From positions 62,001 to 126,000 of the forward strand of contig JAJVII010000004.1 of the NCBI GenBank assembly GCA_022072085.1: a stretch of DNA of 64,000 bases, read 5' to 3'. Below the pieces are notes generated by a model. It was not told the DNA's origin, searched no databases, and saw only the letters and a program-made list of their open reading frames with translations. The DNA is from Phycisphaerae bacterium (lineage in GTDB: Bacteria; Planctomycetota; Phycisphaerae; JAJVII01). Position 1 is the stretch's first letter. The number at the start of each line of letters is the position of its first letter. Below are positions 1 through 64,000 of the stretch, in pieces. The translations under genes were made by a program, and so were the position numbers.

Positions 1-36
1 CGCACCGGACCGTGGTCCGGAGGGAGTTGACCAGAG

Positions 37-366
37 ATGGCGATCGAGTTGACTGAGAGAGCGGCCGAGGAAGTCAAGACGATCCTCAAGCAGCAGAGCC
101 TGTCCGATGAGACCTGCCTGCGCGTCGGTGTGCGCGGCGGCGGGTGCTCGGGTTTCAGCTATATGCTCGACCTGGTGGAGAAGGCGTCCGACGAGGACGA
201 GGTGCTCGACAGCCACGGCGTCAAGCTGGTGTGCGACTCCAAGAGCTATCTCTATCTCAACGGCACGACCATTGACTTCCGCGACGAGGTGATGGGCCGC
301 GGGTTCGTCTTCAACAACCCCAACGCGACCAGCACCTGCGGCTGCGGCAGCAGCTTCACCGCCTGA
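37..366 (+). CDS. A-type iron-sulfur cluster carrier (IscA/ErpA/HesB family)
   Basis: This 109-residue protein is a typical full-length A-type carrier, which accepts nascent Fe-S clusters and passes them to apo-enzymes in the cytoplasm. The three cluster-binding cysteines are visible: Cys37 in the GGGCSGF stretch, and Cys101 and Cys103 in the C-terminal CGCGSS motif. The ATG at 37 follows a purine-rich GGAGGGAG about ten bases upstream. No isc or suf partner lies in the window, so ErpA, IscA and SufA cannot be told apart. The gene converges on lysA and shares a terminator with it. Many likely Fe-S clients are nearby in the window (GltB/GltD, the Nth-like glycosylase, the hydrogenase). Confidence 0.93.
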   Translation: MAIELTERAAEEVKTILKQQSLSDETCLRVGVRGGGCSGFSYMLDLVEKASDEDEVLDSHGVKLVCDSKSYLYLNGTTIDFRDEVMGRGFVFNNPNATSTCGCGSSFTA

Positions 367-395
367 ACGACCACAGGCAGCAATGCCTGCCTTCG

Positions 396-425
396 AAACG
401 GGCCCCGTCGGCGCGGGGCCCGTTT
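396..425. terminator. Bidirectional hairpin terminator between the Fe-S carrier and lysA
   Basis: There is a perfect 12-bp stem (396-407 with 414-425) closed by a six-base loop. The stem ends in AAA on one side and TTT on the other, so it can act on both convergent genes. Confidence 0.75.
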
Positions 426-444
426 GTCATGTACGGGTTGAAGG

Positions 445-1758
445 TCAGTCCCGCTCGTGAGCGATCAGGTCGTCGTAGCTCTCGCGGCGGCGGATGATCC
501 GGTAGCCCTCGCCGTCGACGAGCACCTCGGGGGGGCGCGGCCGGGCGTTGTACTGGCTGGCCATCGCGAACCCGTAGGCCCCCGCGCTGAAAATCGCCAG
601 CCGGTCGCCCCGCGCCACCGGCGGCAGCGGACGGTCCTTGGCGAAGAAGTCGCCGCTCTCGCAGATTGGGCCTACCACGTCCACAGCCGAGAGGCCGGGC
701 AGGTTCGCCGCCTCGGTCCGCACCGCCGGCGGGACGAAGCTCGCCTTCACGCGCGTCGGCCAGATGAAGTGGAACGCCCCGTAGAGCATCGGCCGAATCA
801 GGTCGTTCATCGCGGCGTCGACAATGACGAACCGCCGGTCCCCGCCGCTCTTGACGTACTGCACCTGCGTCAGCATCACGCCGGCGTTGCCTGCGATGAA
901 CCGCCCCGGCTCCAGCGTGATCCGCAGCCCGCGGCCCCGGAGCATCGGGACCAGGGCCTCGGCGAACGCCGACGCGGGCAGGGCCTCTTCGGCCTGGTAG
1001 TTGATGCCGAACCCGCCGCCGAGGTCCAGCGAGTCGATTGCGAACCCCTCGCCGCGCAGACCGTCGATCAGCGCCAGCGTCTTGGCCGTCGCGTCCACGT
1101 AAGGCTGAACGGTCGTGATCTGCGAGCCGATGTGCAGGTGGATGCCGCGCAGGTGCAGGCCAGGCCGATCGGGCGCAGCCGCCCGGTTGCCGAGCCGCCG
1201 GGCGTGGGCCCGGAAGATGGCCATCGCCCGCTCGATGTCCACGCCGAACTTCGTCTCCTTCTTGCCGGTCGTGATGTAGGTGTGCGTCCTGGGGTCCACG
1301 TCCGGGTTGACGCGCAGCGCCCCGCGAGCCGGTCGGCCCATGCGGCCGGCTATGCGGTCTATGTTCTCCAGTTCCGGCTCGCTCTCGACGTTGAACAGGC
1401 CGACGCCGGCCTCGATGGCCTCGGCGATTTCGCGGTCGCTCTTGCCCACGCCGGCAAAGACGATCCGGGCCGGGTCGCCGCCGGCGGCCAGGGCCCGGTG
1501 GATCTCTCCGCCGCTGACCACGTCGAAGCCCGCGCCGGCTTCAGCCAGCACGCGGCAGATGTGCAGATTGCCGTTGGTCTTGACCGCGTAGCAGACCGTC
1601 GCGTCCAGCGGGGCGAAGGCCTCGACGATCTGACCGAAGTGGTGCAGCAGCGTCGCCTTCGAGTAGACGTAGACCGGCGTGCCGACCTCTTGCACGATCC
1701 GGTCAGCCGACACTCCCTCGCAGTAGAGCTGCCCATCGCGATATTCAAAGTGATCCAT
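445..1758 (-). CDS. lysA: Diaminopimelate decarboxylase
   Basis: This PLP-dependent fold-III decarboxylase converts meso-diaminopimelate to L-lysine, the last step of lysine synthesis. Visible family motifs are the PLP lysine in CYAVKTNGN, the HIGSQI segment, the phosphate-binding GGGFGINY, EPGRF, and the catalytic-cysteine segment CESGDFF near the C terminus. The 437-residue length is normal. The ATG at 1758 is preferred over the in-frame TTG at 1767 because a GAGG sits about nine bases upstream of it. The dapL gene at 45 kb supplies an earlier step of the same pathway. The intergenic space upstream carries the inverted-word repeat at 1796-1904. Confidence 0.95.
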   Translation of the reverse strand: MDHFEYRDGQLYCEGVSADRIVQEVGTPVYVYSKATLLHHFGQIVEAFAPLDATVCYAVKTNGNLHICRVLAEAGAGFDVVSGGEIHRALAAGGDPARIVFAGVGKSDREIAEAIEAGVGLFNVESEPELENIDRIAGRMGRPARGALRVNPDVDPRTHTYITTGKKETKFGVDIERAMAIFRAHARRLGNRAAAPDRPGLHLRGIHLHIGSQITTVQPYVDATAKTLALIDGLRGEGFAIDSLDLGGGFGINYQAEEALPASAFAEALVPMLRGRGLRITLEPGRFIAGNAGVMLTQVQYVKSGGDRRFVIVDAAMNDLIRPMLYGAFHFIWPTRVKASFVPPAVRTEAANLPGLSAVDVVGPICESGDFFAKDRPLPPVARGDRLAIFSAGAYGFAMASQYNARPRPPEVLVDGEGYRIIRRRESYDDLIAHERD

Positions 1759-1795
1759 GTCTCGCAACCTCAGGAGAACGAGGAGAGGCAGAGGG

Positions 1796-1904
1796 GAATT
1801 TCAGATTGAGGATTTTCGATTGTAGATTGAAGAGGGCAGGCGACAGGTCTCGTGGCACTTCCCTTCTTGAATCTACAATCTGAAATCTGCAATCTGAAAT
1901 TGCC
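1796..1904. repeat. Inverted arms of reiterated ~9-base words (AATCTGAAATC type)
   Basis: The left arm (about 1796-1837) and right arm (about 1862-1904) are imperfect inverted copies of each other. Each is made of repeated AATCTGAAATC/ACAATCTG-like words. The short spacer allows a long imperfect hairpin. It lies about 43 bases past the stop of the isomerase-like gene and upstream of lysA. It is far more AT-rich than its surroundings and belongs to the same structural class as the elements at 4232, 11070, 20961/21500, 23768 and 44881. Confidence 0.75.
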
Positions 1905-1947
1905 TTTCTCTGTCCGGCCTCTGTCTCTCTGCACCTCTGCGTTAGAC

Positions 1948-2772
1948 TCAGAACCCGTACCTCGCCAGAAACGTCTTCGCCTGCTTGGCCGCCGCCTCGG
2001 CCGTCGATTCGTAGGGATACAACTCGACCGTGATCCAGCCTTCGTACGCGACGCTCCGCAGGGCGTCGAAGATTGCGTCGAAGTCCATCGCTCCCTTGCC
2101 GGGCACGAGGTGCTGATGCACCCGCGAAGCCGCGATGTCCTCCAGGTGCACGTGGCAGTATTCGCCGCGCAGCCGGCGGATCACCTCGGCCGGATCCTCG
2201 CCGACGCAATACATGTGCCCGAGGTCCAGGTTCATGCTCAACGCCGGGCTCTGGAGGTCCTGGATAAACTCCATGTACTCCTGCGTCCTCTCGATCATCA
2301 GCCCTGGCTCGGGCTCGATGGCGATCGTCACCCCCAGCGACTCGGCCAGCGGCAGCAGGGCCTCGAGCCCCTGGCGGAACCGCAGCGGCGCCAGCTCGCG
2401 CTTTACGCCCTCCAGCGGTCCGCCCGGCTCGACGCTGACGTTCCTCGCGTTGATGCGGGCAGCCAGTTCGATCGCCTGCCGCGTGTGCCCCACCCGCCGC
2501 GACCGGTCGCTGGCGTGCTCCTCGATCCAGGACGGGTGATAGGTATCGCCGATCGCGAAGGTCGTGAAGGCGTTGACGTTCGACGCGGCCATGCCGGCGT
2601 TGGCGATCAGCGCGGCGATCTCTTCCATCCGGTCGGCGGTCAGCCCGCCGGTCCACGCGTGGGGCCGGTCGGCCATGATCTCCACGCCGGCGTAGCCCAG
2701 CGAGGCGATCGACGCGACCGCCTGCTCCAGCGTGTGCTGCTTGTAGGCGTTGGTCGAAAACGCGAGTTTCAT
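1948..2772 (-). CDS. Sugar phosphate isomerase/epimerase-like TIM barrel (AP endonuclease family 2 fold)
   Basis: The 274-residue protein has the xylose-isomerase-like TIM-barrel layout. It opens with LAFSTNAY, has EIMADRPHAW near residue 35, a metal-site strand AIEPEPG, the MNLDLGHM segment and HVHLEDI, and ends with ITVELYPY. These Glu, Asp and His positions are where the family binds a divalent metal. Members isomerise or epimerise keto-sugars or inosose-like compounds; the substrate cannot be read here. The ATG at 2772 is preferred over the GTG at 2778 because the family motif begins immediately after it, although neither start has a clear ribosome binding site. Short purine-rich word arrays in opposite orientation flank the gene (about 1905-1945 and 2918-2990). 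Confidence 0.8.
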   Translation of the reverse strand: MKLAFSTNAYKQHTLEQAVASIASLGYAGVEIMADRPHAWTGGLTADRMEEIAALIANAGMAASNVNAFTTFAIGDTYHPSWIEEHASDRSRRVGHTRQAIELAARINARNVSVEPGGPLEGVKRELAPLRFRQGLEALLPLAESLGVTIAIEPEPGLMIERTQEYMEFIQDLQSPALSMNLDLGHMYCVGEDPAEVIRRLRGEYCHVHLEDIAASRVHQHLVPGKGAMDFDAIFDALRSVAYEGWITVELYPYESTAEAAAKQAKTFLARYGF

Positions 2773-3086
2773 TCGCACCCGTCCGTCTCAATGTCGCCAT
2801 CCCCGTCGTCCCACGCCGCGCCCCGAGAACTCCACCCCCAGAGCACCACCGGCGGCGCAGACCGGTATTCTGCCCCCCATATACGCAAATCTCAAGTGGC
2901 TCCCGGAAATCACCAAGGCAAACGCAAAGTCACGAACGCCGAGGGGCCGAGGAGCAGAGGGGCTGAGGTGGGGACAGAGGTGTTTTCTTCTCAAGGAATT
3001 CAAAGCTCTGTCGGGCCTCTGCCACTCATCCGCTCTGCGTTTGATCCGGGCTGTCGGACATTGCGAAGGCCCCGGGAAGTCACCCG
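2773..3086. other. Intergenic region with a purine-rich word array
   Basis: No gene is visible in these 314 bases. Positions 2918-2990 carry a reiterated GAGGGGCYGAGG/GCAGAGG word array. A related array in the opposite orientation lies at 1905-1945, so the two flank the isomerase-like gene. No convincing promoter was found. Confidence 0.5.
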
Positions 3087-4214
3087 TCACGCCCGTTCGC
3101 TCAGCACCCGCCGTGTTGTCGATTCAAGCAACTCCTCGACGCGGGCGAAGGCCTCCTCCAGCGGCATGCCCTCCGGGCGGATCGCGTGGTAACTCTCCAG
3201 CAGACCCAGCGACTGCTCGGCCCCTTCGCCGACGCCGCCGACGACGGCGATCGCCGGCACGCCCAGCCGCTTGGCCAGCCGGGCGACGCCGATGGCCGTC
3301 TTGCCGCTCATCGACTGGCCGTCCAGTCGTCCCTCGCCGGTGATGACCAGGTCGGCGGCGCGGATGCGGTCAGCCAGTTTCGCCGCTTCGATGACGATTT
3401 CGATGCCGGAGCGGAGCGTCGCGCCGCAGAAGGCGACCAGCCCCGCGCCCAGCCCGCCGGCGGCCCCGGCGCCCGGCAGTTCGTTGACCGCAACGCCCAG
3501 TTCGCGGGCGATCAGGTCGGCCCAGTGGCGCAGGTTGGCGTCCAGCAGCCAGACCATCTCCGGCGTCGCGCCCTTCTGCGGGCCGTAGACGGCCGCCGCT
3601 CCGCGCGGGCCGGTCAGCGGGTTGTCCACGTCGCAGGCGGCGATGACCTCGACGGCTGCCAGCCGGGCGTCGCGACGGCCCGCGTCGATCCGCGCGACGT
3701 CGGCCAGGAACCCGCCGGCCAGTCCCGGTGGCAGGGCCGTGCCCGCGGCGTCGAGGAACCGGTAGCCCATCGCCTGGGCCATGCCCGCGCCGCCGCCGGT
3801 CGTCGCCGACCCGCCGATGCCCACGATGATCCGCGACGCCCCCTCGTCCAGCGCCGCGGCGATCAGTTCGCCGGTTCCGTAGGTCGTCGTCCGCGTCGGG
3901 TCGCGCTGGGCCCGTGGCACGAGGACCAGGCCCGACGCCGCCGCCATCTCCACCACCGCCGTCCGCCCGTCGCCCAGCAGGCCGAAACCGGCCAGCGTCA
4001 TCTGCCCCAGGGGCCCGCGGACGAATCGCGAGCGGATCGTTCCGCCGGTGGCGGCGACCAGCGCCGCGACGGTCCCCTCGCCGCCGTCAGCCATCGGGCA
4101 GGCGTCGACCGTCGCGTCAGGCCGGGCGGCTCGCACGCCGCGTGCGATCGCGTCGGCGACTGTCACCGCGTCAGCGCTTTCCTTGAACGAATCGGGGGCG
4201 ATCAGGATGTTCAT
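3087..4214 (-). CDS. glxK: Glycerate kinase
   Basis: This 375-residue protein belongs to the GlxK/GarK glycerate kinase family, which phosphorylates D-glycerate (usually giving 2-phosphoglycerate). The signature N terminus MNILIAPDSFKES fixes the start at 4214. Later segments include PMADGGEGT, GIGGSATTGGGAGMAQA, the PGAGAAGGLGAGL glycine loop and ITGEGRLDGQS. The gene follows gltBD on the same strand, separated by the repeat at 4232-4330. It may serve glyoxylate or sugar-acid catabolism; the neighbours do not settle this. Confidence 0.92.
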   Translation of the reverse strand: MNILIAPDSFKESADAVTVADAIARGVRAARPDATVDACPMADGGEGTVAALVAATGGTIRSRFVRGPLGQMTLAGFGLLGDGRTAVVEMAAASGLVLVPRAQRDPTRTTTYGTGELIAAALDEGASRIIVGIGGSATTGGGAGMAQAMGYRFLDAAGTALPPGLAGGFLADVARIDAGRRDARLAAVEVIAACDVDNPLTGPRGAAAVYGPQKGATPEMVWLLDANLRHWADLIARELGVAVNELPGAGAAGGLGAGLVAFCGATLRSGIEIVIEAAKLADRIRAADLVITGEGRLDGQSMSGKTAIGVARLAKRLGVPAIAVVGGVGEGAEQSLGLLESYHAIRPEGMPLEEAFARVEELLESTTRRVLSERA

Positions 4215-4231
4215 GCGGTAGAGGATAGCAG

Positions 4232-4330
4232 GGAAATGCGGAATTCGGAATGAGCAGTGCTGAATGGGGCAGGATGCGGGGTGCGTCTGTCTCTCCGTTC
4301 CGCATTCAGCATTCCGCATTCCACATTCGC
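4232..4330. repeat. Inverted arms of GGAATGC words 3' of gltD
   Basis: The left arm (about 4232-4270, GGAATGCGGAATTCGG type) and right arm (about 4295-4330, CCGCATTCAGCATTCC type) are inverted copies built from a reiterated 7-9 base word. The right arm ends one base from the gltD stop codon and the left arm lies just upstream of glxK. It may form a long hairpin in the gltD mRNA tail. Confidence 0.75.
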
Positions 4331-4331
4331 A

Positions 4332-5762
4332 TCATCCCTTGCTCTTGAGGAAGCGATCGACGGCGGCAGCGGCCTCGCGGCCGGTGTTGATCGCGGTGAC
4401 CACCAGCGACGCGCCGTTGACCGTGTCGCCGGCGGCGAAGACGCCCGGGCGGGTCGTCTGGTACTCGCTCACCTTCACGTTGCCGCGCCCGTCCAGCTCG
4501 ACGCCGAGCGAGTCGACCAGGCCTGCGTGGACGACGTGGACGAAGCCCATCGCCAGCAGCACGAGATCGACGTGCATCGAGAACTCCGTGCCGGCCAGCT
4601 CGCGCGGCTGGATTCGGCCGCCCGGGCCGGCGACCCATTCGACCTCGATGCCGTGCAGCGTGTCGATCGTGCCGTTGCCGCCGCTGGTGAGCCGGGTGGT
4701 CTGGACGCTCCACCGCCGCTGGCAGCCTTCCTTGTGGCTGCTGCTGGTCCGCAGCACGCGCGGCCAGAGCGGCCAGGGCGTCTCGGGCGGACGCGATTCG
4801 GGCGGCATGGGCAGGATCTCGAACTGGTGCACCTCGCGGGCGCCCTGTCGGCGGGCCGTGCCGACGCAGTCGCTGCCGGTGTCGCCGCCGCCGATGACGA
4901 CGACGACCCTGCCCTCAGCCGACAGGCGGTCAGCCGGCTCGACGGCGTCGCCGGCGACCACGCGGTTCTGCTGGGTCAGGAAGGGCATCGCCAGCAGGAC
5001 GTTGTGCCCGTCGCCGCCGGGGACGGCCAGCCGCCGCGGCTCGCCGGCGCCCATCGCCAGCAGCACCGCGTCGAAGCGCGAGGTCAGCCGATCGGCCGAC
5101 AGGTCCTTGCCGACGGCGACCGATGGCGAGAAGACGACTCCCTCGGCGGCCATCTGGGCCATTCGCCGGTCGATGAATCGCTTCTCGAGCTTGAAGTCCG
5201 GGATGCCATAGCGGAGCAGGCCGCCGATGCGGTCGTCCTTCTCGAAGACGGTCACGTCGTGGCCGGCGCGGGCGAGCTGCTGGGCGGCGGCCAGTCCGGC
5301 AGGGCCCGAGCCGACAACCGCGACGGCGGCGCCGGTCTTGCGCGGGGCGGGGCAGGGGACGACCCAGCCCTCGGCGAAGGCCCGCTCGGCGATCTGGTAC
5401 TCGATGTGCTTGATGGTGACTGCGTCGCTGTTGAGGGCCAGCGTGCAGGCGGCCTCGCAGGGGGCCGGGCAGACGCGGCCGGTGAACTCGGGAAAGTTGT
5501 TGGTCGAGTGAAGGTTCTCGATCGCATCGCGCCAGCGGCCGCGGTGGACGAGGTCGTTGAACTCGGGGATGCGGTTCTTGACCGGGCAGCCCTGGGCGTG
5601 GCAGAAGGGGATGCCGCAGTCCATGCAGCGGGCGGCCTGGCGGTGCATCGCGTCGGCTGCCAGGGGCAGCTCGATTTCCTTCCAGTCGTGCACGCGCTGC
5701 TCGACGGGCCGCTGCGGGTTATTCTCCCGCTGGTATTCCATGAATCCTGTCGGATTGGTCAT
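4332..5762 (-). CDS. gltD: Glutamate synthase small subunit
   Basis: This is the FAD/NADPH-binding beta subunit of GOGAT, 476 residues, which feeds electrons to GltB for reductive transfer of the glutamine amide to 2-oxoglutarate. The N-terminal Fe-S cysteines are in RCMDCGIPFCHAQGCP, followed by a second set around CPAPCEAAC. The FAD Rossmann motif is GSGPAGLAAAQ and the NADPH motif is IGGGDTGSDCVG. The C-terminal VFAAGDTVNGASLVV is the family FAD-contact segment. It starts 36 bases after the gltB stop, so the two form an operon. Confidence 0.96.
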   Translation of the reverse strand: MTNPTGFMEYQRENNPQRPVEQRVHDWKEIELPLAADAMHRQAARCMDCGIPFCHAQGCPVKNRIPEFNDLVHRGRWRDAIENLHSTNNFPEFTGRVCPAPCEAACTLALNSDAVTIKHIEYQIAERAFAEGWVVPCPAPRKTGAAVAVVGSGPAGLAAAQQLARAGHDVTVFEKDDRIGGLLRYGIPDFKLEKRFIDRRMAQMAAEGVVFSPSVAVGKDLSADRLTSRFDAVLLAMGAGEPRRLAVPGGDGHNVLLAMPFLTQQNRVVAGDAVEPADRLSAEGRVVVVIGGGDTGSDCVGTARRQGAREVHQFEILPMPPESRPPETPWPLWPRVLRTSSSHKEGCQRRWSVQTTRLTSGGNGTIDTLHGIEVEWVAGPGGRIQPRELAGTEFSMHVDLVLLAMGFVHVVHAGLVDSLGVELDGRGNVKVSEYQTTRPGVFAAGDTVNGASLVVTAINTGREAAAAVDRFLKSKG

Positions 5763-5798
5763 CTGCGTCGTGCCTCGAAACCAGGGCGCCGGTCGTGG

Positions 5799-8700
5799 CT
5801 ATGCGCCGGTGTAGACTTCCTCGGTGGCCGGAGTCATTTCGTCGCTGCGGTTCTCGGCTGCCCGCATCCGCTCGACGGCGGCGCGGTAGTCGATCGGGAT
5901 CACCTTGACGAACTTGCCGACCATTTCGTCCCAGAGGTCCAGGACGTGCCTGGCCCGCTTGCTGCCGGTCCAGCGGTGATGCCGGGCGATCAGGTCGCGC
6001 AGCTGCCGCTGATCCTCCTTCTGCCAGACGCTCTCCAGGTCCACCATGTCCAGGTTGCACACCGTGTCGAAGAGCTGGAACTCGTCCAGCACGTAGGCGA
6101 TGCCTCCGCTCATGCCCGCGGCGAAGTTGCGGCCGGTGCGGCCGAGCACCACGACCGTCCCGCCGGTCATGTATTCGCAGCCATGGTCGCCCACGCCCTC
6201 GACCACCGCGACCGCGCCGCTGTTGCGGACGGCGAACCGTTCGCCGGCCAGCCCGTTGATGAAGCACTCGCCGCTGGTTGCACCGTAGAGCAGCGTGTTG
6301 CCGACGATGATGTTGTCGTGGGCCTCGAACGGCGAGCCGTCGGGCGTCTCGACCACGATGCGCCCGCCGCTGAGCCCCTTGCCCAGGTAGTCGTTGGAGT
6401 CGCCGATCAGGTGCAGCGTCACGCCCGGGGCCAGGAACGCCCCGAAGCTCTGACCGGCCGACCCGCAGAAACCGATCCGCACCGTGCCGTCGGGCAGTCC
6501 GGCCGGCCCGTACTTCTTCGCGATCCGATTGCTCATGATCGCCCCTACCGTGCGATGCACGTTGCGGATGGAGACCTCGACGCGGACCGGACGGGCGTGC
6601 TCGATCGCCGGCTCGACCATCCGCATCAGCTCCCAGTCCAGATGGTCGGCCAGCCGGTCCGGTTGCTCGCGGATCTGGCGGATGGCGCGCCCGTCGGAAG
6701 TGTCCGGCCTGGCCAGGATGGCCGACATGTCCAGCCCGCGGGCCTTCCAGTGGTCGACGGCCGGGCGGACGGCCAGCAGGTCGCTGCGTCCGACCAGGTC
6801 CTCGAACCGGCGGACGCCCAGGGCGGCCATCGCCTCGCGGACCTCCCGGGCGATGAAGAGCATGAACCGCTGGAGATACTTCGGATCGCCGGCGAACTTC
6901 GCCCGCAACTTCGGGTTCTGCGTCGCGACGCCGACCGGGCAGGTTCCCAGGTGGCACTTGCGCATCAGGATGCAGCCGACGCTGACCAGGGCGCTGGTTC
7001 CGAAGCCGAAGGTCTCGGCCCCCAGCAGGGCGCCGATGAGCACGTCGCGCCCAGTCTTGAGCTGGCCGTCCACCTGCACGCGGATGCGGTCGCGCAGGCC
7101 ATTGAGCACCAGGATCTGCTGCGCCTCAGCCAGGCCCAGCTCCCACGGCGTGCCGGCGTGCTTGATCGAAGAGAGCGGCGACGCGCCCGTGCCGCCGTCG
7201 TGGCCGCTGATGAGCACTTCGTCGGCGTTGCCCTTGGCCACGCCGGCCGCCACCGTTCCGACGCCGACTTCGCTGACCAGCTTGACCGAGACCTTCACGC
7301 CCGGGTTGGAGCACTTGAGGTCGTAGATGAGCTGGGCCAGATCCTCGATGGAGTAGATGTCGTGGTGCGGCGGCGGGCTGATGAGCGTCACGCCGGGGGT
7401 CGAGTGGCGGAGCCTTGCGATCTCCTCGGAGACCTTGTGCCCCGGGAGCTGGCCGCCCTCGCCGGGTTTGGCGCCCTGGGCCATCTTGATCTGGAGTTCC
7501 TGGGCGTGGGCGAGGTAGTTGATCGTCACGCCGAAACGGGCGCTGGCCACCTGCTTGATCGCGCTGTTCATCGAGTCGCCGTTGGGCATTGGCTCGTAGC
7601 GGTAGTCGGCTTCGCCGCCTTCGCCGGTGTTGCTGCGGCCGCCCAGGCGGTTCATCGCGATGGCCAGCGTCTCGTGGGCCTCGCGGCTGATCGAGCCCAG
7701 CGACATCGCGCCGGTGCGGAATCGCTTGACGATTTCCTCGGCTGGTTCGACCTCTTCGATCGGCACGGGCTGGCCGGCGGGCTTGATCTCGAACAGCCCT
7801 CGCAGCGTGGCCAGCTTGCGGCTCTGGTCGTTGATCAGTCCGGCGTATTCGCGGTAGCTGGCGGCGTCGTCCTGCGACACGGCCCGCTGGAGCAGCGTGA
7901 CGGTCTGGTGGTTCCAGAGGTGGCGTTCGCCGTCCAGACGCTCCTGGTATTCGCCGCCGTGGTCGAGGTCGAGCTGGCCGGGCACGGTGTCGGCGAAGGC
8001 CCGCTTGTGGTGAGCGAGCGACTCCTCGGCGATCTCGGCCAGCCCGACGCCGCCGATCCGCGAGCGGCAGTTGCGGAAGTAGGCGTCGACGACCGAGCGG
8101 TCCAGCCCGATGGCCTCGAAGAGTTGGGCGCCGTGGTAGCTGCGGATCGTGGAGATGCCCATCTTGGACATCGTCTTGAGGATGCCCTTCTTGATGGCGG
8201 CCACATAGTGGTCGGCCAGCACGCCGGGGTCCAGGTCGGCGGCCAGGTCGCCGTCGGCCTGGAGCTTGTGCAGCGCCTCAAACGCGAGGTAGGGGTTGAT
8301 CGCCTTGGCGCCGAAGCCGACCAGCAGGCAGAAGTGCATCACCTCGCGCGGCTCGCCGCTCTCGACGATCAGGCCGACCTCTGATCGCAGCCGCTTGTCC
8401 AGCAGCCCGCGATGGACCGCGCCGACCGCGAGGAGGCTGGGGATCGGGGCCTTGGTCGGGCTGATGTCACGGTCGCTGATGATGAGCATGGTCGCGCCGC
8501 CGCGGACGGCGGATTCGGCGGCGTCGGCCAGTCGCTCCAGCCCGCGGCGGAGGGCCTCGCCCCGGTTGGTCGGGACGGCGTCGAAGACCGCGGGGATCGT
8601 CGCAACGCGCAGGTCCTTGACCTGGGCTGTTCGCAGGCGGTGGATGTCGTCGTTGGTCAGGATCGGCTGGCTGAGCTTGAGCTGGCGGCAGTGCTGGGGG

Positions 8701-10394
8701 GTCTCGTCCAGCAGGTTGCGTTCCTTGCCTGTGTAGCTCATCAGCGACATGACCAGGCCTTCGCGCAGCGGGTCGATCGGCGGGTTGGTTACCTGGGCGA
8801 AGAGCTGCTTGAAGTAGGCGAACAACGGCTTGGGCCGGTCGCTCAGCACGGCCAGCGGCGTGTCGTTGCCCATCGAGCCGACGGGCTCCTGCCCGTCACG
8901 CGCCATCGGCGCCAGGATCATCCGCAATTCCTCGCGGGTGTATCCGAACGCGCGCAGCCGCTGGACCGTGGCGGCCGGGTCGGGCGCCGTGGGGGCGCTG
9001 GAGCTGAACAGCCCGCGCAATTCGATGCGGTTCTCCTCCAGCCAGCGGCGATAGGGGCGCTGGCGGGCGACCTTGCTCTTGACCTCATTGTCGGTGATGA
9101 TCCGCCCGGCGCCGACGCCTGCGTCGACCAGGAACATGCGGCCCGGCTGGAGACGGCCCTTGGTGCGGATGCGCTCGGGCGGCAGGTCGATCACGCCGAC
9201 CTCGCTGCTGAGCACCGCGACATCGTCGGTGGTGATGATGTATCGGCAGGGGCGCAGGCCGTTGCGGTCCAGCGTGCCGCCGACCACGCGTCCGTCGGTG
9301 AAGACCATGGCCGCCGGTCCGTCCCACGGCTCCATGATCGTCGCGTGATACTCGTAGAACGCCCGCTTGTCGGTGCTGATGTGATAGTTGGTCCCGAAGG
9401 CCTCGGGGATCATCATCATCATCGCGTGGGGCAGCGATCGGCCGGCCATCACCAGCAGTTCCAGCGTGTTGTCGAACTGGGCCGAGTCGCTGCCGCCGGG
9501 CTGAAGCACGGGGGTGACGTCGGCGATGTCCTTGCCGAACAGCGGGCTGGACATGTGCATTTCGCGGGAGCGCATGCGGTTGGCGTTGCCCGACAGCGTG
9601 TTGATCTCGCCGTTGTGGGCGACCATGCGGAACGGCTGGGCCAGCCGCCAGTTGGGGAACGTATTGGTGCTGTAACGCTGGTGCACCAGCGCCAGCGCCG
9701 AGACCATCCGCTCGTCGTGCAGGTCGGGGTAATACCCGAACAACTGCGGTGCCAGGAACATGCCCTTGTAGACCAGCGTGCGGCAACTCATCGACGTGAC
9801 GTAGAAGTCGACGGCCTGGTCGCCGAACTGCTCGCGGACCAGCCGCTCGGCCCGTCGGCGGGCCAGGTAGAGCTTGCGCTCCAGCCCGTCGCCGGCGGTC
9901 CCGCGCCCGTCGATGAAGAGCTGGCGGACGAGCGGCTCAGCCGACCGGGCCAGTTCGCCCAGGCAACTCGGGTCGCCCGGCACGTCGCGCCATCCGAGGG
10001 CGACCATGTCGTGGTACTGGACCGCCTGCGCGAGCAGGTCGCAGCAGCGGGCGGCCAGTTCGCGGTCGCGCGGCAGGAAGACCATCGCGACGCCGTAGTG
10101 CTCGGGTCGGGGCAGGGCGATGCCCGGCCCGAGGCGGTCGACCTCGGCGGCGAAGAACTCGTGCGGAATCTGGATGAGGATGCCCGCGCCGTCGCCGGTG
10201 ATCTCGTCGCTGCCGGACGCGCCGCGGTGCTGGAGATTCATCAGCACCTGGTTGCCCATCTCAAGGATGCGGTGCTCGCGTCGGCCGGAGATGTTCACCA
10301 CCGCGCCGATGCCGCAGGCGTCGTGTCCGACCGGATCGGGGTCCAGCAGTGACGCGTTCAGCGGGCTGTGTCGATATCCGAATTGGCGGCTCAT
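5799..10394 (-). CDS. gltB: Glutamate synthase large subunit
   Basis: This 1531-residue alpha subunit contains all expected parts. There is a short propeptide ending before Cys27 (ACGIGAVV), which becomes the N-terminal nucleophile of the type-II glutaminase domain. A central domain follows, then the FMN/2-oxoglutarate synthase barrel with the [12 protein letters not shown] region. The 3Fe-4S motif is [12 protein letters not shown] (C-x5-C-x4-C), and the C-terminal GXGXG beta-helix includes [11 protein letters not shown]. The gene is transcribed with gltD from a sigma-70-like promoter at 10577-10605, leaving a leader of about 175 bases. Confidence 0.97.
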
Positions 10395-10576
10395 AGACGA
10401 CTCGCAGTCAGACTAGGTTCGGCCTCTGCGCAGGGGCCAACGCACCCGCGCGAAACGGCGGCGTTCTCCGGGAGCTTTCACCCGTAATTTGCCCTGGGAG
10501 GAATGCAGACCCGGCGACTACCTGCCGCGCCGGTTCGCCCAGCGTCAACACATCCGGCCCAAATCGGCAGCCACAC
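10395..10576 (-). other. Untranslated leader of gltBD
   Basis: If the promoter at 10577-10605 is used, the mRNA has a leader of about 175 bases rich in potential stems. I could not match it to a known glutamine, glycine or other riboswitch consensus by eye. No open frame with a good start is obvious in it. Confidence 0.35.
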
Positions 10577-10605
10577 ATTGTATAGAGGCGCGGCGGGCGG
10601 GTCAA
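10577..10605 (-). promoter_or_regulatory. Predicted sigma-70 promoter of gltBD
   Basis: On the minus strand there is a TTGACC -35 (10600-10605) and a TACAAT -10 (10577-10582), separated by exactly 17 bases. It lies upstream of gltB in an otherwise non-coding stretch. Confidence 0.55.
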
Positions 10606-10615
10606 AAAAGTTTAA

Positions 10616-10665
10616 GGGGCTCTAACAGAACCTACGCGGGCCCGCGTAGGCTCTGTTAGAGCCCC
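10616..10665. repeat. 50-base near-perfect extragenic palindrome
   Basis: Two 25-base arms meet with no loop and contain a single mismatch (position 10630 against 10651). Its centre, CCTACGCGGGCCCGCGTAGG, matches the centre of the palindrome at 44329-44382. The outer arms of the two elements differ in sequence but pair internally. It lies just upstream of the gltB promoter, between gltB and the divergent CDGSH gene. Confidence 0.85.
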
Positions 10666-10784
10666 CAAGTACATACGCCGCTCGGAGCCCGATGCCCACG
10701 GCCGGCGGCGGGTCGAAATCCGCTCCCCGGCCGCGTAGAATCAGGGACAAACTGCAATCCCTCTCACGAAATGGAGCGTGCCGC

Positions 10785-11024
10785 ATGGCCGGGGAACCCC
10801 GCATCGCCCAGAAGGGGCCGTTCGTCCTTGAGATGCAGCCTGGGAAGGTCTGGTGGTGTGCCTGCGGTCGCAGCAACAATCAACCATTCTGTGATGGCAG
10901 CCACAAAGGGACCGGCCTGTCGCCGATGCCCTGCGAGATCACCGAGGCCAAGACCGTCGCCTTCTGCGGCTGCAAGCACAGCGCCAACAAACCGTTCTGT
11001 GACGGGTCTCACAGGAAGCTGTAG
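10785..11024 (+). CDS. Double CDGSH iron-sulfur domain protein
   Basis: This small 79-residue protein consists of two CDGSH modules. Each has the C-x-C ... P-F-C-D-G-S-H pattern that binds a 2Fe-2S cluster through three cysteines and one histidine: WCACG to PFCDGSHKG, and FCGCK to PFCDGSHRK. Bacterial tandem members are small cytoplasmic redox or cluster-transfer proteins of uncertain role. The start at 10785 (MAGEPRI) is chosen because the upstream in-frame sequence does not look coding. The gene converges on nrdR, and the inverted-word repeat at 11070-11183 lies between them. Confidence 0.9.
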   Translation: MAGEPRIAQKGPFVLEMQPGKVWWCACGRSNNQPFCDGSHKGTGLSPMPCEITEAKTVAFCGCKHSANKPFCDGSHRKL

Positions 11025-11069
11025 CGCACGCCTTCGGCTTTGCGGCTACTGAATCCTGTAGAAGCAATC

Positions 11070-11183
11070 TTCACCACAGAGAACACAGAGAGCACAGAGT
11101 CGGGAGTATCAGAAGATTCTTGATTTCAGGCATTTCTTGACGCTTCTGACCTCCTCTGTGATCTCGGTGTCCTCTGTGGTGAA
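11070..11183. repeat. Inverted arms of ACACAGAG words between convergent genes
   Basis: The left arm 11070-11099 (TTCACCACAGAG then CACAGAG units) and right arm 11154-11183 (ending CCTCTGTGGTGAA) are close inverted copies separated by about 54 bases. The element sits between the stops of the CDGSH gene and nrdR. It could form a stem in either mRNA tail. Confidence 0.8.
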
Positions 11184-11267
11184 TAAAGATTTCTTTTGCA
11201 GGTCTCAATAAACATTCAGCCGTGACCTGCGGGGGTGCGTGCTTTCGTCACGGGGAGCGAGCGGGTT

Positions 11268-11765
11268 TCACGCTCCGTCGAACAGGGGCTGTTGGCCGGG
11301 CGGGATGTCCGGTTCTTCCTGAACCTCAATGGCCTCGTTGACCAATTCGCCGATGTCCTTGAATTGAAGGTAGACGCTGGCGAAACGGATGTAGGCCACC
11401 TTGTCGAGCTGCCGCAGCAGCCGGCAGATCTCCTGGCCGATCGCCTTGGCCGGCACTTCGCGCTCGAAGCGACGGAACAGCGATTCCTCGACGCGGTTGA
11501 TCAGCTCGTCGATCTGCTGGACGGAGATCGGCCGTTTGTAGCAGGCCAGTTGGATGCCCTTGCGCATCTTCTCGCGGTCGTAGGGCTCGCGCTTGTTGTC
11601 CTTCTTGATAACCTGGAGCCGCGTCTCGGTCTCGGCCCGCTCGTAGGTGGTGAACCGCTTGCGGCAGGCGTTGCACTGGCGGCGCCGCCGAACGACGTTG
11701 CCGCCGTCGGTGCTGCGCGAGTCAATGACCCGGTCGTCGTCGACATGACAATAGGGGCATTGCAT
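11268..11765 (-). CDS. nrdR: Transcriptional repressor NrdR
   Basis: NrdR represses ribonucleotide reductase genes in response to dATP/ATP. The 165-residue protein begins with the zinc ribbon MQCPYC ... QCNACRKRF and continues with the arginine-rich VVRRRRQC segment. It then has the ATP-cone (KKDNKREPYDREKMRKGI through the central helices) and a C-terminal acidic tail. The start at 11765 is fixed by the zinc-ribbon methionine. No ribonucleotide reductase gene is in the window, and I saw no convincing NrdR box nearby. Confidence 0.96.
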   Translation of the reverse strand: MQCPYCHVDDDRVIDSRSTDGGNVVRRRRQCNACRKRFTTYERAETETRLQVIKKDNKREPYDREKMRKGIQLACYKRPISVQQIDELINRVEESLFRRFEREVPAKAIGQEICRLLRQLDKVAYIRFASVYLQFKDIGELVNEAIEVQEEPDIPPGQQPLFDGA

Positions 11766-11830
11766 CGGTGGACCTGCCGTCAGCGTGAGAACGGGCCCTG
11801 AACCGGCCTGTGACAGCCTAGAGAACCCCG

Positions 11831-11858
11831 CTGACGCTGTCAATATGCTGTGTATAAT
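11831..11858 (+). promoter_or_regulatory. Predicted promoter of the URO-D-like gene
   Basis: A perfect TATAAT -10 (11853-11858) has a weaker CTGACG -35 (11831-11836) 16 bases upstream. Because the -10 overlaps the ATG at 11857, translation must start downstream, which supports the ATG at 11902. Confidence 0.5.
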
Positions 11859-11901
11859 GGCGACCCGTGCCACTACCCCTGTGCCCTTGGCCGAGGTCAC
11901 C

Positions 11902-13173
11902 ATGCCCGACGACCGCGACATCCTCCGCCCCCTGGCCGACCGGATCGCCGAACTGGCTGAGCTGCCCGCGCAGGCCGACCGCAAGCGCCTGTGGGCCGAC
12001 CACCAGGCCCTGCGGCCGACGCCGCGCATCCCCGTCAGCGTCTACTACGAGGGCATCCCGGAGGGGACCTGGCGGAAGGAAATCCTCGGGCCTGACTACC
12101 TCCGCTGCACCGACCCGCTGGCCCGCCGCATCGAGGGCGGACTGCGCAAGCGAATCTGGATGGCTGAAAACGTCCCTGACGACCACATCGTCTGGGCGGC
12201 CGTCTGGGTCGGCGCCGTCGCCACGCGCGAGGTCGGCTGGGGCGTGCCGCTGGAGCGGAAGGAGTCCGGCCAGGACCGCGGGGCGTGGAAGGAAGTGCCT
12301 CCGCTGGCCGGCGAGGGCATCGACGTCGATCGCGTCCGGTTCACCGACCAGCGGATCGACGCGCACGCGACCGCACGCGACGTCGCCCGCGTCCGCGAAT
12401 GGGTCGGCCCGTCGCTGGACGTTCACGTTCAGTATCCCACCCTCGGCCATTCGCCGTTCGACCTCGTCGTCGAGATGCGCGGGATCGAGCAGGTGATGTT
12501 CGACGCGATCGAGCGACCGGTCGAACTGTCGGCGCTGATCGAGCGGGTCTGCGACGGCTTCGTTGAGCACCACGCCAATCGCGAGCGGCTGGGGCAGATC
12601 AACCGCCACCTGTCGCGCGATGGGGCGTGGCAGATCTGGCCGATGCGGGTCCACTGCTGCGACCCGATCCCCGGCGACGGCGGCGACACGCCGCTGCTGA
12701 GCCAGGAGTGGGCCTACGTCTCGGCGCAGACGTCGTCGGGCCTGGGCCCGGCGATGTACGGGCAGTTCGTTCAGCCGGCCAACGTGCGGATGGCGACGCC
12801 GTTCGTCCGCCGGACGGTCTACTACCACGGCTGCGAGCCGCTGGACGCGAAGCTCGACGTGCTGGCCGGCGTGCCCAACCTGCGGCGGTTCCACGTCTCG
12901 CCCTGGAGCGACGTGGCCAAGGCGTCGGCCAGGTTTGGCGGCCGGGCCGTGCTGGAGGTCCACGCCCATCCCGGCAAGGTCGTGTTCGGCGGCGACGAGG
13001 CGTCGATCCGCGCCGAGCTGGTCGGCCTGATCGAGCGGGCCGGCGGCGCGCCGATGGACCTGAACCTCAGCGACATCCACTCGGTCGACGGCCGACCGGC
13101 CACCTTAGGCCTGTGGGCCCGCATTGCGCGCGAGTTAGGGGAGTCGCCCTATCAAGGTGCGGTGGTATCGTAA
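11902..13173 (+). CDS. URO-D superfamily protein (corrinoid methyltransferase-like)
   Basis: The 423-residue protein resembles uroporphyrinogen-decarboxylase-fold proteins common in PVC bacteria and anaerobes, many of which are cobalamin-dependent methyltransferases. Typical segments are RIPVSVYYEG near the N terminus, YYHGCEPLDAKLDVL, the NLRRFHVSPWSDV strand and VLEVHAHPGKVVF. True heme-pathway HemE is usually shorter, with a different N-terminal arginine-rich motif, so heme synthesis is unlikely. The start at 11902 is chosen because the predicted promoter overlaps the earlier ATG. The 3' end overlaps the convergent lipoprotein gene by 22 bases. The substrate is unknown; a methyl donor or corrinoid partner is inference. 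Confidence 0.72.
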   Translation: MPDDRDILRPLADRIAELAELPAQADRKRLWADHQALRPTPRIPVSVYYEGIPEGTWRKEILGPDYLRCTDPLARRIEGGLRKRIWMAENVPDDHIVWAAVWVGAVATREVGWGVPLERKESGQDRGAWKEVPPLAGEGIDVDRVRFTDQRIDAHATARDVARVREWVGPSLDVHVQYPTLGHSPFDLVVEMRGIEQVMFDAIERPVELSALIERVCDGFVEHHANRERLGQINRHLSRDGAWQIWPMRVHCCDPIPGDGGDTPLLSQEWAYVSAQTSSGLGPAMYGQFVQPANVRMATPFVRRTVYYHGCEPLDAKLDVLAGVPNLRRFHVSPWSDVAKASARFGGRAVLEVHAHPGKVVFGGDEASIRAELVGLIERAGGAPMDLNLSDIHSVDGRPATLGLWARIARELGESPYQGAVVS

Positions 13174-14021
13174 AGGAATTGGCGGAGGACGGCCCGCCTC
13201 AGTTCTGCCTGCGCCGCCGGCTCGTCGCCCTCGGCGGCGAAGATGACATATTTCCCCGCGTAGGTCTGCCAGAGCAGGTCGTATCTCGTTCCGGATCGGC
13301 CGTCCGTAACGATGGCATAACTCTTGTCATACTGCTCGGCCAGTTGCCGGCTGCCGCGGGCGTTGAAGGCCAGGAGGCAAAGGAACGGGCCGTCGCTCGG
13401 CAGTCGGGCGCCGATGGGGCTGACGGTCCGGGTCAAGAGGGCCAGTTCCACGGGCGGGTGGGCGAACAGATCCTGGAACGGTTTGAGTTTTTCCGGTGTG
13501 TCCAGGTAGGTGACGGTCCAGCCGGGCGGCGGGGTCAACTCCAAACGGTGTCGTGGGCGCATCAGGAACGCCAATGCGTTCGGCCCGTCACGCCACAGGC
13601 AGTAGCGGGCGAATGCTTCCCGATCGTCCACGATGGTCAGCACCTCATGGTCCAGTTGCTTAAGCAACCTGACGTTCTCGCTGTAGGGCATGTCCATCGC
13701 GTTGGCGACATAAACCCGCAGGTAGTCGTAGCAGAGCTTGACCAGCAGTTCGCGGGCGGCCGGCACCGTCAGGCGGGTGTTGGCCGCCTGGCGGACAAGG
13801 GAATCGGCAGCCGAGGGGACGTATTCATCCACGTAGAACGCCCCAGCCCGCGTGACGTAGGGGTCCTCCTGGACGCCGAGGCGGGCGGAGTTGTCCGGCT
13901 GAGTGGCTGTCGGCTCGGCGGATGCCCGAGGCCCCGACGCCTGCGCGGATTGGCACCCGCCATTGGCCAGCATGGTCGTCGCGATGATGCCGGCCGCCAA
14001 CGCCCGCGTCAGTCGCAGCAT
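13152..14021 (-). CDS. Putative secreted lipoprotein of unknown function
   Basis: The 289-residue product starts with a hydrophobic leader and a weak lipobox ending LANGGC, so Cys23 is probably lipidated. The rest is a soluble domain that I do not recognise, with aromatic and charged blocks and no obvious catalytic motif. The start at 14021 has a strong GGGAGGA ribosome binding site, better than the longer frame to 14063. It lies 50 bases downstream of the VIT-vWA gene on the same strand, so the two are probably co-transcribed and may act together at the cell envelope. Its 3' end overlaps the convergent URO-D-like gene by 22 bases. Confidence 0.7.
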   Translation of the reverse strand: MLRLTRALAAGIIATTMLANGGCQSAQASGPRASAEPTATQPDNSARLGVQEDPYVTRAGAFYVDEYVPSAADSLVRQAANTRLTVPAARELLVKLCYDYLRVYVANAMDMPYSENVRLLKQLDHEVLTIVDDREAFARYCLWRDGPNALAFLMRPRHRLELTPPPGWTVTYLDTPEKLKPFQDLFAHPPVELALLTRTVSPIGARLPSDGPFLCLLAFNARGSRQLAEQYDKSYAIVTDGRSGTRYDLLWQTYAGKYVIFAAEGDEPAAQAELRRAVLRQFLYDTTAP

Positions 14022-14071
14022 GGTTGTCCTCCCGTTGCTTCGTGCTGTCTGCCTTGTCGCCATTGGCGGCC

Positions 14072-16318
14072 TCAGTGGGTCGCCGCCGCGATGCGGTAGA
14101 CCTGGCCGCGCAGTTCGAGCACCAGTTCCTGTCCCGGAACCTGGGCGGCGAGGATCTGGTTCTCGACCGTGTTGTTCTTGCCGACCAGGGCGAAGTATTC
14201 GTCGCTGAACTGCTTGACCTCCTTCGCATCCTTATTCACCTCGTCGAGCTTGCGGCTGGTCAGCTCGGCCTGCACCCACTGGTTGCCGCGCTTGTAGAAG
14301 GAGCGTTGCCCGGCGTTGAGCACCGTGGCCACCTGCTCCTGCTTGTCCTGCTCGTAGTCGGCGACCTTACCCTGGCCGTACTGCCAGGCGGCGCCGGGCT
14401 TGGGCGCCTGGGCGGCGGTGTTCATCTTGGCGCGGTTCTCGGCGTGCATCTGTCCGCGCCCGCCGGAGATCGAGCCGCCAAGGTCGGCCGCCTCGGCGGC
14501 GCCCTTGGCCCGCAGCCCGCTGGCGTCGGAAAGCACGGTCCGCTCGTCGGCCAGGAAACTCGTGTATGGCGTGATGATGCCGTACTGCTTGGACAGCCGC
14601 ACCAGTTCGTCGATCACTTCGGTCGATTCGCCGTTGAGCTGGATCTGATCCAGCAGGTAGCCGATCCGCCGCACGGCCCACAGCGGCTCAATGAAGGCGT
14701 AGGTGAACTTGTCGCTCTCTTTGGCCAACTCGACACCGTACTCGAACGTCTGCTGTTTGCCGAGGTAGTCGCCCTTGATCAGCAGGTTGGTCGGCCCGGG
14801 CGTGTCGTAGCGCCCGACCAGCACGATCTGGTCGCCGTCGAACAGGTCGCCGACCACCTGCGGGTAGGTCATGGGCGTCTTGACGCCGGTGAAGTTGATG
14901 GCCAGGCTGGTCATCACGGGGTTCTTGATCTTGCCGTAGAGGCTGGAAATCTTGGCCTCCAGCGGCTCCTTCTCCTTGACGTAGCTGCTCACGCCGCGGT
15001 TCTCGCGGACGAGCTTGTCCAGCAGCCGCACGTTCACGTCGTAGCCGATGCCCATCGCGAAGACGCGGGCATTGATCTTGTTGGCCTCGACGGTGTCCTT
15101 GAGGATCGTCTTTTCGTCGGTCGTGCCGATGGTCGGCAGGCCGTCGGTGAGGAAGAGGATGTATTTCGGCGGGGCGATCTTGAGTCCCCGCGCCCGGGTG
15201 TCGGCTGACGCGGCCATCCGCAGGCCGGTCTCCAGGGCGTCGTGGATGTTCGTGCCGCCGCGGGCGTCGACGCGGTCGAGCATCGTCAGGGCCTTGTCGA
15301 CGTTGGCCTTGGTGTTCTCGACCAGCCGGTCGAACAGCGGGTCGATGGCGTCGTTGTAGACGACGACGTTGAACCGGTCGCCCTCATTGAGGTTCTTGAT
15401 GACGTAGCTGAGCGAGGCCTTGGCCTGGTCGAGCTTGTCGCCGGCCATGCTGCCCGAGCGGTCGAAGAGGACGACGACGTCCTTGGGCTGGACCTTCTTC
15501 TCGGCCTGCGGCCTGGGGCTGGCCAGCATCAGGAAATATCCCGGCTCGTCCAGCCGCGGGCGATAGCTGAGCACGGTCGCGCCGACTTCCTTCTCCGGCG
15601 CCTGGTAGAGCAGGCGGAAGTCGGTCGTCGGCGTCTCGCCCTTGACCTGGTAGACGGCCGTCACGTGGTCGCCCTCGGGCCGCTTGACGGTGATTTCGTG
15701 CGTGGGGGAGTAGACCGCGGCGATGGAGCCCTCGGCCTTGATGTCCACCTTCACCTCGACCTCGTCCAGGGCCTTGGCCGAGAACTTTTCGGTGTTCAGC
15801 GGGTAGAACACCTCGACCAGGTTGTGGTCGCGGCGGCAGACGTCGGTGTAATGGACGACGACGCGGGCCTCCTTGCCGGGCATCAGCGGGAAGGCGCTGG
15901 TCTTGAACACGCCGTAGTTGACGTACTCCAGCAGCGCCGGGTCGCGCTTGCTGCGGACGATCTCCTCGTAAATCTTCCGGGCCTCGTCGGCCTTGAGCAC
16001 CTTGCCCTTGAACTCCTTGCCGTCCACCAGCAGCGTCAACCCGTCGATGGCGGCAGTTGGCGGCAGCGGGAAGAGGTATTCCACCTCGACCATGCCCCCG
16101 CCGGTGTTCACGAACGCCTGATCCACGGTCACGTCGGCGACCTGGTCGCGGACCTTGATGTTCACCTTGTGATACTTGACCGCCCAACTTCCGCGGACCG
16201 GCAGGTCGCGGCGGATCGGGACGATCATCCCGTCGGCCAGCACGGGCGCCGGGGCGGCGAAGGCGACAAGGGAGGCAATCACGAGGGCCGCAGATCCGAT
16301 CAGGCGTGAGCGTGTCAT
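14072..16318 (-). CDS. Secreted VIT and von Willebrand factor A domain protein
   Basis: The 748-residue protein has a signal peptide (residues 1-29, cleavage after PVLA). It then has a VIT (inter-alpha-trypsin-inhibitor) domain around residues 33-160, a vWA domain whose metal site starts with DRSGS at residues 286-290, and a C-terminal tail with Q/K-rich and glycine-rich stretches. Such proteins are exported and bind partners through the Mg-dependent MIDAS site; no enzymatic role is implied. The ATG at 16318 has an AGGAGA site. Much longer open reading upstream is only the antisense of the neighbouring genes. It shares a transcript with the lipoprotein downstream. Confidence 0.9.
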   Translation of the reverse strand: MTRSRLIGSAALVIASLVAFAAPAPVLADGMIVPIRRDLPVRGSWAVKYHKVNIKVRDQVADVTVDQAFVNTGGGMVEVEYLFPLPPTAAIDGLTLLVDGKEFKGKVLKADEARKIYEEIVRSKRDPALLEYVNYGVFKTSAFPLMPGKEARVVVHYTDVCRRDHNLVEVFYPLNTEKFSAKALDEVEVKVDIKAEGSIAAVYSPTHEITVKRPEGDHVTAVYQVKGETPTTDFRLLYQAPEKEVGATVLSYRPRLDEPGYFLMLASPRPQAEKKVQPKDVVVLFDRSGSMAGDKLDQAKASLSYVIKNLNEGDRFNVVVYNDAIDPLFDRLVENTKANVDKALTMLDRVDARGGTNIHDALETGLRMAASADTRARGLKIAPPKYILFLTDGLPTIGTTDEKTILKDTVEANKINARVFAMGIGYDVNVRLLDKLVRENRGVSSYVKEKEPLEAKISSLYGKIKNPVMTSLAINFTGVKTPMTYPQVVGDLFDGDQIVLVGRYDTPGPTNLLIKGDYLGKQQTFEYGVELAKESDKFTYAFIEPLWAVRRIGYLLDQIQLNGESTEVIDELVRLSKQYGIITPYTSFLADERTVLSDASGLRAKGAAEAADLGGSISGGRGQMHAENRAKMNTAAQAPKPGAAWQYGQGKVADYEQDKQEQVATVLNAGQRSFYKRGNQWVQAELTSRKLDEVNKDAKEVKQFSDEYFALVGKNNTVENQILAAQVPGQELVLELRGQVYRIAAATH

Positions 16319-16525
16319 GGCCGGTCTCCTGCGAACGTGGGTAGGTTCTCTACCGGTCTTTGACGCCGCGGCCCGGGCGGGGGTTCCCGCGAATCGGTGG
16401 AATCCCCTCCGACGCCGGGCTAACATTACCCGGAGGAAGGGACCGGCCAGAGGCCATCTGTCTTCGTTTCCGCCCGTTGAGCGCTCGACAGCGCGCAACA
16501 CCGGCGGAAAGGGAAGGCGAACGGG

Positions 16526-18175
16526 ATGAAAGCCGCCCAGGTCATCGTGCCCGAGGCGGTCCTGACCGACCTGTCGGCAACGGGCAAGGACCAGGCCGTG
16601 ACCCAACTGGTGGCGGCCCTGGTCGGCGTCCGGGGCATCGACGGCGAACTGGCCACGAAAGACCTGGCGGCCCGCGAGCGGGCCGGCCCGACCGTGTTCG
16701 CCGCCGGGGGGCGCATGATCGCCATCCCGCACGCCTCCAGCGGGGCCGCCAGGCAGCTGATGATGGCTATCGGCGTCAGCGCCGAGGGGGTGGACTGGGG
16801 CGCCGCCGGCGGGCGGGCCAACCTGATCGTGGTCCTCTTGGGGCCGCCCGAGGCCCACGCCCTCTACCTTCGCGTGCTCAGCCGCATCGCGGCCCTGTGC
16901 CAGATCCCCGGGTTCATCGACCAGTTGCTCAGCTGCCCGTCGCCCAAGGAACTGATCGGCGCGGTGGCCGTCGCCGAAGAGCGGCTGGGCGAGATTCCCG
17001 AGGCGGAAGGGCTGCCGCGGTTCTGTGTGGTGGGCGCCGGGCACGGGGGGATGGCCATGGCCGGCCACCTGACGCTGACCGGGGTCCAGGTGAACCTGCT
17101 GGGCGGTGCGGCGGACCGCATCGACCCGGTGCGGGCCCGGGGCGGGATCGAGGTCACCGGCCAGGTGGAGGGGTTTGCCCAACTCAAGCTGGCGACCTGT
17201 GACCCGGGCGAGGCCCTGGCGTCGGCCCAGGTGATCATGGTGGTCGTGCCGGCCAACGCCCACGGCGAGATCGCCCAGCGCCTGGCCCCGCACCTGCACG
17301 ACGGTCAGGTGCTGATCCTCAACCCCGGCCGCACCGGCGGGGCCCTGGAGGTGTCCCAGGTCGTCCGCAAGCTCAACCCGGCTGTCCACATCTACCTGGG
17401 CGAAGCCCAGACGCTGTTGTATGCCTGTCGCGTGACGGACCTGACCCAGGTGCGGATATTCAGCATCAAGAACTCGGTGCCGGTGGCGACCCTGCCGGCC
17501 TACCATGTGGCCGACGTGCTCCCGCTGCTCCGCAAGGCGCTGCCGGCGTTCGTGCCGGGCGACAATGTGCTCAAGACCGGGCTGGACAACATCGGGGCGG
17601 TGTTTCACCCGGCCATCACGGTGCTCAACGCCGGGCGGATCGAAGACACGCACGGGGAGTTCGATTACTACATCCAGGGCGTCACGCCCTCGGTGGCCGC
17701 CGTCCTGGAAACCGTCGACCAGGAGCGGGTCAGCGTGGCCGAGGCCCTGGGCGTGCACGTTAGCACGGCTCGCCAGTGGCTTTACCTGGCCTACGACGCC
17801 GTCGGCAGGACCTTGCTGGACGCCATCCGGGCCAATCCCGGCTACGTCGGCATCCGGGCCCCCGGCGCCGTGTTGCACCGCTATATCGACGAGGACGTGC
17901 CGGCCAGCCTGGTCCCCATCGCGTCGATCGGCGAGATGCTCGGCGTGCCGACGCCGGCCATCCGATCGATCATTCACCTGGCCTCGGTCATGTACGGGGT
18001 GGATTTCTGGAAGACGGGTCGAACCGTCGACCGCCTGGGCATCCGCGGCATGACCGTCAAGGAAATCCAGTTCCTTGTGGCCGGCGCCATCGAATCGACG
18101 ATTCCAGCCGCGCAGCCCGCCCCCCCGGTCGGCGCGGACATCGCCGGCCCGAGCCGCCCGCCGACGAGGCAATGA
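16526..18175 (+). CDS. Fusion of PTS EIIA domain with opine dehydrogenase-type enzyme
   Basis: The 549-residue protein has two parts. Residues about 5-155 look like a fructose/mannitol-type PTS EIIA domain, with the phospho-acceptor histidine at His69 in IAIPHASSG. Residues 164-530 look like the NAD(P)-dependent octopine/nopaline dehydrogenase family. That part has a Rossmann motif GAGHGGMAMAG at 170-180, the NPGRTGGALE segment, and the catalytic-domain strand HPAITVLNAGRIE with His361 as the likely catalytic base. Opine dehydrogenases join or split an amino acid and a keto acid at a secondary amine. No EI, HPr or sugar permease is nearby, so the EIIA part is probably regulatory. A cobalamin enzyme gene follows after three bases. 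The fusion is seen directly; the substrate is unknown. Confidence 0.8.
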   Translation: MKAAQVIVPEAVLTDLSATGKDQAVTQLVAALVGVRGIDGELATKDLAARERAGPTVFAAGGRMIAIPHASSGAARQLMMAIGVSAEGVDWGAAGGRANLIVVLLGPPEAHALYLRVLSRIAALCQIPGFIDQLLSCPSPKELIGAVAVAEERLGEIPEAEGLPRFCVVGAGHGGMAMAGHLTLTGVQVNLLGGAADRIDPVRARGGIEVTGQVEGFAQLKLATCDPGEALASAQVIMVVVPANAHGEIAQRLAPHLHDGQVLILNPGRTGGALEVSQVVRKLNPAVHIYLGEAQTLLYACRVTDLTQVRIFSIKNSVPVATLPAYHVADVLPLLRKALPAFVPGDNVLKTGLDNIGAVFHPAITVLNAGRIEDTHGEFDYYIQGVTPSVAAVLETVDQERVSVAEALGVHVSTARQWLYLAYDAVGRTLLDAIRANPGYVGIRAPGAVLHRYIDEDVPASLVPIASIGEMLGVPTPAIRSIIHLASVMYGVDFWKTGRTVDRLGIRGMTVKEIQFLVAGAIESTIPAAQPAPPVGADIAGPSRPPTRQ

Positions 18176-18178
18176 GGC

Positions 18179-20050
18179 ATGGCCCACTCCATCACCCAGG
18201 CCGACTGTTTCGCGCTGGTTCGCCCGGCGGTGGACGCCCACACGCTGGGGCTCAGCTCGGTCGAGCAACTGCTGCACGACTGCGGCCTGCGGACGTTGAT
18301 GGCCGACGCCGCCGTCTGCGAGGCGTTCAGCCGGCCGACCGAACCGGCCTGCGCGGCGCGGATCGACCAATGGATTCGCCGGCACCGGGTGACGGTCCTG
18401 GGCCTGAGCTACCGCCTGCGGCCCGTGGAGGGGGCGGACCTGATCGTCGCGGCCATCCACAGCCTGAAGGCCCGCAGGCTCCTGGCGGGCCAGGGCGGGC
18501 CGATCCGGGCCATCCACTTCGCCGGGCTGCCGGAGACCTGCGCCCTGGTCCGCCAGAGGTGCCCGGAAGTCGCCGGCGTCTTCGACGGCGATGAGACGCC
18601 GGCCGAGACCTTGCAGTCGCTGGGGATCAGGCCGGAGGCAATTCCGCGCGAGTTGGCCGAGGAGGCCGCCTATGACCAGGCCCGAATGGCCTTCGGGCGG
18701 GAGCTGATCGGCAAGGGGGGGCACATGGGCGTCCGCCCGGCCGACCGCGGCGGCTACGAGGACTTCGGCACGGATGCCGACACGGTGATTGCCCGGCTCA
18801 AGGACGGCGCCCGTCGCGGACGGGGGCCGCTCTACCGCGCCCATGTGGGGCCCTACCTGCCCGACCGCGACGAGGCGGTGCGGCAGTTTCTGGAATGGAC
18901 CGGCCGGCTGGCGTCGGCGGGATTCCTGGACGTCCTGTCGATCGGGACCTCGCAGTTGACCCAGTCGGATTTCGGGCAGGACTGGGGGGATCGCCCCAAC
19001 GGCGGCGGGGTGCCGCTGAACAGCCCCGAAGAGTTTGCCGCCGTCTGGCGGCGAGCCAGGCCGATGCTCGTGCGGACCTACGCCGGCACCCGGAACGTGC
19101 CGGAACTGGCCCGGATGTACGAGCAGACCATTCATATCGCCTGGCATGCCCTGTCGCTGTGGTGGTTCTGCCAGATCGACGGCCGGGGGCCCAACACGGT
19201 GCGCCAGAACCTTCTCGAACACGTCCGGACGCTCGGCTACATCGCCGCCACGGGAAAGCCGTTCGAGCCCAACCTGCCGCACCACTTCGCCTTCCGCGGC
19301 GCCGACGACGTGACCTACGTGGTCTCGGCGGTGCTGGCCGCCCGCGCCGCCAAGGCCGCCGGCGTCCGCTGGCTCATCCTTCAGAACATGCTCAACACGC
19401 CTAGGCCCACCTGGGGGGTGCAGGACCTAGCCAAGTCGCGCGCCTGCCTGGCGCTGGTCCGGGAACTGGAAGACTCCCGCTTCGGCGTGATCCTTCAGCC
19501 GCGGGGCGGGTTGGACTACTTCTCGACGGATCTGGACAAGGCCCGAGCCCAACTGGCCGCCGTCGCCGCCCTGATGGACGACATCGAGCCCCACGATCCT
19601 TCCAGCCCGCCCATCATCCACGTTGTCAGCTACTCGGAGGCCTCGCACCTGGCTGACCCGGACGTCGTCAACGAGAGCATCCAGATCACCGCCCACGCCC
19701 TGGCCGAGTATCGCCGGCTGCGGTCGGCAGGCCAGATCGCCGACATGGCCGATCACCCTGAAGTCCGGGCACGCACCGGGGAACTGCTGGCCGAGGCCCG
19801 CACCGTCCTGGGCGCCATCGAGTCGGCGGTGCCCCAGCCGCACTCGCCCGACGGGCTCTACCGCATCTTCGCCGACGGCTACCTGCCGGTTCCCTACCTG
19901 TGGGAAGGCCGGGACGAATTCCGCCGCGCCGTCTCCTGGAAGACCCGCCTGATCCGCGGCTCGGTGAAAGTGGTCGATGCGCAAGGCCGCCCCATCCCCG
20001 TGGCCGACCGCATGCGCCAGCTTGCCCTGGGCTTGGCCGAGGCGCGGTGA
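18179..20050 (+). CDS. Cobalamin-binding domain fused to a glutamate-mutase-epsilon-like barrel
   Basis: The 623-residue protein starts with what looks like a B12-binding domain. DAHTLG at residues 19-24 fits the DxHxxG lower-ligand motif (His21), and LGLSYRL at 74-80 fits the SxL motif. Residues about 160-620 resemble the catalytic barrel of glutamate mutase epsilon (MutE/GlmE). The resemblance is clearest in the C-terminal segment IFADGYLPVPYLWEGRDEF and the following PVADRMR. Glutamate mutase has the two parts on separate chains; here they are fused, B12 domain first. It starts three bases after the EIIA-opine dehydrogenase gene and is surely co-transcribed. I infer a B12-dependent isomerase acting on the same metabolite. 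The family call is by eye. Confidence 0.65.
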   Translation: MAHSITQADCFALVRPAVDAHTLGLSSVEQLLHDCGLRTLMADAAVCEAFSRPTEPACAARIDQWIRRHRVTVLGLSYRLRPVEGADLIVAAIHSLKARRLLAGQGGPIRAIHFAGLPETCALVRQRCPEVAGVFDGDETPAETLQSLGIRPEAIPRELAEEAAYDQARMAFGRELIGKGGHMGVRPADRGGYEDFGTDADTVIARLKDGARRGRGPLYRAHVGPYLPDRDEAVRQFLEWTGRLASAGFLDVLSIGTSQLTQSDFGQDWGDRPNGGGVPLNSPEEFAAVWRRARPMLVRTYAGTRNVPELARMYEQTIHIAWHALSLWWFCQIDGRGPNTVRQNLLEHVRTLGYIAATGKPFEPNLPHHFAFRGADDVTYVVSAVLAARAAKAAGVRWLILQNMLNTPRPTWGVQDLAKSRACLALVRELEDSRFGVILQPRGGLDYFSTDLDKARAQLAAVAALMDDIEPHDPSSPPIIHVVSYSEASHLADPDVVNESIQITAHALAEYRRLRSAGQIADMADHPEVRARTGELLAEARTVLGAIESAVPQPHSPDGLYRIFADGYLPVPYLWEGRDEFRRAVSWKTRLIRGSVKVVDAQGRPIPVADRMRQLALGLAEAR

Positions 20051-20095
20051 GCGGGGCCTGCCCGCCTGCCTCCGACGAGGGTTCCCCAACGCAAA

Positions 20096-20121
20096 GAGGC
20101 CCAACCGTCGGGCTGGGCCTC
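20096..20121. terminator. Hairpin between the B12-mutase gene and the 27-residue ORF
   Basis: An 8-bp stem (20096-20103 with 20114-20121) is followed on the minus strand by TTT, so it fits best as the terminator of the small minus-strand gene. It may also end the plus-strand operon. Confidence 0.5.
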
Positions 20122-20146
20122 GTGGACGCCGGTTCATTTCTCGCGT

Positions 20147-20230
20147 TCAGCCGCCGAAAAACCAGGTGGTGAGCACCAGGGTGGCGATGACGATGACGGC
20201 GGCCAGGGCATACTGCTTGACGAACTCCAT
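20147..20230 (-). CDS. 27-residue single-pass membrane peptide
   Basis: A short frame starts at the ATG at 20230, six bases after a near-perfect AAGGAGG site, and ends at 20147. The product begins MEFVKQY, followed by about 17 hydrophobic residues and a C-terminal WFFGG. It has one strand-spanning helix and nothing else. A hairpin lies just past its stop. The strong ribosome binding site, the hydrophobic composition and the terminator support a real small gene. The function is unknown. Confidence 0.55.
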   Translation of the reverse strand: MEFVKQYALAAVIVIATLVLTTWFFGG

Positions 20231-20303
20231 CGCGTTCCTCCTTGCGGGCGTTGAGCCGCTACGGAGAGTTAAACGCATGGGGTCGCCGTTTGTTTCAACA
20301 AAA

Positions 20304-20951
20304 TCAATCGAGCATGCGAAGCAGTTGGTCCGGGCGGGAAATAACGGCCCGGGCCCCGGCGTCGCGGAGTTCGGCCTCGTCGCGGAAGCCCCAGAGCACC
20401 CCGACGCCGAACATGCCGGCGGCTGACGCCGTCTTCATGTCGATCCAGGTGTCGCCGAGGTAGAGGCAGTCGGCCGGTGCGACGCCGAGCGTCTCGGCGA
20501 TGGCCAGCGCGTGCCGCGGGTCCGGCTTGTGGACTCCGTCGGGCCCGACGCCGCGGATGACGGCGAACGGCCAGCGGGCCAGGAGCCTCCTGCCCATGTC
20601 AGCCGTCGCGTCGTGCGGCTTGTTGGAGAGCACCGCCAGCGACAGGCCGCGGGCCGCGAGGGCGTCGAGCATCTCCGGCACGCCGTCGTAGAGGCGGGTC
20701 TTGTCGTACATGTGCCCGGCGTATCTCGCCCGCATGCGGGGCAGGGCGTCGTCGGCCAACCCCTCTCGCCCCTCGCCCAGGGCCCGTGTGATCAGCGTGC
20801 GGGCCCCCTCGCCGACGAAGTAGCGGTAGGCGTCCACGGGATGCGTCGGCAGCCCCATCTCCGCCAGCACGAAGTTGGTCGCGTCAGCCAGGTCTGCCAG
20901 CGTGTCAGCCAGCGTCCCGTCGAGGTCGAAGATCACTGCTTTGAAAGACAT
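20304..20951 (-). CDS. gph: HAD-family phosphoglycolate phosphatase-like hydrolase
   Basis: The 215-residue protein has the four HAD motifs. They are FDLDGTL with the nucleophile Asp near residue 9, the serine in VLSNK, the lysine in HKPDPRH, and GDTWIDMKTA. A helical cap between motifs I and II is typical of phosphoglycolate phosphatase, which clears 2-phosphoglycolate from DNA repair and oxygenase activity. The ATG at 20951 is chosen over a GTG at 20966; neither has a strong ribosome binding site. Substrate specificity within the Gph/PgmB group cannot be proven from sequence. Confidence 0.85.
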   Translation of the reverse strand: MSFKAVIFDLDGTLADTLADLADATNFVLAEMGLPTHPVDAYRYFVGEGARTLITRALGEGREGLADDALPRMRARYAGHMYDKTRLYDGVPEMLDALAARGLSLAVLSNKPHDATADMGRRLLARWPFAVIRGVGPDGVHKPDPRHALAIAETLGVAPADCLYLGDTWIDMKTASAAGMFGVGVLWGFRDEAELRDAGARAVISRPDQLLRMLD

Positions 20952-20960
20952 AGAGACATT

Positions 20961-20990
20961 GCCCACGAAGGACCACGAAGAACCACGAAG
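20961..20990 (+). repeat. Left inverted arm (CCACGAAG words) flanking the nuclease-like gene
   Basis: This 30-base arm is made of three CCACGAAG units. It matches the reverse complement of 21500-21529 at 27 of 30 positions. Together the two arms bracket the small gene at 21040-21489. The arm is also ten bases upstream of gph. Confidence 0.75.
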
Positions 20991-21039
20991 AGAACCGGCC
21001 GCTGAGACGCGGAGGCGCTGAGAAGATTGCTGTCAGCAG

Positions 21040-21489
21040 TCATGCGACGTCGGAAGATGTTATCTCCCGAACTCTTCTCTCCACCGGGTCGATTTCAAGA
21101 ATCTTCACCCCGTTCAGCAGATGTCGGTTCGTGCGATAGTAGTAGACCGCGAGGGATTCACCTGTCCTGGGTCGAATGTCCTTCAACATGGCCACGAAGC
21201 GGATGCCTTTCGCGGGCAGGTGTGAAAGATAGAAGACCGCCTCATTGACGCAGGTCATCTTCGCGCTGGGAACATTCCCGGACTCCGTCCATGTGTAGCT
21301 CTTGGCCTCCCCCACGTACTTACGATCGCCTGAAGCCAGGTCGAACCGGTGGTACTTAGGAGGATTTCCAATGGGCAGAGAGACTTCGCTCTCCAAGGCG
21401 AGCTTCCAATGTTCTCCAAGCACGTTGGCAGCGAGTTGCCGGAATGCATTGCCGCGTCCGGAATTCTCGCTATTCTTCCTGCTTGCCAT
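21040..21489 (-). CDS. Hypothetical protein with PD-(D/E)XK nuclease-like motif
   Basis: The 149-residue product has a candidate PD-(D/E)XK core: an acidic residue near 34, then Asp50 in FDLASGD, and Glu61-Ala-Lys63 in YVGEAKSYTW. The spacing fits restriction-like nucleases, but no partner methylase or mobile gene is near. The ATG at 21489 has a GGGAGA site. The gene is bracketed by 30-base inverted arms (20961-20990 and 21500-21529). Its base composition and codon use look slightly less GC-rich than rho and gph, which would fit acquisition. It could be a DNA-repair or defence nuclease; this is inference. Confidence 0.5.
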   Translation of the reverse strand: MASRKNSENSGRGNAFRQLAANVLGEHWKLALESEVSLPIGNPPKYHRFDLASGDRKYVGEAKSYTWTESGNVPSAKMTCVNEAVFYLSHLPAKGIRFVAMLKDIRPRTGESLAVYYYRTNRHLLNGVKILEIDPVERRVREITSSDVA

Positions 21490-21499
21490 CCCCTTCTCC

Positions 21500-21529
21500 C
21501 TTGGTGGTCCTTCGTGGCCCTTCGTGGGC
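21500..21529 (-). repeat. Right inverted arm (CTTCGTGG words) flanking the nuclease-like gene
   Basis: This is the inverted partner of 20961-20990, with three mismatches in 30. It lies between the nuclease-like gene start (21489) and the rho stop (21539), so it is also in the 3' tail of rho. Confidence 0.75.
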
Positions 21530-21538
21530 GAACTCGGC

Positions 21539-23056
<1,518 letters not shown>

Positions 23057-23133
23057 AACTCGCTCCTTGCGTGTGAAACTCAAACGGCCTGTCTTTGCTG
23101 CCCTTGTGTGTCGGGTCGATGGCCGGGCGCCGT

Positions 23134-23805
23134 TCACCCGGGCCGATCCGGGGCCGCGCGGCCCCGGGATGTCTGCTTCAGTATCTCTTCCAGCGTCCGG
23201 GCCACCTGCCGTTGCAGGTCCGCCAGGTCGCCGTCGTTGCGGACCACCCAGCCGCAGCGCCGCCGCTTCTCGGCCAGGTCCATCTGGTGCCCCTGCCGGG
23301 CGGCCAGGTCGTCGGCCGACCAGCCGCGGCTGGAGGCCACGCGCTGTTGACGCAGCGCCTCGGACGCCTCCACGAACACCAGCGCGTCGCACTCGCCGTC
23401 CACGCCGGCCTCGAACAGCAGCGGCGTGTCCAGCACGAACGCGACGATCGAATCGTCGCCAGCCAGTTCCGCCAGCGTCGCCCGCCGCATCGCGTGGACG
23501 CGCGGATGGATCAACCGATTCAACCCGTCGACCAGGTCCGGCCGACCGAACACCCGCCGGGCGATCAGCCGACGGGCCTGCGGGTCGGCGGTGTCCAGGT
23601 CGGGCATCTCCAGCAGTCGGCGGACGGCGTCAGCCACCTCCGGCTGCCGCAGCACCGCGTGGGCGTCGGCGTCGCTGTCGATGACGCGGCATCCCAGCCG
23701 GGCGAACTCGCGGGCAACCGTGCTCTTGCCCGCCCCGATCCCGCCGGCCACGCCAATGACCGGCTTGGGAATTTTCGATCTTCGATTTTCGATTTGAGAT
23801 TCCAC
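23134..23805 (-). CDS. coaE: Dephospho-CoA kinase
   Basis: This enzyme catalyses the final step of coenzyme A synthesis, phosphorylating the 3'-hydroxyl of dephospho-CoA. The P-loop [13 protein letters not shown], the [10 protein letters not shown] segment, the HPRV lid region and [11 protein letters not shown] are all present. The start is uncertain. The family normally begins only two or three residues before the P-loop, but no ATG is there. The GTG at 23805 adds about a dozen residues ([11 protein letters not shown]) that are encoded by one arm of the inverted-word repeat at 23768-23883. Either the repeat supplies the N terminus or a non-standard start closer in is used. Confidence 0.9.
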
Positions 23806-23883
23806 TGCTCGGTGCGCCTCACTCCGGATGGGCCGTTTCCGGCTCTTCCAATCTAGAATCTCGAATCTCAAATCTGCAATTCA
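23768..23883. repeat. Inverted arms of GATTTCGA words between polA and coaE
   Basis: The left arm (about 23768-23803) and right arm (about 23846-23883) are imperfect inverted copies of a reiterated GATTTCGA/GATTTGAGATTC word. The right arm overlaps the polA stop codon and the left arm runs into the presumed coaE start. Confidence 0.75.
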
Positions 23884-26580
23884 CTTTGCTTCCAGCCAGC
23901 TCCTGCCCGTCGCGATGTCCACCTTCAGCGGGACGTTCAGGTCGATTGCCCCGCTCATCAGCTCGCGGATCATGCCGGCGTGCCCGTCGGCGCCCTTGGC
24001 CGGCAGTTCGAAGACCAGCTCGTCGTGCACCTGGATCAGCATCTTCACCGGCAGTTTGTCGCGATGAATCCGCCGATGGATGTCGATCATGGCCCGCTTG
24101 ATGAGGTCGGCCGCCGAGCCCTGCACGACGGTGTTGACCGCCAGCCGCTCTGCCAGTTGCCGCTGCATGCGGTTGCGGCTGTCGATGTCCGGAATGCGGC
24201 GGCGGCGGCCGAGGATCGTCGTGACGAACCCGTCCTTCCTGGCCTGTTCGATGCAACCGTCCATGAAGCTGCGGATGGTCGCGTATTTCGCGAAGTAGGC
24301 GTCGATGAAGGCGGCGGCGTCGGACTGGGGGATTCCCAGACCCTTGGCCAGACCGAACGGCGTCTGGCCGTAGATGATCCCGAAGTTGACGGCCTTGGCC
24401 CGACGGCGCTGCTCAGCCGACACCCGGTCGATCGGCACGTCGAAGACCTGGGCCGCGACGAAACTGTGGATGTCCTGGTCCTGCTCGAAGGCCTGCGAAA
24501 GCGCCGGGTCCCCGCTGAGATGGGCCAGCACCCGCAGTTCGACCTGCGAGTAGTCCGCCGTCAACATGAGGTTATCGGCAGAACCGGGCACGAACGCGCG
24601 TCGAATCTGCCGCCCGATTTCCGTGCGGACCGGGATATTCTGGAGGTTGGGATCGTGGCAGGCGAGTCGCCCCGTCGCCGCCCGCGTCTGGGCGAAGTCG
24701 GGATGCACTCGGCCGGTCTTCGGGTTGACCAGCTTGGGCAGGGCGTCCACGTAGGTGCTCTTGAGCTTGACGAGCTGGCGATAGTCCAGGACCAGTTGCG
24801 GGACGGCGTGCTTGCCCGCCAGTTCCTCAAGGACTTCGCTGTCGGTCGAGTAGCCGGTCTTGGTCTTCTTGCCGGGCGGCAGCTTCAGCCGATCGAACAG
24901 CACTTCGGCCAACTGCTTCGTCGAGTCGATGTTGAAGGGCCCGCCCGCGGCCTCGTGAATCCGTCGGGCCAGGTCGGCGGCCTTGGACTCCATTTCCTCG
25001 CTCATCTGCGCGAGCAACTTCGTGTCCAGGGCGACGCCGTGGGCCTCCATCCCCGCGAGCACTTCGATCAGCGGCATCTCCAGGTCGGCCAGCAGCCCGT
25101 CCAGGCCGGCCTCGCTCACCTGCGGGGCCAGCTTGCGGTAAAGCCGCCAGGTGACATCGGCGTCCTCGGCGGCGTATTGGCTGATCCGGTCCAGCGGGAC
25201 GTCCCGCATGGAAATCTGGTCCTTGCCCTTGCCGATCAGCTCGGTGATGGGAATCGTCCTGTGGCCCAGCTCGGACTCGGCGAGCGTGTCCAGCTTGTGG
25301 TCGCGCCGCTCGGGGTCCAGCAGGTAGCTGGCCAGCATCGTGTCGAACCGCAGGCCCTGCATCTGCACGCCGGCCTGGCGGAGGATCGCGTAGTCGTACT
25401 TGAGGTGATGGCCGACCTTGCCGATGGCGGCGTCGGTCAGCGCGGGCGAGAGCTTCTTCAGCGTCGCCGCGACCGGCAGACCCACGCCCCCGCCGCCGGG
25501 CGAGAGGACCGGCACGTAGTGGCCCACGCCGTCGGCGAACGAGAAGCTCAGGCCGACCAGCTCGGCCCGCATCGCGTCCAGGCCCGTCGTCTCGGTGTCG
25601 ACCGCGAAGGCTTTCTGTCGACCGAGGTCGGCAGCCAGCCGTTCCAGGGCCTCGTTGCTGTCGACGCAGTGATACTCCTGGTCGTCGGCGGTCTGGAGGC
25701 GGGTTTCGGCTTCGGCGCCGGCGGCGTCGGCGATCGAGAGCTGCTCGACAAGTCGGCGGAAGCCGAGTTCGTTGAACAGGGCCGCGAGCTTGTCTTTGTC
25801 GCGGGCAGCCGGGGCCAGATCGTCGGGCCCGAAGTCGAGTCTCACGTCGTCCTTGAGTCTTACAAGCTGGGCTGACAGCTTGAGCGTGTCGCGGCTGGCG
25901 CGGATCTTCTCGCCCACCTTGCCCTTGATCTGATCGACGTGGGCCAGCAGGTTGGCCAGCGTGTCGAACTCAGCCAGCAGCTTGGCGGCCGTCTTGGGTC
26001 CCACGCCCGGCACGCCGGGGACGTTGTCCACCGAGTCGCCGGTGAGGGTCTGGATGTCGACCGCCTGGTCGGGCCGGTAGCCCTTCTCCGCGAGCAGAAT
26101 CGCGGCGTCAATCTCGCGGTCCTTCTTTGCGTCGTACATCACCACGCCATCGCCGATGAGTTGTTCGAGGTCCTTGTCGCGCGAGACGATGACCACCTTG
26201 TAGCCGGCTTGCCGGCCCAGCCGGGCCAGCGTGGCGATGACGTCGTCGGCCTCGAATCCGGGCTCGGTGATCGGCCTCAGGCCCATGGCGGCGACGACCT
26301 GGCGCGACCGCTGGACCTGGGCGGGCAGGTCGTCGGGGGTCTTGTCGCGGTTGGCTTTGTAATCGGGGAAGATTTCGTTGCGGAAGACCGGCCCGGGCGG
26401 ATCGTAGACGACGGCCAACGCATCAGGTCTGCGGTCGCGCAGCAGCGCGAGCAGGGTGGACGTGAAGCCGAACACGGCGTTGGTCGGTTCGCCGCTGGGG
26501 CTGCTCATGCCGGGCAACGCATAGTAGCTAGCGAAGATGTGGGCGTGAGCGTCAACGATGTAGAGTGTCTTATCGGACAT
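23881..26580 (-). CDS. polA: DNA polymerase I
   Basis: The 899-residue protein has the complete three-domain arrangement for gap filling and Okazaki-fragment repair. The N-terminal 5'-3' exonuclease has VYDPPGPVFRNE, ADDVIATLA and the SVDNVPGVPGVGPKTA helix-hairpin-helix. A 3'-5' exonuclease follows, with the proofreading DTE in AVDTETTGLD intact. The polymerase domain has motif A TADYSQVELRVLAHLS, motif B RRAKAVNFGIIYG and motif C QVHDELVFE. The retained DTE motif means proofreading is likely active, unlike in Taq polymerase. The stop codon lies inside the repeat at 23768-23883. Confidence 0.97.
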   Translation of the reverse strand: MSDKTLYIVDAHAHIFASYYALPGMSSPSGEPTNAVFGFTSTLLALLRDRRPDALAVVYDPPGPVFRNEIFPDYKANRDKTPDDLPAQVQRSRQVVAAMGLRPITEPGFEADDVIATLARLGRQAGYKVVIVSRDKDLEQLIGDGVVMYDAKKDREIDAAILLAEKGYRPDQAVDIQTLTGDSVDNVPGVPGVGPKTAAKLLAEFDTLANLLAHVDQIKGKVGEKIRASRDTLKLSAQLVRLKDDVRLDFGPDDLAPAARDKDKLAALFNELGFRRLVEQLSIADAAGAEAETRLQTADDQEYHCVDSNEALERLAADLGRQKAFAVDTETTGLDAMRAELVGLSFSFADGVGHYVPVLSPGGGGVGLPVAATLKKLSPALTDAAIGKVGHHLKYDYAILRQAGVQMQGLRFDTMLASYLLDPERRDHKLDTLAESELGHRTIPITELIGKGKDQISMRDVPLDRISQYAAEDADVTWRLYRKLAPQVSEAGLDGLLADLEMPLIEVLAGMEAHGVALDTKLLAQMSEEMESKAADLARRIHEAAGGPFNIDSTKQLAEVLFDRLKLPPGKKTKTGYSTDSEVLEELAGKHAVPQLVLDYRQLVKLKSTYVDALPKLVNPKTGRVHPDFAQTRAATGRLACHDPNLQNIPVRTEIGRQIRRAFVPGSADNLMLTADYSQVELRVLAHLSGDPALSQAFEQDQDIHSFVAAQVFDVPIDRVSAEQRRRAKAVNFGIIYGQTPFGLAKGLGIPQSDAAAFIDAYFAKYATIRSFMDGCIEQARKDGFVTTILGRRRRIPDIDSRNRMQRQLAERLAVNTVVQGSAADLIKRAMIDIHRRIHRDKLPVKMLIQVHDELVFELPAKGADGHAGMIRELMSGAIDLNVPLKVDIATGRSWLEAK

Positions 26581-27280
26581 CGAACTCTGCGTCCGGAGGC
26601 GTCGGGGGGGTCCCGGTCGGAGGACCAGGACCGCGGCGACCGGTCAAACGGGCTGGGCCGATGGTCGGCCCGGAACCGGAAAATGAACGCGTTGAAGGCC
26701 CGCCGAGGCGGCGGGTCGCTCTCCAACTCGTTCTAAGGCTGGTGCTGCACTGCGCTTCGCTGCGTGCTGTCTGTGTGTCAGGTGGTCGCTGACCGCTTCA
26801 GGTCAAAACAAACCGATCATCCCATCGGTCAGGCACCGGGTTGTGATCAGGAATATCTAAAACTGAAGGCGTCCGCCGATGATCGACAGGCAACATCGGT
26901 GAGCACGACTGTGGAAATCTAGTCATTCGGCGGGGCGTTGTCAAGGGAATCCCGGGCCATTTGCTGGGGCGGGCGGATGCGTCGAAACGGTTCGGATTGC
27001 TGAAGCTGCCGGCCCGGGCGCCACGCAGCCGGTCGCCCGCGCGGCGTCGCGAGTCGGCGGCGATGCCTCTATCCGGCGTGTGCAAGGCAGTTTAGGGTTG
27101 ACTTCGCCCGGTGCGCCACGTCATATTACAGGGACGGGCGCCAGCGCGACCTCGGTGCAGGCCAGCCGATTCTCGAAACGGTTTACCGGCCTCATCAAAT
27201 AGATACAATCTGCCCGCCACCGATCGGGCGCCCTGGGATGGTGATTTAGTCCGACCCGGCAACGTGGAGGAAGTCAGGTT
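26581..27280. other. 700-base intergenic region upstream of polA and the coiled-coil gene
   Basis: No gene with good codon structure or start was found here. The region holds the divergent control sequences of polA (minus) and the gene at 27281 (plus). One candidate plus-strand promoter is TTGACT (27098-27103) with CATATT (27122-27127); another is listed at 27182-27209. Several short inverted and direct repeats occur around 26735-26830. A small RNA cannot be excluded, but none was recognised. Confidence 0.4.
27182..27209 (+). promoter_or_regulatory. Predicted promoter of the coiled-coil gene
   Basis: A TTTACC -35 (27182-27187) and a TACAAT -10 (27204-27209) are separated by 16 bases, about 70 bases upstream of the start at 27281, which has a GGAGG site. 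Confidence 0.45.
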
Positions 27281-28780
27281 ATGGCAATGGCACGACCGAT
27301 GGGCCGACCTTCCAGTCCCCCCTTCGCCTTGATCACCGTGGTGCTGCTGCTGGTGATCTCGGTTGCAGCCGCCGTCCTCGTCTACATGCAGTGGGACAAG
27401 GCCAAGATCGCCCGGGCACAGGCCGAGGACGCGCAGGCCGCTCTCAAGGCCCAGCTCCGCACGGCCCTGGAGAACCGTCGCACGCCCGAGCAGTTGATCC
27501 CGATCGCTCCGGTCGATCCCAACAAGCCCGAGGCCTACAAGGCCCCGGCTGAGGAGATCAAGGACAACCTGCTGGCCAAGATTCCGCGCGACATCACCAA
27601 GGCCGACGCCGCCGGCGGCGCCTACACGCCCAACCAGGCCAGCGACAACTACCGGCAATACGCGCTGACCGACGTCATCAAGGACCTGGCCAAGTCGCGG
27701 GCGGACTTCTACTCGCAGATGCTCGATGCCCAGGAGAAGCAGAAGACCGTTGCCCTCCAGCTCCAGGACAAGACCAGCGAGGTTGCGAAGGTTGAGTCGC
27801 AACTGGCCGCCATCAAGACCGACGACGAGCAGAAGCGGCTGGACCTGCTCAAGGGTCTTCAGGACCAGATCAAGGCCAACGAGTCTGCCGTCAGCAAGAA
27901 AGACGACGAGATCGCCGATCTGGGCAAGCAACTGGAGAACTCCAAGCTCGAGCTGAACGACATGGACCGGTCCTACAAAGCCAAGCTGGCTGAGAAGGAC
28001 ATCATCATCGTCGGTCTGCAGAACAAGCTCAAACCCGACACGCCGGGGCTGGACAAGGCGCTCAAAGGCGTCGTGGCCAAGCTCTCCGACGGCGAGGTCG
28101 TCCGCGTCTTCCCCGAATCCAACCTCGTCTATCTCAAGCTGGACCGCCCCGCGCAGGCTAAGTCGGGCATGCGTTACGTCGTGAACGCCGCCGGCAAGGA
28201 AATGCCTGACAGCGGCAAGGGCAAGGCGGTCGTCGAGATCCAGAGCCTGGAGAACAACACCGTCGAGGCCAAGGTGCTCGAGAGCCAGGCCGGCGATCCG
28301 ATCCTGGTCGGCGACAAGGTCTACAACCTGGTCGTCGGCCCGGCGACGCTGAATTTCATCGTGTTCGGCGAGTTCGACCTGAACAATGACGGCGTGATGG
28401 AACCCAGCGGCAAGGACCAGATCGAGGCACTGATCCGCAGTTGGGGCGGACGCGTCCTGGACGCCAGGGACGTTCTCAAGAAGATTCAGGACATCCGCGA
28501 CCACAAGCTGGACGTGACCGACCCGTTCCCGATCGAGACCAACTTCCTGATCCTCGGCGTGCCGCCGCAGATTCCCGCCGTCAAGCCCGGCCCGACCGAC
28601 CCGCCGCTGGATCGCAGGAAGTATGATCAGATTGTCGAAGAGGCGACCCTCTACGGCGACCTGGACAAGTACGCCGATCGCTACCACATCGGCGTCATGA
28701 ACGAGGCAACCTTCCTCACCTGGATCGGCTTCTACGGCGGCCAAAGGCCGGCTGAGACCTACTTCGGCCCGGGCATGTAG
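27281..28780 (+). CDS. Membrane-anchored coiled-coil protein of unknown function
   Basis: The 499-residue protein has one N-terminal transmembrane helix (about residues 16-38, FALITVVLLLVISVAAAVLV). A long region rich in K, E, Q, D and A follows to about residue 250 and should form a coiled coil. The C-terminal globular half contains VRVFPESNLVYLKLD and later FGEFDLNNDGVMEPSGKDQI, which looks like an acidic calcium-loop-type turn followed by a BRCT-like or sandwich fold. The topology suggests a periplasmic rod tethered to the inner membrane. I do not recognise the family. The gene is monocistronic, with its own promoter and a strong terminator. Confidence 0.75.
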   Translation: MAMARPMGRPSSPPFALITVVLLLVISVAAAVLVYMQWDKAKIARAQAEDAQAALKAQLRTALENRRTPEQLIPIAPVDPNKPEAYKAPAEEIKDNLLAKIPRDITKADAAGGAYTPNQASDNYRQYALTDVIKDLAKSRADFYSQMLDAQEKQKTVALQLQDKTSEVAKVESQLAAIKTDDEQKRLDLLKGLQDQIKANESAVSKKDDEIADLGKQLENSKLELNDMDRSYKAKLAEKDIIIVGLQNKLKPDTPGLDKALKGVVAKLSDGEVVRVFPESNLVYLKLDRPAQAKSGMRYVVNAAGKEMPDSGKGKAVVEIQSLENNTVEAKVLESQAGDPILVGDKVYNLVVGPATLNFIVFGEFDLNNDGVMEPSGKDQIEALIRSWGGRVLDARDVLKKIQDIRDHKLDVTDPFPIETNFLILGVPPQIPAVKPGPTDPPLDRRKYDQIVEEATLYGDLDKYADRYHIGVMNEATFLTWIGFYGGQRPAETYFGPGM

Positions 28781-28814
28781 CCCAAAGCCGGGCTGTGTTC
28801 GATTTCGTGCAGAC

Positions 28815-28850
28815 AAAGGCCCGGTCCCCGGTGGGACCGGGCCTTTCTCT
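28815..28850 (+). terminator. Strong intrinsic terminator after the coiled-coil gene
   Basis: A perfect 14-bp stem (28815-28828 with 28833-28846) with a four-base loop is followed by TTTCTCTTTGTT. It is 35 bases past the stop codon. Confidence 0.92.
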
Positions 28851-28925
28851 TTGTTCCGCGGGGCCTTCCTCTTCGAGCCTGGGGGGAGGGACGGCAGATA
28901 CGTGCAACGCATGCTCCTGTCGCGG

Positions 28926-28953
28926 TTGTATTCGCCTCCGCGTGCCCTATACT
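28926..28953 (+). promoter_or_regulatory. Predicted promoter of the arginine decarboxylase-agmatinase operon
   Basis: A TTGTAT -35 (28926-28931), a 16-base spacer and a TATACT -10 (28948-28953) lie downstream of the terminator and about 80 bases before the decarboxylase start. Confidence 0.5.
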
Positions 28954-29035
28954 TATCATTCGAGCGCCGTCCGGCGGGGCGAGCCGGCGTGCGGATCGCC
29001 GGTCCGGTCGTCCTTTCATGCAGGAGCTTGCGAGC

Positions 29036-29581
29036 ATGATGGTCCCCAGGCGAGCCTTCTTCACCCGCGGGGTCGGGATTCACAGGCACCGGCTTCAGAG
29101 CTTCGAGTTGGCCCTGCGGCGGGCCGGCATCGAGAAGCTCAACCTCGTGCGCGTCTCGTCCATCTGGCCGCCGCAGTGCAAGCTCATGCCGGCCAGGATC
29201 GGCCTGGACATGATCAAGCCCGGACAGATCACCCACGTCGTGCTGGCCGACAGTTCGACCGATGAGCCCGGGCGGCTGATCTGCGCCGGACTGGGACTGG
29301 CCAAGCCCAAGCGCGGCGATCAGTACGGCTACATCAGCGAGCACCACGGCTACGGGCTGACGCACAAGAAGTGCTCGGACCTGGTCGAGGACATGGCCGC
29401 CACCATGCTGGCCACCACGCTGGGCATCGAGTTCGATCCGGACACGGCCTACGACGAGCGCAAGGAGGTCTACCGCATGAGCGGCAAGATCGTCATGACG
29501 CGCAGCCACGTCCAGACCGCCAAGGGCAACAAGGATGGGCTGTGGACGACTGTGATTTCCAGCGCCGTGTTCATCCCATGA
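29036..29581 (+). CDS. Pyruvoyl-dependent arginine decarboxylase
   Basis: The 181-residue proenzyme resembles the small PvlArgDC family best known from archaea and Chlamydia. The family self-cleaves between two serines to make a pyruvoyl cofactor and converts arginine to agmatine. The cleavage site is visible as VRVSSIWPP, with Ser41-Ser42. Downstream, the GLGLAKPKRGDQYGYI and EHHGYG segments match the family's substrate-pocket strand. The ATG at 29036 has a CAGGAG site nine bases upstream; ATG 29039 is equally possible. An agmatinase gene follows 86 bases later, which supports arginine rather than aspartate or histidine as substrate. Confidence 0.85.
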   Translation: MMVPRRAFFTRGVGIHRHRLQSFELALRRAGIEKLNLVRVSSIWPPQCKLMPARIGLDMIKPGQITHVVLADSSTDEPGRLICAGLGLAKPKRGDQYGYISEHHGYGLTHKKCSDLVEDMAATMLATTLGIEFDPDTAYDERKEVYRMSGKIVMTRSHVQTAKGNKDGLWTTVISSAVFIP

Positions 29582-29626
29582 CCAGCCTGCGGCCGGTCTG
29601 TCGCGATGCCGCCGGGGCGCGAAGGC

Positions 29627-29660
29627 GAAACTGAAACTGAAACTGAAACTGAAACTGAAA
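29627..29660 (+). repeat. Five tandem copies of GAAACT
   Basis: Perfect hexamer repeats run from 29627 to 29656 with a partial sixth copy, just upstream of the agmatinase start. The array could vary in copy number by slippage and change the spacing in the untranslated leader. Confidence 0.9.
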
Positions 29661-29667
29661 GCGTCGG

Positions 29668-30564
29668 ATGATGGAACTTTGCAACCGTCACTTCCTGGGG
29701 CTCAGTTCCCCGCTGAGCGATCGCGGCCGGGCCCGTTACGCCGTGCTGCCGATCCCCTACGAGGCGACCGTCAGCTACGGCAAGGGCGCCTCGCGCGGAC
29801 CGGCCGCCGTCATCGAGGCCTCCATCCAGGTTGAGTATCTCGACCAGGAGGTTCTGCTGGATGTCACCGCTCCGGGCATCCACACCGCCGACCCGGTCGC
29901 CCCGGGCGACGCCGACCCGCGGGCCTACATCGACAAGGTCCACGCCGCCGCCGCAGACCTGCTGGCCGACGGCAAGTACCTGCTCGGACTGGGCGGCGAG
30001 CACTCCATCACCACCGGCCTGGTCCGCGCGGTGCTGGACGCCGCCGGCGACGGGCCGATCGGCGTGCTCCAGGTCGACGCCCACGGCGACCTGCGCGACA
30101 GCTTCCGCGGCACGCGATGGTCGCACGGCTGCGTCATGCGCCGATTGCACGAAGACCTCGGCCTGCCCATCTCCTCGGTCGGCATCCGCAGTTTCTGCGA
30201 GGAGGAGCACCGCTACATGCGGGCCCGGAACATCGAGCCGATCACCCCGGCGATGGTCGAGGACGACCCGGACGGCTGGATCGAGCGGGCGCTGGCCAAA
30301 CTGCCCGGGCGTATCTACCTCACCGTCGATATCGACGGCTTCGACCCGGGCAGCGCCCCGGGCACCGGGACGCCCGAGCCCGGCGGGCTGACCTGGCGGC
30401 AGGTGACCGGTCTGATGCGGGCGGCCTTCGAACGCAAGCAGGTGCTGGCAGCGGACGTGGTCGAGGTGGCGCCCATCGTCGGCCAGCAGGTCACCGAATT
30501 CCTCGCGGCCCGCGTGTTGTGCAAGATGATCGCCTACCGCGAGGCCGCTGCGGCGAGTCGTTGA
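29668..30564 (+). CDS. speB: Agmatinase
   Basis: This 298-residue ureohydrolase hydrolyses agmatine to putrescine and urea. All binuclear Mn ligand motifs are present: GGEHS, DAHGDL, the WSHG segment and DIDGFDPGSAPGTGTPEPGG. Together with the arginine decarboxylase just upstream it completes the arginine-to-putrescine route. Start is ATG 29668 (or 29671). The family also contains guanidinobutyrases and formimidoylglutamases, but the neighbour makes agmatinase the best call. Confidence 0.9.
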   Translation: MMELCNRHFLGLSSPLSDRGRARYAVLPIPYEATVSYGKGASRGPAAVIEASIQVEYLDQEVLLDVTAPGIHTADPVAPGDADPRAYIDKVHAAAADLLADGKYLLGLGGEHSITTGLVRAVLDAAGDGPIGVLQVDAHGDLRDSFRGTRWSHGCVMRRLHEDLGLPISSVGIRSFCEEEHRYMRARNIEPITPAMVEDDPDGWIERALAKLPGRIYLTVDIDGFDPGSAPGTGTPEPGGLTWRQVTGLMRAAFERKQVLAADVVEVAPIVGQQVTEFLAARVLCKMIAYREAAAASR

Positions 30565-30646
30565 AGTTGAAGTTTCCCGCCGGGTCGATAGAATCGCCGC
30601 TTTGCGTTCGAGCTTCAGCTTCCAGGCCGCCAGCCGGGTGCGAGCG

Positions 30647-30937
30647 ATGTCCAGCGGGTCCGAACAACCTGTCCGCCGACGCGTAATGTTCTCGGGGCGA
30701 GTGCAGGGCGTGGGCTTCCGCTACACCGCCTGCCGGGTCGCCGCCGACTACCCCGTCACGGGCTACGTGCGGAACCTGCCCGACGGCCGCGTGGAACTGG
30801 TGGCCGAGGGCGCCCCGTCGGCGCTGGAGCAGTTCCTGCGTCGGCTGACCGGCCGCATGGGCGGCTTCATCCGCGAGACGCAGGCCGAGCAGTCGCCGGC
30901 CAACGGCGAGTTCGACTCGTTCGAGGTGCGGTTCTGA
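30647..30937 (+). CDS. acyP: Acylphosphatase
   Basis: This small 96-residue alpha/beta enzyme hydrolyses acyl phosphates. The signature GRVQGVGFRY holds the catalytic arginine, and GYVRNLPDGRVELVAEG holds the catalytic asparagine. The ATG at 30647 removes an unlikely upstream extension; the ribosome binding site is weak. It may be co-transcribed with speB and the permease downstream. It has no obvious functional link to them. Confidence 0.9.
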   Translation: MSSGSEQPVRRRVMFSGRVQGVGFRYTACRVAADYPVTGYVRNLPDGRVELVAEGAPSALEQFLRRLTGRMGGFIRETQAEQSPANGEFDSFEVRF

Positions 30938-31026
30938 GAGAGAGATCAGGGGCCAGGGCTAGGGGAACGGAAGATGGCCTCTTTGCTTGCTGCCATGTTG
31001 TCCCCGGCGGCCAGATCGAGCAGCGA

Positions 31027-31905
31027 ATGAGGAAAGCGCTTACCATCGCATCGGTGACCTTCCGCGAGGGCGTGCGGCAGCCGTTCTACCTGCTGGTCGT
31101 GCTGCTGGTGCTCGCGCTACTGATCCTGCACTACTTCCTCCCGTTCTTCACCCTGGGCAAAGACATCCGCATGTTCAAGGAAGTCTGCCTGGGCTACATG
31201 CTCCTGGGCCTGCTGCTGATGTCCCTGCTGCTGGCCGGCAAGGTCGTCGACGAGGAGATCGAGAACCGCACCACGTTGACGCTGATGAGCAAGCCGGTCC
31301 GCCGCTGGGAACTGATCGTTGGCAAATATCTCGGCGTCATGGCTGCCGTCACGCTGGCCCTGATCGTCTTCGCCCTCGTGCTGATCGTCGCGACGCGGCT
31401 GCGGGTGCCCGAGGAAATGCGGGTTCATCCTGACACGATCGACGAGAAGCAGTTCCAGATGCTCGAGCAAAGCATCCACATGCACACGATGTCGCTGATC
31501 CCGGCCTGCACGCTGCTGTGGATGCAGATCGCCGTGATGACGGCCGTCGCGGTGGCCATCTCCACCCGGGCTCCGATGGTCCTGAACATGGTCGCGGGCT
31601 TCGGTATCTTCCTGGCGGCCCATCTGACCCCCTTCCTGGAGCGGGCGGTGGACGGCGCCCCGGCCTGGCAGCGCGGGCTGGCCCGCGTGCTGGTCATCCT
31701 GTTGCCCTACCTGGAGAACTTCAATCTCAATCCGCTGCTGATCTTCAAGGACATTGTCTTCGCCGGCGCCAGTCCGGGCATCGGCCAGGTGGCCTACGGC
31801 CAGGTCTGGCACATGGTCGGGCTGGCCGGCCTCTACGCCGCGGGCTATATCGCCTTCATGCTGTCGATCGCCCTGGCTCTGTTCCGCACGCGCGAACTGG
31901 GCTGA
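31027..31905 (+). CDS. ABC-2 type transporter permease
   Basis: The 292-residue protein has six or so hydrophobic helices (about residues 20-40, 55-72, 105-125, 163-183, 187-208 and 262-285). It has the ABC-2/NosY-like segment DEEIENRTTLTLMSKPVRRWELIVGKY, where the coupling region follows helix 2. Such permeases pair with an ATPase to export drugs, polysaccharide or other cargo. No ATP-binding gene is adjacent, so its partner must be encoded elsewhere. The cargo is unknown. Confidence 0.8.
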   Translation: MRKALTIASVTFREGVRQPFYLLVVLLVLALLILHYFLPFFTLGKDIRMFKEVCLGYMLLGLLLMSLLLAGKVVDEEIENRTTLTLMSKPVRRWELIVGKYLGVMAAVTLALIVFALVLIVATRLRVPEEMRVHPDTIDEKQFQMLEQSIHMHTMSLIPACTLLWMQIAVMTAVAVAISTRAPMVLNMVAGFGIFLAAHLTPFLERAVDGAPAWQRGLARVLVILLPYLENFNLNPLLIFKDIVFAGASPGIGQVAYGQVWHMVGLAGLYAAGYIAFMLSIALALFRTRELG

Positions 31906-31938
31906 CTCCCGCCCGCACTCAGCACTCAGCACTTCTTC

Positions 31939-31968
31939 TGGACGTCCCCGGCTGGCTGGGGCTATAAT
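31939..31968 (+). promoter_or_regulatory. Predicted promoter giving a possibly leaderless mRNA
   Basis: A perfect TATAAT (31963-31968) with a TGGACG -35 (31939-31944) 18 bases upstream ends only eight bases before the ATG at 31977. Transcription would begin at or next to that ATG. Confidence 0.5.
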
Positions 31969-31976
31969 CCCGCGTC

Positions 31977-32237
31977 ATGGCCGCCATTCAGAAACTCGCC
32001 GAACAGTTGTCGCCCGGCACGCGGGTTCGGGTCACGCAGACCCTGCGCCACCAGGGCGGCGAGCATCGCGCCGCCGTCGAGGGCGAAGTCGTCAGCATCC
32101 GCCGCGACCCGACCGGATCCTGGTTTGCCAACTCCCGCCGCGACAAGGTCTGGCTCGACCGCGTCACGATCCGCAAGCCCGATGGCGAACTGAGCGACCT
32201 GGTCGTTGACGAGCAGACGCAGATCGAAGTGCTGTAA
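31977..32237 (+). CDS. Small beta-rich hypothetical protein
   Basis: The 86-residue product alternates charged and beta-branched residues (VRVTQTLRH, AVEGEVVSIRR, KVWLDRVTIRK) and looks like a small SH3-like or OB-like barrel. I do not recognise a family. The start is supported by the promoter placement, which makes the ATG almost the first transcribed base, so no ribosome binding site is expected or seen. It is isolated and followed by a convergent Nth-like gene. Confidence 0.65.
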   Translation: MAAIQKLAEQLSPGTRVRVTQTLRHQGGEHRAAVEGEVVSIRRDPTGSWFANSRRDKVWLDRVTIRKPDGELSDLVVDEQTQIEVL

Positions 32238-32299
32238 CTATCCTCTTTCCATCCAAGGTCTTCTCCCACTCTCTTCCTGGAGGGGGGCAGGAGCGAAGG

Positions 32300-33019
32300 T
32301 CAATCCCGCACGCTGCCGGCGGCCTGCCCGCGGCGGATGAACTCCGCGCTCGCCGGGCAGGTGCGCCGCAGCACGCAGTCGTGGCAGCGGGGCCGGTGGG
32401 CTTTGCAGATTTGGCGGCCGTGCATGATGACCAGGATGTGGAAGTTGTAGAACTCCGCCGGCGGGACCAGGGCCTCCAGGGCCGCGTGGGCGGCCTCGGC
32501 CGACGTGCCCGGCGCGATCAGCCCCAGCCGGATCGCGATGCGGTGGATGTGCGTGTCCACCGGCAGCACCGGCTGATTGAACGCGAACAGCAGGACGCAA
32601 CCGACCGTCTTGGGCCCGACGCCCTTGAACCGCCGCAGCCACGCCCGGGCGTCAGCCGCCGGCAGGTCGGCCAGGAACTCCAGGTCCAGTTGGCCGCGCT
32701 CCTGCCGGATCGCCCGCAGGATTGCCCGGATGCGCACCGACTTCTGCCGCGACAGGCCGGCCGACCGGATCGACCGCTCGATGCGCGCCGCCGGCGCGTC
32801 GGCGACGGCCTGCCAGTCGGCGAAGTCGGCTCGGAGTTGCTCGTACGCCCGGTCGCTGTTGGTGTTGTTGGTGTTCTGGCTGAGGATCGTGTCGACCAGC
32901 AGGTCCAGCCCGTTGCCATGCCGTCGCCAGACCTGTCGCCCGTAGGCGTTCTGGAGGCGCTGGATAACCCGCCGCACCATGCGATGCAGATCGCCCGGTC
33001 TGTTCGGCGGCTTGCCCAT
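32300..33019 (-). CDS. Endonuclease III-like DNA glycosylase with 4Fe-4S cluster
   Basis: The 239-residue HhH-GPD enzyme is a base-excision DNA glycosylase. The hairpin FKGVGPKTVGCVLLF carries the catalytic lysine, and LPVDTHIHRI carries the catalytic aspartate. The C-terminal Fe-S motif is C-x6-C-x2-C-x5-C in ICKAHRPRCHDCVLRRTC. The lysine makes it a bifunctional Nth-type rather than MutY-type enzyme. Compared with E. coli Nth it has an extended N terminus, and it may be one of the diverged Nth paralogues. It starts five bases after the pit stop, so it is probably the last gene of the DUF47-pit operon. Confidence 0.88.
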   Translation of the reverse strand: MGKPPNRPGDLHRMVRRVIQRLQNAYGRQVWRRHGNGLDLLVDTILSQNTNNTNSDRAYEQLRADFADWQAVADAPAARIERSIRSAGLSRQKSVRIRAILRAIRQERGQLDLEFLADLPAADARAWLRRFKGVGPKTVGCVLLFAFNQPVLPVDTHIHRIAIRLGLIAPGTSAEAAHAALEALVPPAEFYNFHILVIMHGRQICKAHRPRCHDCVLRRTCPASAEFIRRGQAAGSVRD

Positions 33020-33024
33020 CGCCG

Positions 33025-34290
33025 TCAGTGTACCAGCATCATCAGCAGTTTGAAGATGCCAGCACCCAGGACGGCCGAGGCGGGAATGGTGATGACCCAG
33101 GAGGCGAAGATGCGGCGGATAACCTTCATGTCGATTGCGCCGAAGCCGCGTGCGAAGCCCACGCCCATAACCGCGCCGACGATCACGAACGTGGTCGAGA
33201 TGGGCATGCCCAGCTTGGAGAAGACAATGACGGTAGTGGCCGTGGACAACTCGGCTGAGAAGCCGCGGGTCGGGGTAATCTCGGTGATCTTCTTGCCGAT
33301 TGCGGCGATGACCTTGTAGCCATAGGTGGCCAGGCCGATCACGATTCCGACGCCGCCGAAGGCCAGCAGCCCCAGCGACTGGATCTCACCGGACAGCTTG
33401 CCTTCCCGAAATATTTGAATGGCGGCAGCAAGAGGTCCGATAGCATTGGCGACATCGTTGGCGCCGTGGGCGAAAGACATGAAACAGGCCGTGGGAATCT
33501 GCATGAAACCGAACCAGCGTTCGATCACGGCGTAGCGCTCGGCCCGGCGGACGTGGTGCCGCTTCATCCGACCGCGGATCGGCAGCCAGGCGAGGACGGC
33601 AACCGCGACTCCGATGCCGCCGGCCGTCAGGATTGCCTGCCGCAGGGTGAAGTTCAACCGCAGCCCTTTGAGGCCCTGGAAGACGATTGAGAACGCTATG
33701 ACGGATGCCAGGAAGCCCATGGCCACCGGCATGACGCGCATGGCGCGATAGACCGGATGCCGCGCCTGGAGTACATACCGGCGGATAGTCCAGCGGTAGA
33801 TCATGTAGGCCAGGATCCCCCCGACTATTGGGGAGACGATCCAACTCGCGACGATCGTGCTCATCTTGTGCCACTGGACGCAGGATCCGCCGACCTGCAC
33901 CAGCCCGAAGCCCATGACGGCTCCGATGATGGCGTGAGTTGTCGAAACGGGCTGGCCCATCCAGGTGGCGACCGTCAGCCAGATGGCCGACCCCAGCAGC
34001 GCGGCAAGCATGCCGATGCCGAAGGTGACCGCGTCAGGCGAGTGTGCGTTGAATACCCCTACGTCAATGATCTTGCTGGCAATCGTGGTGCTGACCTTGC
34101 CGCCGACGAAGAACGCCCCGGCGAACTCAAAGACGGCTGCCAGCAGGACCGCCCGGCGAATTGTCAGGGCGCCGGAGCCCACCGACGTTCCAAAGGCGTT
34201 GGCCACATCGTTGGCCCCGATGGTCCAGGCCATGTAGAAGCCGCCTGCAAGGGCCAGGCCGATTAGGACGTGCAGCATGGTGGCGGTCAC
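33025..34290 (-). CDS. pit: Inorganic phosphate transporter (PiT family)
   Basis: The 421-residue membrane protein takes up phosphate with a coupling cation. The inverted duplicated signature is clear: GANDVANAFGTSVGSGALT near residue 25 and AHGANDVANAIGPLAAAI in the second half, each followed by a GxPISTTxxxxG loop. About ten transmembrane helices are visible. The GTG at 34290 has an AGGAG site eight bases upstream; ATG 34278 is the alternative. It follows the DUF47 gene by 27 bases, the usual pairing, and a Pho-box-like repeat lies upstream of both. Confidence 0.92.
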   Translation of the reverse strand: MTATMLHVLIGLALAGGFYMAWTIGANDVANAFGTSVGSGALTIRRAVLLAAVFEFAGAFFVGGKVSTTIASKIIDVGVFNAHSPDAVTFGIGMLAALLGSAIWLTVATWMGQPVSTTHAIIGAVMGFGLVQVGGSCVQWHKMSTIVASWIVSPIVGGILAYMIYRWTIRRYVLQARHPVYRAMRVMPVAMGFLASVIAFSIVFQGLKGLRLNFTLRQAILTAGGIGVAVAVLAWLPIRGRMKRHHVRRAERYAVIERWFGFMQIPTACFMSFAHGANDVANAIGPLAAAIQIFREGKLSGEIQSLGLLAFGGVGIVIGLATYGYKVIAAIGKKITEITPTRGFSAELSTATTVIVFSKLGMPISTTFVIVGAVMGVGFARGFGAIDMKVIRRIFASWVITIPASAVLGAGIFKLLMMLVH

Positions 34291-34317
34291 CGGGCAGACT
34301 CCTGCGTTGCACTGGGG

Positions 34318-34989
34318 TTACTTTCGCGTGATCATCAGACGGAGGCTCTTGCTGACGTTCTCGGCGTGATCGGCAATCCCGCCCAGGGCGCGGCAGAGCT
34401 TGTCCAGCAGCAGGATCGTGATGGCATCCGGGCCCGACTCGCCGTAATAGCGACGAGCCAACCTGCGGCTGAGTTTGTCCGACTCCCATTCCATGTGACA
34501 CACGGTCGCAATCTTCTTGAGCACTTCCTCGGCCCCCTGGCCTGAAAATGCCTCCTTCTGAAGCACGGCCAGGTGTTCGGCCAGTTTCAGCAGCGCCTCG
34601 CTCACCTCCAGCACCTTGTCCACCAGCGCCAGGAAGTCGGCGTGCAACTCCTGCGGCAGGTTCAGAGGGCGGAACGTCGCCGCCACCGCGAAGTTCTCAG
34701 CGTCGTCGGCGATCTTGTCCATCTGCGAGAGATAGCGGGCGATGTCCTCGCGGTCCACCGGCAGGAAGTACCGGTGCGGCAGGTTCTGGCGGACGGTGTC
34801 CTTTACCTGGTCGGCCTCATACTCCGTCTTGGAGACATCGTGCTGAAGCTGTGCCAGCCGCTCCATGTCGCCGGCGATGATCGCTTCGGCGATCGGGCGG
34901 ATCAGCGCCACGCAGTCGTGAACTTTGCGCGCGTGATCGACCAGGGGCTCGAAAGGGGACTGGCCGAAGAGATCTCCGAGATTCCTCAT
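34318..34989 (-). CDS. DUF47/PhoU-like phosphate transport regulator
   Basis: The 223-residue all-helical protein matches the TIGR00153/DUF47 family, which resembles PhoU and is almost always paired with PiT transporters. Helical-bundle segments include VSKTEYEADQVKDTVRQNL and EWESDKLSRRLARRYYG, with conserved acidic metal-binding ExxxD positions. It probably controls Pit activity so that phosphate uptake does not become toxic. It is first in the operon with pit. Confidence 0.9.
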   Translation of the reverse strand: MRNLGDLFGQSPFEPLVDHARKVHDCVALIRPIAEAIIAGDMERLAQLQHDVSKTEYEADQVKDTVRQNLPHRYFLPVDREDIARYLSQMDKIADDAENFAVAATFRPLNLPQELHADFLALVDKVLEVSEALLKLAEHLAVLQKEAFSGQGAEEVLKKIATVCHMEWESDKLSRRLARRYYGESGPDAITILLLDKLCRALGGIADHAENVSKSLRLMITRK

Positions 34990-35053
34990 GTCGTTTCCTC
35001 GCTACGGTTCGCGGCATTGTGGTCAAAGGGACGTGGACGTTCAAGCGCAAATC

Positions 35054-35092
35054 TAACATGTGAATCGCCGAGTGTTAACACAATCTTAACAA
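35054..35092 (+). promoter_or_regulatory. Pho-box-like direct repeats upstream of the DUF47-pit operon
   Basis: Two perfect TTAACA hexamers start at 35076 and 35087, exactly 11 bases apart. A CTAACA at 35054 is in the same phase (22 bases). Direct hexamers or heptamers at 11-base spacing are the hallmark of PhoB/PhoP binding sites. The repeat begins 65 bases upstream of the first gene of the phosphate-uptake operon. Confidence 0.5.
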
Positions 35093-35204
35093 TTGCCAGG
35101 ACGCTCACGCCGCTCGTCAAACCGGGCTGTCAGTCGCCGGATGAATGCACCGGCCGAGAACGCTCGACGGAATGCGGAATTCGACGCCCGCCCGGTGGCG
35201 GTCT

Positions 35205-36227
35205 CTATTGTGGCTGAACGGCCCGACGCTTCTTCTCGGCATGTCGGCCGAGCACCAGGCCCAGCTCGAACAGGCCCCACATCGGGATCGCCAGCGCGAT
35301 CTGGCTGATCACGTCCGGCGGAGTGAGGATGGCGGCGAGGATGAACACGAGCAGGATCACGACACGCCGCTTGGAAGCCATCGCCTGGGTGCTCAGCAGG
35401 CCGATCCGGGCGACGAACATGATGACCAGCGGCGTCTGGAAGCCGATCCCGAAGACGAACATGAGCACGATGGTGAACTTCATGTATTCGCCGATTGCGA
35501 AGATCGGCGTGACCATCGACGGGCTGGCCCGCGCCAGCGTGCGGACCTCGCCATCGACGTAGCAGCGCACCTGGTGCGTGCGGTGATCCATCCAGATCGT
35601 CGATCGGCCTCCGGCCGGCGGAGGAGGGTCCTCGTCCAGCACCGGCAGCTCCAGCGGCGACGGCGCCGGTGCGGTCGTCGTCGGGCGGCGTTCCTCGTCG
35701 CTGTAGACCAGACGCTCGATCGGACCGGCCGGCCGCACGTCGCCCGGCAGCGAGAACTGGTTGTTGAACACGACGAAGAACCGCATCGCGAAGGGCATGA
35801 CCACGAAGTAGGCGAACACCGCGCCCAGCAGGAACAGCCCGAGGCTGACCGGCCCGTAGACGCGCACGAATCGCCGCTCGTGTTCGTAGAGCCCCGCCGA
35901 CACGAACAGCCAGACCTGGTAGAAGACCCACGGGCTGGCGATGATGACCCCGGCCAGCGCCGCGACCTGGAGATATGCGACGAAGAGCTGCGAGACCTCG
36001 TCCTGGTAAAGCGTTGGCGGGTAGCCGCCTTCGTTGAGCGCCAGCAGGATGGGGCGGCAGAGGAAGCCGATTATCGTCGGGGCGAAGAAGACGCAGACGA
36101 CGACCGCGACGGCGATGCCCAGCAGCGACAGGATAACGCGGCGGCGCAACTCCTCGAGGTGGTCCCCGAAGCTCATGCGCTGCTCGTCGGCCTGCGGCCG
36201 TCTCGGAGTCAGTGACGAATCGGCCAT
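35205..36227 (-). CDS. tatC: Sec-independent protein translocase TatC with a long periplasmic insert
   Basis: TatC is the multi-spanning receptor of the twin-arginine system and binds folded, RR-signal-bearing proteins. The N-terminal SFGDHLEELRRR signature and six helices are present. The 340-residue length exceeds the usual 240-260 because of an insert at about residues 158-238, in the periplasmic loop between helices 3 and 4. The insert is rich in Pro, Asp, Arg and Thr (TTTAPAPSPLELP, DEDPPPPAG). No tatA or tatB is in the window. The ATG at 36227 lacks a clear ribosome binding site but precedes the family motif at a natural distance. Confidence 0.92.
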   Translation of the reverse strand: MADSSLTPRRPQADEQRMSFGDHLEELRRRVILSLLGIAVAVVVCVFFAPTIIGFLCRPILLALNEGGYPPTLYQDEVSQLFVAYLQVAALAGVIIASPWVFYQVWLFVSAGLYEHERRFVRVYGPVSLGLFLLGAVFAYFVVMPFAMRFFVVFNNQFSLPGDVRPAGPIERLVYSDEERRPTTTAPAPSPLELPVLDEDPPPPAGGRSTIWMDHRTHQVRCYVDGEVRTLARASPSMVTPIFAIGEYMKFTIVLMFVFGIGFQTPLVIMFVARIGLLSTQAMASKRRVVILLVFILAAILTPPDVISQIALAIPMWGLFELGLVLGRHAEKKRRAVQPQ

Positions 36228-36330
36228 CAGGGGTGAGCATACCGGATTTGCCGGACAAGCGGAATAGCGGCTCGTCTTGCAGAGGGGGGGCGGCGAAACT
36301 AGAATGCGTCCGGTCGATCGCCGGGCGGGC

Positions 36331-36657
36331 CTAGCCGGCGGCCATCGGCGGTTCGTCGAAGGCGACGGCGACGCGGAACTGGTTGCCGGTCGGTTGGCAG
36401 CGGATGACCCGCCCCACACGGCTGTGCGCGGGCAGGCAGGAGGCCGCGTCGGGCGGCAGCATCACGGTCACCGAGCCGGAAAGCGGCAGCCTGCACGCCG
36501 TGTCGGCGGACAGTCCGCCGCCGGACAGATCGCACAGGTTCAGCGTCGCCAGCGTCGCGTCGCCGCGGTCCCGCGGGTGGCCGACTGCGCAGGCGAATCC
36601 GGTGGCCGGATGCCTGGCGAATCGTCGCCTCTCGATGAACGGGATGCTTCTGACCAT
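36331..36657 (-). CDS. PilZ domain protein (probable c-di-GMP receptor)
   Basis: The 108-residue protein is a single PilZ domain. The N-terminal ERRRFARHP gives the RxxxR arginines, and the LCDLSGGGL segment gives the D/NxSxxG motif; together these bind cyclic di-GMP. The later RVIRC and VAVAFDE strands complete the barrel. The output partner is unknown. It is a lone gene between tatC and the cobA-hemD operon, with the ATG at 36657. Confidence 0.85.
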   Translation of the reverse strand: MVRSIPFIERRRFARHPATGFACAVGHPRDRGDATLATLNLCDLSGGGLSADTACRLPLSGSVTVMLPPDAASCLPAHSRVGRVIRCQPTGNQFRVAVAFDEPPMAAG

Positions 36658-36769
36658 GCTGTCGGTCCCTCGGCACGAGAGTTATCGGCCGAAGGGGGAG
36701 GCGGCTTAACGAAAGGATCCAGCAATTTCCGCAACATCTACAGACCGTCCGGAGGCTGGCTTCCCGCCG

Positions 36770-38275
36770 GTGGCGCTGGTCGGAGCGGGCCCAGGCGACC
36801 CGGGGTTAATTACCGTCGCCGGCGCCCGTCTGCTTGAGCAGGCCGACGTAGTCGTCTACGACCGGTTGGCCAACCCGGCTCTGCTGAAATTGGCGCCCCC
36901 CTGCGCCGAATTGATCAACGTCGGCAAGCAGGCCGGCTCGCACGCGATGCCGCAGGAGCGGATCAACCAGGTGCTCGTCGAGCAGGGCCGCACCGGCAAG
37001 CGCGTCGTGCGGCTAAAGGGCGGCGACCCGTTCATCTTCGGCCGCGGCGGCGAGGAGGCCGAGGCCCTTGTCGATGCAGGCCTGCGGTTCATCGTCGTTC
37101 CCGGCGTGACCAGCGGCGTGGCTGCCCCGGCCTACGCGGGTATTCCGGTCACGCACCGGGACTTTACCAGCAGCTTCACCGTCGTCACCGGCCACGAGGA
37201 TCCGACCAAGCCCGACAGCTCGCTGGACTACGCCGTGCTCGCGAAGCTGGACAGCGTCGCGTTCTACATGTCGATCGGCAACCTGGCCCGCAACTCGACG
37301 GCCCTGATCGCCGCGGGCAAGGCCCCGTCCACGCCGGTCGCGGTCATCGAGCGAGGCACCTGGCCTGGCCAGCGGACGATCGTCGGCACGCTGGCCGACA
37401 TTGCCGCCAAGGTCGGTGCGGCCGCCATCCGCCCGCCCGCAATGGTGCTGGTCGGTCCGACCGCGGGTCTGCACGATAAGCTCAACTGGTTCGAGAACCG
37501 CCCACTGTTCGGCCGACGCATCGTCGTCACGCGGACGCGGCAGCAGGCGTCAGCGCTCAGCGAAGGCCTGGCCGACCTGGGCGCGGAAGTGATCGAGGCC
37601 CCGACCATCCGCATCGAGGGCCCGGAGGACACCGCTGCGGTCGACGCCGAGTTTCGCCGCCTGGGGGAGTATGACTTTGTCGTCTTCACGTCGGCCAACG
37701 GCGTGCGGCTGTGGGCCGAGTGGATGCGGGCGATCGGCCTGGACGGCCGGGCCCTGGGCCAGGCACGGCTGGCGGCCGTCGGGCCCGCGACCGCCGCGGC
37801 GATGGAGGAACTCTTCCTCCGCCCCGACGTGATCCCCGAGCAGTTCGTCGCCGAGTCGCTGGTCGAATCGTTCAAGGCCCTGGGCGACCTGACGGGCAAG
37901 CGGTTCCTGCTGCTGCGGGCCGACATCGCCCGCGCCGCCGTCAACGAGGCCCTCACGCGGCTGGGCGCCGAAGTCGCCGACGTGGCCATCTATCGCACCT
38001 TGCCGGCTGACTCGTTGCCGGCCGAGTTGGCCGACGGCCGAATCGACTGGGTCACATTCACCAGTTCCTCGACGGTCGCCAACTTCCTGGCGCTGGCGCC
38101 GGCCGGCCTGGCGGCCGACCTCAAGAGCGGCGCGACGCGGGCGGCCTGCATCGGCCCGATCACCGCGGAGACCTTCAGTCAACTCGCCGGCCGCGAGCCC
38201 GATGTCGTTGCCGACGAACACACCATCGCAGGCCTGCTCCAGGCCATCAGCACCCACGGAGGGAATCGGAAGTGA
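36770..38275 (+). CDS. cobA-hemD: Fused uroporphyrinogen-III C-methyltransferase and uroporphyrinogen-III synthase
   Basis: The 501-residue protein joins two tetrapyrrole enzymes. Residues 1 to about 235 are the SAM-dependent methyltransferase making precorrin-2 (LVGAGPGDPGLIT, VVRLKGGDPFIFGRGGEEA, VVPGVTSGVAAPAYAGIPVTHR). Residues about 245-500 are the synthase that cyclises hydroxymethylbilane (GRRIVVTRTRQQA, FTSANGVRLW, WVTFTSSSTVANF). This supplies siroheme or cobalamin synthesis. The GTG at 36770 sits very close to the first motif and has a GGAGG about 14 bases upstream, so an upstream non-ATG start is possible. Its TGA overlaps the GTG of the Gfo/Idh gene (GTGA). Confidence 0.93.
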   Translation: MALVGAGPGDPGLITVAGARLLEQADVVVYDRLANPALLKLAPPCAELINVGKQAGSHAMPQERINQVLVEQGRTGKRVVRLKGGDPFIFGRGGEEAEALVDAGLRFIVVPGVTSGVAAPAYAGIPVTHRDFTSSFTVVTGHEDPTKPDSSLDYAVLAKLDSVAFYMSIGNLARNSTALIAAGKAPSTPVAVIERGTWPGQRTIVGTLADIAAKVGAAAIRPPAMVLVGPTAGLHDKLNWFENRPLFGRRIVVTRTRQQASALSEGLADLGAEVIEAPTIRIEGPEDTAAVDAEFRRLGEYDFVVFTSANGVRLWAEWMRAIGLDGRALGQARLAAVGPATAAAMEELFLRPDVIPEQFVAESLVESFKALGDLTGKRFLLLRADIARAAVNEALTRLGAEVADVAIYRTLPADSLPAELADGRIDWVTFTSSSTVANFLALAPAGLAADLKSGATRAACIGPITAETFSQLAGREPDVVADEHTIAGLLQAISTHGGNRK

Positions 38276-39564
38276 AACGCTACGCCATCGTCGGCGCCGG
38301 GCATCGGTCGAGCATGTTCTTTCGGGCCGTTACCGACACCTACGCGCAAACAAGCGAACTGGTCGCGTTGTGCGACACGAATTCGGCCCGCATGGCCTAC
38401 TGGAACAAGCGGCTAGCCGACGCCGGCAAGGCCCCCGTCTCGACATGGCCGGCGGACCGCTTCGACGACATGGTACGTGATGCGAAGCCCGAAGTGGTCA
38501 TCGTCTGCACGCGCGACTGCGATCACGATGCCTACATCGTGCGGGCGATGGAACTCGGCTGTGACGTGATCACCGAGAAGCCCATGACCACCGATGCGGG
38601 CAAGTGCGCCCGCGTGCTGGAAGCGATCGAGCGGACGGGGCGCAAGTGCACCGTCACCTTCAACGCCCGCTACGGGCCCGGCGACTCGAAGGTGAAAGAA
38701 CTGCTGGGGGCCGGGGTCATCGGCCGGGTCATCTCGGTGAACTACGAGCACCTCCTGGACATCCGCCACGGCGCGGACTACTTCCGCCGCTGGCACCGCG
38801 ACAAGGCCAACAGCGGCGGGCTGCTGGTCCACAAGTGCACGCACTGTTTCGACCTGGTCAACTGGTGGCTGGCGGCCCGCCCGCGGCGGGTCGTGGCCAG
38901 CGGCGGCACGAAGTTCTACGGCCCCCAGCACGGCGAGCACGGCCAGCGCTGCCGCACATGCCATCTGACCGACTCCTGCCGGTTCTACTTCGACATCGCG
39001 GCCCGCGAGGAATACGCCGGGCTTTACCTGGCCGCCGAGAGCGAGGACGGATACTTCCGCGACACCTGCGTCTTCGGCGAGGGCATCACCACCGAGGACA
39101 GCGTCTCGGTGATCGTCGACTTCGACGGCGGGCAGATGCTCAGCTACCAGCTCAACGCCTTCGCGCCCTACGAGGGCAACCGCATCGTCTTTAACGGCGA
39201 CAAGGGACGGCTGGAATTTACCGAGATCGCCCGCACCGACTGGCTGGTCACGACCGACGACCCGTCGACCAAGGTCCAGCAGAAGCCGGCTGGAGCGAGC
39301 ATCCAGGTCTTCCCGCACCACGAGCCGGCCTACGATGTCGAGATTCCCAAGGTCGCCGGGGGCCACGGCGGGGCCGACACCGGCATCGTCCGCGACCTGT
39401 TCGGGCCTCCATGCAGGCAGGATCCGCTCGGCCGATCGGCCGACCACCTCGACGGCGCCCGCTCGATTCTCGTCGGTATTGCTGCCAACCGGTCGATGGA
39501 GACGGGCGGGCCAGTGCGGCTCGATGAGCTGGTGAAACTGCCGGACGCCGCGGCGGCCCGGTGA
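38272..39564 (+). CDS. Gfo/Idh/MocA family oxidoreductase with a cysteine cluster (copy 1)
   Basis: The 430-residue protein has an N-terminal NAD(P) Rossmann fold (YAIVGAGHRSSM) and the family EKP motif (Glu102-Lys103-Pro104). The C-terminal substrate domain holds YFRRWHRDKANSGGLL. It probably oxidises or reduces a sugar or polyol derivative. Unusually, it carries a C-x2-C-x5-C array (Cys227, Cys230, Cys236) plus Cys266 that is kept in the next gene, so a metal or Fe-S site is possible. The GTG start at 38272 overlaps the stop of cobA-hemD and has a GGAGGG site. The substrate is unknown. Confidence 0.85.
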   Translation: MKRYAIVGAGHRSSMFFRAVTDTYAQTSELVALCDTNSARMAYWNKRLADAGKAPVSTWPADRFDDMVRDAKPEVVIVCTRDCDHDAYIVRAMELGCDVITEKPMTTDAGKCARVLEAIERTGRKCTVTFNARYGPGDSKVKELLGAGVIGRVISVNYEHLLDIRHGADYFRRWHRDKANSGGLLVHKCTHCFDLVNWWLAARPRRVVASGGTKFYGPQHGEHGQRCRTCHLTDSCRFYFDIAAREEYAGLYLAAESEDGYFRDTCVFGEGITTEDSVSVIVDFDGGQMLSYQLNAFAPYEGNRIVFNGDKGRLEFTEIARTDWLVTTDDPSTKVQQKPAGASIQVFPHHEPAYDVEIPKVAGGHGGADTGIVRDLFGPPCRQDPLGRSADHLDGARSILVGIAANRSMETGGPVRLDELVKLPDAAAAR

Positions 39565-39602
39565 TTTTGACCCCCTGACACTCCAACTTCGGAAACTCAG
39601 CC

Positions 39603-40895
39603 ATGTCGGATCGCAAGCGCTACGTCGTCGTCGGGACCGGGTCGAGGGCTCGGATGTTCATCGATGCCGTCGCCGGTTCGCAGAAGGACGTCGCCGAACT
39701 GGTCGGCTTCTGCGACACGAATCTCGGCCGCATGCAGTGGCACAATGACCGGCTGGCCAAGGAGGGCCACGCTCCCGTGCCCACCTACGCCGACACGGAC
39801 TTCGACCGGATGGTCGCTGAGCGCAAACCCGACCGCGTCATCGTGACGACGCGCGACTGCTTCCACGACGAGTACATCATCCGCGCGATGCGGCTCGGCT
39901 GCGACGTGGTCACCGAGAAGCCCATGACGACCGACGACGCCAAGTGCCGTGCCATCCTGGAGACCGTCGGTAAAACCGGCCGCCGGCTGGTGGTCACGTT
40001 CAACTACCGCTACGCCCCCAAGCGGTCGAAGGTGAAGGAACTGATCGCCGGCGGCGTGATCGGCGACGTGAAGTCGGTGGACTTCGAGTGGCTGCTGGAT
40101 ACCAGCCACGGGGCCGACTACTTCCGCCGCTGGCATCGTCAGAAGGTCAACAGCGGCGGGCTGCTGGTTCACAAGGCGACGCATCACTTCGACCTGGTCA
40201 ACTGGTGGATCGCCGCCTCGCCCACGCGCGTGTTCGCCAACGGGGCGCTGAGCTTCTACGGCCACCGGACCGGCAACGGGCCGGCCCACCGCGGCCAACG
40301 CTGCCGCGAGTGCCCCGCGACGGCCGAGTGCAAGTTCTACATGGACCTGGCCGGCAGCGAGGGGCTCAAGGGGCTCTACCTCGACACCGAGCAGTATGAC
40401 GGCTACGTCCGCGATCACTGCGTCTTCGGCGACGACATCACCATTGAGGACAACATGTCGGTGTCGGTCCGCTACGACAGCGGGGCGGTGCTGAGCTACA
40501 GCCTCAACGCGTTCATGCCGTGGGAAGGCTCGCGGATCGCGTTCAATGGCACGAAGGGCCGCCTGGAGTTCGACGACGTGGAGAAGACCTATATCAGCGG
40601 GCAGGGCGGGACGGCCGAGGGCGAGACGCTGGCCCAGGGCGCCCGCATCGAGGTCTTCCCGCACTTCGCGCCCAGCTACCGCGTGAGGTGGGAGGAGGGC
40701 AAGGGCGGCCACGGCGGCGGCGACCCGCGGCTGCTCAACGACGTCTTCCGCGGCGCCGGCGACGACCCGCTGGGCCGGGCGGCCGACCATGTCGACGGCG
40801 CCCGCAGCATCCTGACCGGCATCGCCGCCAACCGTTCCATCGCGACGGGGCAGCCGGTCGAGATCGCGGACCTGGTGAAACTGCCGAGGAGGTGA
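39603..40895 (+). CDS. Gfo/Idh/MocA family oxidoreductase with a cysteine cluster (copy 2)
   Basis: The second 430-residue copy is clearly paralogous to the preceding gene along its whole length, so the pair arose by tandem duplication. It has the Rossmann motif VVVGTGSRARM, the EKP motif, and the same extra cysteines: Cys234, Cys237 and Cys243 (C-x2-C-x5-C) with Cys273 in DHCVFGDD. Conservation of the cysteines between copies argues for function. Where copy 1 has HKCTHCFD this copy has HKATHHFD, which may change substrate choice. A strong hairpin terminator follows. Confidence 0.85.
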   Translation: MSDRKRYVVVGTGSRARMFIDAVAGSQKDVAELVGFCDTNLGRMQWHNDRLAKEGHAPVPTYADTDFDRMVAERKPDRVIVTTRDCFHDEYIIRAMRLGCDVVTEKPMTTDDAKCRAILETVGKTGRRLVVTFNYRYAPKRSKVKELIAGGVIGDVKSVDFEWLLDTSHGADYFRRWHRQKVNSGGLLVHKATHHFDLVNWWIAASPTRVFANGALSFYGHRTGNGPAHRGQRCRECPATAECKFYMDLAGSEGLKGLYLDTEQYDGYVRDHCVFGDDITIEDNMSVSVRYDSGAVLSYSLNAFMPWEGSRIAFNGTKGRLEFDDVEKTYISGQGGTAEGETLAQGARIEVFPHFAPSYRVRWEEGKGGHGGGDPRLLNDVFRGAGDDPLGRAADHVDGARSILTGIAANRSIATGQPVEIADLVKLPRR

Positions 40896-40952
40896 GCGGA
40901 CGGCGGCGCTGCGGGGGGGACGCGCTCCATGGCGGTCGCGGCTGAACATGAG

Positions 40953-40991
40953 AAGACCCCCGGCCGCTGTCGGTCGGGGGTCTTGCGTTTT
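40953..40991 (+). terminator. Terminator after the Gfo/Idh pair
   Basis: A 14-bp stem with one mismatch (40953-40966 with 40971-40984) is followed by GCGTTTT. It ends the plus-strand operon and may also limit read-through from ilvB on the other strand. Confidence 0.8.
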
Positions 40992-41013
40992 CGAATGTTT
41001 CAGGGCGCGAAGG

Positions 41014-42945
41014 TCAGATGTTCGCGCCCTGCTTGTCGCTGCCGCCGGCGTGACGCAGGTCGTCGGCCGACATGATGATGTCGCGATAGGTCGCCCCGGC
41101 CGGGATCATCGGGTAGACGTTCTCCTCGGCTTCGACGATCACGTCGAGCAGGTAAGGCTCGTCGCGGTCGGCCAGCATGCGGCGATAGGCGGCGTCCAGG
41201 TCGGCCAGCCGCGAGACGCGCTCGGCCCGGACGCGGTAGCCCTTGGCGATGGTGACGAAGTCGGGGTAGATGCCGCTCTCGCCGTCCGGCCGCACCTGCG
41301 TGGCCGGGTCGCTCAGGGCGCTCTCGGCCCGGTGGCCCTTGTAGATCATGTCCTGCCACTGCCGGACCATGCCCAGCCACTGGTTGTTGATGACGACTAC
41401 TTTCACGCCCAGGCCGTAGCGGTGGATCGTGCTCAACTCGTGCACGGTCATGTTCAGACTGCCGTCGCCGTCGATGTCGATGACCAGCCGGTCGGGGCAG
41501 CCGACTTTGGCGCCGATGGCCGCGGGCAGCCCGAAGCCCATCGTGCCGAAGCCCGAGCTGGAGATGAGCGACCGCGGCCGGCGGCACTGGTAATGCTGCA
41601 TGCCCCACATCTGATGCTGCCCGACGCCGAGGGTCACCAGCGCCTCGCCGGCGGTCAGATCGCTGAGCAGCCGGATCGCCCACTGCGGCCGGATGCCCGG
41701 GCCGTCGCCGGGATCGGCCGACAGCGGCCAGCGGTCGCGGTTGGCCTGGCACTGGGCGACCCACTCGCCGTAATCGCCCGGCTGGGCGCACTGGAGGAGC
41801 TGGGGCAGGGCCAGTCGCAGGTCCGCGCAGATCGGCAGCGTGACCGGCTTGTTCTTGTTCAGCTCGGCGCGGTCCACGTCGATGTGAATGATCTTGCCGT
41901 GCTTGATGAACTCACTCACCTTGCCGGTGACGCGGTCGTCGAAGCGGACGCCGATCGCGACGACCAGGTCGGCCTCGTTGATCGCGAAGTTGGCGTATTT
42001 CGTCCCGTGCATACCCAGGACGTGCAGGGCCAGCGGATGGTCCGGCGGGAACGCGCCCAGGCCCATTATCGTGGTCGTCACGGGGCAGCCGAGTCTCTCG
42101 GCCAGCGCGACCAGCATGGGGCTGGTGTCCGAGGCGATGACGCCTCCGCCGGCGTAGAGGACCGGGCGGCGGGCCTCGCGGATCATCCGGCAGCACTCGT
42201 CGAGCTGGTCGGGGAGGATTTCGCCGACTTGCGCCTCGATCGGCTCGATGACCGCGGGCATCCGCGGCGGGGCGTAGTTGCCCTCCGGGTCGCGCGGGTA
42301 GTGCTGCTGGATGTCCTTGGGCACGTCCACGAGCACCGGCCCGTGCCGGTTGCTCATCGCCAGCGTGAACGCGTGCTTGACGACCGCCGGGATGTGCCCG
42401 ACGCGCTGCACCTGGTAGCTGCGCTTGGTGATCGGCTCGCAGATCGAGACGATGTCGACTTCCTGGAACGCGTTCTTGCCCAGCAGCGGCGTGGGCACGT
42501 TGCCGGTGATCGCAACGATCGGCACGCTGTCGCTGTTGGCGTCGCCGATGCCGGTGACCAGGTTGGTCGCGCCCGGACCGGAGGTGGCCAGGCAGACGCC
42601 GGGCCTGCCGGTCGCCCGGGCGAAGCCCTCCGCGGCGTGGGCCGCTCCCTGCTCGTGCTCGACGCGGATGCAGCGGATGTCGTAGTCGCGCAGGACGTCG
42701 AAGATTTCGAGGTTGGCCCCGCCTGGGTAGCCGAACAGGACATCCACGCCCTCGAGTTGGAGGCTGCGGGCGAGGATCTGCGAGCCCTTCATGGCGTTGG
42801 CGCGGTCCTCGGGGCGGATCTCGCTCAGCGAGGCCCCGGTGATGCTGGAGACGTCGGCGTAGGTGACCTGGTCGACGCCGTTGACCGGCGGCGGGGACTG
42901 GCCTTTGCCGGCGGAGGCCTTGTTGGAAGCGGTCGGTTGACTCAT
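41014..42945 (-). CDS. ilvB: Acetolactate synthase large subunit
   Basis: This 643-residue ThDP enzyme makes acetolactate from pyruvate, the first common step to valine, leucine and isoleucine. The catalytic glutamate is in VEHEQGAAHAAEG. The FAD-binding central domain contains GMHGTKYANFAINEADL, and the ThDP/Mg motif is GDGSLNMTVHE with VVINNQWLG. An N-terminal extension of about 55 residues precedes the family start. The ATG at 42945 has an AGGAA site. No ilvN regulatory subunit gene is adjacent. A terminator-like hairpin and a branched-chain-rich leader frame lie upstream. Confidence 0.95.
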   Translation of the reverse strand: MSQPTASNKASAGKGQSPPPVNGVDQVTYADVSSITGASLSEIRPEDRANAMKGSQILARSLQLEGVDVLFGYPGGANLEIFDVLRDYDIRCIRVEHEQGAAHAAEGFARATGRPGVCLATSGPGATNLVTGIGDANSDSVPIVAITGNVPTPLLGKNAFQEVDIVSICEPITKRSYQVQRVGHIPAVVKHAFTLAMSNRHGPVLVDVPKDIQQHYPRDPEGNYAPPRMPAVIEPIEAQVGEILPDQLDECCRMIREARRPVLYAGGGVIASDTSPMLVALAERLGCPVTTTIMGLGAFPPDHPLALHVLGMHGTKYANFAINEADLVVAIGVRFDDRVTGKVSEFIKHGKIIHIDVDRAELNKNKPVTLPICADLRLALPQLLQCAQPGDYGEWVAQCQANRDRWPLSADPGDGPGIRPQWAIRLLSDLTAGEALVTLGVGQHQMWGMQHYQCRRPRSLISSSGFGTMGFGLPAAIGAKVGCPDRLVIDIDGDGSLNMTVHELSTIHRYGLGVKVVVINNQWLGMVRQWQDMIYKGHRAESALSDPATQVRPDGESGIYPDFVTIAKGYRVRAERVSRLADLDAAYRRMLADRDEPYLLDVIVEAEENVYPMIPAGATYRDIIMSADDLRHAGGSDKQGANI

Positions 42946-42963
42946 GGTTGAAATTCCTGCATG

Positions 42964-42994
42964 AAAAACGCCCTGAAGCGACGGCCGCAGGGCG
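42964..42994 (-). promoter_or_regulatory. Attenuator hairpin upstream of ilvB
   Basis: On the minus strand a perfect 7-bp stem (42988-42994 with 42969-42975) and a 12-base loop are followed directly by five Ts (42968-42964). This is an intrinsic terminator placed just before the ilvB start, at the position of a transcription attenuator. Confidence 0.6.
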
Positions 42995-43030
42995 AGGGTG
43001 CTCACTTGACGCGTGAATTAGGCCCGCGGA

Positions 43031-43144
43031 TCAGACGTTGTCCGTCCGCTCGATGATGCCGGCGCGGACCGCAGCCGCGCACACGACCACGGGGCGGGTG
43101 AACCGCCGATCCCGGGTCCGCATTGCGAGCAGCGAAGTCCGCAC
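43031..43144 (-). CDS. Possible ilvB leader peptide (37 residues, Val/Ile/Leu-rich)
   Basis: A short frame starts at GTG 43144, six bases after a GGGAGG site, and ends 36 bases upstream of the attenuator hairpin. The product contains LL, a VVV run and an II pair, nine branched-chain residues in all. That is how ilv leader peptides sense charged tRNA levels. An alternative start is ATG 43123. No further evidence of translation is available. Confidence 0.4.
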   Translation of the reverse strand: MRTSLLAMRTRDRRFTRPVVVCAAAVRAGIIERTDNV

Positions 43145-43356
43145 GTCCAGCCTCCCGCACGCCGGTTGCCGGTCGGCCTGGCGGCCGCCGGGGCGTGACA
43201 AACCATGAGAATAAGCCCGGCCCGCGGCGCGGTCAAGCGCGTTTTGGCGATGCGCGCGGACCTGAAGCCGTCTCAGTGCGTCGGGCGATTGCGTCGGTTC
43301 TGGAAAGCGGGAATGACGGTTGTAGCGGCTGTGACGAGTGAAGAGGGTGGGGGGCG

Positions 43357-43455
43357 ATGGACGATAAGCAGGACATGGCCCACGCCGAATCGTCCAGGCT
43401 GTCGGATATTTGGAGGGAGCCTTGCGCCGCGGAGGACGAGGCATGTTACGGATGA
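43357..43455 (+). CDS. Possible 32-residue acidic small ORF
   Basis: This short frame begins ATG 43357 after a purine-rich GAGGGTGGGG and overlaps the next small ORF by 13 bases. The product is acidic and soluble-looking. The evidence is weak: only start context and translational coupling to the next frame. Confidence 0.22.
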   Translation: MDDKQDMAHAESSRLSDIWREPCAAEDEACYG

Positions 43456-43532
43456 GAAGAGTGCTGGAAGTGGCATTGGAGGCGGCGGTTCTGGTGATCG
43501 CAGCGGCGGCCATATTCGCGGCGGCGGTTTGA
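43443..43532 (+). CDS. Possible 29-residue hydrophobic small ORF
   Basis: The ATG at 43443 follows GGAGG by seven bases. After MLRMRR the product is almost entirely Ala, Val, Ile and Leu, so it would form one membrane helix. It overlaps the 3' end of the 32-residue frame. Its length and composition resemble small toxins or stress peptides, but nothing confirms this. Confidence 0.3.
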   Translation: MLRMRRVLEVALEAAVLVIAAAAIFAAAV

Positions 43533-43554
43533 GATGCGATCTTAACAAAATGAT

Positions 43555-43584
43555 TTGACGCCAGGGGAAAACCCGGGGTACACT
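43555..43584 (+). promoter_or_regulatory. Predicted promoter of the zinc-ribbon-like gene
   Basis: A TTGACG -35 (43555-43560), an 18-base spacer and a TACACT -10 (43579-43584) lie about 160 bases upstream of the start at 43754. The long leader shows no recognised riboswitch. Confidence 0.45.
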
Positions 43585-43753
43585 AAAGGGGCAACTGGCA
43601 GACGTTCCCGGGTCGCCACAACCATTTCCAGACCTGCGGCGTCAGACAGGAGGGTGCAGACAAGTCCAGGTTTCTGTCCGCGCACACGACGTATATGCCC
43701 GGCCTCGCGCTCCACTCAATCGGCCTCATTGTACCATTATCCAGGAGCCGGGC

Positions 43754-44305
43754 ATGCTCGATCGCGCGATTCGTTGTCCGTTCTGCATGAAGTTGATGCG
43801 CCGACAGCGCTTGCTGGCGCGCATTCGCTGTTGTTTGAGGCGGTCGTGCACGTGCAACGCCTGCGGACGGCCTTTCTCGCGGGCCATGGGCCTTCAGGTC
43901 GCACATCTCTACAGCAACATCCAGTCCGATTTCGAGCAGCGGTTGGCCGAGGAACTCAAGCTCCTGCCGGTGGTTGGCCGAGCCGAGGTGCTGGTCAACT
44001 TCGGCATGCACATGGAAGACGCGAAGGTTGCCAGCGTTCACATGCTGCTGCGAGCGATGGACCAGATGCTCGAGCCGCAGTTCGGCGGGCTGGCGCGCGG
44101 CTACGAGGGGCACCTGAACATCACGCGCGTGGAGAAGGGCAACACCGCCTGCTGCGACATCGACGCGATGGTCGAGGATGGCAGCCTGAAGCGGCGCCGC
44201 CTGCGGATCGCACGCATCGAGCCCAGCGGCTTCATCCAGGTGGACCTCAACAGCATCGACCGTTCGCCGCCAGCGCGGTCGCTGGAGCATCGGCCCGTCG
44301 GTTGA
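43754..44305 (+). CDS. Hypothetical protein with N-terminal zinc-ribbon-like cysteines
   Basis: The 183-residue protein begins with CPFCMKLM followed by CCLRRSCTCNACGRPF, a treble-clef or zinc-ribbon type set of cysteines. A soluble alpha/beta domain follows from about residue 46 (MGLQVAHLYSNIQSDFEQRL onward) with no clear catalytic motif. Codon use is like that of its neighbours, and a promoter precedes it. An alternative start at the Met near residue 46 would remove the zinc ribbon. The function is unknown. Confidence 0.6.
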   Translation: MLDRAIRCPFCMKLMRRQRLLARIRCCLRRSCTCNACGRPFSRAMGLQVAHLYSNIQSDFEQRLAEELKLLPVVGRAEVLVNFGMHMEDAKVASVHMLLRAMDQMLEPQFGGLARGYEGHLNITRVEKGNTACCDIDAMVEDGSLKRRRLRIARIEPSGFIQVDLNSIDRSPPARSLEHRPVG

Positions 44306-44328
44306 CCCGCCGCTCGCGCGTCCTAACA

Positions 44329-44382
44329 TAGAAGCTGTTTCAAGACCTGCGCGATCCCGTGTAGGTCTTGAAACAGCTTCTA
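44329..44382. repeat. 20-bp perfect inverted repeat with a 14-base centre
   Basis: The arms 44329-44348 and 44363-44382 are perfectly complementary. The centre, read with the inner arm bases, matches the centre of the palindrome at 10616-10665 (consensus CCTRCGCGRKCCCGYGTAGG), although the outer arms differ completely. It lies between two plus-strand genes. Confidence 0.88.
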
Positions 44383-44429
44383 GCCAGAACCGGCGCCGCT
44401 GACGGCGCAGGCAAGCAGGAGTCCCCGCC

Positions 44430-44876
44430 ATGCAATGGCTGCCGTACCTGTCGCGCTACATCCACGTTCTGATGGCCGTGCTGGCTGTCGGCGGGCTGTT
44501 CTTCCTCTGGCGCGTGACGCTGCCGGCGCTGGCGGCGGCCGGCGAGAGCGAAGCTGCGGCCGCGGCCAGGCGGCTGGTCGTCAGACGCTGGCGGATGATC
44601 CTCTGGCATGCCATCGTGCTGCTGCTGGTCACCGGCGTCTACAACGCTTACCTCAACTGGCCTCCGCGGGGCGCTCCTGGCGGGCCGACGTGGCACATGC
44701 TGTTCGGGATCAAGATGATCCTGGCGGGCGGCCTGTTCGTGATCGGCATTGCGCTGACCTGGCCGGGGCAGGGACCGGCGTTCTTCAAACGCCGCGCGGG
44801 CCTGTTCATCCGCGTCAACGTCGTGCTGGCGCTGGCGGTCGTCGCGCTGGCGTCGGCGATGAAGATGCTGCACTGA
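44430..44876 (+). CDS. Four-helix membrane protein, CopD-like
   Basis: The 148-residue protein has four hydrophobic helices (about residues 9-31, 55-75, 92-112 and 125-145). SRYIHVLMAVLAVGGLFF with its conserved histidine, and MLFGIKMILAGGLFV, resemble the CopD/DUF2269 group of small membrane proteins. Function in that group is poorly defined; a heme or copper link is inference. The ATG at 44430 follows AGGAG. The inverted-word repeat starts four bases past its stop. Confidence 0.7.
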   Translation: MQWLPYLSRYIHVLMAVLAVGGLFFLWRVTLPALAAAGESEAAAAARRLVVRRWRMILWHAIVLLLVTGVYNAYLNWPPRGAPGGPTWHMLFGIKMILAGGLFVIGIALTWPGQGPAFFKRRAGLFIRVNVVLALAVVALASAMKMLH

Positions 44877-44880
44877 GGGA

Positions 44881-45006
44881 TTCAACACGAAGGGCCACGA
44901 AGGAAGACGAAGAGCCACAAGAAGTGACTGTGGGTTCAGAGAAGAAACCCCAGACATCCCTCCGTGGCCCTTCCCATTGAGTCTCTTCGTGCGTCTTCGT
45001 GTTGAA
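44881..45006. repeat. Inverted arms of CACGAAG words between convergent genes
   Basis: The left arm (about 44881-44921) and right arm (about 44961-45006) share an outer inverted TTCAACACGAAG and then diverging CACGAAG words. The element fills the space between the CopD-like stop and the dapL stop. The words resemble those of 20961-20990 and 21500-21529. Confidence 0.75.
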
Positions 45007-45012
45007 CGTCTC

Positions 45013-46179
45013 TTAGAACTTCACCTTCTTCAGCCGCTCGACCGCCTGCACGATGCGCTGCGCGTCCACCGTCAGGGCTGCGCGGAGGTAGCCCTCGCCG
45101 TCGGGGCCGAAGCCGATGCCCGGGATCAACACGACGTCCGCCTGCTGAAGGATCGCCTTGGCGGCGTCCATTGATTTGACGCCCTTGGGCCCGCGGAACC
45201 AGACGTAGAAGGTGGCCTGCGGCGGATCGACCTCCCAGCCCAGTTCCTTCAGCCCGCCGCATAGCACATTCCGCCGCTCGCGGTAGAGGTCCAGCATGGC
45301 GCGGACCTCCATGCGGTCCGGCTGGGCCAGCGCCAGGGCGCCGGCCTCCTGGATGGCGTTGAACTGTCCGCTGTCCATGTTGCTCTTGACCTGGGCCAGC
45401 GCGGCGATGACCGGTGCGGCGCCGACCGCAAAGGCCAGCCGCCAGCCGGTCATGTTGTAGGTCTTGGAGAGGCTGTACATCTCGACGCAGCAGTCGCGGG
45501 CCCCGGCGACCTGGAGGATCGACGGCGGCGGGGCGTTGAAGTAGACCTCGCTGTAGGCAGCGTCCTGGAGGATCGTGATGCCGTACTTGCGGGCGAAGGC
45601 GATGGCCCGTTCGTAGAACGCGATCGGCGCGACCGCGGCGGTCGGGTTGTTCGGGTAGTTGAGGATCATCAGGCTGGCCCGCGCGGCAACGTCCGGCGGG
45701 ATCGCCTCCAGGTCCGGCAGCCAGCCGTTCTCCCGCTTGAGCGGCATGAAGTGAACCTGCCCACCCGCGAAGATTGACGCCGCGTTGTAGACCGGGTAGC
45801 CCGGTTCGGGCACGAGCACGACGTCGCCGGGATTGACGACGGCCAGGGGCATCTTGGCGATGCCTTCCTTGCTGCCGATCAGCGTGATGACCTCCCTGTT
45901 GGCATCGACCTCGACGCCGAAGCGGCGCTTCATGAACATGGCCGCCTGCTGGCGGAACTCCGGCACGCCCTCGTCGAAGGGATAGCGATGGTTCTTCGGG
46001 TTGCTGATGGCCGAGTGCATCCGCTCGATGATGAACCCCGGCGTGGGCTGGTCGGGATCGCCGACGCCCAGGTTGATCACGTCGCGCCCCGCGGCGATGG
46101 CTGCCCGCTTGGCCTTGTCAATCTCGACAAAGAGGTAGGGGGGCAAGGCGGTCAGTCGCTGGGCCTTGGCGAAGCTCAT
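45013..46179 (-). CDS. dapL: LL-diaminopimelate aminotransferase
   Basis: This 388-residue class I/II aminotransferase converts tetrahydrodipicolinate to LL-diaminopimelate in a single step, the route typical of Chlamydiae, Planctomycetes and other anaerobes. The N-terminal LPPYLFVEIDKAKR and INLGVGDPDQPTP are family signatures. The PLP lysine lies in SLSKTYNMTGWR, and NYPNNPTAAVAP is the cofactor-loop segment. The ATG at 46179 has an AGGAG site. It supplies lysA at the start of the window. A broader aspartate-aminotransferase role cannot be excluded. Confidence 0.87.
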   Translation of the reverse strand: MSFAKAQRLTALPPYLFVEIDKAKRAAIAAGRDVINLGVGDPDQPTPGFIIERMHSAISNPKNHRYPFDEGVPEFRQQAAMFMKRRFGVEVDANREVITLIGSKEGIAKMPLAVVNPGDVVLVPEPGYPVYNAASIFAGGQVHFMPLKRENGWLPDLEAIPPDVAARASLMILNYPNNPTAAVAPIAFYERAIAFARKYGITILQDAAYSEVYFNAPPPSILQVAGARDCCVEMYSLSKTYNMTGWRLAFAVGAAPVIAALAQVKSNMDSGQFNAIQEAGALALAQPDRMEVRAMLDLYRERRNVLCGGLKELGWEVDPPQATFYVWFRGPKGVKSMDAAKAILQQADVVLIPGIGFGPDGEGYLRAALTVDAQRIVQAVERLKKVKF

Positions 46180-46342
46180 CAGGCGCTCCTGTCTGCTGGG
46201 GTGCAATCCTACCGGTTCCCCAATCCGTTTCCGGGCGGCATTTTATGAGACGGCTGCGCGCCCGTCAACGCCGGCCCGTCCGGGCGATCCGCCTCTGCCG
46301 GTTCGACCCGGCGTCTTCCGTCCGGCATCGAACAGATAGGCG

Positions 46343-46370
46343 TTGACAACTCCGCCGCCGGCCGTATATT
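46343..46370 (+). promoter_or_regulatory. Promoter of tRNA-Asp
   Basis: A consensus TTGACA -35 (46343-46348), a 16-base spacer and a TATATT -10 (46365-46370) lie about 70 bases upstream of the tRNA. A GC-rich hairpin (about 46380-46402) falls in the leader. Confidence 0.75.
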
Positions 46371-46438
46371 AATGGTCCCGGCCGGGGGCACGACTCCCGG
46401 CCGCTTGCTTGGCGACCGCCGGGTTTGGCGGGAATGCC

Positions 46439-46512
<74 letters not shown>

Positions 46513-46524
46513 CTCGCGAAACGA

Positions 46525-46554
46525 ATGGCCGTCCGCACCGGTGCGGACGGCCAT
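46525..46554 (+). terminator. Hairpin after tRNA-Asp
   Basis: A perfect 30-base palindrome (two 15-base arms) lies 12 bases after the tRNA. It lacks a clean T run, so it may be a terminator or a processing stem. Confidence 0.6.
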
Positions 46555-46646
46555 TTCGCGTTCATGGGCCTGTCTGTTGATTCCCGCGACGCGGGGCGAT
46601 AGTCTGCTGCGTCGCGGGCGCGGTCGCCCCGGGAAGGAACGCCGAC

Positions 46647-48161
46647 ATGGTCGATCGTCGACAGGTCGTTCTCATCATGACCGACAGCCAGCGATGGGAC
46701 ATGCTCAACTGCTACAGGCAGACGGGGCTCAAGACGCCGCAGCTCGACCGCCTGGCGGCCGGCGGCGTGCGGTTCGAGCGGGCCTACACCTGCCAGCCGG
46801 TCTGCGGGCCGGCGCGGGCGGCGCTGTTCACCGGCACCTGGCCCCACGCCAACGGAAGCTGGGCCAACAACCTGCCGCCCAGCGCCGACGTGCGGACCGT
46901 CGGCCAGCGGCTACAGGCTGCCGGGCTGCGGACGGCCTACATCGGCAAGTGGCACCTGGACAGCCACGATTACTTCGGGCGCGGCCAGTGCCCCGACGGC
47001 TGGGATCCGGACTACTGGTACGACATGCGGAACTACGTCGAGGAACTCTCGCCCCAGGACCGCTGGCGGTCGCGGCAGGAGAGCACGATTCAGGAAGGCG
47101 TGTCGGCTGACTTCACGTTCGCGCATCGATGCTCGAACCGGGCCGCCGACTTCCTGGAACGCCACGGCGACGAGGACTTCATGCTGGTCGTCTCCTACGA
47201 CGAACCGCACGGGCCCTACCTCTGCCCGAAGGAATACTACGACCTCTACGCCGACTACGACTTCCCGCTCTCGCCCAACGTGCACGACAACCTGGCCGAC
47301 AAGCCCGAGCACATCCGCAACTGGGCGGGCAAGCGGCTGGAGGAGGACAGCCGCGGCTTTCGCATCCGGCGGCCGGAGTACTTCGGCTGCAACACGTTTG
47401 TCGACGCCGAGATCGGCCGAGTGCTGGACGCCATCGACCGCCGCTGCCCCGGGGCGATGGTCATCTACACCTCCGACCACGGGCACATGGAACTGTCGCA
47501 CCGGCTCTACATCAAGGGGCCGGCCATGTACGACGAGATCGCTCGCATCCCGTTCATCGTGCGCTGGCCGGGGCACGCGCCGGCTGGCGGGGTGAATCCG
47601 AACCCCGTCTCGCACATCGACGTCGTGCCGACGATCCTGGAGTACTTCGGCGTCGCCGACCCGGGCACGCTGGACGGGCGGAGCATGCTGGGGTCGCTGC
47701 CCGACCCGGCCAGCCGGCCGAACGACGCGGTCTTCATGGAGTGGGGCCGGCTGGAGGTGGACCACGACGGTTTCGGCGGGTTCGAGCCGATCCGCTGCAT
47801 CTTCGACGGCCGCTACAAGCTGGTCGTCAACCTGCTGACCAGCGACGAGTTGTACGACGTTCAGGCCGACCCGTACGAGATGACCAACCTGATCGGGTCG
47901 GCGGACCACGCCGCGATCCGCGACGGCCTGCACGACCGGCTGCTGGCGTGGATGAACGACACGCGCGACGCGTTCCGCGGGTACCACTGGCACACGCGGC
48001 CGTGGCGGACCGACGCGCCCGGGATCACCGGCACCTGGCACTACACCAACGGCAACCGGCAGCGGCCGACCGAAGCAAGCGAGCCGAAGATGCTCGACTA
48101 CGACACGGGCCTGCCGCCGGCCAGCCGCGTGCGACAGGTTCAGCCGCGGATCGAGGGATAG
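46647..48161 (+). CDS. Formylglycine-dependent sulfatase
   Basis: The 504-residue S1-family sulfatase has the CxPxR activation motif in QPVCGPARAALFTG. Cys53 is the residue converted to formylglycine and Arg57 is conserved. The metal and substrate segments are VLIMTDSQRWDML, YIGKWHLDSH, and VIYTSDHGHMELSH. Such enzymes remove sulfate esters from algal or host polysaccharides. I see no classic signal peptide, so either it is cytoplasmic or the leader is atypical. It lies beside secreted carbohydrate-active proteins. The substrate is unknown. Confidence 0.9.
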   Translation: MVDRRQVVLIMTDSQRWDMLNCYRQTGLKTPQLDRLAAGGVRFERAYTCQPVCGPARAALFTGTWPHANGSWANNLPPSADVRTVGQRLQAAGLRTAYIGKWHLDSHDYFGRGQCPDGWDPDYWYDMRNYVEELSPQDRWRSRQESTIQEGVSADFTFAHRCSNRAADFLERHGDEDFMLVVSYDEPHGPYLCPKEYYDLYADYDFPLSPNVHDNLADKPEHIRNWAGKRLEEDSRGFRIRRPEYFGCNTFVDAEIGRVLDAIDRRCPGAMVIYTSDHGHMELSHRLYIKGPAMYDEIARIPFIVRWPGHAPAGGVNPNPVSHIDVVPTILEYFGVADPGTLDGRSMLGSLPDPASRPNDAVFMEWGRLEVDHDGFGGFEPIRCIFDGRYKLVVNLLTSDELYDVQADPYEMTNLIGSADHAAIRDGLHDRLLAWMNDTRDAFRGYHWHTRPWRTDAPGITGTWHYTNGNRQRPTEASEPKMLDYDTGLPPASRVRQVQPRIEG

Positions 48162-48197
48162 CTCGGCCGAATCGCTCCGGCCTTTCGCGGCCGTTCG

Positions 48198-50777
48198 CTA
48201 CTTTACCTCGACTTTGACCACGTTGGACAATTCGCTCTGGTTGGGCATCTCGTCGTAGCTCTTGAGCGCGAACCAGTAGACGCCCGGCGTCAGGCCGGTG
48301 ACGGTGAACGACTCGGCGGTCCCGGCCGGGCCGGGCGCCGGCTCGCCGGCGCAGTTGGTGGCGGCCCAGAAACTGATCTCGCTGTCGGCCTTGGCGCGCC
48401 AGTCGGCGTGCTCGACGATGGCTTTGGCGGCGCACTTGACCTGGAAGACGGCTGCCTGGCCGGCGTTGGCGTCGTCGCCCGGGGCCGTCCAGGCCAGCTT
48501 CACCTTTCCGTCGCCGAGCGCCTCGGCCTTGAGGTCCGTCACCGCCGCCGGCGGGACGTCGTCGGCCCGCTTGGCGCTCTTGAGCGTGACGTACTCCTGG
48601 CCGAACCCGTTCACCTGCCAGTAGGCCAAGATCTTCTTCCGCTGCGCTTCGTTCGTGTCGGCCGTGAGGCCGGCGTGCAGGTCAGCGGCCTCCATGTAAC
48701 GCTTCTTGCCGGTCGCCAGGTAGGCCCAACTCATCGTGCTCATGCAGCGATGGCCCGAGACGGACTTCTTCTCGGCATTGTCGGCTGACCAATGATAGCT
48801 GAAGCCGCCGCCGGGGATGGCGACGTCGTAGTAGAGCCAGTCAGCGATGCCGAGGAACGCGTCGCGGACGTCCTCTTCGGGATAGTGGCGGTAGTATCGG
48901 CCGAGCGCCATGCCCACCGCGGCGGCCATGAAGGGCGTGTGCGTGACGACCTTGCCGTCGCGGCCCTTCTCGGCGGCGGGGCTGATCGTGCCGGCCGTCT
49001 TGTCCTGGAGCCGCACGATGGCGTGGACAGCGTCGCGGGCGGCCTTGAGGAACTTCGGATCGTTGGTCGCCTCGTAGACGCTGACCAAGGCCCGCGTAAC
49101 CCAGCCGTGGGCCCGCGAGACGGTCGCCTTCTCCTGCCGGGTGAACGCCGCGACGAAGCTCATCGCCTCCTGGCCGTACATGTCCAACGCGTCCAGGCAG
49201 AGCCGGTCGCCGGTGAGGTAGTAGTAACCGACGACCTCATCGACGCTGAAATGCTGGGTGTCCATCGGTCCCCAGGGCCCGCCGTAGTTCCACGCGCCCA
49301 GGTAGGCGTTCACCCGGCTCTGGGGCGGCTGGACCGAGGGGAACAGCTTAAGGGCCTCGGTGAACTTCGTACGATAGAACCCGCTGCCTTCCCATCGCGT
49401 CGCGGAGAAGTCCTGGTCGATGTGGGTCATGCGGCGGTCCCGCCAGTGCCAGCTCACCCGTTCGGCCTCGTCGAAGAACCGCCGGTCGCCGGTCTGGAGA
49501 TAGGTCAGGAACAGCGGCGCGGTCTTGAGCAGCGGCTCGTAGCCGCCGCCGGGGGCGCTCGATGCGCCGCTCTCGAACTCCGGGTCGGCGCCCCAGTAAC
49601 GCCACATTTCCTGGCTCGGGTCGCCGCTCTTGAAGCGGCCCTTCACGTAGCCGACCATGCTGGCCAGTTCGATCCGACGGGTGATCGCCTTGGCCATCTC
49701 CGCGTCGGCGATCGCGACGTAGCCGAAGTCGCCCCACGCCCGCGAGTCGCTGACCCACTGCGTCGGCGCCCAGAACCGCAACGCGTCGTTGGACGCCACA
49801 AGCTGGGCGTCGGCGGCGGCCTGCGGGTCTTTCGCCTCCAGCGACGCCAATTGAATCTCGTAGGTCTTGTAGGTGTAGACGTCCAGGAACTGCTCGCCGT
49901 CGCCCCAGGGACGCAGGACGAGGTCGTTGCCCTCGACGGCCAGCTTCGCCGGCGAGTTTTCCGCGAGGTAGCGGACCGCCATCGCCGTCTGCCCGGCGGC
50001 GATCCAGCCCTTGCCTGCCTGGGACTGACCGGCCTCCTTGACCGGCACGAATATCTTCGCGTCCTTCACCACGGGCATGCCGATCACCGGCGTCAGGTCG
50101 TTCGTAAGCGAGTAGCTGATCCGAAGCTCGGGCCTCCCGGCGTAGGCCCGGATGCGGACGATGTAGCCGTAGCAGTAAGGCAGCGTCGCCTTGCCTTCGC
50201 CGGCGAAGGTCAGCCGCCCGCGGACCAGGATCGTCGCCCGCTGCGGGCCGGCCTCCTCGACTTCGACCTTGTCCGGCGGTGCGGCGGTCGAGGTGTACGT
50301 CTCGCCGTTGGCCAGCGTCACCGAGGACTGGATCAGCCCCAGTTTCTTCCTGCTGACGGTGAACCCGAGTTTGCCGACGTTGATGGTGATCGCGTCGGGC
50401 GTCTGTTCGACGGTCAGGCTGTCGGCGGCCTTGGCCGTCGCCGGGCCGGGTTGCAGGTGATAGGTCGCCTCGCCGTTGGCCGTCACGTCGGTCCGGGCGT
50501 TGACCAGCAGCCACATTACGCTGTTGTCGTCGCCCCAGCGGTTGATCGCGGAGAACTGGGCGGGGACTTCCTTGCCCGCGTCGTCGACGAGCTTCACGCC
50601 GGTCGGCTCCTTGAGCAGGCCGCGGGGGAACGGCACGCCGCCGCTGACCGGCTCAGCCGTGCGGGCTGCGGCGGCCGTCTCGCGCACGGTCAGCTTGACG
50701 TCGAAGTCGCCGGCCGAAAGCAGGCCGGGCAGGGCGAACAGGGCGGCGACGGTCGAAACGAAGGCCAGGCGTCTCAT
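48198..50777 (-). CDS. Secreted PcRGLX/YetA-like polysaccharide-active protein
   Basis: The 859-residue protein has a signal peptide (ends near LLSAG) and an N-terminal beta domain with VSGGVPFPRGLL, typical of PcRGLX/YetA-type exo-rhamnogalacturonan lyases. A long central region has the alpha/alpha-barrel look of such enzymes (YEPLLKTAPLFLTYLQTG, AHGWVTRALVSVYEAT), and the C terminus is fibronectin-III-like (VKLAWTAPGDDANAGQAAVF). The ATG at 50777 has GAGGAGA. It follows the GH123-like gene by 56 bases on the same strand, and the two are probably one operon for sulfated or acidic glycan breakdown. The family call is by eye. Confidence 0.65.
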   Translation of the reverse strand: MRRLAFVSTVAALFALPGLLSAGDFDVKLTVRETAAAARTAEPVSGGVPFPRGLLKEPTGVKLVDDAGKEVPAQFSAINRWGDDNSVMWLLVNARTDVTANGEATYHLQPGPATAKAADSLTVEQTPDAITINVGKLGFTVSRKKLGLIQSSVTLANGETYTSTAAPPDKVEVEEAGPQRATILVRGRLTFAGEGKATLPYCYGYIVRIRAYAGRPELRISYSLTNDLTPVIGMPVVKDAKIFVPVKEAGQSQAGKGWIAAGQTAMAVRYLAENSPAKLAVEGNDLVLRPWGDGEQFLDVYTYKTYEIQLASLEAKDPQAAADAQLVASNDALRFWAPTQWVSDSRAWGDFGYVAIADAEMAKAITRRIELASMVGYVKGRFKSGDPSQEMWRYWGADPEFESGASSAPGGGYEPLLKTAPLFLTYLQTGDRRFFDEAERVSWHWRDRRMTHIDQDFSATRWEGSGFYRTKFTEALKLFPSVQPPQSRVNAYLGAWNYGGPWGPMDTQHFSVDEVVGYYYLTGDRLCLDALDMYGQEAMSFVAAFTRQEKATVSRAHGWVTRALVSVYEATNDPKFLKAARDAVHAIVRLQDKTAGTISPAAEKGRDGKVVTHTPFMAAAVGMALGRYYRHYPEEDVRDAFLGIADWLYYDVAIPGGGFSYHWSADNAEKKSVSGHRCMSTMSWAYLATGKKRYMEAADLHAGLTADTNEAQRKKILAYWQVNGFGQEYVTLKSAKRADDVPPAAVTDLKAEALGDGKVKLAWTAPGDDANAGQAAVFQVKCAAKAIVEHADWRAKADSEISFWAATNCAGEPAPGPAGTAESFTVTGLTPGVYWFALKSYDEMPNQSELSNVVKVEVK

Positions 50778-50833
50778 CGTGGGTCTCCTCGCTGAAGCAT
50801 ACGGGCACGACTTCGGGTTTCGCGAGCGGTATT

Positions 50834-53431
50834 CTACTTGGTCGGCGGCAGCTTTGTCTGTACCTCAGCGGCCAGCGACCAGAGCCGGGCGTTCAGCTCC
50901 TGCCAGCCCAGGTAGTTGGTCGAGTTCAGAACCTCGCCGAAGACGTTGCTGTACCGCTGGGCCGAGAAGACGATGCGGTCGGCGATGAGCTTGCGGCAGC
51001 GGTCGGCCAGGTCGGCGCCCAGGGCGTCGGCCTGCCGGGCCAACGCCCGATTGATGAAGATCAGCGCCTCGGCTTCCTGCACGCTCTGGATCATGTTCTC
51101 GAACCGTACCGTCGGCAGGGCGCCGTCGGGTCCGGGCCAGGCCAGGCGCATCGTCGTCGGCTCGCGCTGGTCGCACGAGGACTCCGGCCAGCGGTTGTAG
51201 ATGTTCGTGGGGCGTCGTTTGTCGCCGATCACCGGCCAGAAATCCAGGCAGACGCGCCCCACGCCGCGCGAGTGGAGATAGAGGCATCGCTCGGCGACGG
51301 TCAGGCAGTTCAGCGGCGTCAGGCTGTCGAACTCGCGGCGGAGGAAGCGAATGCCCGGCCCGTTGTAGAGTCCGATCGGCGGCAGCTTGGGCAGCGCCAT
51401 CGGCGGGCCCAGTTCCCACAGGCCGTAGACGTATTCCCAGCAGGAGACCTTTCCTTTGCCGCCGTGCAGTTCGGTCGGCGTGTCGGCGAAGGTGCTGCGG
51501 TGGCAGCCCCGATGCCAGCCGGCCTCGGGCAGCATCTTTGCGAACATGCCGCTCACCTCGTCCGGCGGATCGCTGTCGCTCAGCGTGCCAACGGCGATCG
51601 TCCTGCCCCAGCCCATCTTGTCCAGCCGATCGCGCAGGCCGTGCAGCACCGGCGTCCAGAACTTCACGGCTTCGTCGGTCCCGAACACCGGCACCTGCAT
51701 CGCCGACCGCTGGCCGGTCCCGGGATCCTGCACGGTCACCTCGCACTTCTCGTCGACGCCGGGGGTCTTCCAGCCGCCGGTGTTCCAGCAGTGCAGCACG
51801 ACCCACTGCGGATTGTGCAGGTACTTCCTGGCCAGCGCGAGATATCGCTCGGCCCGCGAGTAGTCGTAGTCATACGACCCGTCCGGCTTGCGGATCCAGA
51901 CGACCATGCCTTCCTCGTTGCCGAGTTGCGTGTGGTTGATCACGGTGAGCATCACGATGTCGGAGCCGATTCGGCCGAGAAGCTCGAAGCTCTTCTCGAT
52001 CAGCTTCCAGTGCTCCTCGCTCCACTCCTGGACCTTGTATTGCTTGGCCAGCGTTGTCGGCGACTGGTAGACGCTCATCACCGTCTGGAAACCGTCCGGA
52101 TCGGGGATCGTCCAGTCGGCGACGTTCAACTCGACGGGCACGGCCGTCGCGGCCAGGCCGTCGGCCGACAGCGTCACGGTCCCGCGGTAGTCGCCGGCTT
52201 TCGCATCGGGCGGGACGACGACGCTCACGCGGACGGGCACGACGGCGCCCTTGCTCTGCGGGCTGACCGGCGCCGGGTTCGGCGGGGTCTCGGACAGGCC
52301 GTCGAACCAGTTCACGTAGCGGTAGGCGCTGCCGGTGGGCAGCGCAAACTGGACGCGCACCGCCGAGGCCGGGATGGCAGCCGCCCCTTCCGCGCTCTTC
52401 AGATCACCGGCGACGACCTTGAGCCCGGTGATCGGCTTGTCGGAGCTGACCACTACCCGCCCGGCGAACCGCCCGTTGCGGGCGCCGACCAGGCGGATCG
52501 GCGAGAGCGCCAGGTTCGGATCCCCGTAGTCCAGCACGTTCAGTCGGTCGCAGATGTCGGAGTTCCAGACCTGGATGCCCGCCGGCCGGGCGACGTTGGC
52601 GGCAACTCCGCCGTCAGCCGACAGCGAGAGATCCCTCAGCCCGCAGAGACTCCACGCATTTCGGCCGGTCGTGATCTGGCTGTACCTGGTCGAGAACCAC
52701 GCTGTGCAGGCGGCGTTGAAGTCCGCGGCGTGAATCGAGACGGCCAGCACGTTAACGCCCTTGTGCAGGGCGGCGGGGGGCAGGTCGAGCACGGCCGAAC
52801 GGCTGCGCAGCCCGACGCGGCGGCGGAGATCGGGCTCCCACGTGTCGGGTTTGCCCTTGAGTTCGGGAAGCGCCTTGCCGTCGGCGCCGACGAAGGCCTC
52901 GTCGGGGTAGGGGGCAGCCGGTGTCATCGCCGTTGCCGGCCCCTCGGGCATCGACGCCCGCGCGACTTCGCGCCCGTTGAGGCAGACGACCACGCCGCCG
53001 TGAAATGCCAGCGTCAGTCGGAGCGACTTGACCGCCGACGGATCGGTCACGTTCAGGCGGGCGCGGAAGAGCACCGCGCGCACGTCATAGCCGGCAAATG
53101 CGACGCGGCCGATCTCGTCGAGGCGTGCCGTCGGCCATTGCGAATCGTCGAAGGACTCGGCCATCCAGTCGGCAGGCGGGGCGGGCGAATCTACCCCCCA
53201 GATTCCCAGTTCCTTGGGTTTGTCCGCGGGCTGACCGGCTGCCTTGAGGGCGTCGGCCTTGATCTGAGGCCTGCGGAAGACCTGCGTCCATCGCAGATTG
53301 GTCCGCCCGTCGAGGACAACGGCGCCTGCGGGCGCCGGCGGGTCCGCGGCCAGGGCCGTCGGCGGCATCAATGATGCAGGGATGAGGGCGATGAGGCCGG
53401 CGAGACAAACGAGCCGCGCGATGCGATCCAT
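50834..53431 (-). CDS. Secreted GH123-like glycoside hydrolase
   Basis: The 865-residue protein has a signal peptide ending near TALAAD. An N-terminal beta-sandwich follows, then a catalytic barrel in the second half (WTIPDPDGFQTVMSVYQS, then FELLGRIGSDIVMLTV) that resembles GH123/DUF4091 enzymes. Those enzymes release N-acetylgalactosamine or act on related glycans by substrate-assisted catalysis. The catalytic pair could not be placed by eye. The ATG at 53431 has AAGGAG. It is first in the operon with the PcRGLX-like gene and adjacent to the sulfatase, which suggests use of a sulfated, amino-sugar-containing polymer. Confidence 0.55.
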   Translation of the reverse strand: MDRIARLVCLAGLIALIPASLMPPTALAADPPAPAGAVVLDGRTNLRWTQVFRRPQIKADALKAAGQPADKPKELGIWGVDSPAPPADWMAESFDDSQWPTARLDEIGRVAFAGYDVRAVLFRARLNVTDPSAVKSLRLTLAFHGGVVVCLNGREVARASMPEGPATAMTPAAPYPDEAFVGADGKALPELKGKPDTWEPDLRRRVGLRSRSAVLDLPPAALHKGVNVLAVSIHAADFNAACTAWFSTRYSQITTGRNAWSLCGLRDLSLSADGGVAANVARPAGIQVWNSDICDRLNVLDYGDPNLALSPIRLVGARNGRFAGRVVVSSDKPITGLKVVAGDLKSAEGAAAIPASAVRVQFALPTGSAYRYVNWFDGLSETPPNPAPVSPQSKGAVVPVRVSVVVPPDAKAGDYRGTVTLSADGLAATAVPVELNVADWTIPDPDGFQTVMSVYQSPTTLAKQYKVQEWSEEHWKLIEKSFELLGRIGSDIVMLTVINHTQLGNEEGMVVWIRKPDGSYDYDYSRAERYLALARKYLHNPQWVVLHCWNTGGWKTPGVDEKCEVTVQDPGTGQRSAMQVPVFGTDEAVKFWTPVLHGLRDRLDKMGWGRTIAVGTLSDSDPPDEVSGMFAKMLPEAGWHRGCHRSTFADTPTELHGGKGKVSCWEYVYGLWELGPPMALPKLPPIGLYNGPGIRFLRREFDSLTPLNCLTVAERCLYLHSRGVGRVCLDFWPVIGDKRRPTNIYNRWPESSCDQREPTTMRLAWPGPDGALPTVRFENMIQSVQEAEALIFINRALARQADALGADLADRCRKLIADRIVFSAQRYSNVFGEVLNSTNYLGWQELNARLWSLAAEVQTKLPPTK

Positions 53432-53570
53432 GGTTGCTCCTTGAGCCGGAATCCAGCAACAATGCCGATTCATGTAGAACGCTTGGGCGGGGCGGCGGTG
53501 TCGGCCGATCCGGCGTCGGAAGCTCGGCTTCCCAGTCGGTTTCCCGCCGGCGGCTCCGGGGAGCGCGGGG

Positions 53571-54578
53571 TCAGGCCGTGGGGGGATTCTTCAGTTTCCG
53601 CCACAAGGTCGCCTGGCTGATGCCCAGCACCTTCGCGGCGGTGGTCCGATTGCCGCCGGTCCGGGCGAGCACCGCGAGGATGTGCTCGTGCTCGACCTGG
53701 GCCAGCGTCCGCATGACGGGATCGGCCGCCGGTGCGGAGGCGACGCCGGCTGACGCCGTCGCACGCCGAATCGCCGGCGGCAGGTCGTCGGCGGTGATCA
53801 GCCCGTCGCGGCAGAGGACGGCGGCCCGTTCGATCCCGTTGGCCAGTTCCCGCACGTTGCCCGGCCAGCGGTAGGCCAGCAGAAGCTGGGTCGCCGACGG
53901 GTCGAGCCGCAGATCCAGGCCGTTCATCTCGTCGCCCAGCTCACGCACGAAATGCTCAGCAAGCGGCAGGATGTCCTCGCGCCGGTCGCGCAGCGGCGGG
54001 ACCTCCAGCTCGATTACGCCCAGACGGTAGTAGAGGTCCTCGCGGAAGGTTCCCTCGCGGACCGCGCGGTTGAGGTCGCGGTTGGTCGCGGCGATGACCC
54101 GCACGTCGATCCGTCGGGTCTGGCTCTGGCCGACCGGCATGATCTCCTTTTCCTGCAAGACGCGCAGCAGCTTGATCTGGAGGGCAGGGGTGATGTCGCC
54201 GATTTCGTCCAGGAAGATCGTCCCGCCGCGGGCCTGCTCGAACAGGCCCACGCGGTCGGCGATCGCCCCGGTGAATGCGCCGGCCTTGTGGCCGAACAGT
54301 TCGCTCTCCAGCAGCGTCTCGGGCAGGGCCCCGCAGTTGACCGCGAGGAAGGGCCCGTCGGCCCGCCGGCTGTGAGCGTGCATGAAGCGTGCCAGGACTT
54401 CCTTGCCCGCGCCGCTTTCGCCGGTGATCAGTACCGAGCTGTCGTAGGGGGCGATTCGCTGGGCGAAGCTGAAGACCTGCCGGGCCAGGGGGCTGTGGGC
54501 CTCGATGGCCGGCGGCCGGGGGACGAACATGTCGCCCGCAGCGGACCGTCTGGAGGGTGGAACAAGGGCGGCGGTCAT
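53571..54578 (-). CDS. Sigma-54-dependent activator without a receiver domain
   Basis: The 335-residue enhancer-binding protein has the AAA+ core with Walker A GESGAGKE (residues 53-60), the sigma-54-contacting loop GAFTGA (100-105), Walker B IFLDEIGD (121-128) and a C-terminal Fis-type helix-turn-helix (AAKVLGISQATLWRKL). Only about 25 residues precede the AAA+ domain, so it lacks a receiver, as PspF does. It must be controlled by a partner or by its own level. The ATG at 54578 is chosen over the TTG at 54602. It diverges from the hydrogenase operon, whose promoter is of sigma-54 type. Confidence 0.93.
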   Translation of the reverse strand: MTAALVPPSRRSAAGDMFVPRPPAIEAHSPLARQVFSFAQRIAPYDSSVLITGESGAGKEVLARFMHAHSRRADGPFLAVNCGALPETLLESELFGHKAGAFTGAIADRVGLFEQARGGTIFLDEIGDITPALQIKLLRVLQEKEIMPVGQSQTRRIDVRVIAATNRDLNRAVREGTFREDLYYRLGVIELEVPPLRDRREDILPLAEHFVRELGDEMNGLDLRLDPSATQLLLAYRWPGNVRELANGIERAAVLCRDGLITADDLPPAIRRATASAGVASAPAADPVMRTLAQVEHEHILAVLARTGGNRTTAAKVLGISQATLWRKLKNPPTA

Positions 54579-54700
54579 CGAAATTGCTCTTTCATTCTGC
54601 AATGCTGGCTTTCAATCTGAAACGCACTGCAAAGGCGGCCCTGAAGGCCAAGTTCTTGAAAGTCGTTTCGCGCCAGATACTTATCAATTTTTTCTGGCTC

Positions 54701-54715
54701 TGGCACGCTGTTTGC
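54701..54715 (+). promoter_or_regulatory. Sigma-54 promoter of the hydrogenase operon
   Basis: TGGCAC (54701-54706), five bases, then TTGC (54712-54715) matches the -24/-12 consensus TGGCACG-N4-TTGC. A sigma-54 activator is encoded divergently next to it, and the response regulator gene starts about 65 bases after the predicted +1. Confidence 0.75.
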
Positions 54716-54731
54716 TCTAGAAGTATACCAC

Positions 54732-54753
54732 AATTGTGAAAACTTTCACAATT
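54732..54753. promoter_or_regulatory. CRP/FNR-family-like operator downstream of the sigma-54 promoter
   Basis: A perfect 10-2-10 inverted repeat contains TGTGA-N6-TCACA, the CRP half-site pair. It is centred about 16 bases downstream of the predicted start, so binding there would more likely block than activate. Confidence 0.6.
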
Positions 54754-54790
54754 AAATCCGCAGGGATCCTCACTCTGAAAGGAAACGACG

Positions 54791-55168
54791 ATGGCCAAGA
54801 TCCTGCTGATCGACGACGACGTGGACTTCGTGGAGGTTAACAAGGCCCTGCTGGAGTCCAGCAACCATCAGGTCGTCTACGCCCACAACGGGGACGATGG
54901 CAAGCGTCTGGCGGTCGCCGAGAAGCCCGACGTCGTGATCCTGGACGTGATGATGACCACGCGAACCGAGGGCTTTCATGTTGCCCGCGATCTGCGGGCC
55001 AACCCCGCGACGCGAAACATCCCGATCGTGATGCTCACCGCGGTCAACCAGGAGGTGCCCTGGAAGTTCGGGCCCGACGAGGTGTGGCTGCCTGTGGACG
55101 AATTCATGGAAAAGCCGGTCCGCCCCGACGCGCTGCTGGCGGCCGTGAAGAAGGCGACGGAGAAGTGA
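54791..55168 (+). CDS. Single-domain response regulator
   Basis: The 125-residue receiver has the acidic pocket Asp8-Asp10, the phospho-acceptor Asp52 in VILDVMM, Thr83 and Lys108 (EKPV). It has no output domain, so it acts through protein contacts. It lies seven bases before the histidine kinase gene and downstream of the sigma-54 promoter. A direct link to the receiver-less sigma-54 activator is plausible but not proven. A GAAAGGAAA site precedes the ATG. Confidence 0.9.
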   Translation: MAKILLIDDDVDFVEVNKALLESSNHQVVYAHNGDDGKRLAVAEKPDVVILDVMMTTRTEGFHVARDLRANPATRNIPIVMLTAVNQEVPWKFGPDEVWLPVDEFMEKPVRPDALLAAVKKATEK

Positions 55169-55175
55169 ACCCGCG

Positions 55176-57146
55176 ATGCGCCTGGTGACCCGGCTCATTC
55201 TGGCTTTCCTGCTGGTCGTGCTGCTGCTGGGCGGCATCGGACTATGGACCGGTTCGCGCCTGATCAGCCGGGCCGTCTTCGATGAGGCACAGTATCGCAC
55301 TGAGTTGGATTTGCGCGGCGGCCGGGCGATCCTGGAAGATCGGCTGGAGCAGGTGCAGCGGGTATTGGAGAACGCCGCCAACCGCAGCTTCATCAAGGGG
55401 CTGTTCAACGGCGGGGACAAGATGGCCGCCCGGCTGCTGCTGGAGCGCGACCGCGTCCGCAACGGCCTGGACGTGCTGAGCATCGTCAATGCCAAGGGCG
55501 ACGTGATCATGCGGACCCGCAGGCCCTACAACGTCGGCGACAGCCGGGCCGGCGACCCGCTGGTTGCCAAGGCGCTCTCCGGCGAGGCGGCCGGCGGGTT
55601 TGTCCTGCTCTATCCGCAGGAACTGGAGGTCGAAGACCCCTGGTTGGCCGACCGCGCCCGCATCGACGTCAAGCCGACCCCGCGGGCCCGTCCGCGCGGC
55701 AAGGAGGTCCAGACCTCAGGCATGATGCTCTGGTCGGCCGTCCCGCTGACCGACGAGAACGGCGGCCGCCTGGGCGCGATCTACGGCGGCGTCCTGCTCA
55801 ATCGCGACGAGAGCATCATCAGCGACGTGCGCGACGTGGTCTTCGGGCCCGACCAGTACGAGGGCAAGGACCTGGGCACGGTGACGATCTTCCTGGACGA
55901 TGTGCGCATCGCCACCAACGTCCGCGACGCCGACGGCAATCTGGCCATCGGCACGCAGGTTTCCGCGACGGTCTACGAGCGCGTCGTCGAGAGTAACCGG
56001 CCCTTTTACAACCGGGCGTTCGTGGTCAACGACTGGTATCTGTCGGCCTACGAGCCGATCCGCAGCCCGGCCGGCGACACCATCGGCATCCTCTACGTCG
56101 GCGTGCTGGAAGCGAAATACGCCGACACGCGCAACCGCATCCGCGGATCGTTCATCGGGCCGGTGGCCGGCGGCATCGCCCTGTCGGTGCTGCTGGGGCT
56201 GGTGCTAGCGCGGATGATCGCCAGGCCCGTGCGCGAACTGGACGTGGCCGCCTGCAAACTGGCCGAGGGCGACCTGGACTATCGCCCGCGGCGCTATCGC
56301 TCCAGCCCGGAGATCGTGCGGCTGGGCGAGAGCTTCCGCACTATGAGTGACGCCATCAGCGAACGCGACATGAAGTTGCGCGAGCAGAACGTCGAGTTGG
56401 AAGAAGGCAACGTGCGGCTGACCCAGCTCAACGGCGCCTACATGGACATGCTGGGGTTCGTCAGCCACGAGTTGAAGAACCCGCTGAACTCGATGATCTT
56501 CGGGGCGACAAGCCTGCGGGACGAGTACGTCGGCCCGCTGAACGCCGAGCAGAAGAAGATCATGGCGACGGTGCTCCGCAACGCGGAGTACCTCGAGGAG
56601 ATGATCGCTCACTACCTGGACCTTTCGCGGATCGAGAAGGACGAACTGGAGGTCCGCCGCCGCAACCTGGTCCTGGACCAGGAGATCCTCGAGCCGGCCG
56701 TGTCGCAGATGCGCAGCCAGATCGACGCGGCCAAGATGGTCCTCCGCAAAAAGGTGGACGAGTCGATCGAGGTGTCAGCTGACCCGACGCTGCTGCGCGA
56801 GGTGGTCGACAACCTGCTGAGCAACGCGGTGAAGTACGGCCGCGAGGGCGGGCTGATCGAGCTGAAGGCCGTGCGGTTCGAGCCCGGCCACGAGAAGGAA
56901 ATCCTGATCTCCGTCTGGAACGAAGGCGAGGGCATCCTGCCGGAGAACATGGACAAGCTGTTCGGGAAGTTCGTCCGTCTGCGTCAGCCCGGCGCCCGGC
57001 ATCGCAAGGGCACGGGCCTGGGACTGTTCATCAGCCGAAAGATCGTGGAAAGCCACGGCGGCCGCATCTGGGCCGAGTCGGCGCCGGGCGAATGGGTCCG
57101 GTTCACCGTCGCCTTGCCGCGCACCGACGCAAGCGAAAAGGAGTAA
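55176..57146 (+). CDS. Membrane sensor histidine kinase with extracytoplasmic sensor domain
   Basis: The 656-residue kinase has a helix at about residues 5-25 and a long extracytoplasmic domain to about 325, probably cache-like. A second helix at about 327-349 is followed by HAMP (350-402) and a short coiled coil. The HisKA domain has the phosphorylated His431 (FVSHELKNPLNSM), and the C-terminal HATPase has DNLLSNAVKYG, GEGILPENM and GTGLGLFI. It probably phosphorylates the regulator just upstream. It lies six bases before hoxE, so the sensor is co-transcribed with the hydrogenase it may control. The ligand is unknown. Confidence 0.92.
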   Translation: MRLVTRLILAFLLVVLLLGGIGLWTGSRLISRAVFDEAQYRTELDLRGGRAILEDRLEQVQRVLENAANRSFIKGLFNGGDKMAARLLLERDRVRNGLDVLSIVNAKGDVIMRTRRPYNVGDSRAGDPLVAKALSGEAAGGFVLLYPQELEVEDPWLADRARIDVKPTPRARPRGKEVQTSGMMLWSAVPLTDENGGRLGAIYGGVLLNRDESIISDVRDVVFGPDQYEGKDLGTVTIFLDDVRIATNVRDADGNLAIGTQVSATVYERVVESNRPFYNRAFVVNDWYLSAYEPIRSPAGDTIGILYVGVLEAKYADTRNRIRGSFIGPVAGGIALSVLLGLVLARMIARPVRELDVAACKLAEGDLDYRPRRYRSSPEIVRLGESFRTMSDAISERDMKLREQNVELEEGNVRLTQLNGAYMDMLGFVSHELKNPLNSMIFGATSLRDEYVGPLNAEQKKIMATVLRNAEYLEEMIAHYLDLSRIEKDELEVRRRNLVLDQEILEPAVSQMRSQIDAAKMVLRKKVDESIEVSADPTLLREVVDNLLSNAVKYGREGGLIELKAVRFEPGHEKEILISVWNEGEGILPENMDKLFGKFVRLRQPGARHRKGTGLGLFISRKIVESHGGRIWAESAPGEWVRFTVALPRTDASEKE

Positions 57147-57152
57147 CGAGCC

Positions 57153-57653
57153 ATGACAACCGCGGTAGCCGCAGTGTCGCCGCCCACCGACGACAAGCGG
57201 TGGAAGATGGTCGAGACGACCATGCGCAAGCACGGGCACCAGCCCAACGCGCTGATCGAGACGCTGCACAAGGTGCAGGAGCTGTTCGGGTTCCTGGACG
57301 ACGACGCCTTGCGCTACGTCGCCCGCATGCTGCGGGTGCCGCTGAGCAAGGTCTACGGCGTCGCGACGTTCTACCACTACTTCACCCTCAAGCCGCAGGG
57401 CGAGCACACCTGCGTCGTCTGCATGGGGACCGCCTGCTACATCAAGGGCGCGGCGACGATCCTGGAGGCCATCGAGGACGCCTTCGGCATCGCCCCGGGC
57501 CAGACCACGCCTGACGGCAAGCTGTCGCTGCTGACCGCCCGCTGCCTGGGCTCCTGCGGCATCGCCCCCGCCCTGACCATCGACGGCAGGATGAACGCCA
57601 AGGGCGATCCCTCCGCCGTCGTCGAATCCCTCAGGAAGGTGATCGCAACATGA
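57153..57653 (+). CDS. hoxE: Hydrogenase/NADH diaphorase subunit HoxE (NuoE-like)
   Basis: The 166-residue thioredoxin-like 2Fe-2S subunit has ligands Cys90-x4-Cys95 and Cys131-x3-Cys135. The N-terminal helical part contains [14 protein letters not shown]. In bidirectional hydrogenases it passes electrons between the HoxF diaphorase and other carriers. It is co-translated with hoxF through an ATGA overlap at 57650-57653. HndA of NADP-reducing hydrogenase is a close relative, but the full cluster favours Hox. Confidence 0.9.
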
Positions 57654-59302
57654 CCCCCGAAGAACTTCATGAACTGGCCCAGGCGCACCTGGAAGCCGAC
57701 AAGAAGCTGTCGCACTGCCTGTTCGTCTGCGGCGCCGCCGCCTGCCTCGCGGCCCGCAGCGACGCGGTGATCGAGGCGTTCCAGGCGGCCGTCAAGGCCC
57801 GCGGGCTGGAGGAGTCCGTCGCCGTCAAGAACGCCGGCTGCATGGGCCTTTGCGCCCTCGGCCCGCTGGTCCGCGTCGAACCGGCCGGCGTGCTCTATCA
57901 GCAGGTGACCCCCGAGGACGCCGGCGCGATCCTCGACGGCCTTGGCGGCCCGCCCGTGGAGCGGCTGGTCTGCCCTACCGACGTGCCGTTCTACCAGCGG
58001 CAGTTCAACATCGTGCTGGAAAACAGCGGGCACATCGACTCTGAGAGCCTGGACGACTACGTCGCCCGCGGCGGCTACGCGGCGCTGGCCAAGGCGTTGA
58101 CCGCGATGACGCCGGGCCAGGTCGTCGACGAGGTGACGACCAGCGGCCTGCGCGGCCGAGGCGGCGGCGGCTATCGCACCGGCCTCAAGTGGAGCACGGT
58201 CGCCAAGGCCCCGGGCCAGAAGAAGTACGTCATCTGCAACGCCGACGAGGGCGACCCAGGCGCGTTCATGGATCGCAGCGTGCTTGAGAGCGACCCGCAC
58301 CGCGTGCTGGAAGGCATGGCCATCGCCGCCTACGCCGTCGGCGCCAACGAGGGCTATATCTACGTGCGGGCGGAGTATCCGCTGGCGATCAAGCGGCTGG
58401 CCGACGCCATCCGCAAGGCCCAGCGGGCCGGCGTTCTGGGCAACGCCATCATGGGCACGACGTTCAGCTTCCAGGTGGACCTGCGGCTGGGCGCCGGGGC
58501 GTTCGTCTGCGGCGAGGAGACGGCGCTGATCAGCTCGATCGAGGGCAAGCGCGGCACGCCGCGCCCGCGGCCGCCGTATCCCGCGGAGTTCGGCCTGTGG
58601 GGCCGTCCGACGCTTATCAACAACGTCGAGACCTTCGCCAACGTGCCGGCCATCGTTCGCAACGGCGGGCACTGGTTCGCGTCGATCGGCACCGAAAAGA
58701 GCGCCGGCACAAAGGTGTTCGCCCTGGCCGGCCGCGTCGTCAACACCGGCCTGATCGAAGTGCCGATGGGCATCACGCTGCGGGAGATCATCTACGACAT
58801 CGGCGGCGGCATCCCGGAAGGCCGAAAGTTCAAGGCCGTCCAGACCGGCGGGCCCAGCGGCGGCTGCATCCCGCAGCAATACCTCGACATGCCGGTGGAC
58901 TACGAGTCGCTGGCCCAGGTCGGTTCGATCATGGGCTCGGGCGGCATGATCGTGATGGACGAGACGAGCTGCATGGTCGATGTGGCGAGGTTCTTCATGG
59001 ACTTCTGCCGCACCGAGAGCTGCGGCCGATGCGTTCCCTGCCGCGTGGGCACGACGCACATGCACACGCTGCTGACGCGGATCACCGACGGCTCGGCGAC
59101 GCTGGACGACCTGGCGCTGTTGGAGGAATTGTGCGAGATGGTCAAGCAGACCAGCCTGTGCGGGCTCGGACAGACCGCGCCCAACCCGGTGATCAGCACG
59201 CTGCGATATTTCCGCGACGAGTACCTGGCTCACATCGTCGAGAAGCGATGCCCGGCCGGCGTCTGTCGCATGACCCGCGCCCCCAAGGAGGTGGCCGTAT
59301 GA
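57650..59302 (+). CDS. hoxF: NAD-reducing hydrogenase diaphorase subunit HoxF (NuoF-like)
   Basis: The 550-residue flavoprotein binds NAD(H) and FMN and carries a 4Fe-4S cluster. The N-terminal thioredoxin-like 2Fe-2S part has [11 protein letters not shown] and KNAGCMGLC. The NADH/FMN segments are [17 protein letters not shown] and [14 protein letters not shown], and the Fe-S motif is [12 protein letters not shown] with a later Cys in SLCGLGQ. It exchanges electrons between NAD and the hydrogenase. It overlaps hoxE and hoxU by four bases each (ATGA), which points to coupled translation. Confidence 0.94.
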
Positions 59303-60030
59303 CCCCCGTCCCGATACCGGCTGGCCGCGTCAAGACGCTCAAGATCGACGGCCGCGACGTCAGCGGATATGAGAACCAGACGATCCTGGAGATCGCCCGG
59401 GAGAACAACATCCACATCCCGACCCTGTGCAACCTCGAGGGCCTGGACGACATCGGCGCCTGCCGCCTCTGCCTGGTCGAGATCAAGGGCCTGGCCCGGC
59501 TGCTGCCGGCCTGCGTCACCCGCGTCCAGGAAGGCATGGAGGTGCTCACCGACACCGAGCGGCTGCGGCGGCATCGCCGGATGGTGATCGAGCTGCTGCT
59601 GAGCGAACGCAACCACGTCTGCGCGGTCTGCGTGAGCAACGGCCACTGCGAACTTCAGTCGCTGGCCCAGACGCTGGGCGTCAACCACGTCCACGTGCCG
59701 TACCGCTACCCGAGGATGGCCGTGGACGCGACGCACGGGCGCTTCGGCGTTGACCACAACCGCTGCATCCTGTGCACGCGGTGCGTGCGGGTCTGCGACC
59801 AGATCGAAGGCGCCCACACCTGGGACGTCGCCGGGCGCGGCGTCGAGGCGATGATCATCTCCGACCTCAAGCAGGACTGGGGCGCCAGCGCCACCTGCAC
59901 GAGCTGCGGCAAGTGCGTCCAGGTCTGCCCCACCGGCGCCCTGTTCGTCAAGGGCAAGGCCGTCGGCGAGATGACCAAGCAGCGCGAGTTCCTGCCTTAT
60001 CTGACCCTGATGCGGGAGGGCGAGAAATGA
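59299..60030 (+). CDS. hoxU: Hydrogenase diaphorase small subunit HoxU
   Basis: The 243-residue Fe-S protein is homologous to the N-terminal part of NuoG. A 2Fe-2S ferredoxin-like domain has Cys44, Cys55, Cys58 and Cys72. Next is an NADH-dehydrogenase-type 4Fe-4S with [15 protein letters not shown]. Two further 4Fe-4S clusters follow: [11 protein letters not shown] and [12 protein letters not shown]. It wires HoxF to the hydrogenase module. The true start is the ATG at 59299 overlapping the hoxF stop, although open reading extends upstream. Confidence 0.93.
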
Positions 60031-60581
60031 GCGACACCCCCAGGATGCCTGCCAGGATTCGGATGGGGACCATCTGGCTGGAGGGCTGCTCCGGCTGCCA
60101 CATGTCGTTCCTCGACATGGACGAGCGTCTGATCGATCTGGCCGACAAGATCGAGATCGTCTTCAGCCCCTACGTGGACGCCAAGGCGATCCCAGACAAC
60201 GTGGACGTGTTCCTGGTCGAGGGCGGCATCGGCAGCGATCACGACATGGAGGTGATCCGCGAGATTCGCCGAAAGACCCGCGTACTTGTCGCTTTCGGCG
60301 ACTGCGCGGTAACCGCCAACGTGCCGTCGATGCGCAACGGCCTGGACGTCGGCGCGGTGCTCCGCTACGGCTACGAGGAGACCGGCCAGCCGATCCAGCC
60401 GCAGATTCCCACTCAGGGCATTCCCGCGCTGCTGCCCCAGGTCCTGCCCGTCCACGAGGTCGTGCCCGTGGACGTGTACATGCCCGGCTGCCCGCCGTCG
60501 GCGGACCTGATCCACTTCGTCGTCGGCGAGGTGCTCGAAGGCCGTCTGCCCGGCCGCGGCGTTCGTGCCCGGTTTGGTTGA
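60027..60581 (+). CDS. hoxY: NAD-coupled [NiFe]-hydrogenase small subunit HoxY
   Basis: The 184-residue subunit carries the proximal 4Fe-4S cluster: Cys21-x2-Cys24 in EGCSGCHMS, Cys93 in GDCAV, and Cys155 in MPGCPPSAD. It has no twin-arginine signal, which fits a cytoplasmic enzyme. The short length without a C-terminal Fe-S extension is typical of group 3d. It overlaps hoxU by four bases. Confidence 0.93.
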
Positions 60582-60597
60582 AAGGAGTTCCCCTGCA

Positions 60598-62025
60598 ATG
60601 TCCAGAACCATCACCATCGACCCGTTGACCCGCATCGAAGGGCACGCACGCATCACGCTGCACCTGGGCCCGGACGGCCAGGTGAGCGACGCCCTGTTCC
60701 ACGTGACCCAGTTCCGCGGGTTCGAGAAGTTCGTCGAGGGCCGGCCCTTCCACGAGATGCCCTCGATCATGGCCCGCATCTGCGGCATCTGCCCGGTCAG
60801 CCACCTCGTCGCGTCGGCCAAGGCCTGCGACGAACTGCTGGCCGTGCGTATTCCGCACACCGCGATCCAACTCCGGCGGCTGATGAACATCGGCCAGATC
60901 GTGCAGTCGCACGCGCTGAACTTCTTCCATCTCTCCTCGCCGGACCTGCTGCTCGGCTTCGACAGCGACCCGGCGACGCGGAACATCTTCGGCGTGCTGG
61001 CCAAGCGGCCGGACCTCGCCCGCGACGGCATCCGCCTGCGGCAGTTCGGCCAGCAGGTCATCGAGTGGCTGGGCAAGGAGCGCATCCACCCGGCCTGGAT
61101 CGTCGCCGGCGGCGTCTCGTCGCCCCTGACCGCCGCGGTGCGCGACCGCATCCTGGCGGCGATCCCCGAAGCCCGGCAGATCGCCCACCGCACCATGGAC
61201 TGGTTCAAGCGCAGCCTGGAGAATTACCGCGAGGAGACCCGCACCTTTGGCAACTTCCCCTCGCTTTTCCTGGGCCTGGTTGGGCCCGACGGCGAACTGG
61301 AGCACTACGACGGTCGGCTGCGCTTCGTCGACGCCACCGGCGAGAAGGTAGCCGACGGCATCGAGAACGCCGACTACGCCTCGGTCATCGGCGAGGCCGT
61401 CGAGCCCTGGTCCTATCTCAAGTTCCCCTACTACAAACCGACCGGCTACCCCGAGGGCATGTATCGCGTCGGCCCGCTGGCCCGGCTGAACGTCTGCGAC
61501 CGAATCGGCACGCCCGAGGCCGACGCCGAGTTGGCGGAGTTCCGCGAACTCGGCCGCGGCGCCGTGCTCAGCAGCTTCCACTACCACTTCGCCCGGCTGG
61601 TCGAGGTGATCTACGGCATCGAGATGATCGAGCAGATCCTCAACGACCCGGAGATCCTCAGCACGCACGTCCGCGCCGAGGCCGGGCCCAACGCCCGCCG
61701 CGGCATCGGCATCAGCGAGGCCCCGCGCGGCCTGCTGATCCACGACTACACCATCGACGAGCAGGGCCTGATGCGCGGGGCCAACCTCATCATCGCCACC
61801 GGCCACAACAACCTGGCGATGAGCCGAGGCATCCTCCAGGTGGCCCGCCGCTACGTTGACGGCAACAACCTGAAAGAGGGCATGCTCAACCGCGTCGAGG
61901 CGGTCATCCGCGCCTTCGACCCCTGCCTGAGTTGCTCGACGCACGCCGCGGGCAAGATGCCGATGCGCATCGAGTTGTTCGACGCCGACGGACGCAAGGT
62001 GAACGAGGTGATGAGGCAGCCATGA
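60598..62025 (+). CDS. hoxH: NAD-coupled [NiFe]-hydrogenase large subunit HoxH
   Basis: The 475-residue catalytic subunit binds the NiFe(CN)2CO centre, which reversibly splits hydrogen. The N-terminal Ni ligands are Cys62 and Cys65 in [10 protein letters not shown], and the C-terminal ligands are Cys443 and Cys446 in DPCLSCSTH. Residues after His449 (about 26) form the extension removed by the endopeptidase encoded next. The motif set points to group 3d (bidirectional, NAD-linked). The start at 60598 has AAAGGAG. Confidence 0.95.
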
Positions 62026-62495
62026 GCGACGTACTGGTCATTGGCTACGGCAACGCCCTGCGGTGCGACGATGGCCTGGGGCCCGAGGCGGCGGAGCGGC
62101 TGGCGGCCTCGCTCGGCCCCGGGACCGCGCGCGTGCAGGCCTGCCACCAGCTCACGCCGGAACTGGCCGAGCCGATCAGCCGCGCGGACTTCGTGCTGTT
62201 CCTGGACGCCGCCTGCGACGGCGAGCCGGGGACGCTGCGCGTGCAGGCCGTCCTGCCGGCCGATGCGCCGGCCGGCGCGACGATCCATGCGATGGAGCCG
62301 AGCGAACTGCTGAACTGGACGCGGGCGCTCTTCGGCCGATCGCCGGAGGCCTGGCTGCTGACGATCGCCGGGGCCGACTTCGGCGTCGGCTGCCAGCTCT
62401 CGCCGCCGGTCCGCGATGCGCTGCCGTCGCTGCTCGCCGAGGCCCGCGCGCTCATTCGCTCCGCAACGGACCGCGCGACGCGGAAGACCGGATAA
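62022..62495 (+). CDS. hoxW: Hydrogenase maturation endopeptidase
   Basis: The 157-residue nickel-sensing protease clips the C-terminal tail of HoxH after metal insertion. The [15 protein letters not shown] motif holds the first metal-binding acid, LFLDAACDG holds the second, and a later histidine completes the site. It overlaps hoxH by four bases, consistent with acting on it. It ends the operon; no hyp maturation genes are in the window. Confidence 0.93.
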
Positions 62496-62498
62496 CGC

Positions 62499-62526
62499 TT
62501 GACCACGGCCGGGGGGAGTGTATACT
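62499..62526 (+). promoter_or_regulatory. Predicted sigma-70 promoter downstream of hoxW
   Basis: A TTGACC -35 (62499-62504) and a TATACT -10 (62521-62526), 16 bases apart, start just past the hoxW stop. It would drive the small ORF at 62585 and/or the slipin-like gene. Confidence 0.5.
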
Positions 62527-62584
62527 AACACGTCAAGGCCATTCTTTCGCAGTCGGTAACTCCCTGCAAAGAAGAGAAATATCC

Positions 62585-62719
62585 ATGACGGGCGCCGGCT
62601 TTGCCGCCCGGCGTGATCGCTCCGCCATCGGGGATGTTTCCCGGGCAGGGGATGCGTATAGTCTTTGGGTGCAATGGGTTGCGTCTGCCGGGTTGGCCCC
62701 GGGCCCTTCGGGGCGATAA
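62585..62719 (+). CDS. Possible 44-residue small ORF
   Basis: This short frame starts at ATG 62585 after GAAGAG, about 50 bases past the promoter at 62499. The product is Gly/Ala/Arg-rich with no recognised feature. It may be only part of the leader of the next gene. Confidence 0.2.
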   Translation: MTGAGFAARRDRSAIGDVSRAGDAYSLWVQWVASAGLAPGPSGR

Positions 62720-62862
62720 CGGACTGAATGGGGAACTCACAGGGCCGTTGCGGCGTCAAAGCAGAGCCGGACGATAATACTGGAGCATTTGTGCGGCCGA
62801 TCGTCGCCGCGCCGGACACGCCGCCCGATCGCGGCGCAGCAGTGATTCTTGAGAAGGAAGGC

Positions 62863-63318
62863 ATGCCCTCAGGGGGCATCGAAATGTACGGAAAGATTCA
62901 AATTCGAAATTGCGAGCGGGGCCTCTGGTTCCGCGGAAACGAATACCACGAGCTTCTGGGCCCGGGCGTCTACCAGTTCGTCAGCAACCAGTGGGACGCG
63001 GCCCGTGACTTCGTCGAGGTGGTCAACATCGCCCGCGACACGAAGTTCGAGCACCCGCGGCTGGACTCGATGCTGCACGACACCGTGATGCGCGACGCGC
63101 TGGAGATCGTTGAGGTCGGCCCCGGCCGGCGGGCCCTGGTCTGGAAGGGCGAACGCCTGGGCTGGAACGTCGGCCCCGGCCGTCACGCCTTCTGGCGCGA
63201 CCCCTATCCGCTCCGCGTCGAGATCGTGGACGTCGGCCGGTCGCGCGTTGACCTGCCCAAGCCCGGCGCGAGCCTTCGCATCGCGCCCGCCAGGCGACGC
63301 CCGCTGGGCGTGGGGTAA
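62863..63318 (+). CDS. Truncated slipin-like (SPFH N-terminal lobes only) protein
   Basis: The 151-residue protein contains two consecutive copies of the small beta lobe found at the N terminus of bacterial slipins: ERGLWFRGNEYHELLGPGVY and RALVWKGERLGWNVGPGRHA. The SPFH core and coiled-coil tail that normally follow are missing. The frame ends in basic Arg/Pro residues, and the next gene is on the opposite strand, so the loss is not a simple frameshift. The start at 62863 is preferred for its AAGGA site; ATG 62884 is possible. It could be a stand-alone lobe protein or a remnant. Confidence 0.5.
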   Translation: MPSGGIEMYGKIQIRNCERGLWFRGNEYHELLGPGVYQFVSNQWDAARDFVEVVNIARDTKFEHPRLDSMLHDTVMRDALEIVEVGPGRRALVWKGERLGWNVGPGRHAFWRDPYPLRVEIVDVGRSRVDLPKPGASLRIAPARRRPLGVG

Positions 63319-63825
63319 TCACTTTTCCGCATCGTCCGCCGGCGGGTCGCCGTCCGATGGGGCGGCGTCATCGCCCTCGGTCTGTTCGCCGGACGGGCCG
63401 AACGCTTCGCGGAAGCCGTCGGCGATCGCCTGGCCGATGCCTTCCATCGCCCCGGCCATCGCGCCGGCGATTTGCTCCAGCGACCCGCCGAGCAGCCGCT
63501 CCATCGACGCGCCCAGGTCAAACTTCCACTGGCCCTCTTCCCGCACCATCAGGCAGGGCAGTTCCATCATGGGCGGCCCGCCGGGCGGCGTGTCAGGCTG
63601 ATACAGCGCGACGGGGATGAGAAAGCCCTCGCCGTCGGGCTGCGGCCGGCCCATTGTGCAGGTGGCCCCCTCGGGCGATGCGTCGGCCTTCATGTTGCCC
63701 GACTCCAGCGTGCCGCGGGTCACGCAGGCCTTCATAGTCTCCTCGTCGTGGCGCATCCCGGCGTCGAGGAACGTCTGGAGCACGCGGGCCGCGTCGGCGG
63801 ATGCGTCGGCCGGCAGATTGGACAT
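63319..63825 (-). CDS. Hypothetical protein with acidic C-terminal tail
   Basis: The 168-residue product has an N-terminal alpha/beta part with LQTFLDAGMRHDEETMKACVTRG that resembles DUF4019- or NTF2-like folds. A glycine/alanine-rich helix follows (LEQIAGAMAGAMEGIGQAIADG), then an acidic, Pro-rich tail. No catalytic motif is visible. The ATG at 63825 has a GGAG site at the right distance; a GTG at 63834 is the alternative. The gene faces the slipin-like gene tail to tail, with adjacent stops. Confidence 0.6.
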   Translation of the reverse strand: MSNLPADASADAARVLQTFLDAGMRHDEETMKACVTRGTLESGNMKADASPEGATCTMGRPQPDGEGFLIPVALYQPDTPPGGPPMMELPCLMVREEGQWKFDLGASMERLLGGSLEQIAGAMAGAMEGIGQAIADGFREAFGPSGEQTEGDDAAPSDGDPPADDAEK

Positions 63826-64000
63826 AAGGTTCACTCCAGTGTTCGGTGCGACCGGCTTCGGCTCTCTGTCGGCCGGCGCCCGGCCGAACGGGACATTCTA
63901 GCGCTGCCGGCGGCCAAACGTCGCGTCCTTCGCCGGGATATTCGCTTGTGCCGGCCGGCGCCGGCCCGCATAATGCACGCGCCTGGTCGAACCACACCCT
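63826..64000. other. End of window, no gene seen
   Basis: No complete gene is visible. A possible plus-strand promoter (a TTGTGC near 63945 and a CATAAT near 63970) may belong to a gene beyond the window. Confidence 0.3.

Follow-up and report, generated by a model that had tools for sequence, protein, structure and literature searches.

An opine dehydrogenase-type enzyme fused to a PTS EIIA domain and paired with a predicted B12-binding, glutamate-mutase-like protein in a Phycisphaerae bacterium

Metabolic control by the PTS is known mostly from EIIA proteins that bind their partners non-covalently, and phosphorylation of Enzyme I (EI) follows PEP and pyruvate. The nearest characterised opine dehydrogenases (ODHs) use pyruvate. 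One of them, N-(1-D-carboxylethyl)-L-norvaline dehydrogenase (CENDH) of Arthrobacter sp. 1C (1BG6), resembles the whole ODH part of the protein described here, including the presumed catalytic His and Asp, but it has no EIIA domain. PtsN (EIIA-Ntr) shares with the remaining part the PF00359 fold family and the phospho-histidine motif, and the host likewise encodes EI and HPr and lacks a PF02378 EIIC; in contrast to PtsN, the EIIA domain of this locus lies below the TIGR01419 cut-off, has Tyr114 at the second histidine and is fused to a metabolic enzyme. Glutamate mutase (methylaspartate mutase, GlmE/GlmS) is similar to the product of the adjoining gene in its B12-binding and TIM-barrel architecture and gives the top fold match, whereas the adjoining gene encodes one chain with the B12 domain first. 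Incomplete PTSs are known as functional regulators (PMC2937029). In Brucella melitensis, PTS proteins occur without a permease and EIIA is tied to central metabolism via its partner SucA; there, however, an EIIA-Man-like protein binds its enzyme non-covalently, whereas here EIIA lies within the enzyme chain (PMC2937029). A literature search found no paper joining an opine dehydrogenase to EIIA, and the preliminary description did not know the fusion as a described system.

The window is a stretch of 64,000 nucleotides from a Phycisphaerae bacterium (GCA_022072085.1, contig JAJVII010000004.1, positions 62,001 to 126,000), and its features of interest are listed in Table 1. The fusion frame starts with ATG, is preceded by a purine-rich stretch and runs uninterrupted as a single frame; a promoter scan gave no signal above chance. 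The operon consists of two genes only, with no AsnB or ligase gene beside it, and the flanking genes are on the opposite strand or unrelated. Directly upstream is a VIT and VWA domain protein (14075-16324, minus strand), and the long plus-strand ORFs in that region appear to be its shadow. Farther upstream are a 429-aa protein (11884-13170, plus strand) with a weak match, under the cut-off, to uroporphyrinogen decarboxylase (E 0.0017) and a small iron-sulfur protein of the CDGSH type, in which the CDGSH stretch occurs twice (10692-11024, plus strand).

Table 1. Coordinates, in the window, of the fusion gene, its partner gene and their predicted domains and residues.
Feature	Position	Strand	Basis or remark
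EIIA-opine dehydrogenase fusion, 549 aa	16526..18175	+	ORF, Pfam, AlphaFold; 13 distinct fusion genomes including the window
PTS_EIIA_2 domain, residues 9-144	16550..16957	+	PF00359, E 1.4e-17
His69 codon, expected phospho-acceptor	16730..16732	+	invariant in all fusions; PtsN alignment
Opine dehydrogenase region, residues 164-520 (Rossmann plus PF02317 helical domain)	17015..18085	+	Pfam, 1BG6, Foldseek
His361 codon, presumed catalytic His of the ODH fold	17606..17608	+	alignment
Asp457 codon, presumed partner of His361	17894..17896	+	alignment
Putative B12-binding/TIM-barrel protein, glutamate-mutase-like, 623 aa	18179..20050	+	starts 3 bases past the ODH stop
DAHTLG, DxHxxG-type cobalamin motif (Asp19, His21, Gly24)	18233..18250	+
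Predicted TIM barrel with the C-terminal region, from about residue 203 onwards	18785..20047	+	hhalign, Foldseek; homologous to glutamate mutase subunit E

Profile searches of the fusion protein with Pfam placed both expected domains above their cut-offs, PF00359 in the N-terminal part (64.5 bits, cut-off 27) and PF02317 (Octopine_DH) at residues 346-489 of the dehydrogenase part (E 9.8e-47; 159 bits, cut-off 30), with a Rossmann N-domain at residues of about 166-265 between the two. The best sequence match in the PDB was 1BG6 over residues 166-515 (phmmer E 7.5e-74). The AlphaFold model was confident for both domains (pLDDT 90.6, pTM 0.86), and a Foldseek search with it again returned 1BG6 on top (E 6e-37, TM-score 0.93 on the target). 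The preliminary claim that EIIA and an opine dehydrogenase are joined in one protein is thus confirmed, and profile, Rossmann domain and structure match together assign the dehydrogenase part to the Octopine/nopaline dehydrogenase family as a predicted member. The columns of His361 and Asp457 hold His and Asp in 1BG6 and in octopine dehydrogenase; His361 is present in at least 90% of the rows of the ODH alignment, and Asp457 is likewise conserved. From what is known of the family, we take these two residues to be catalytic. A metallophore dehydrogenase of the staphylopine type was rejected on similarity, the staphylopine, pseudopaline and yersinopine dehydrogenases ranking far below 1BG6 (Foldseek E about 1e-16 and weaker, 13-16% identity). 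A frame or assembly artefact can also be dismissed, as the same fused ORF is present in 13 genomes and one model of the whole chain shows two folded domains.

All 13 fusion EIIA domains matched PF00359. PtsN proteins are the nearest solved EIIA structures by sequence, and a profile of the 13 domains retrieved PtsN structures on top (E 1e-12). His69, which had been proposed as the histidine of an EIIA phospho-histidine motif, is aligned with the histidine of the PtsN VAIPHG motif and is one of 14 invariant columns among 152, which bears the proposal out. Arg52, Pro68 and Tyr114 are near-invariant; Arg52 falls in the column of a conserved PtsN arginine, and Tyr114 takes the position of the other active-site histidine in EIIAs of the PtsN type, so that phosphotransfer might proceed by a different chemistry. 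The fusion EIIA scores 38.5 bits against the TIGR01419 (PtsN/EIIA-Ntr) cut-off of 138.7 and is also under the cut-off of the FruA model; therefore it was taken as an EIIA of its own kind and not filed as PtsN. Mean pairwise identity among the fusions is 44% in the EIIA part and 74% in the ODH part, that is, the EIIA part evolves faster.

To see where else the fusion occurs, 84,980 species genomes, nearly all of the relevant ones metagenome-assembled, were scanned, and the best 80 of 130 hits were kept as relatives; this set was picked with the fused query and therefore leans towards fusions. The survey that the preliminary description had called for turned up the fusion in at least 13 distinct genomes, the window included (L004 and L018 belong to the same assembly and were counted once), together with a conserved mutase partner. 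Among the matches listed, the carriers belong to Planctomycetota, Thermodesulfobacteriota (Syntrophaceae/Smithella and a further deltaproteobacterium), Acidobacteriota (one acidobacterium) and Krumholzibacteriota (one Krumholzibacteriia genome). On the ODH tree the fusions form one branch (SH-aLRT 100), and the sole partial row inside it, L064, starts within the ODH part. On the simplest account, the fusion arose once and then spread between phyla by transfer. A separate EIIA gene as the neighbouring precursor of the fusion was rejected, since among the listed loci no standalone EIIA was found beside the unfused ODHs. With the fusion in 2 of 198 genomes of the same class and the partner mutase in 3 of 392 genomes of the phylum, both are rare.

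The window genome (5.49 Mb, 97% complete) encodes one HPr, an EI adjoining a PtsN-like EIIA, and four EIIA domains in all; beside EI is an ORF that looks like a ribosome-hibernation factor by sequence inspection. HPr is encoded in all 13 fusion genomes and EI in 12, the exception being G198, which is without the EI N-domain. EIIC, searched as PF02378, was found in none of the 13. It suggests that the PTS of these genomes is regulatory and that, with no PF02378 permease for sugar uptake, the EIIA domain is most likely a switch. A component of a sugar PTS was rejected on this PF02378 result, and the earlier observation that no sugar PTS genes lie nearby is correct and holds, for PF02378 EIIC, even genome-wide. 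HPr-Ser control was rejected as a common feature because HprK is patchy across the fusion genomes. The sampled genomes with unfused ODHs are similar in PTS content (although G213 lacks both HPr and EI), so the relay is a precondition of the fusion rather than its unique mark. The presence of the upstream phosphorelay in fusion-bearing genomes makes a link from the PTS to the dehydrogenase plausible. His69 would receive its phosphoryl group from EI and HPr in keeping with the PEP:pyruvate balance, and its phosphorylation would change the activity of the dehydrogenase, itself a putative user of pyruvate or a similar keto acid; the fusion may in this way match pyruvate consumption to that balance.

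The window's own genome contains another EIIA fusion (L105:1447-2655, contig C36), a 402-aa ORF with PTS_EIIA_2 at residues 250-385 (E 1.9e-14), whose N-terminal part is UspA-like by eye and without a Pfam match. The gene beside it encodes a Na+/H+ exchanger that carries a TrkA_C domain. Control of a K+/H+ antiporter by binding of unphosphorylated PtsN has been reported (PMC11808508).

The EIIA domain might instead be a protein-binding module or a reverse sensor, in which a metabolite of the dehydrogenase tunes phosphoryl uptake from HPr and the enzyme regulates the PTS. Such a role would agree with the common binding of regulatory EIIAs to partners, of which the antiporter just mentioned is an example (PMC11808508), and with the other EIIAs of the host, which would share HPr. 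We nevertheless consider it unlikely, because a short linker ties EIIA directly to the metabolic enzyme and because the fusion has been kept in one clade; both argue for local control first. Still less probable, in our estimate, is a passive folding or solubility appendage without a role in phosphorylation. Divergence of EIIA much faster than that of the ODH (44% against 74% mean identity), the Tyr at the second active-site histidine and the fact that unfused orthologues do without EIIA would all be expected of an appendage, but no fusion departs from His69, Arg52 and Pro68 are almost as constant, and HPr is kept in every fusion genome.

What the preliminary description overlooked is the larger context: the fusion gene opens a conserved gene pair whose second member encodes a B12-dependent mutase-like protein. 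The adjacency of ODH and mutase, mostly without EIIA, was found in 76 of 83 loci (relatives taken from the best 80 of 130 hits), and the pair is present in Bacillota, Atribacterota, Armatimonadota, Ignavibacteriota, Bacteroidota, Planctomycetota and others. In the other seven loci no mutase is seen beside the ODH; two of these loci (L026 and L053) are truncated by a contig end. An independent search of the phylum with the mutase gave three loci, the window's own among them, and the ODH adjoins in all three. Literature searches found no paper joining an opine dehydrogenase with glutamate mutase and no description of the operon; a search combining opine, compatible solute and asparagine synthetase gave no relevant paper, and cobalamin appeared as incidental co-mentions only.

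In profile searches with the 623-aa partner alone, no family was above its cut-off, the match to PF02310 being weak (E 0.16). The orthologue of locus L065, on the other hand, scores 42 against the PF02310 gathering score of 32.1, and 19 of 24 partner homologues give B12-binding matches at E <= 1 (best E 8.8e-11). His21 and Gly24 of the DAHTLG motif (residues 19-24) are invariant in the 24 homologues, and a profile search of the PDB with the partner retrieved corrinoid and mutase B12 domains. The DxHxxG motif and the profile matches of the homologues thus identify a predicted cobalamin-binding domain. The AlphaFold model of the partner (pLDDT 90.6, pTM 0.90) was matched by Foldseek first to the glutamate mutase epsilon chain (1CB7_B, E 3.9e-11) and next to lysine 5,6-aminomutase, with modest TM-scores of 0.5 to 0.6. 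With hhalign, the partner aligned end to end with ten MutE sequences over 384 columns (prob 96, E 1.4e-9; E 3.1e-9 in another run), while an unrelated control, the ODH alignment, gave prob 0.1. The MutE sequences came from plasmid records searched with a glutamate mutase sequence, and what was found was checked against 1CB7_B. A MutE search within the class gave no match, as did its controls, sequence-only PDB searches with the TIM barrel of the partner alone gave no match, and PF06368 was undetected in most partner members. Taken together, the alignments and the model indicate a remote homology between the partner and glutamate mutase.

In glutamate mutase, Arg66, Arg100 and Arg149 make up an arginine claw (PMC10947579). 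In the alignment, which is remote and may be shifted locally, these residues fall on His222, Gln262 and Tyr301 of the partner, and the invariant Arg220 and Arg299 lie two residues upstream of two of these columns (His222 and Tyr301). The replacement of the claw residues suggests that the substrate pocket has probably been remodelled for another substrate, and the partner, homologous though it is, was not filed as a true glutamate mutase because the claw is not kept in the alignment.

Genes for amide-forming enzymes, AsnB-like or D-Ala-D-Ala-ligase-like, are found near the pair in at least 37 of the 83 loci. Because neighbour genes were taken from simple ORF calling and contig ends truncate several loci, the counts of AsnB, ligase and MscS genes are lower bounds. 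An asparagine-synthetase-like gene is near the pair in at least 26 loci; its readable starts are mostly MAGIAG, MSGIAG or similar, without the glutaminase Cys, and six keep MCGI. The Cys-keeping relatives (L022, L034, L082, L086, L089 and L091) have Cys-less ones scattered among them, in which Ala, Ser or another residue replaces the nucleophilic Cys in the gene after the mutase (L019, L020, L021, L057, L068, L077, L084, L094 and others). In at least 11 loci, mainly of Atribacterota, a D-Ala-D-Ala-ligase-like ATP-grasp gene overlaps the ODH start. A DUF5698/DUF2179 protein recurs beside the operon in several phyla (L020:12941-13513; after AsnB in L023, L082, L086 and L091). An MscS channel is nearby in at least nine loci of several lineages, which would make an osmolyte a candidate product; the idea is weak, as most of these loci belong to one Armatimonadota clade.

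The best reading of an ODH, a B12 carbon-skeleton enzyme and an ATP-dependent amide-forming enzyme would be a small-molecule biosynthetic operon. A specific biosynthetic pathway is more likely than the general opine or amino-acid metabolism suggested previously, since the gene leads a conserved pair, in which the mutase gene follows and to which one for an amide-forming enzyme is often added. The operon could instead be catabolic, the B12 mutase and the NAD(P)-dependent dehydrogenase degrading an amino acid or a scavenged opine as in the fermentation of glutamate, ornithine or lysine, with the PTS tuning carbon catabolite control. Many carriers do come from groups of anaerobes (Syntrophaceae, Atribacterota, Bacillota), and the fold neighbours of the partner, glutamate mutase and lysine 5,6-aminomutase, are fermentation enzymes. 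However, the ATP-using enzymes beside so many of the pairs fit synthesis better, and among the neighbour families identified there is no fermentation enzyme of the glutamate, ornithine or lysine pathways; we regard degradation as decidedly improbable.

In the biosynthetic reading, the ODH would join the amino group of an amino acid reductively to an alpha-keto acid, and the adenosylcobalamin protein would carry out a carbon-skeleton rearrangement, either on the amino-acid partner or on the opine. The AsnB-like or D-Ala-D-Ala-ligase-like enzyme that many genomes encode may then make an amide by activating a carboxylate. The glutaminase Cys is missing from other AsnB relatives too, among them beta-lactam synthetase, whose substrate is an N-carboxyalkyl amino acid; hence an opine is a reasonable substrate for the Cys-less AsnB-like enzyme. 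In the window, which has neither AsnB nor ligase in its operon, this last step may be missing, or its gene may lie at another locus. The order of the steps and the direction, synthesis and not breakdown, are putative, as the sequence leaves both unfixed. To this operon EIIA would have been fused once, at the dehydrogenase, in one clade. We give an even chance to the view that the pair represents, in this clade only, a PTS-controlled version of a scattered operon for an opine-type metabolite. Only tentatively do we extend it to a pathway of many phyla in which a new adenosylcobalamin carbon-skeleton mutase, with a substrate other than glutamate, contributes to an opine that is amidated or peptidyl, and whose opine-forming step became, in one clade, a direct covalent target of the PTS.

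The EIIA-dehydrogenase fusion would represent a self-contained system in which an enzyme reads out a phosphorelay in cis, and its hosts have no PF02378-type sugar permease. With its probably altered substrate pocket, the partner suggests that the B12-dependent mutases have a further, new branch, and conservation of the operon hints at an unknown metabolite. If the dehydrogenase is indeed a covalent target, PEP/pyruvate status would switch this metabolic enzyme in cis.
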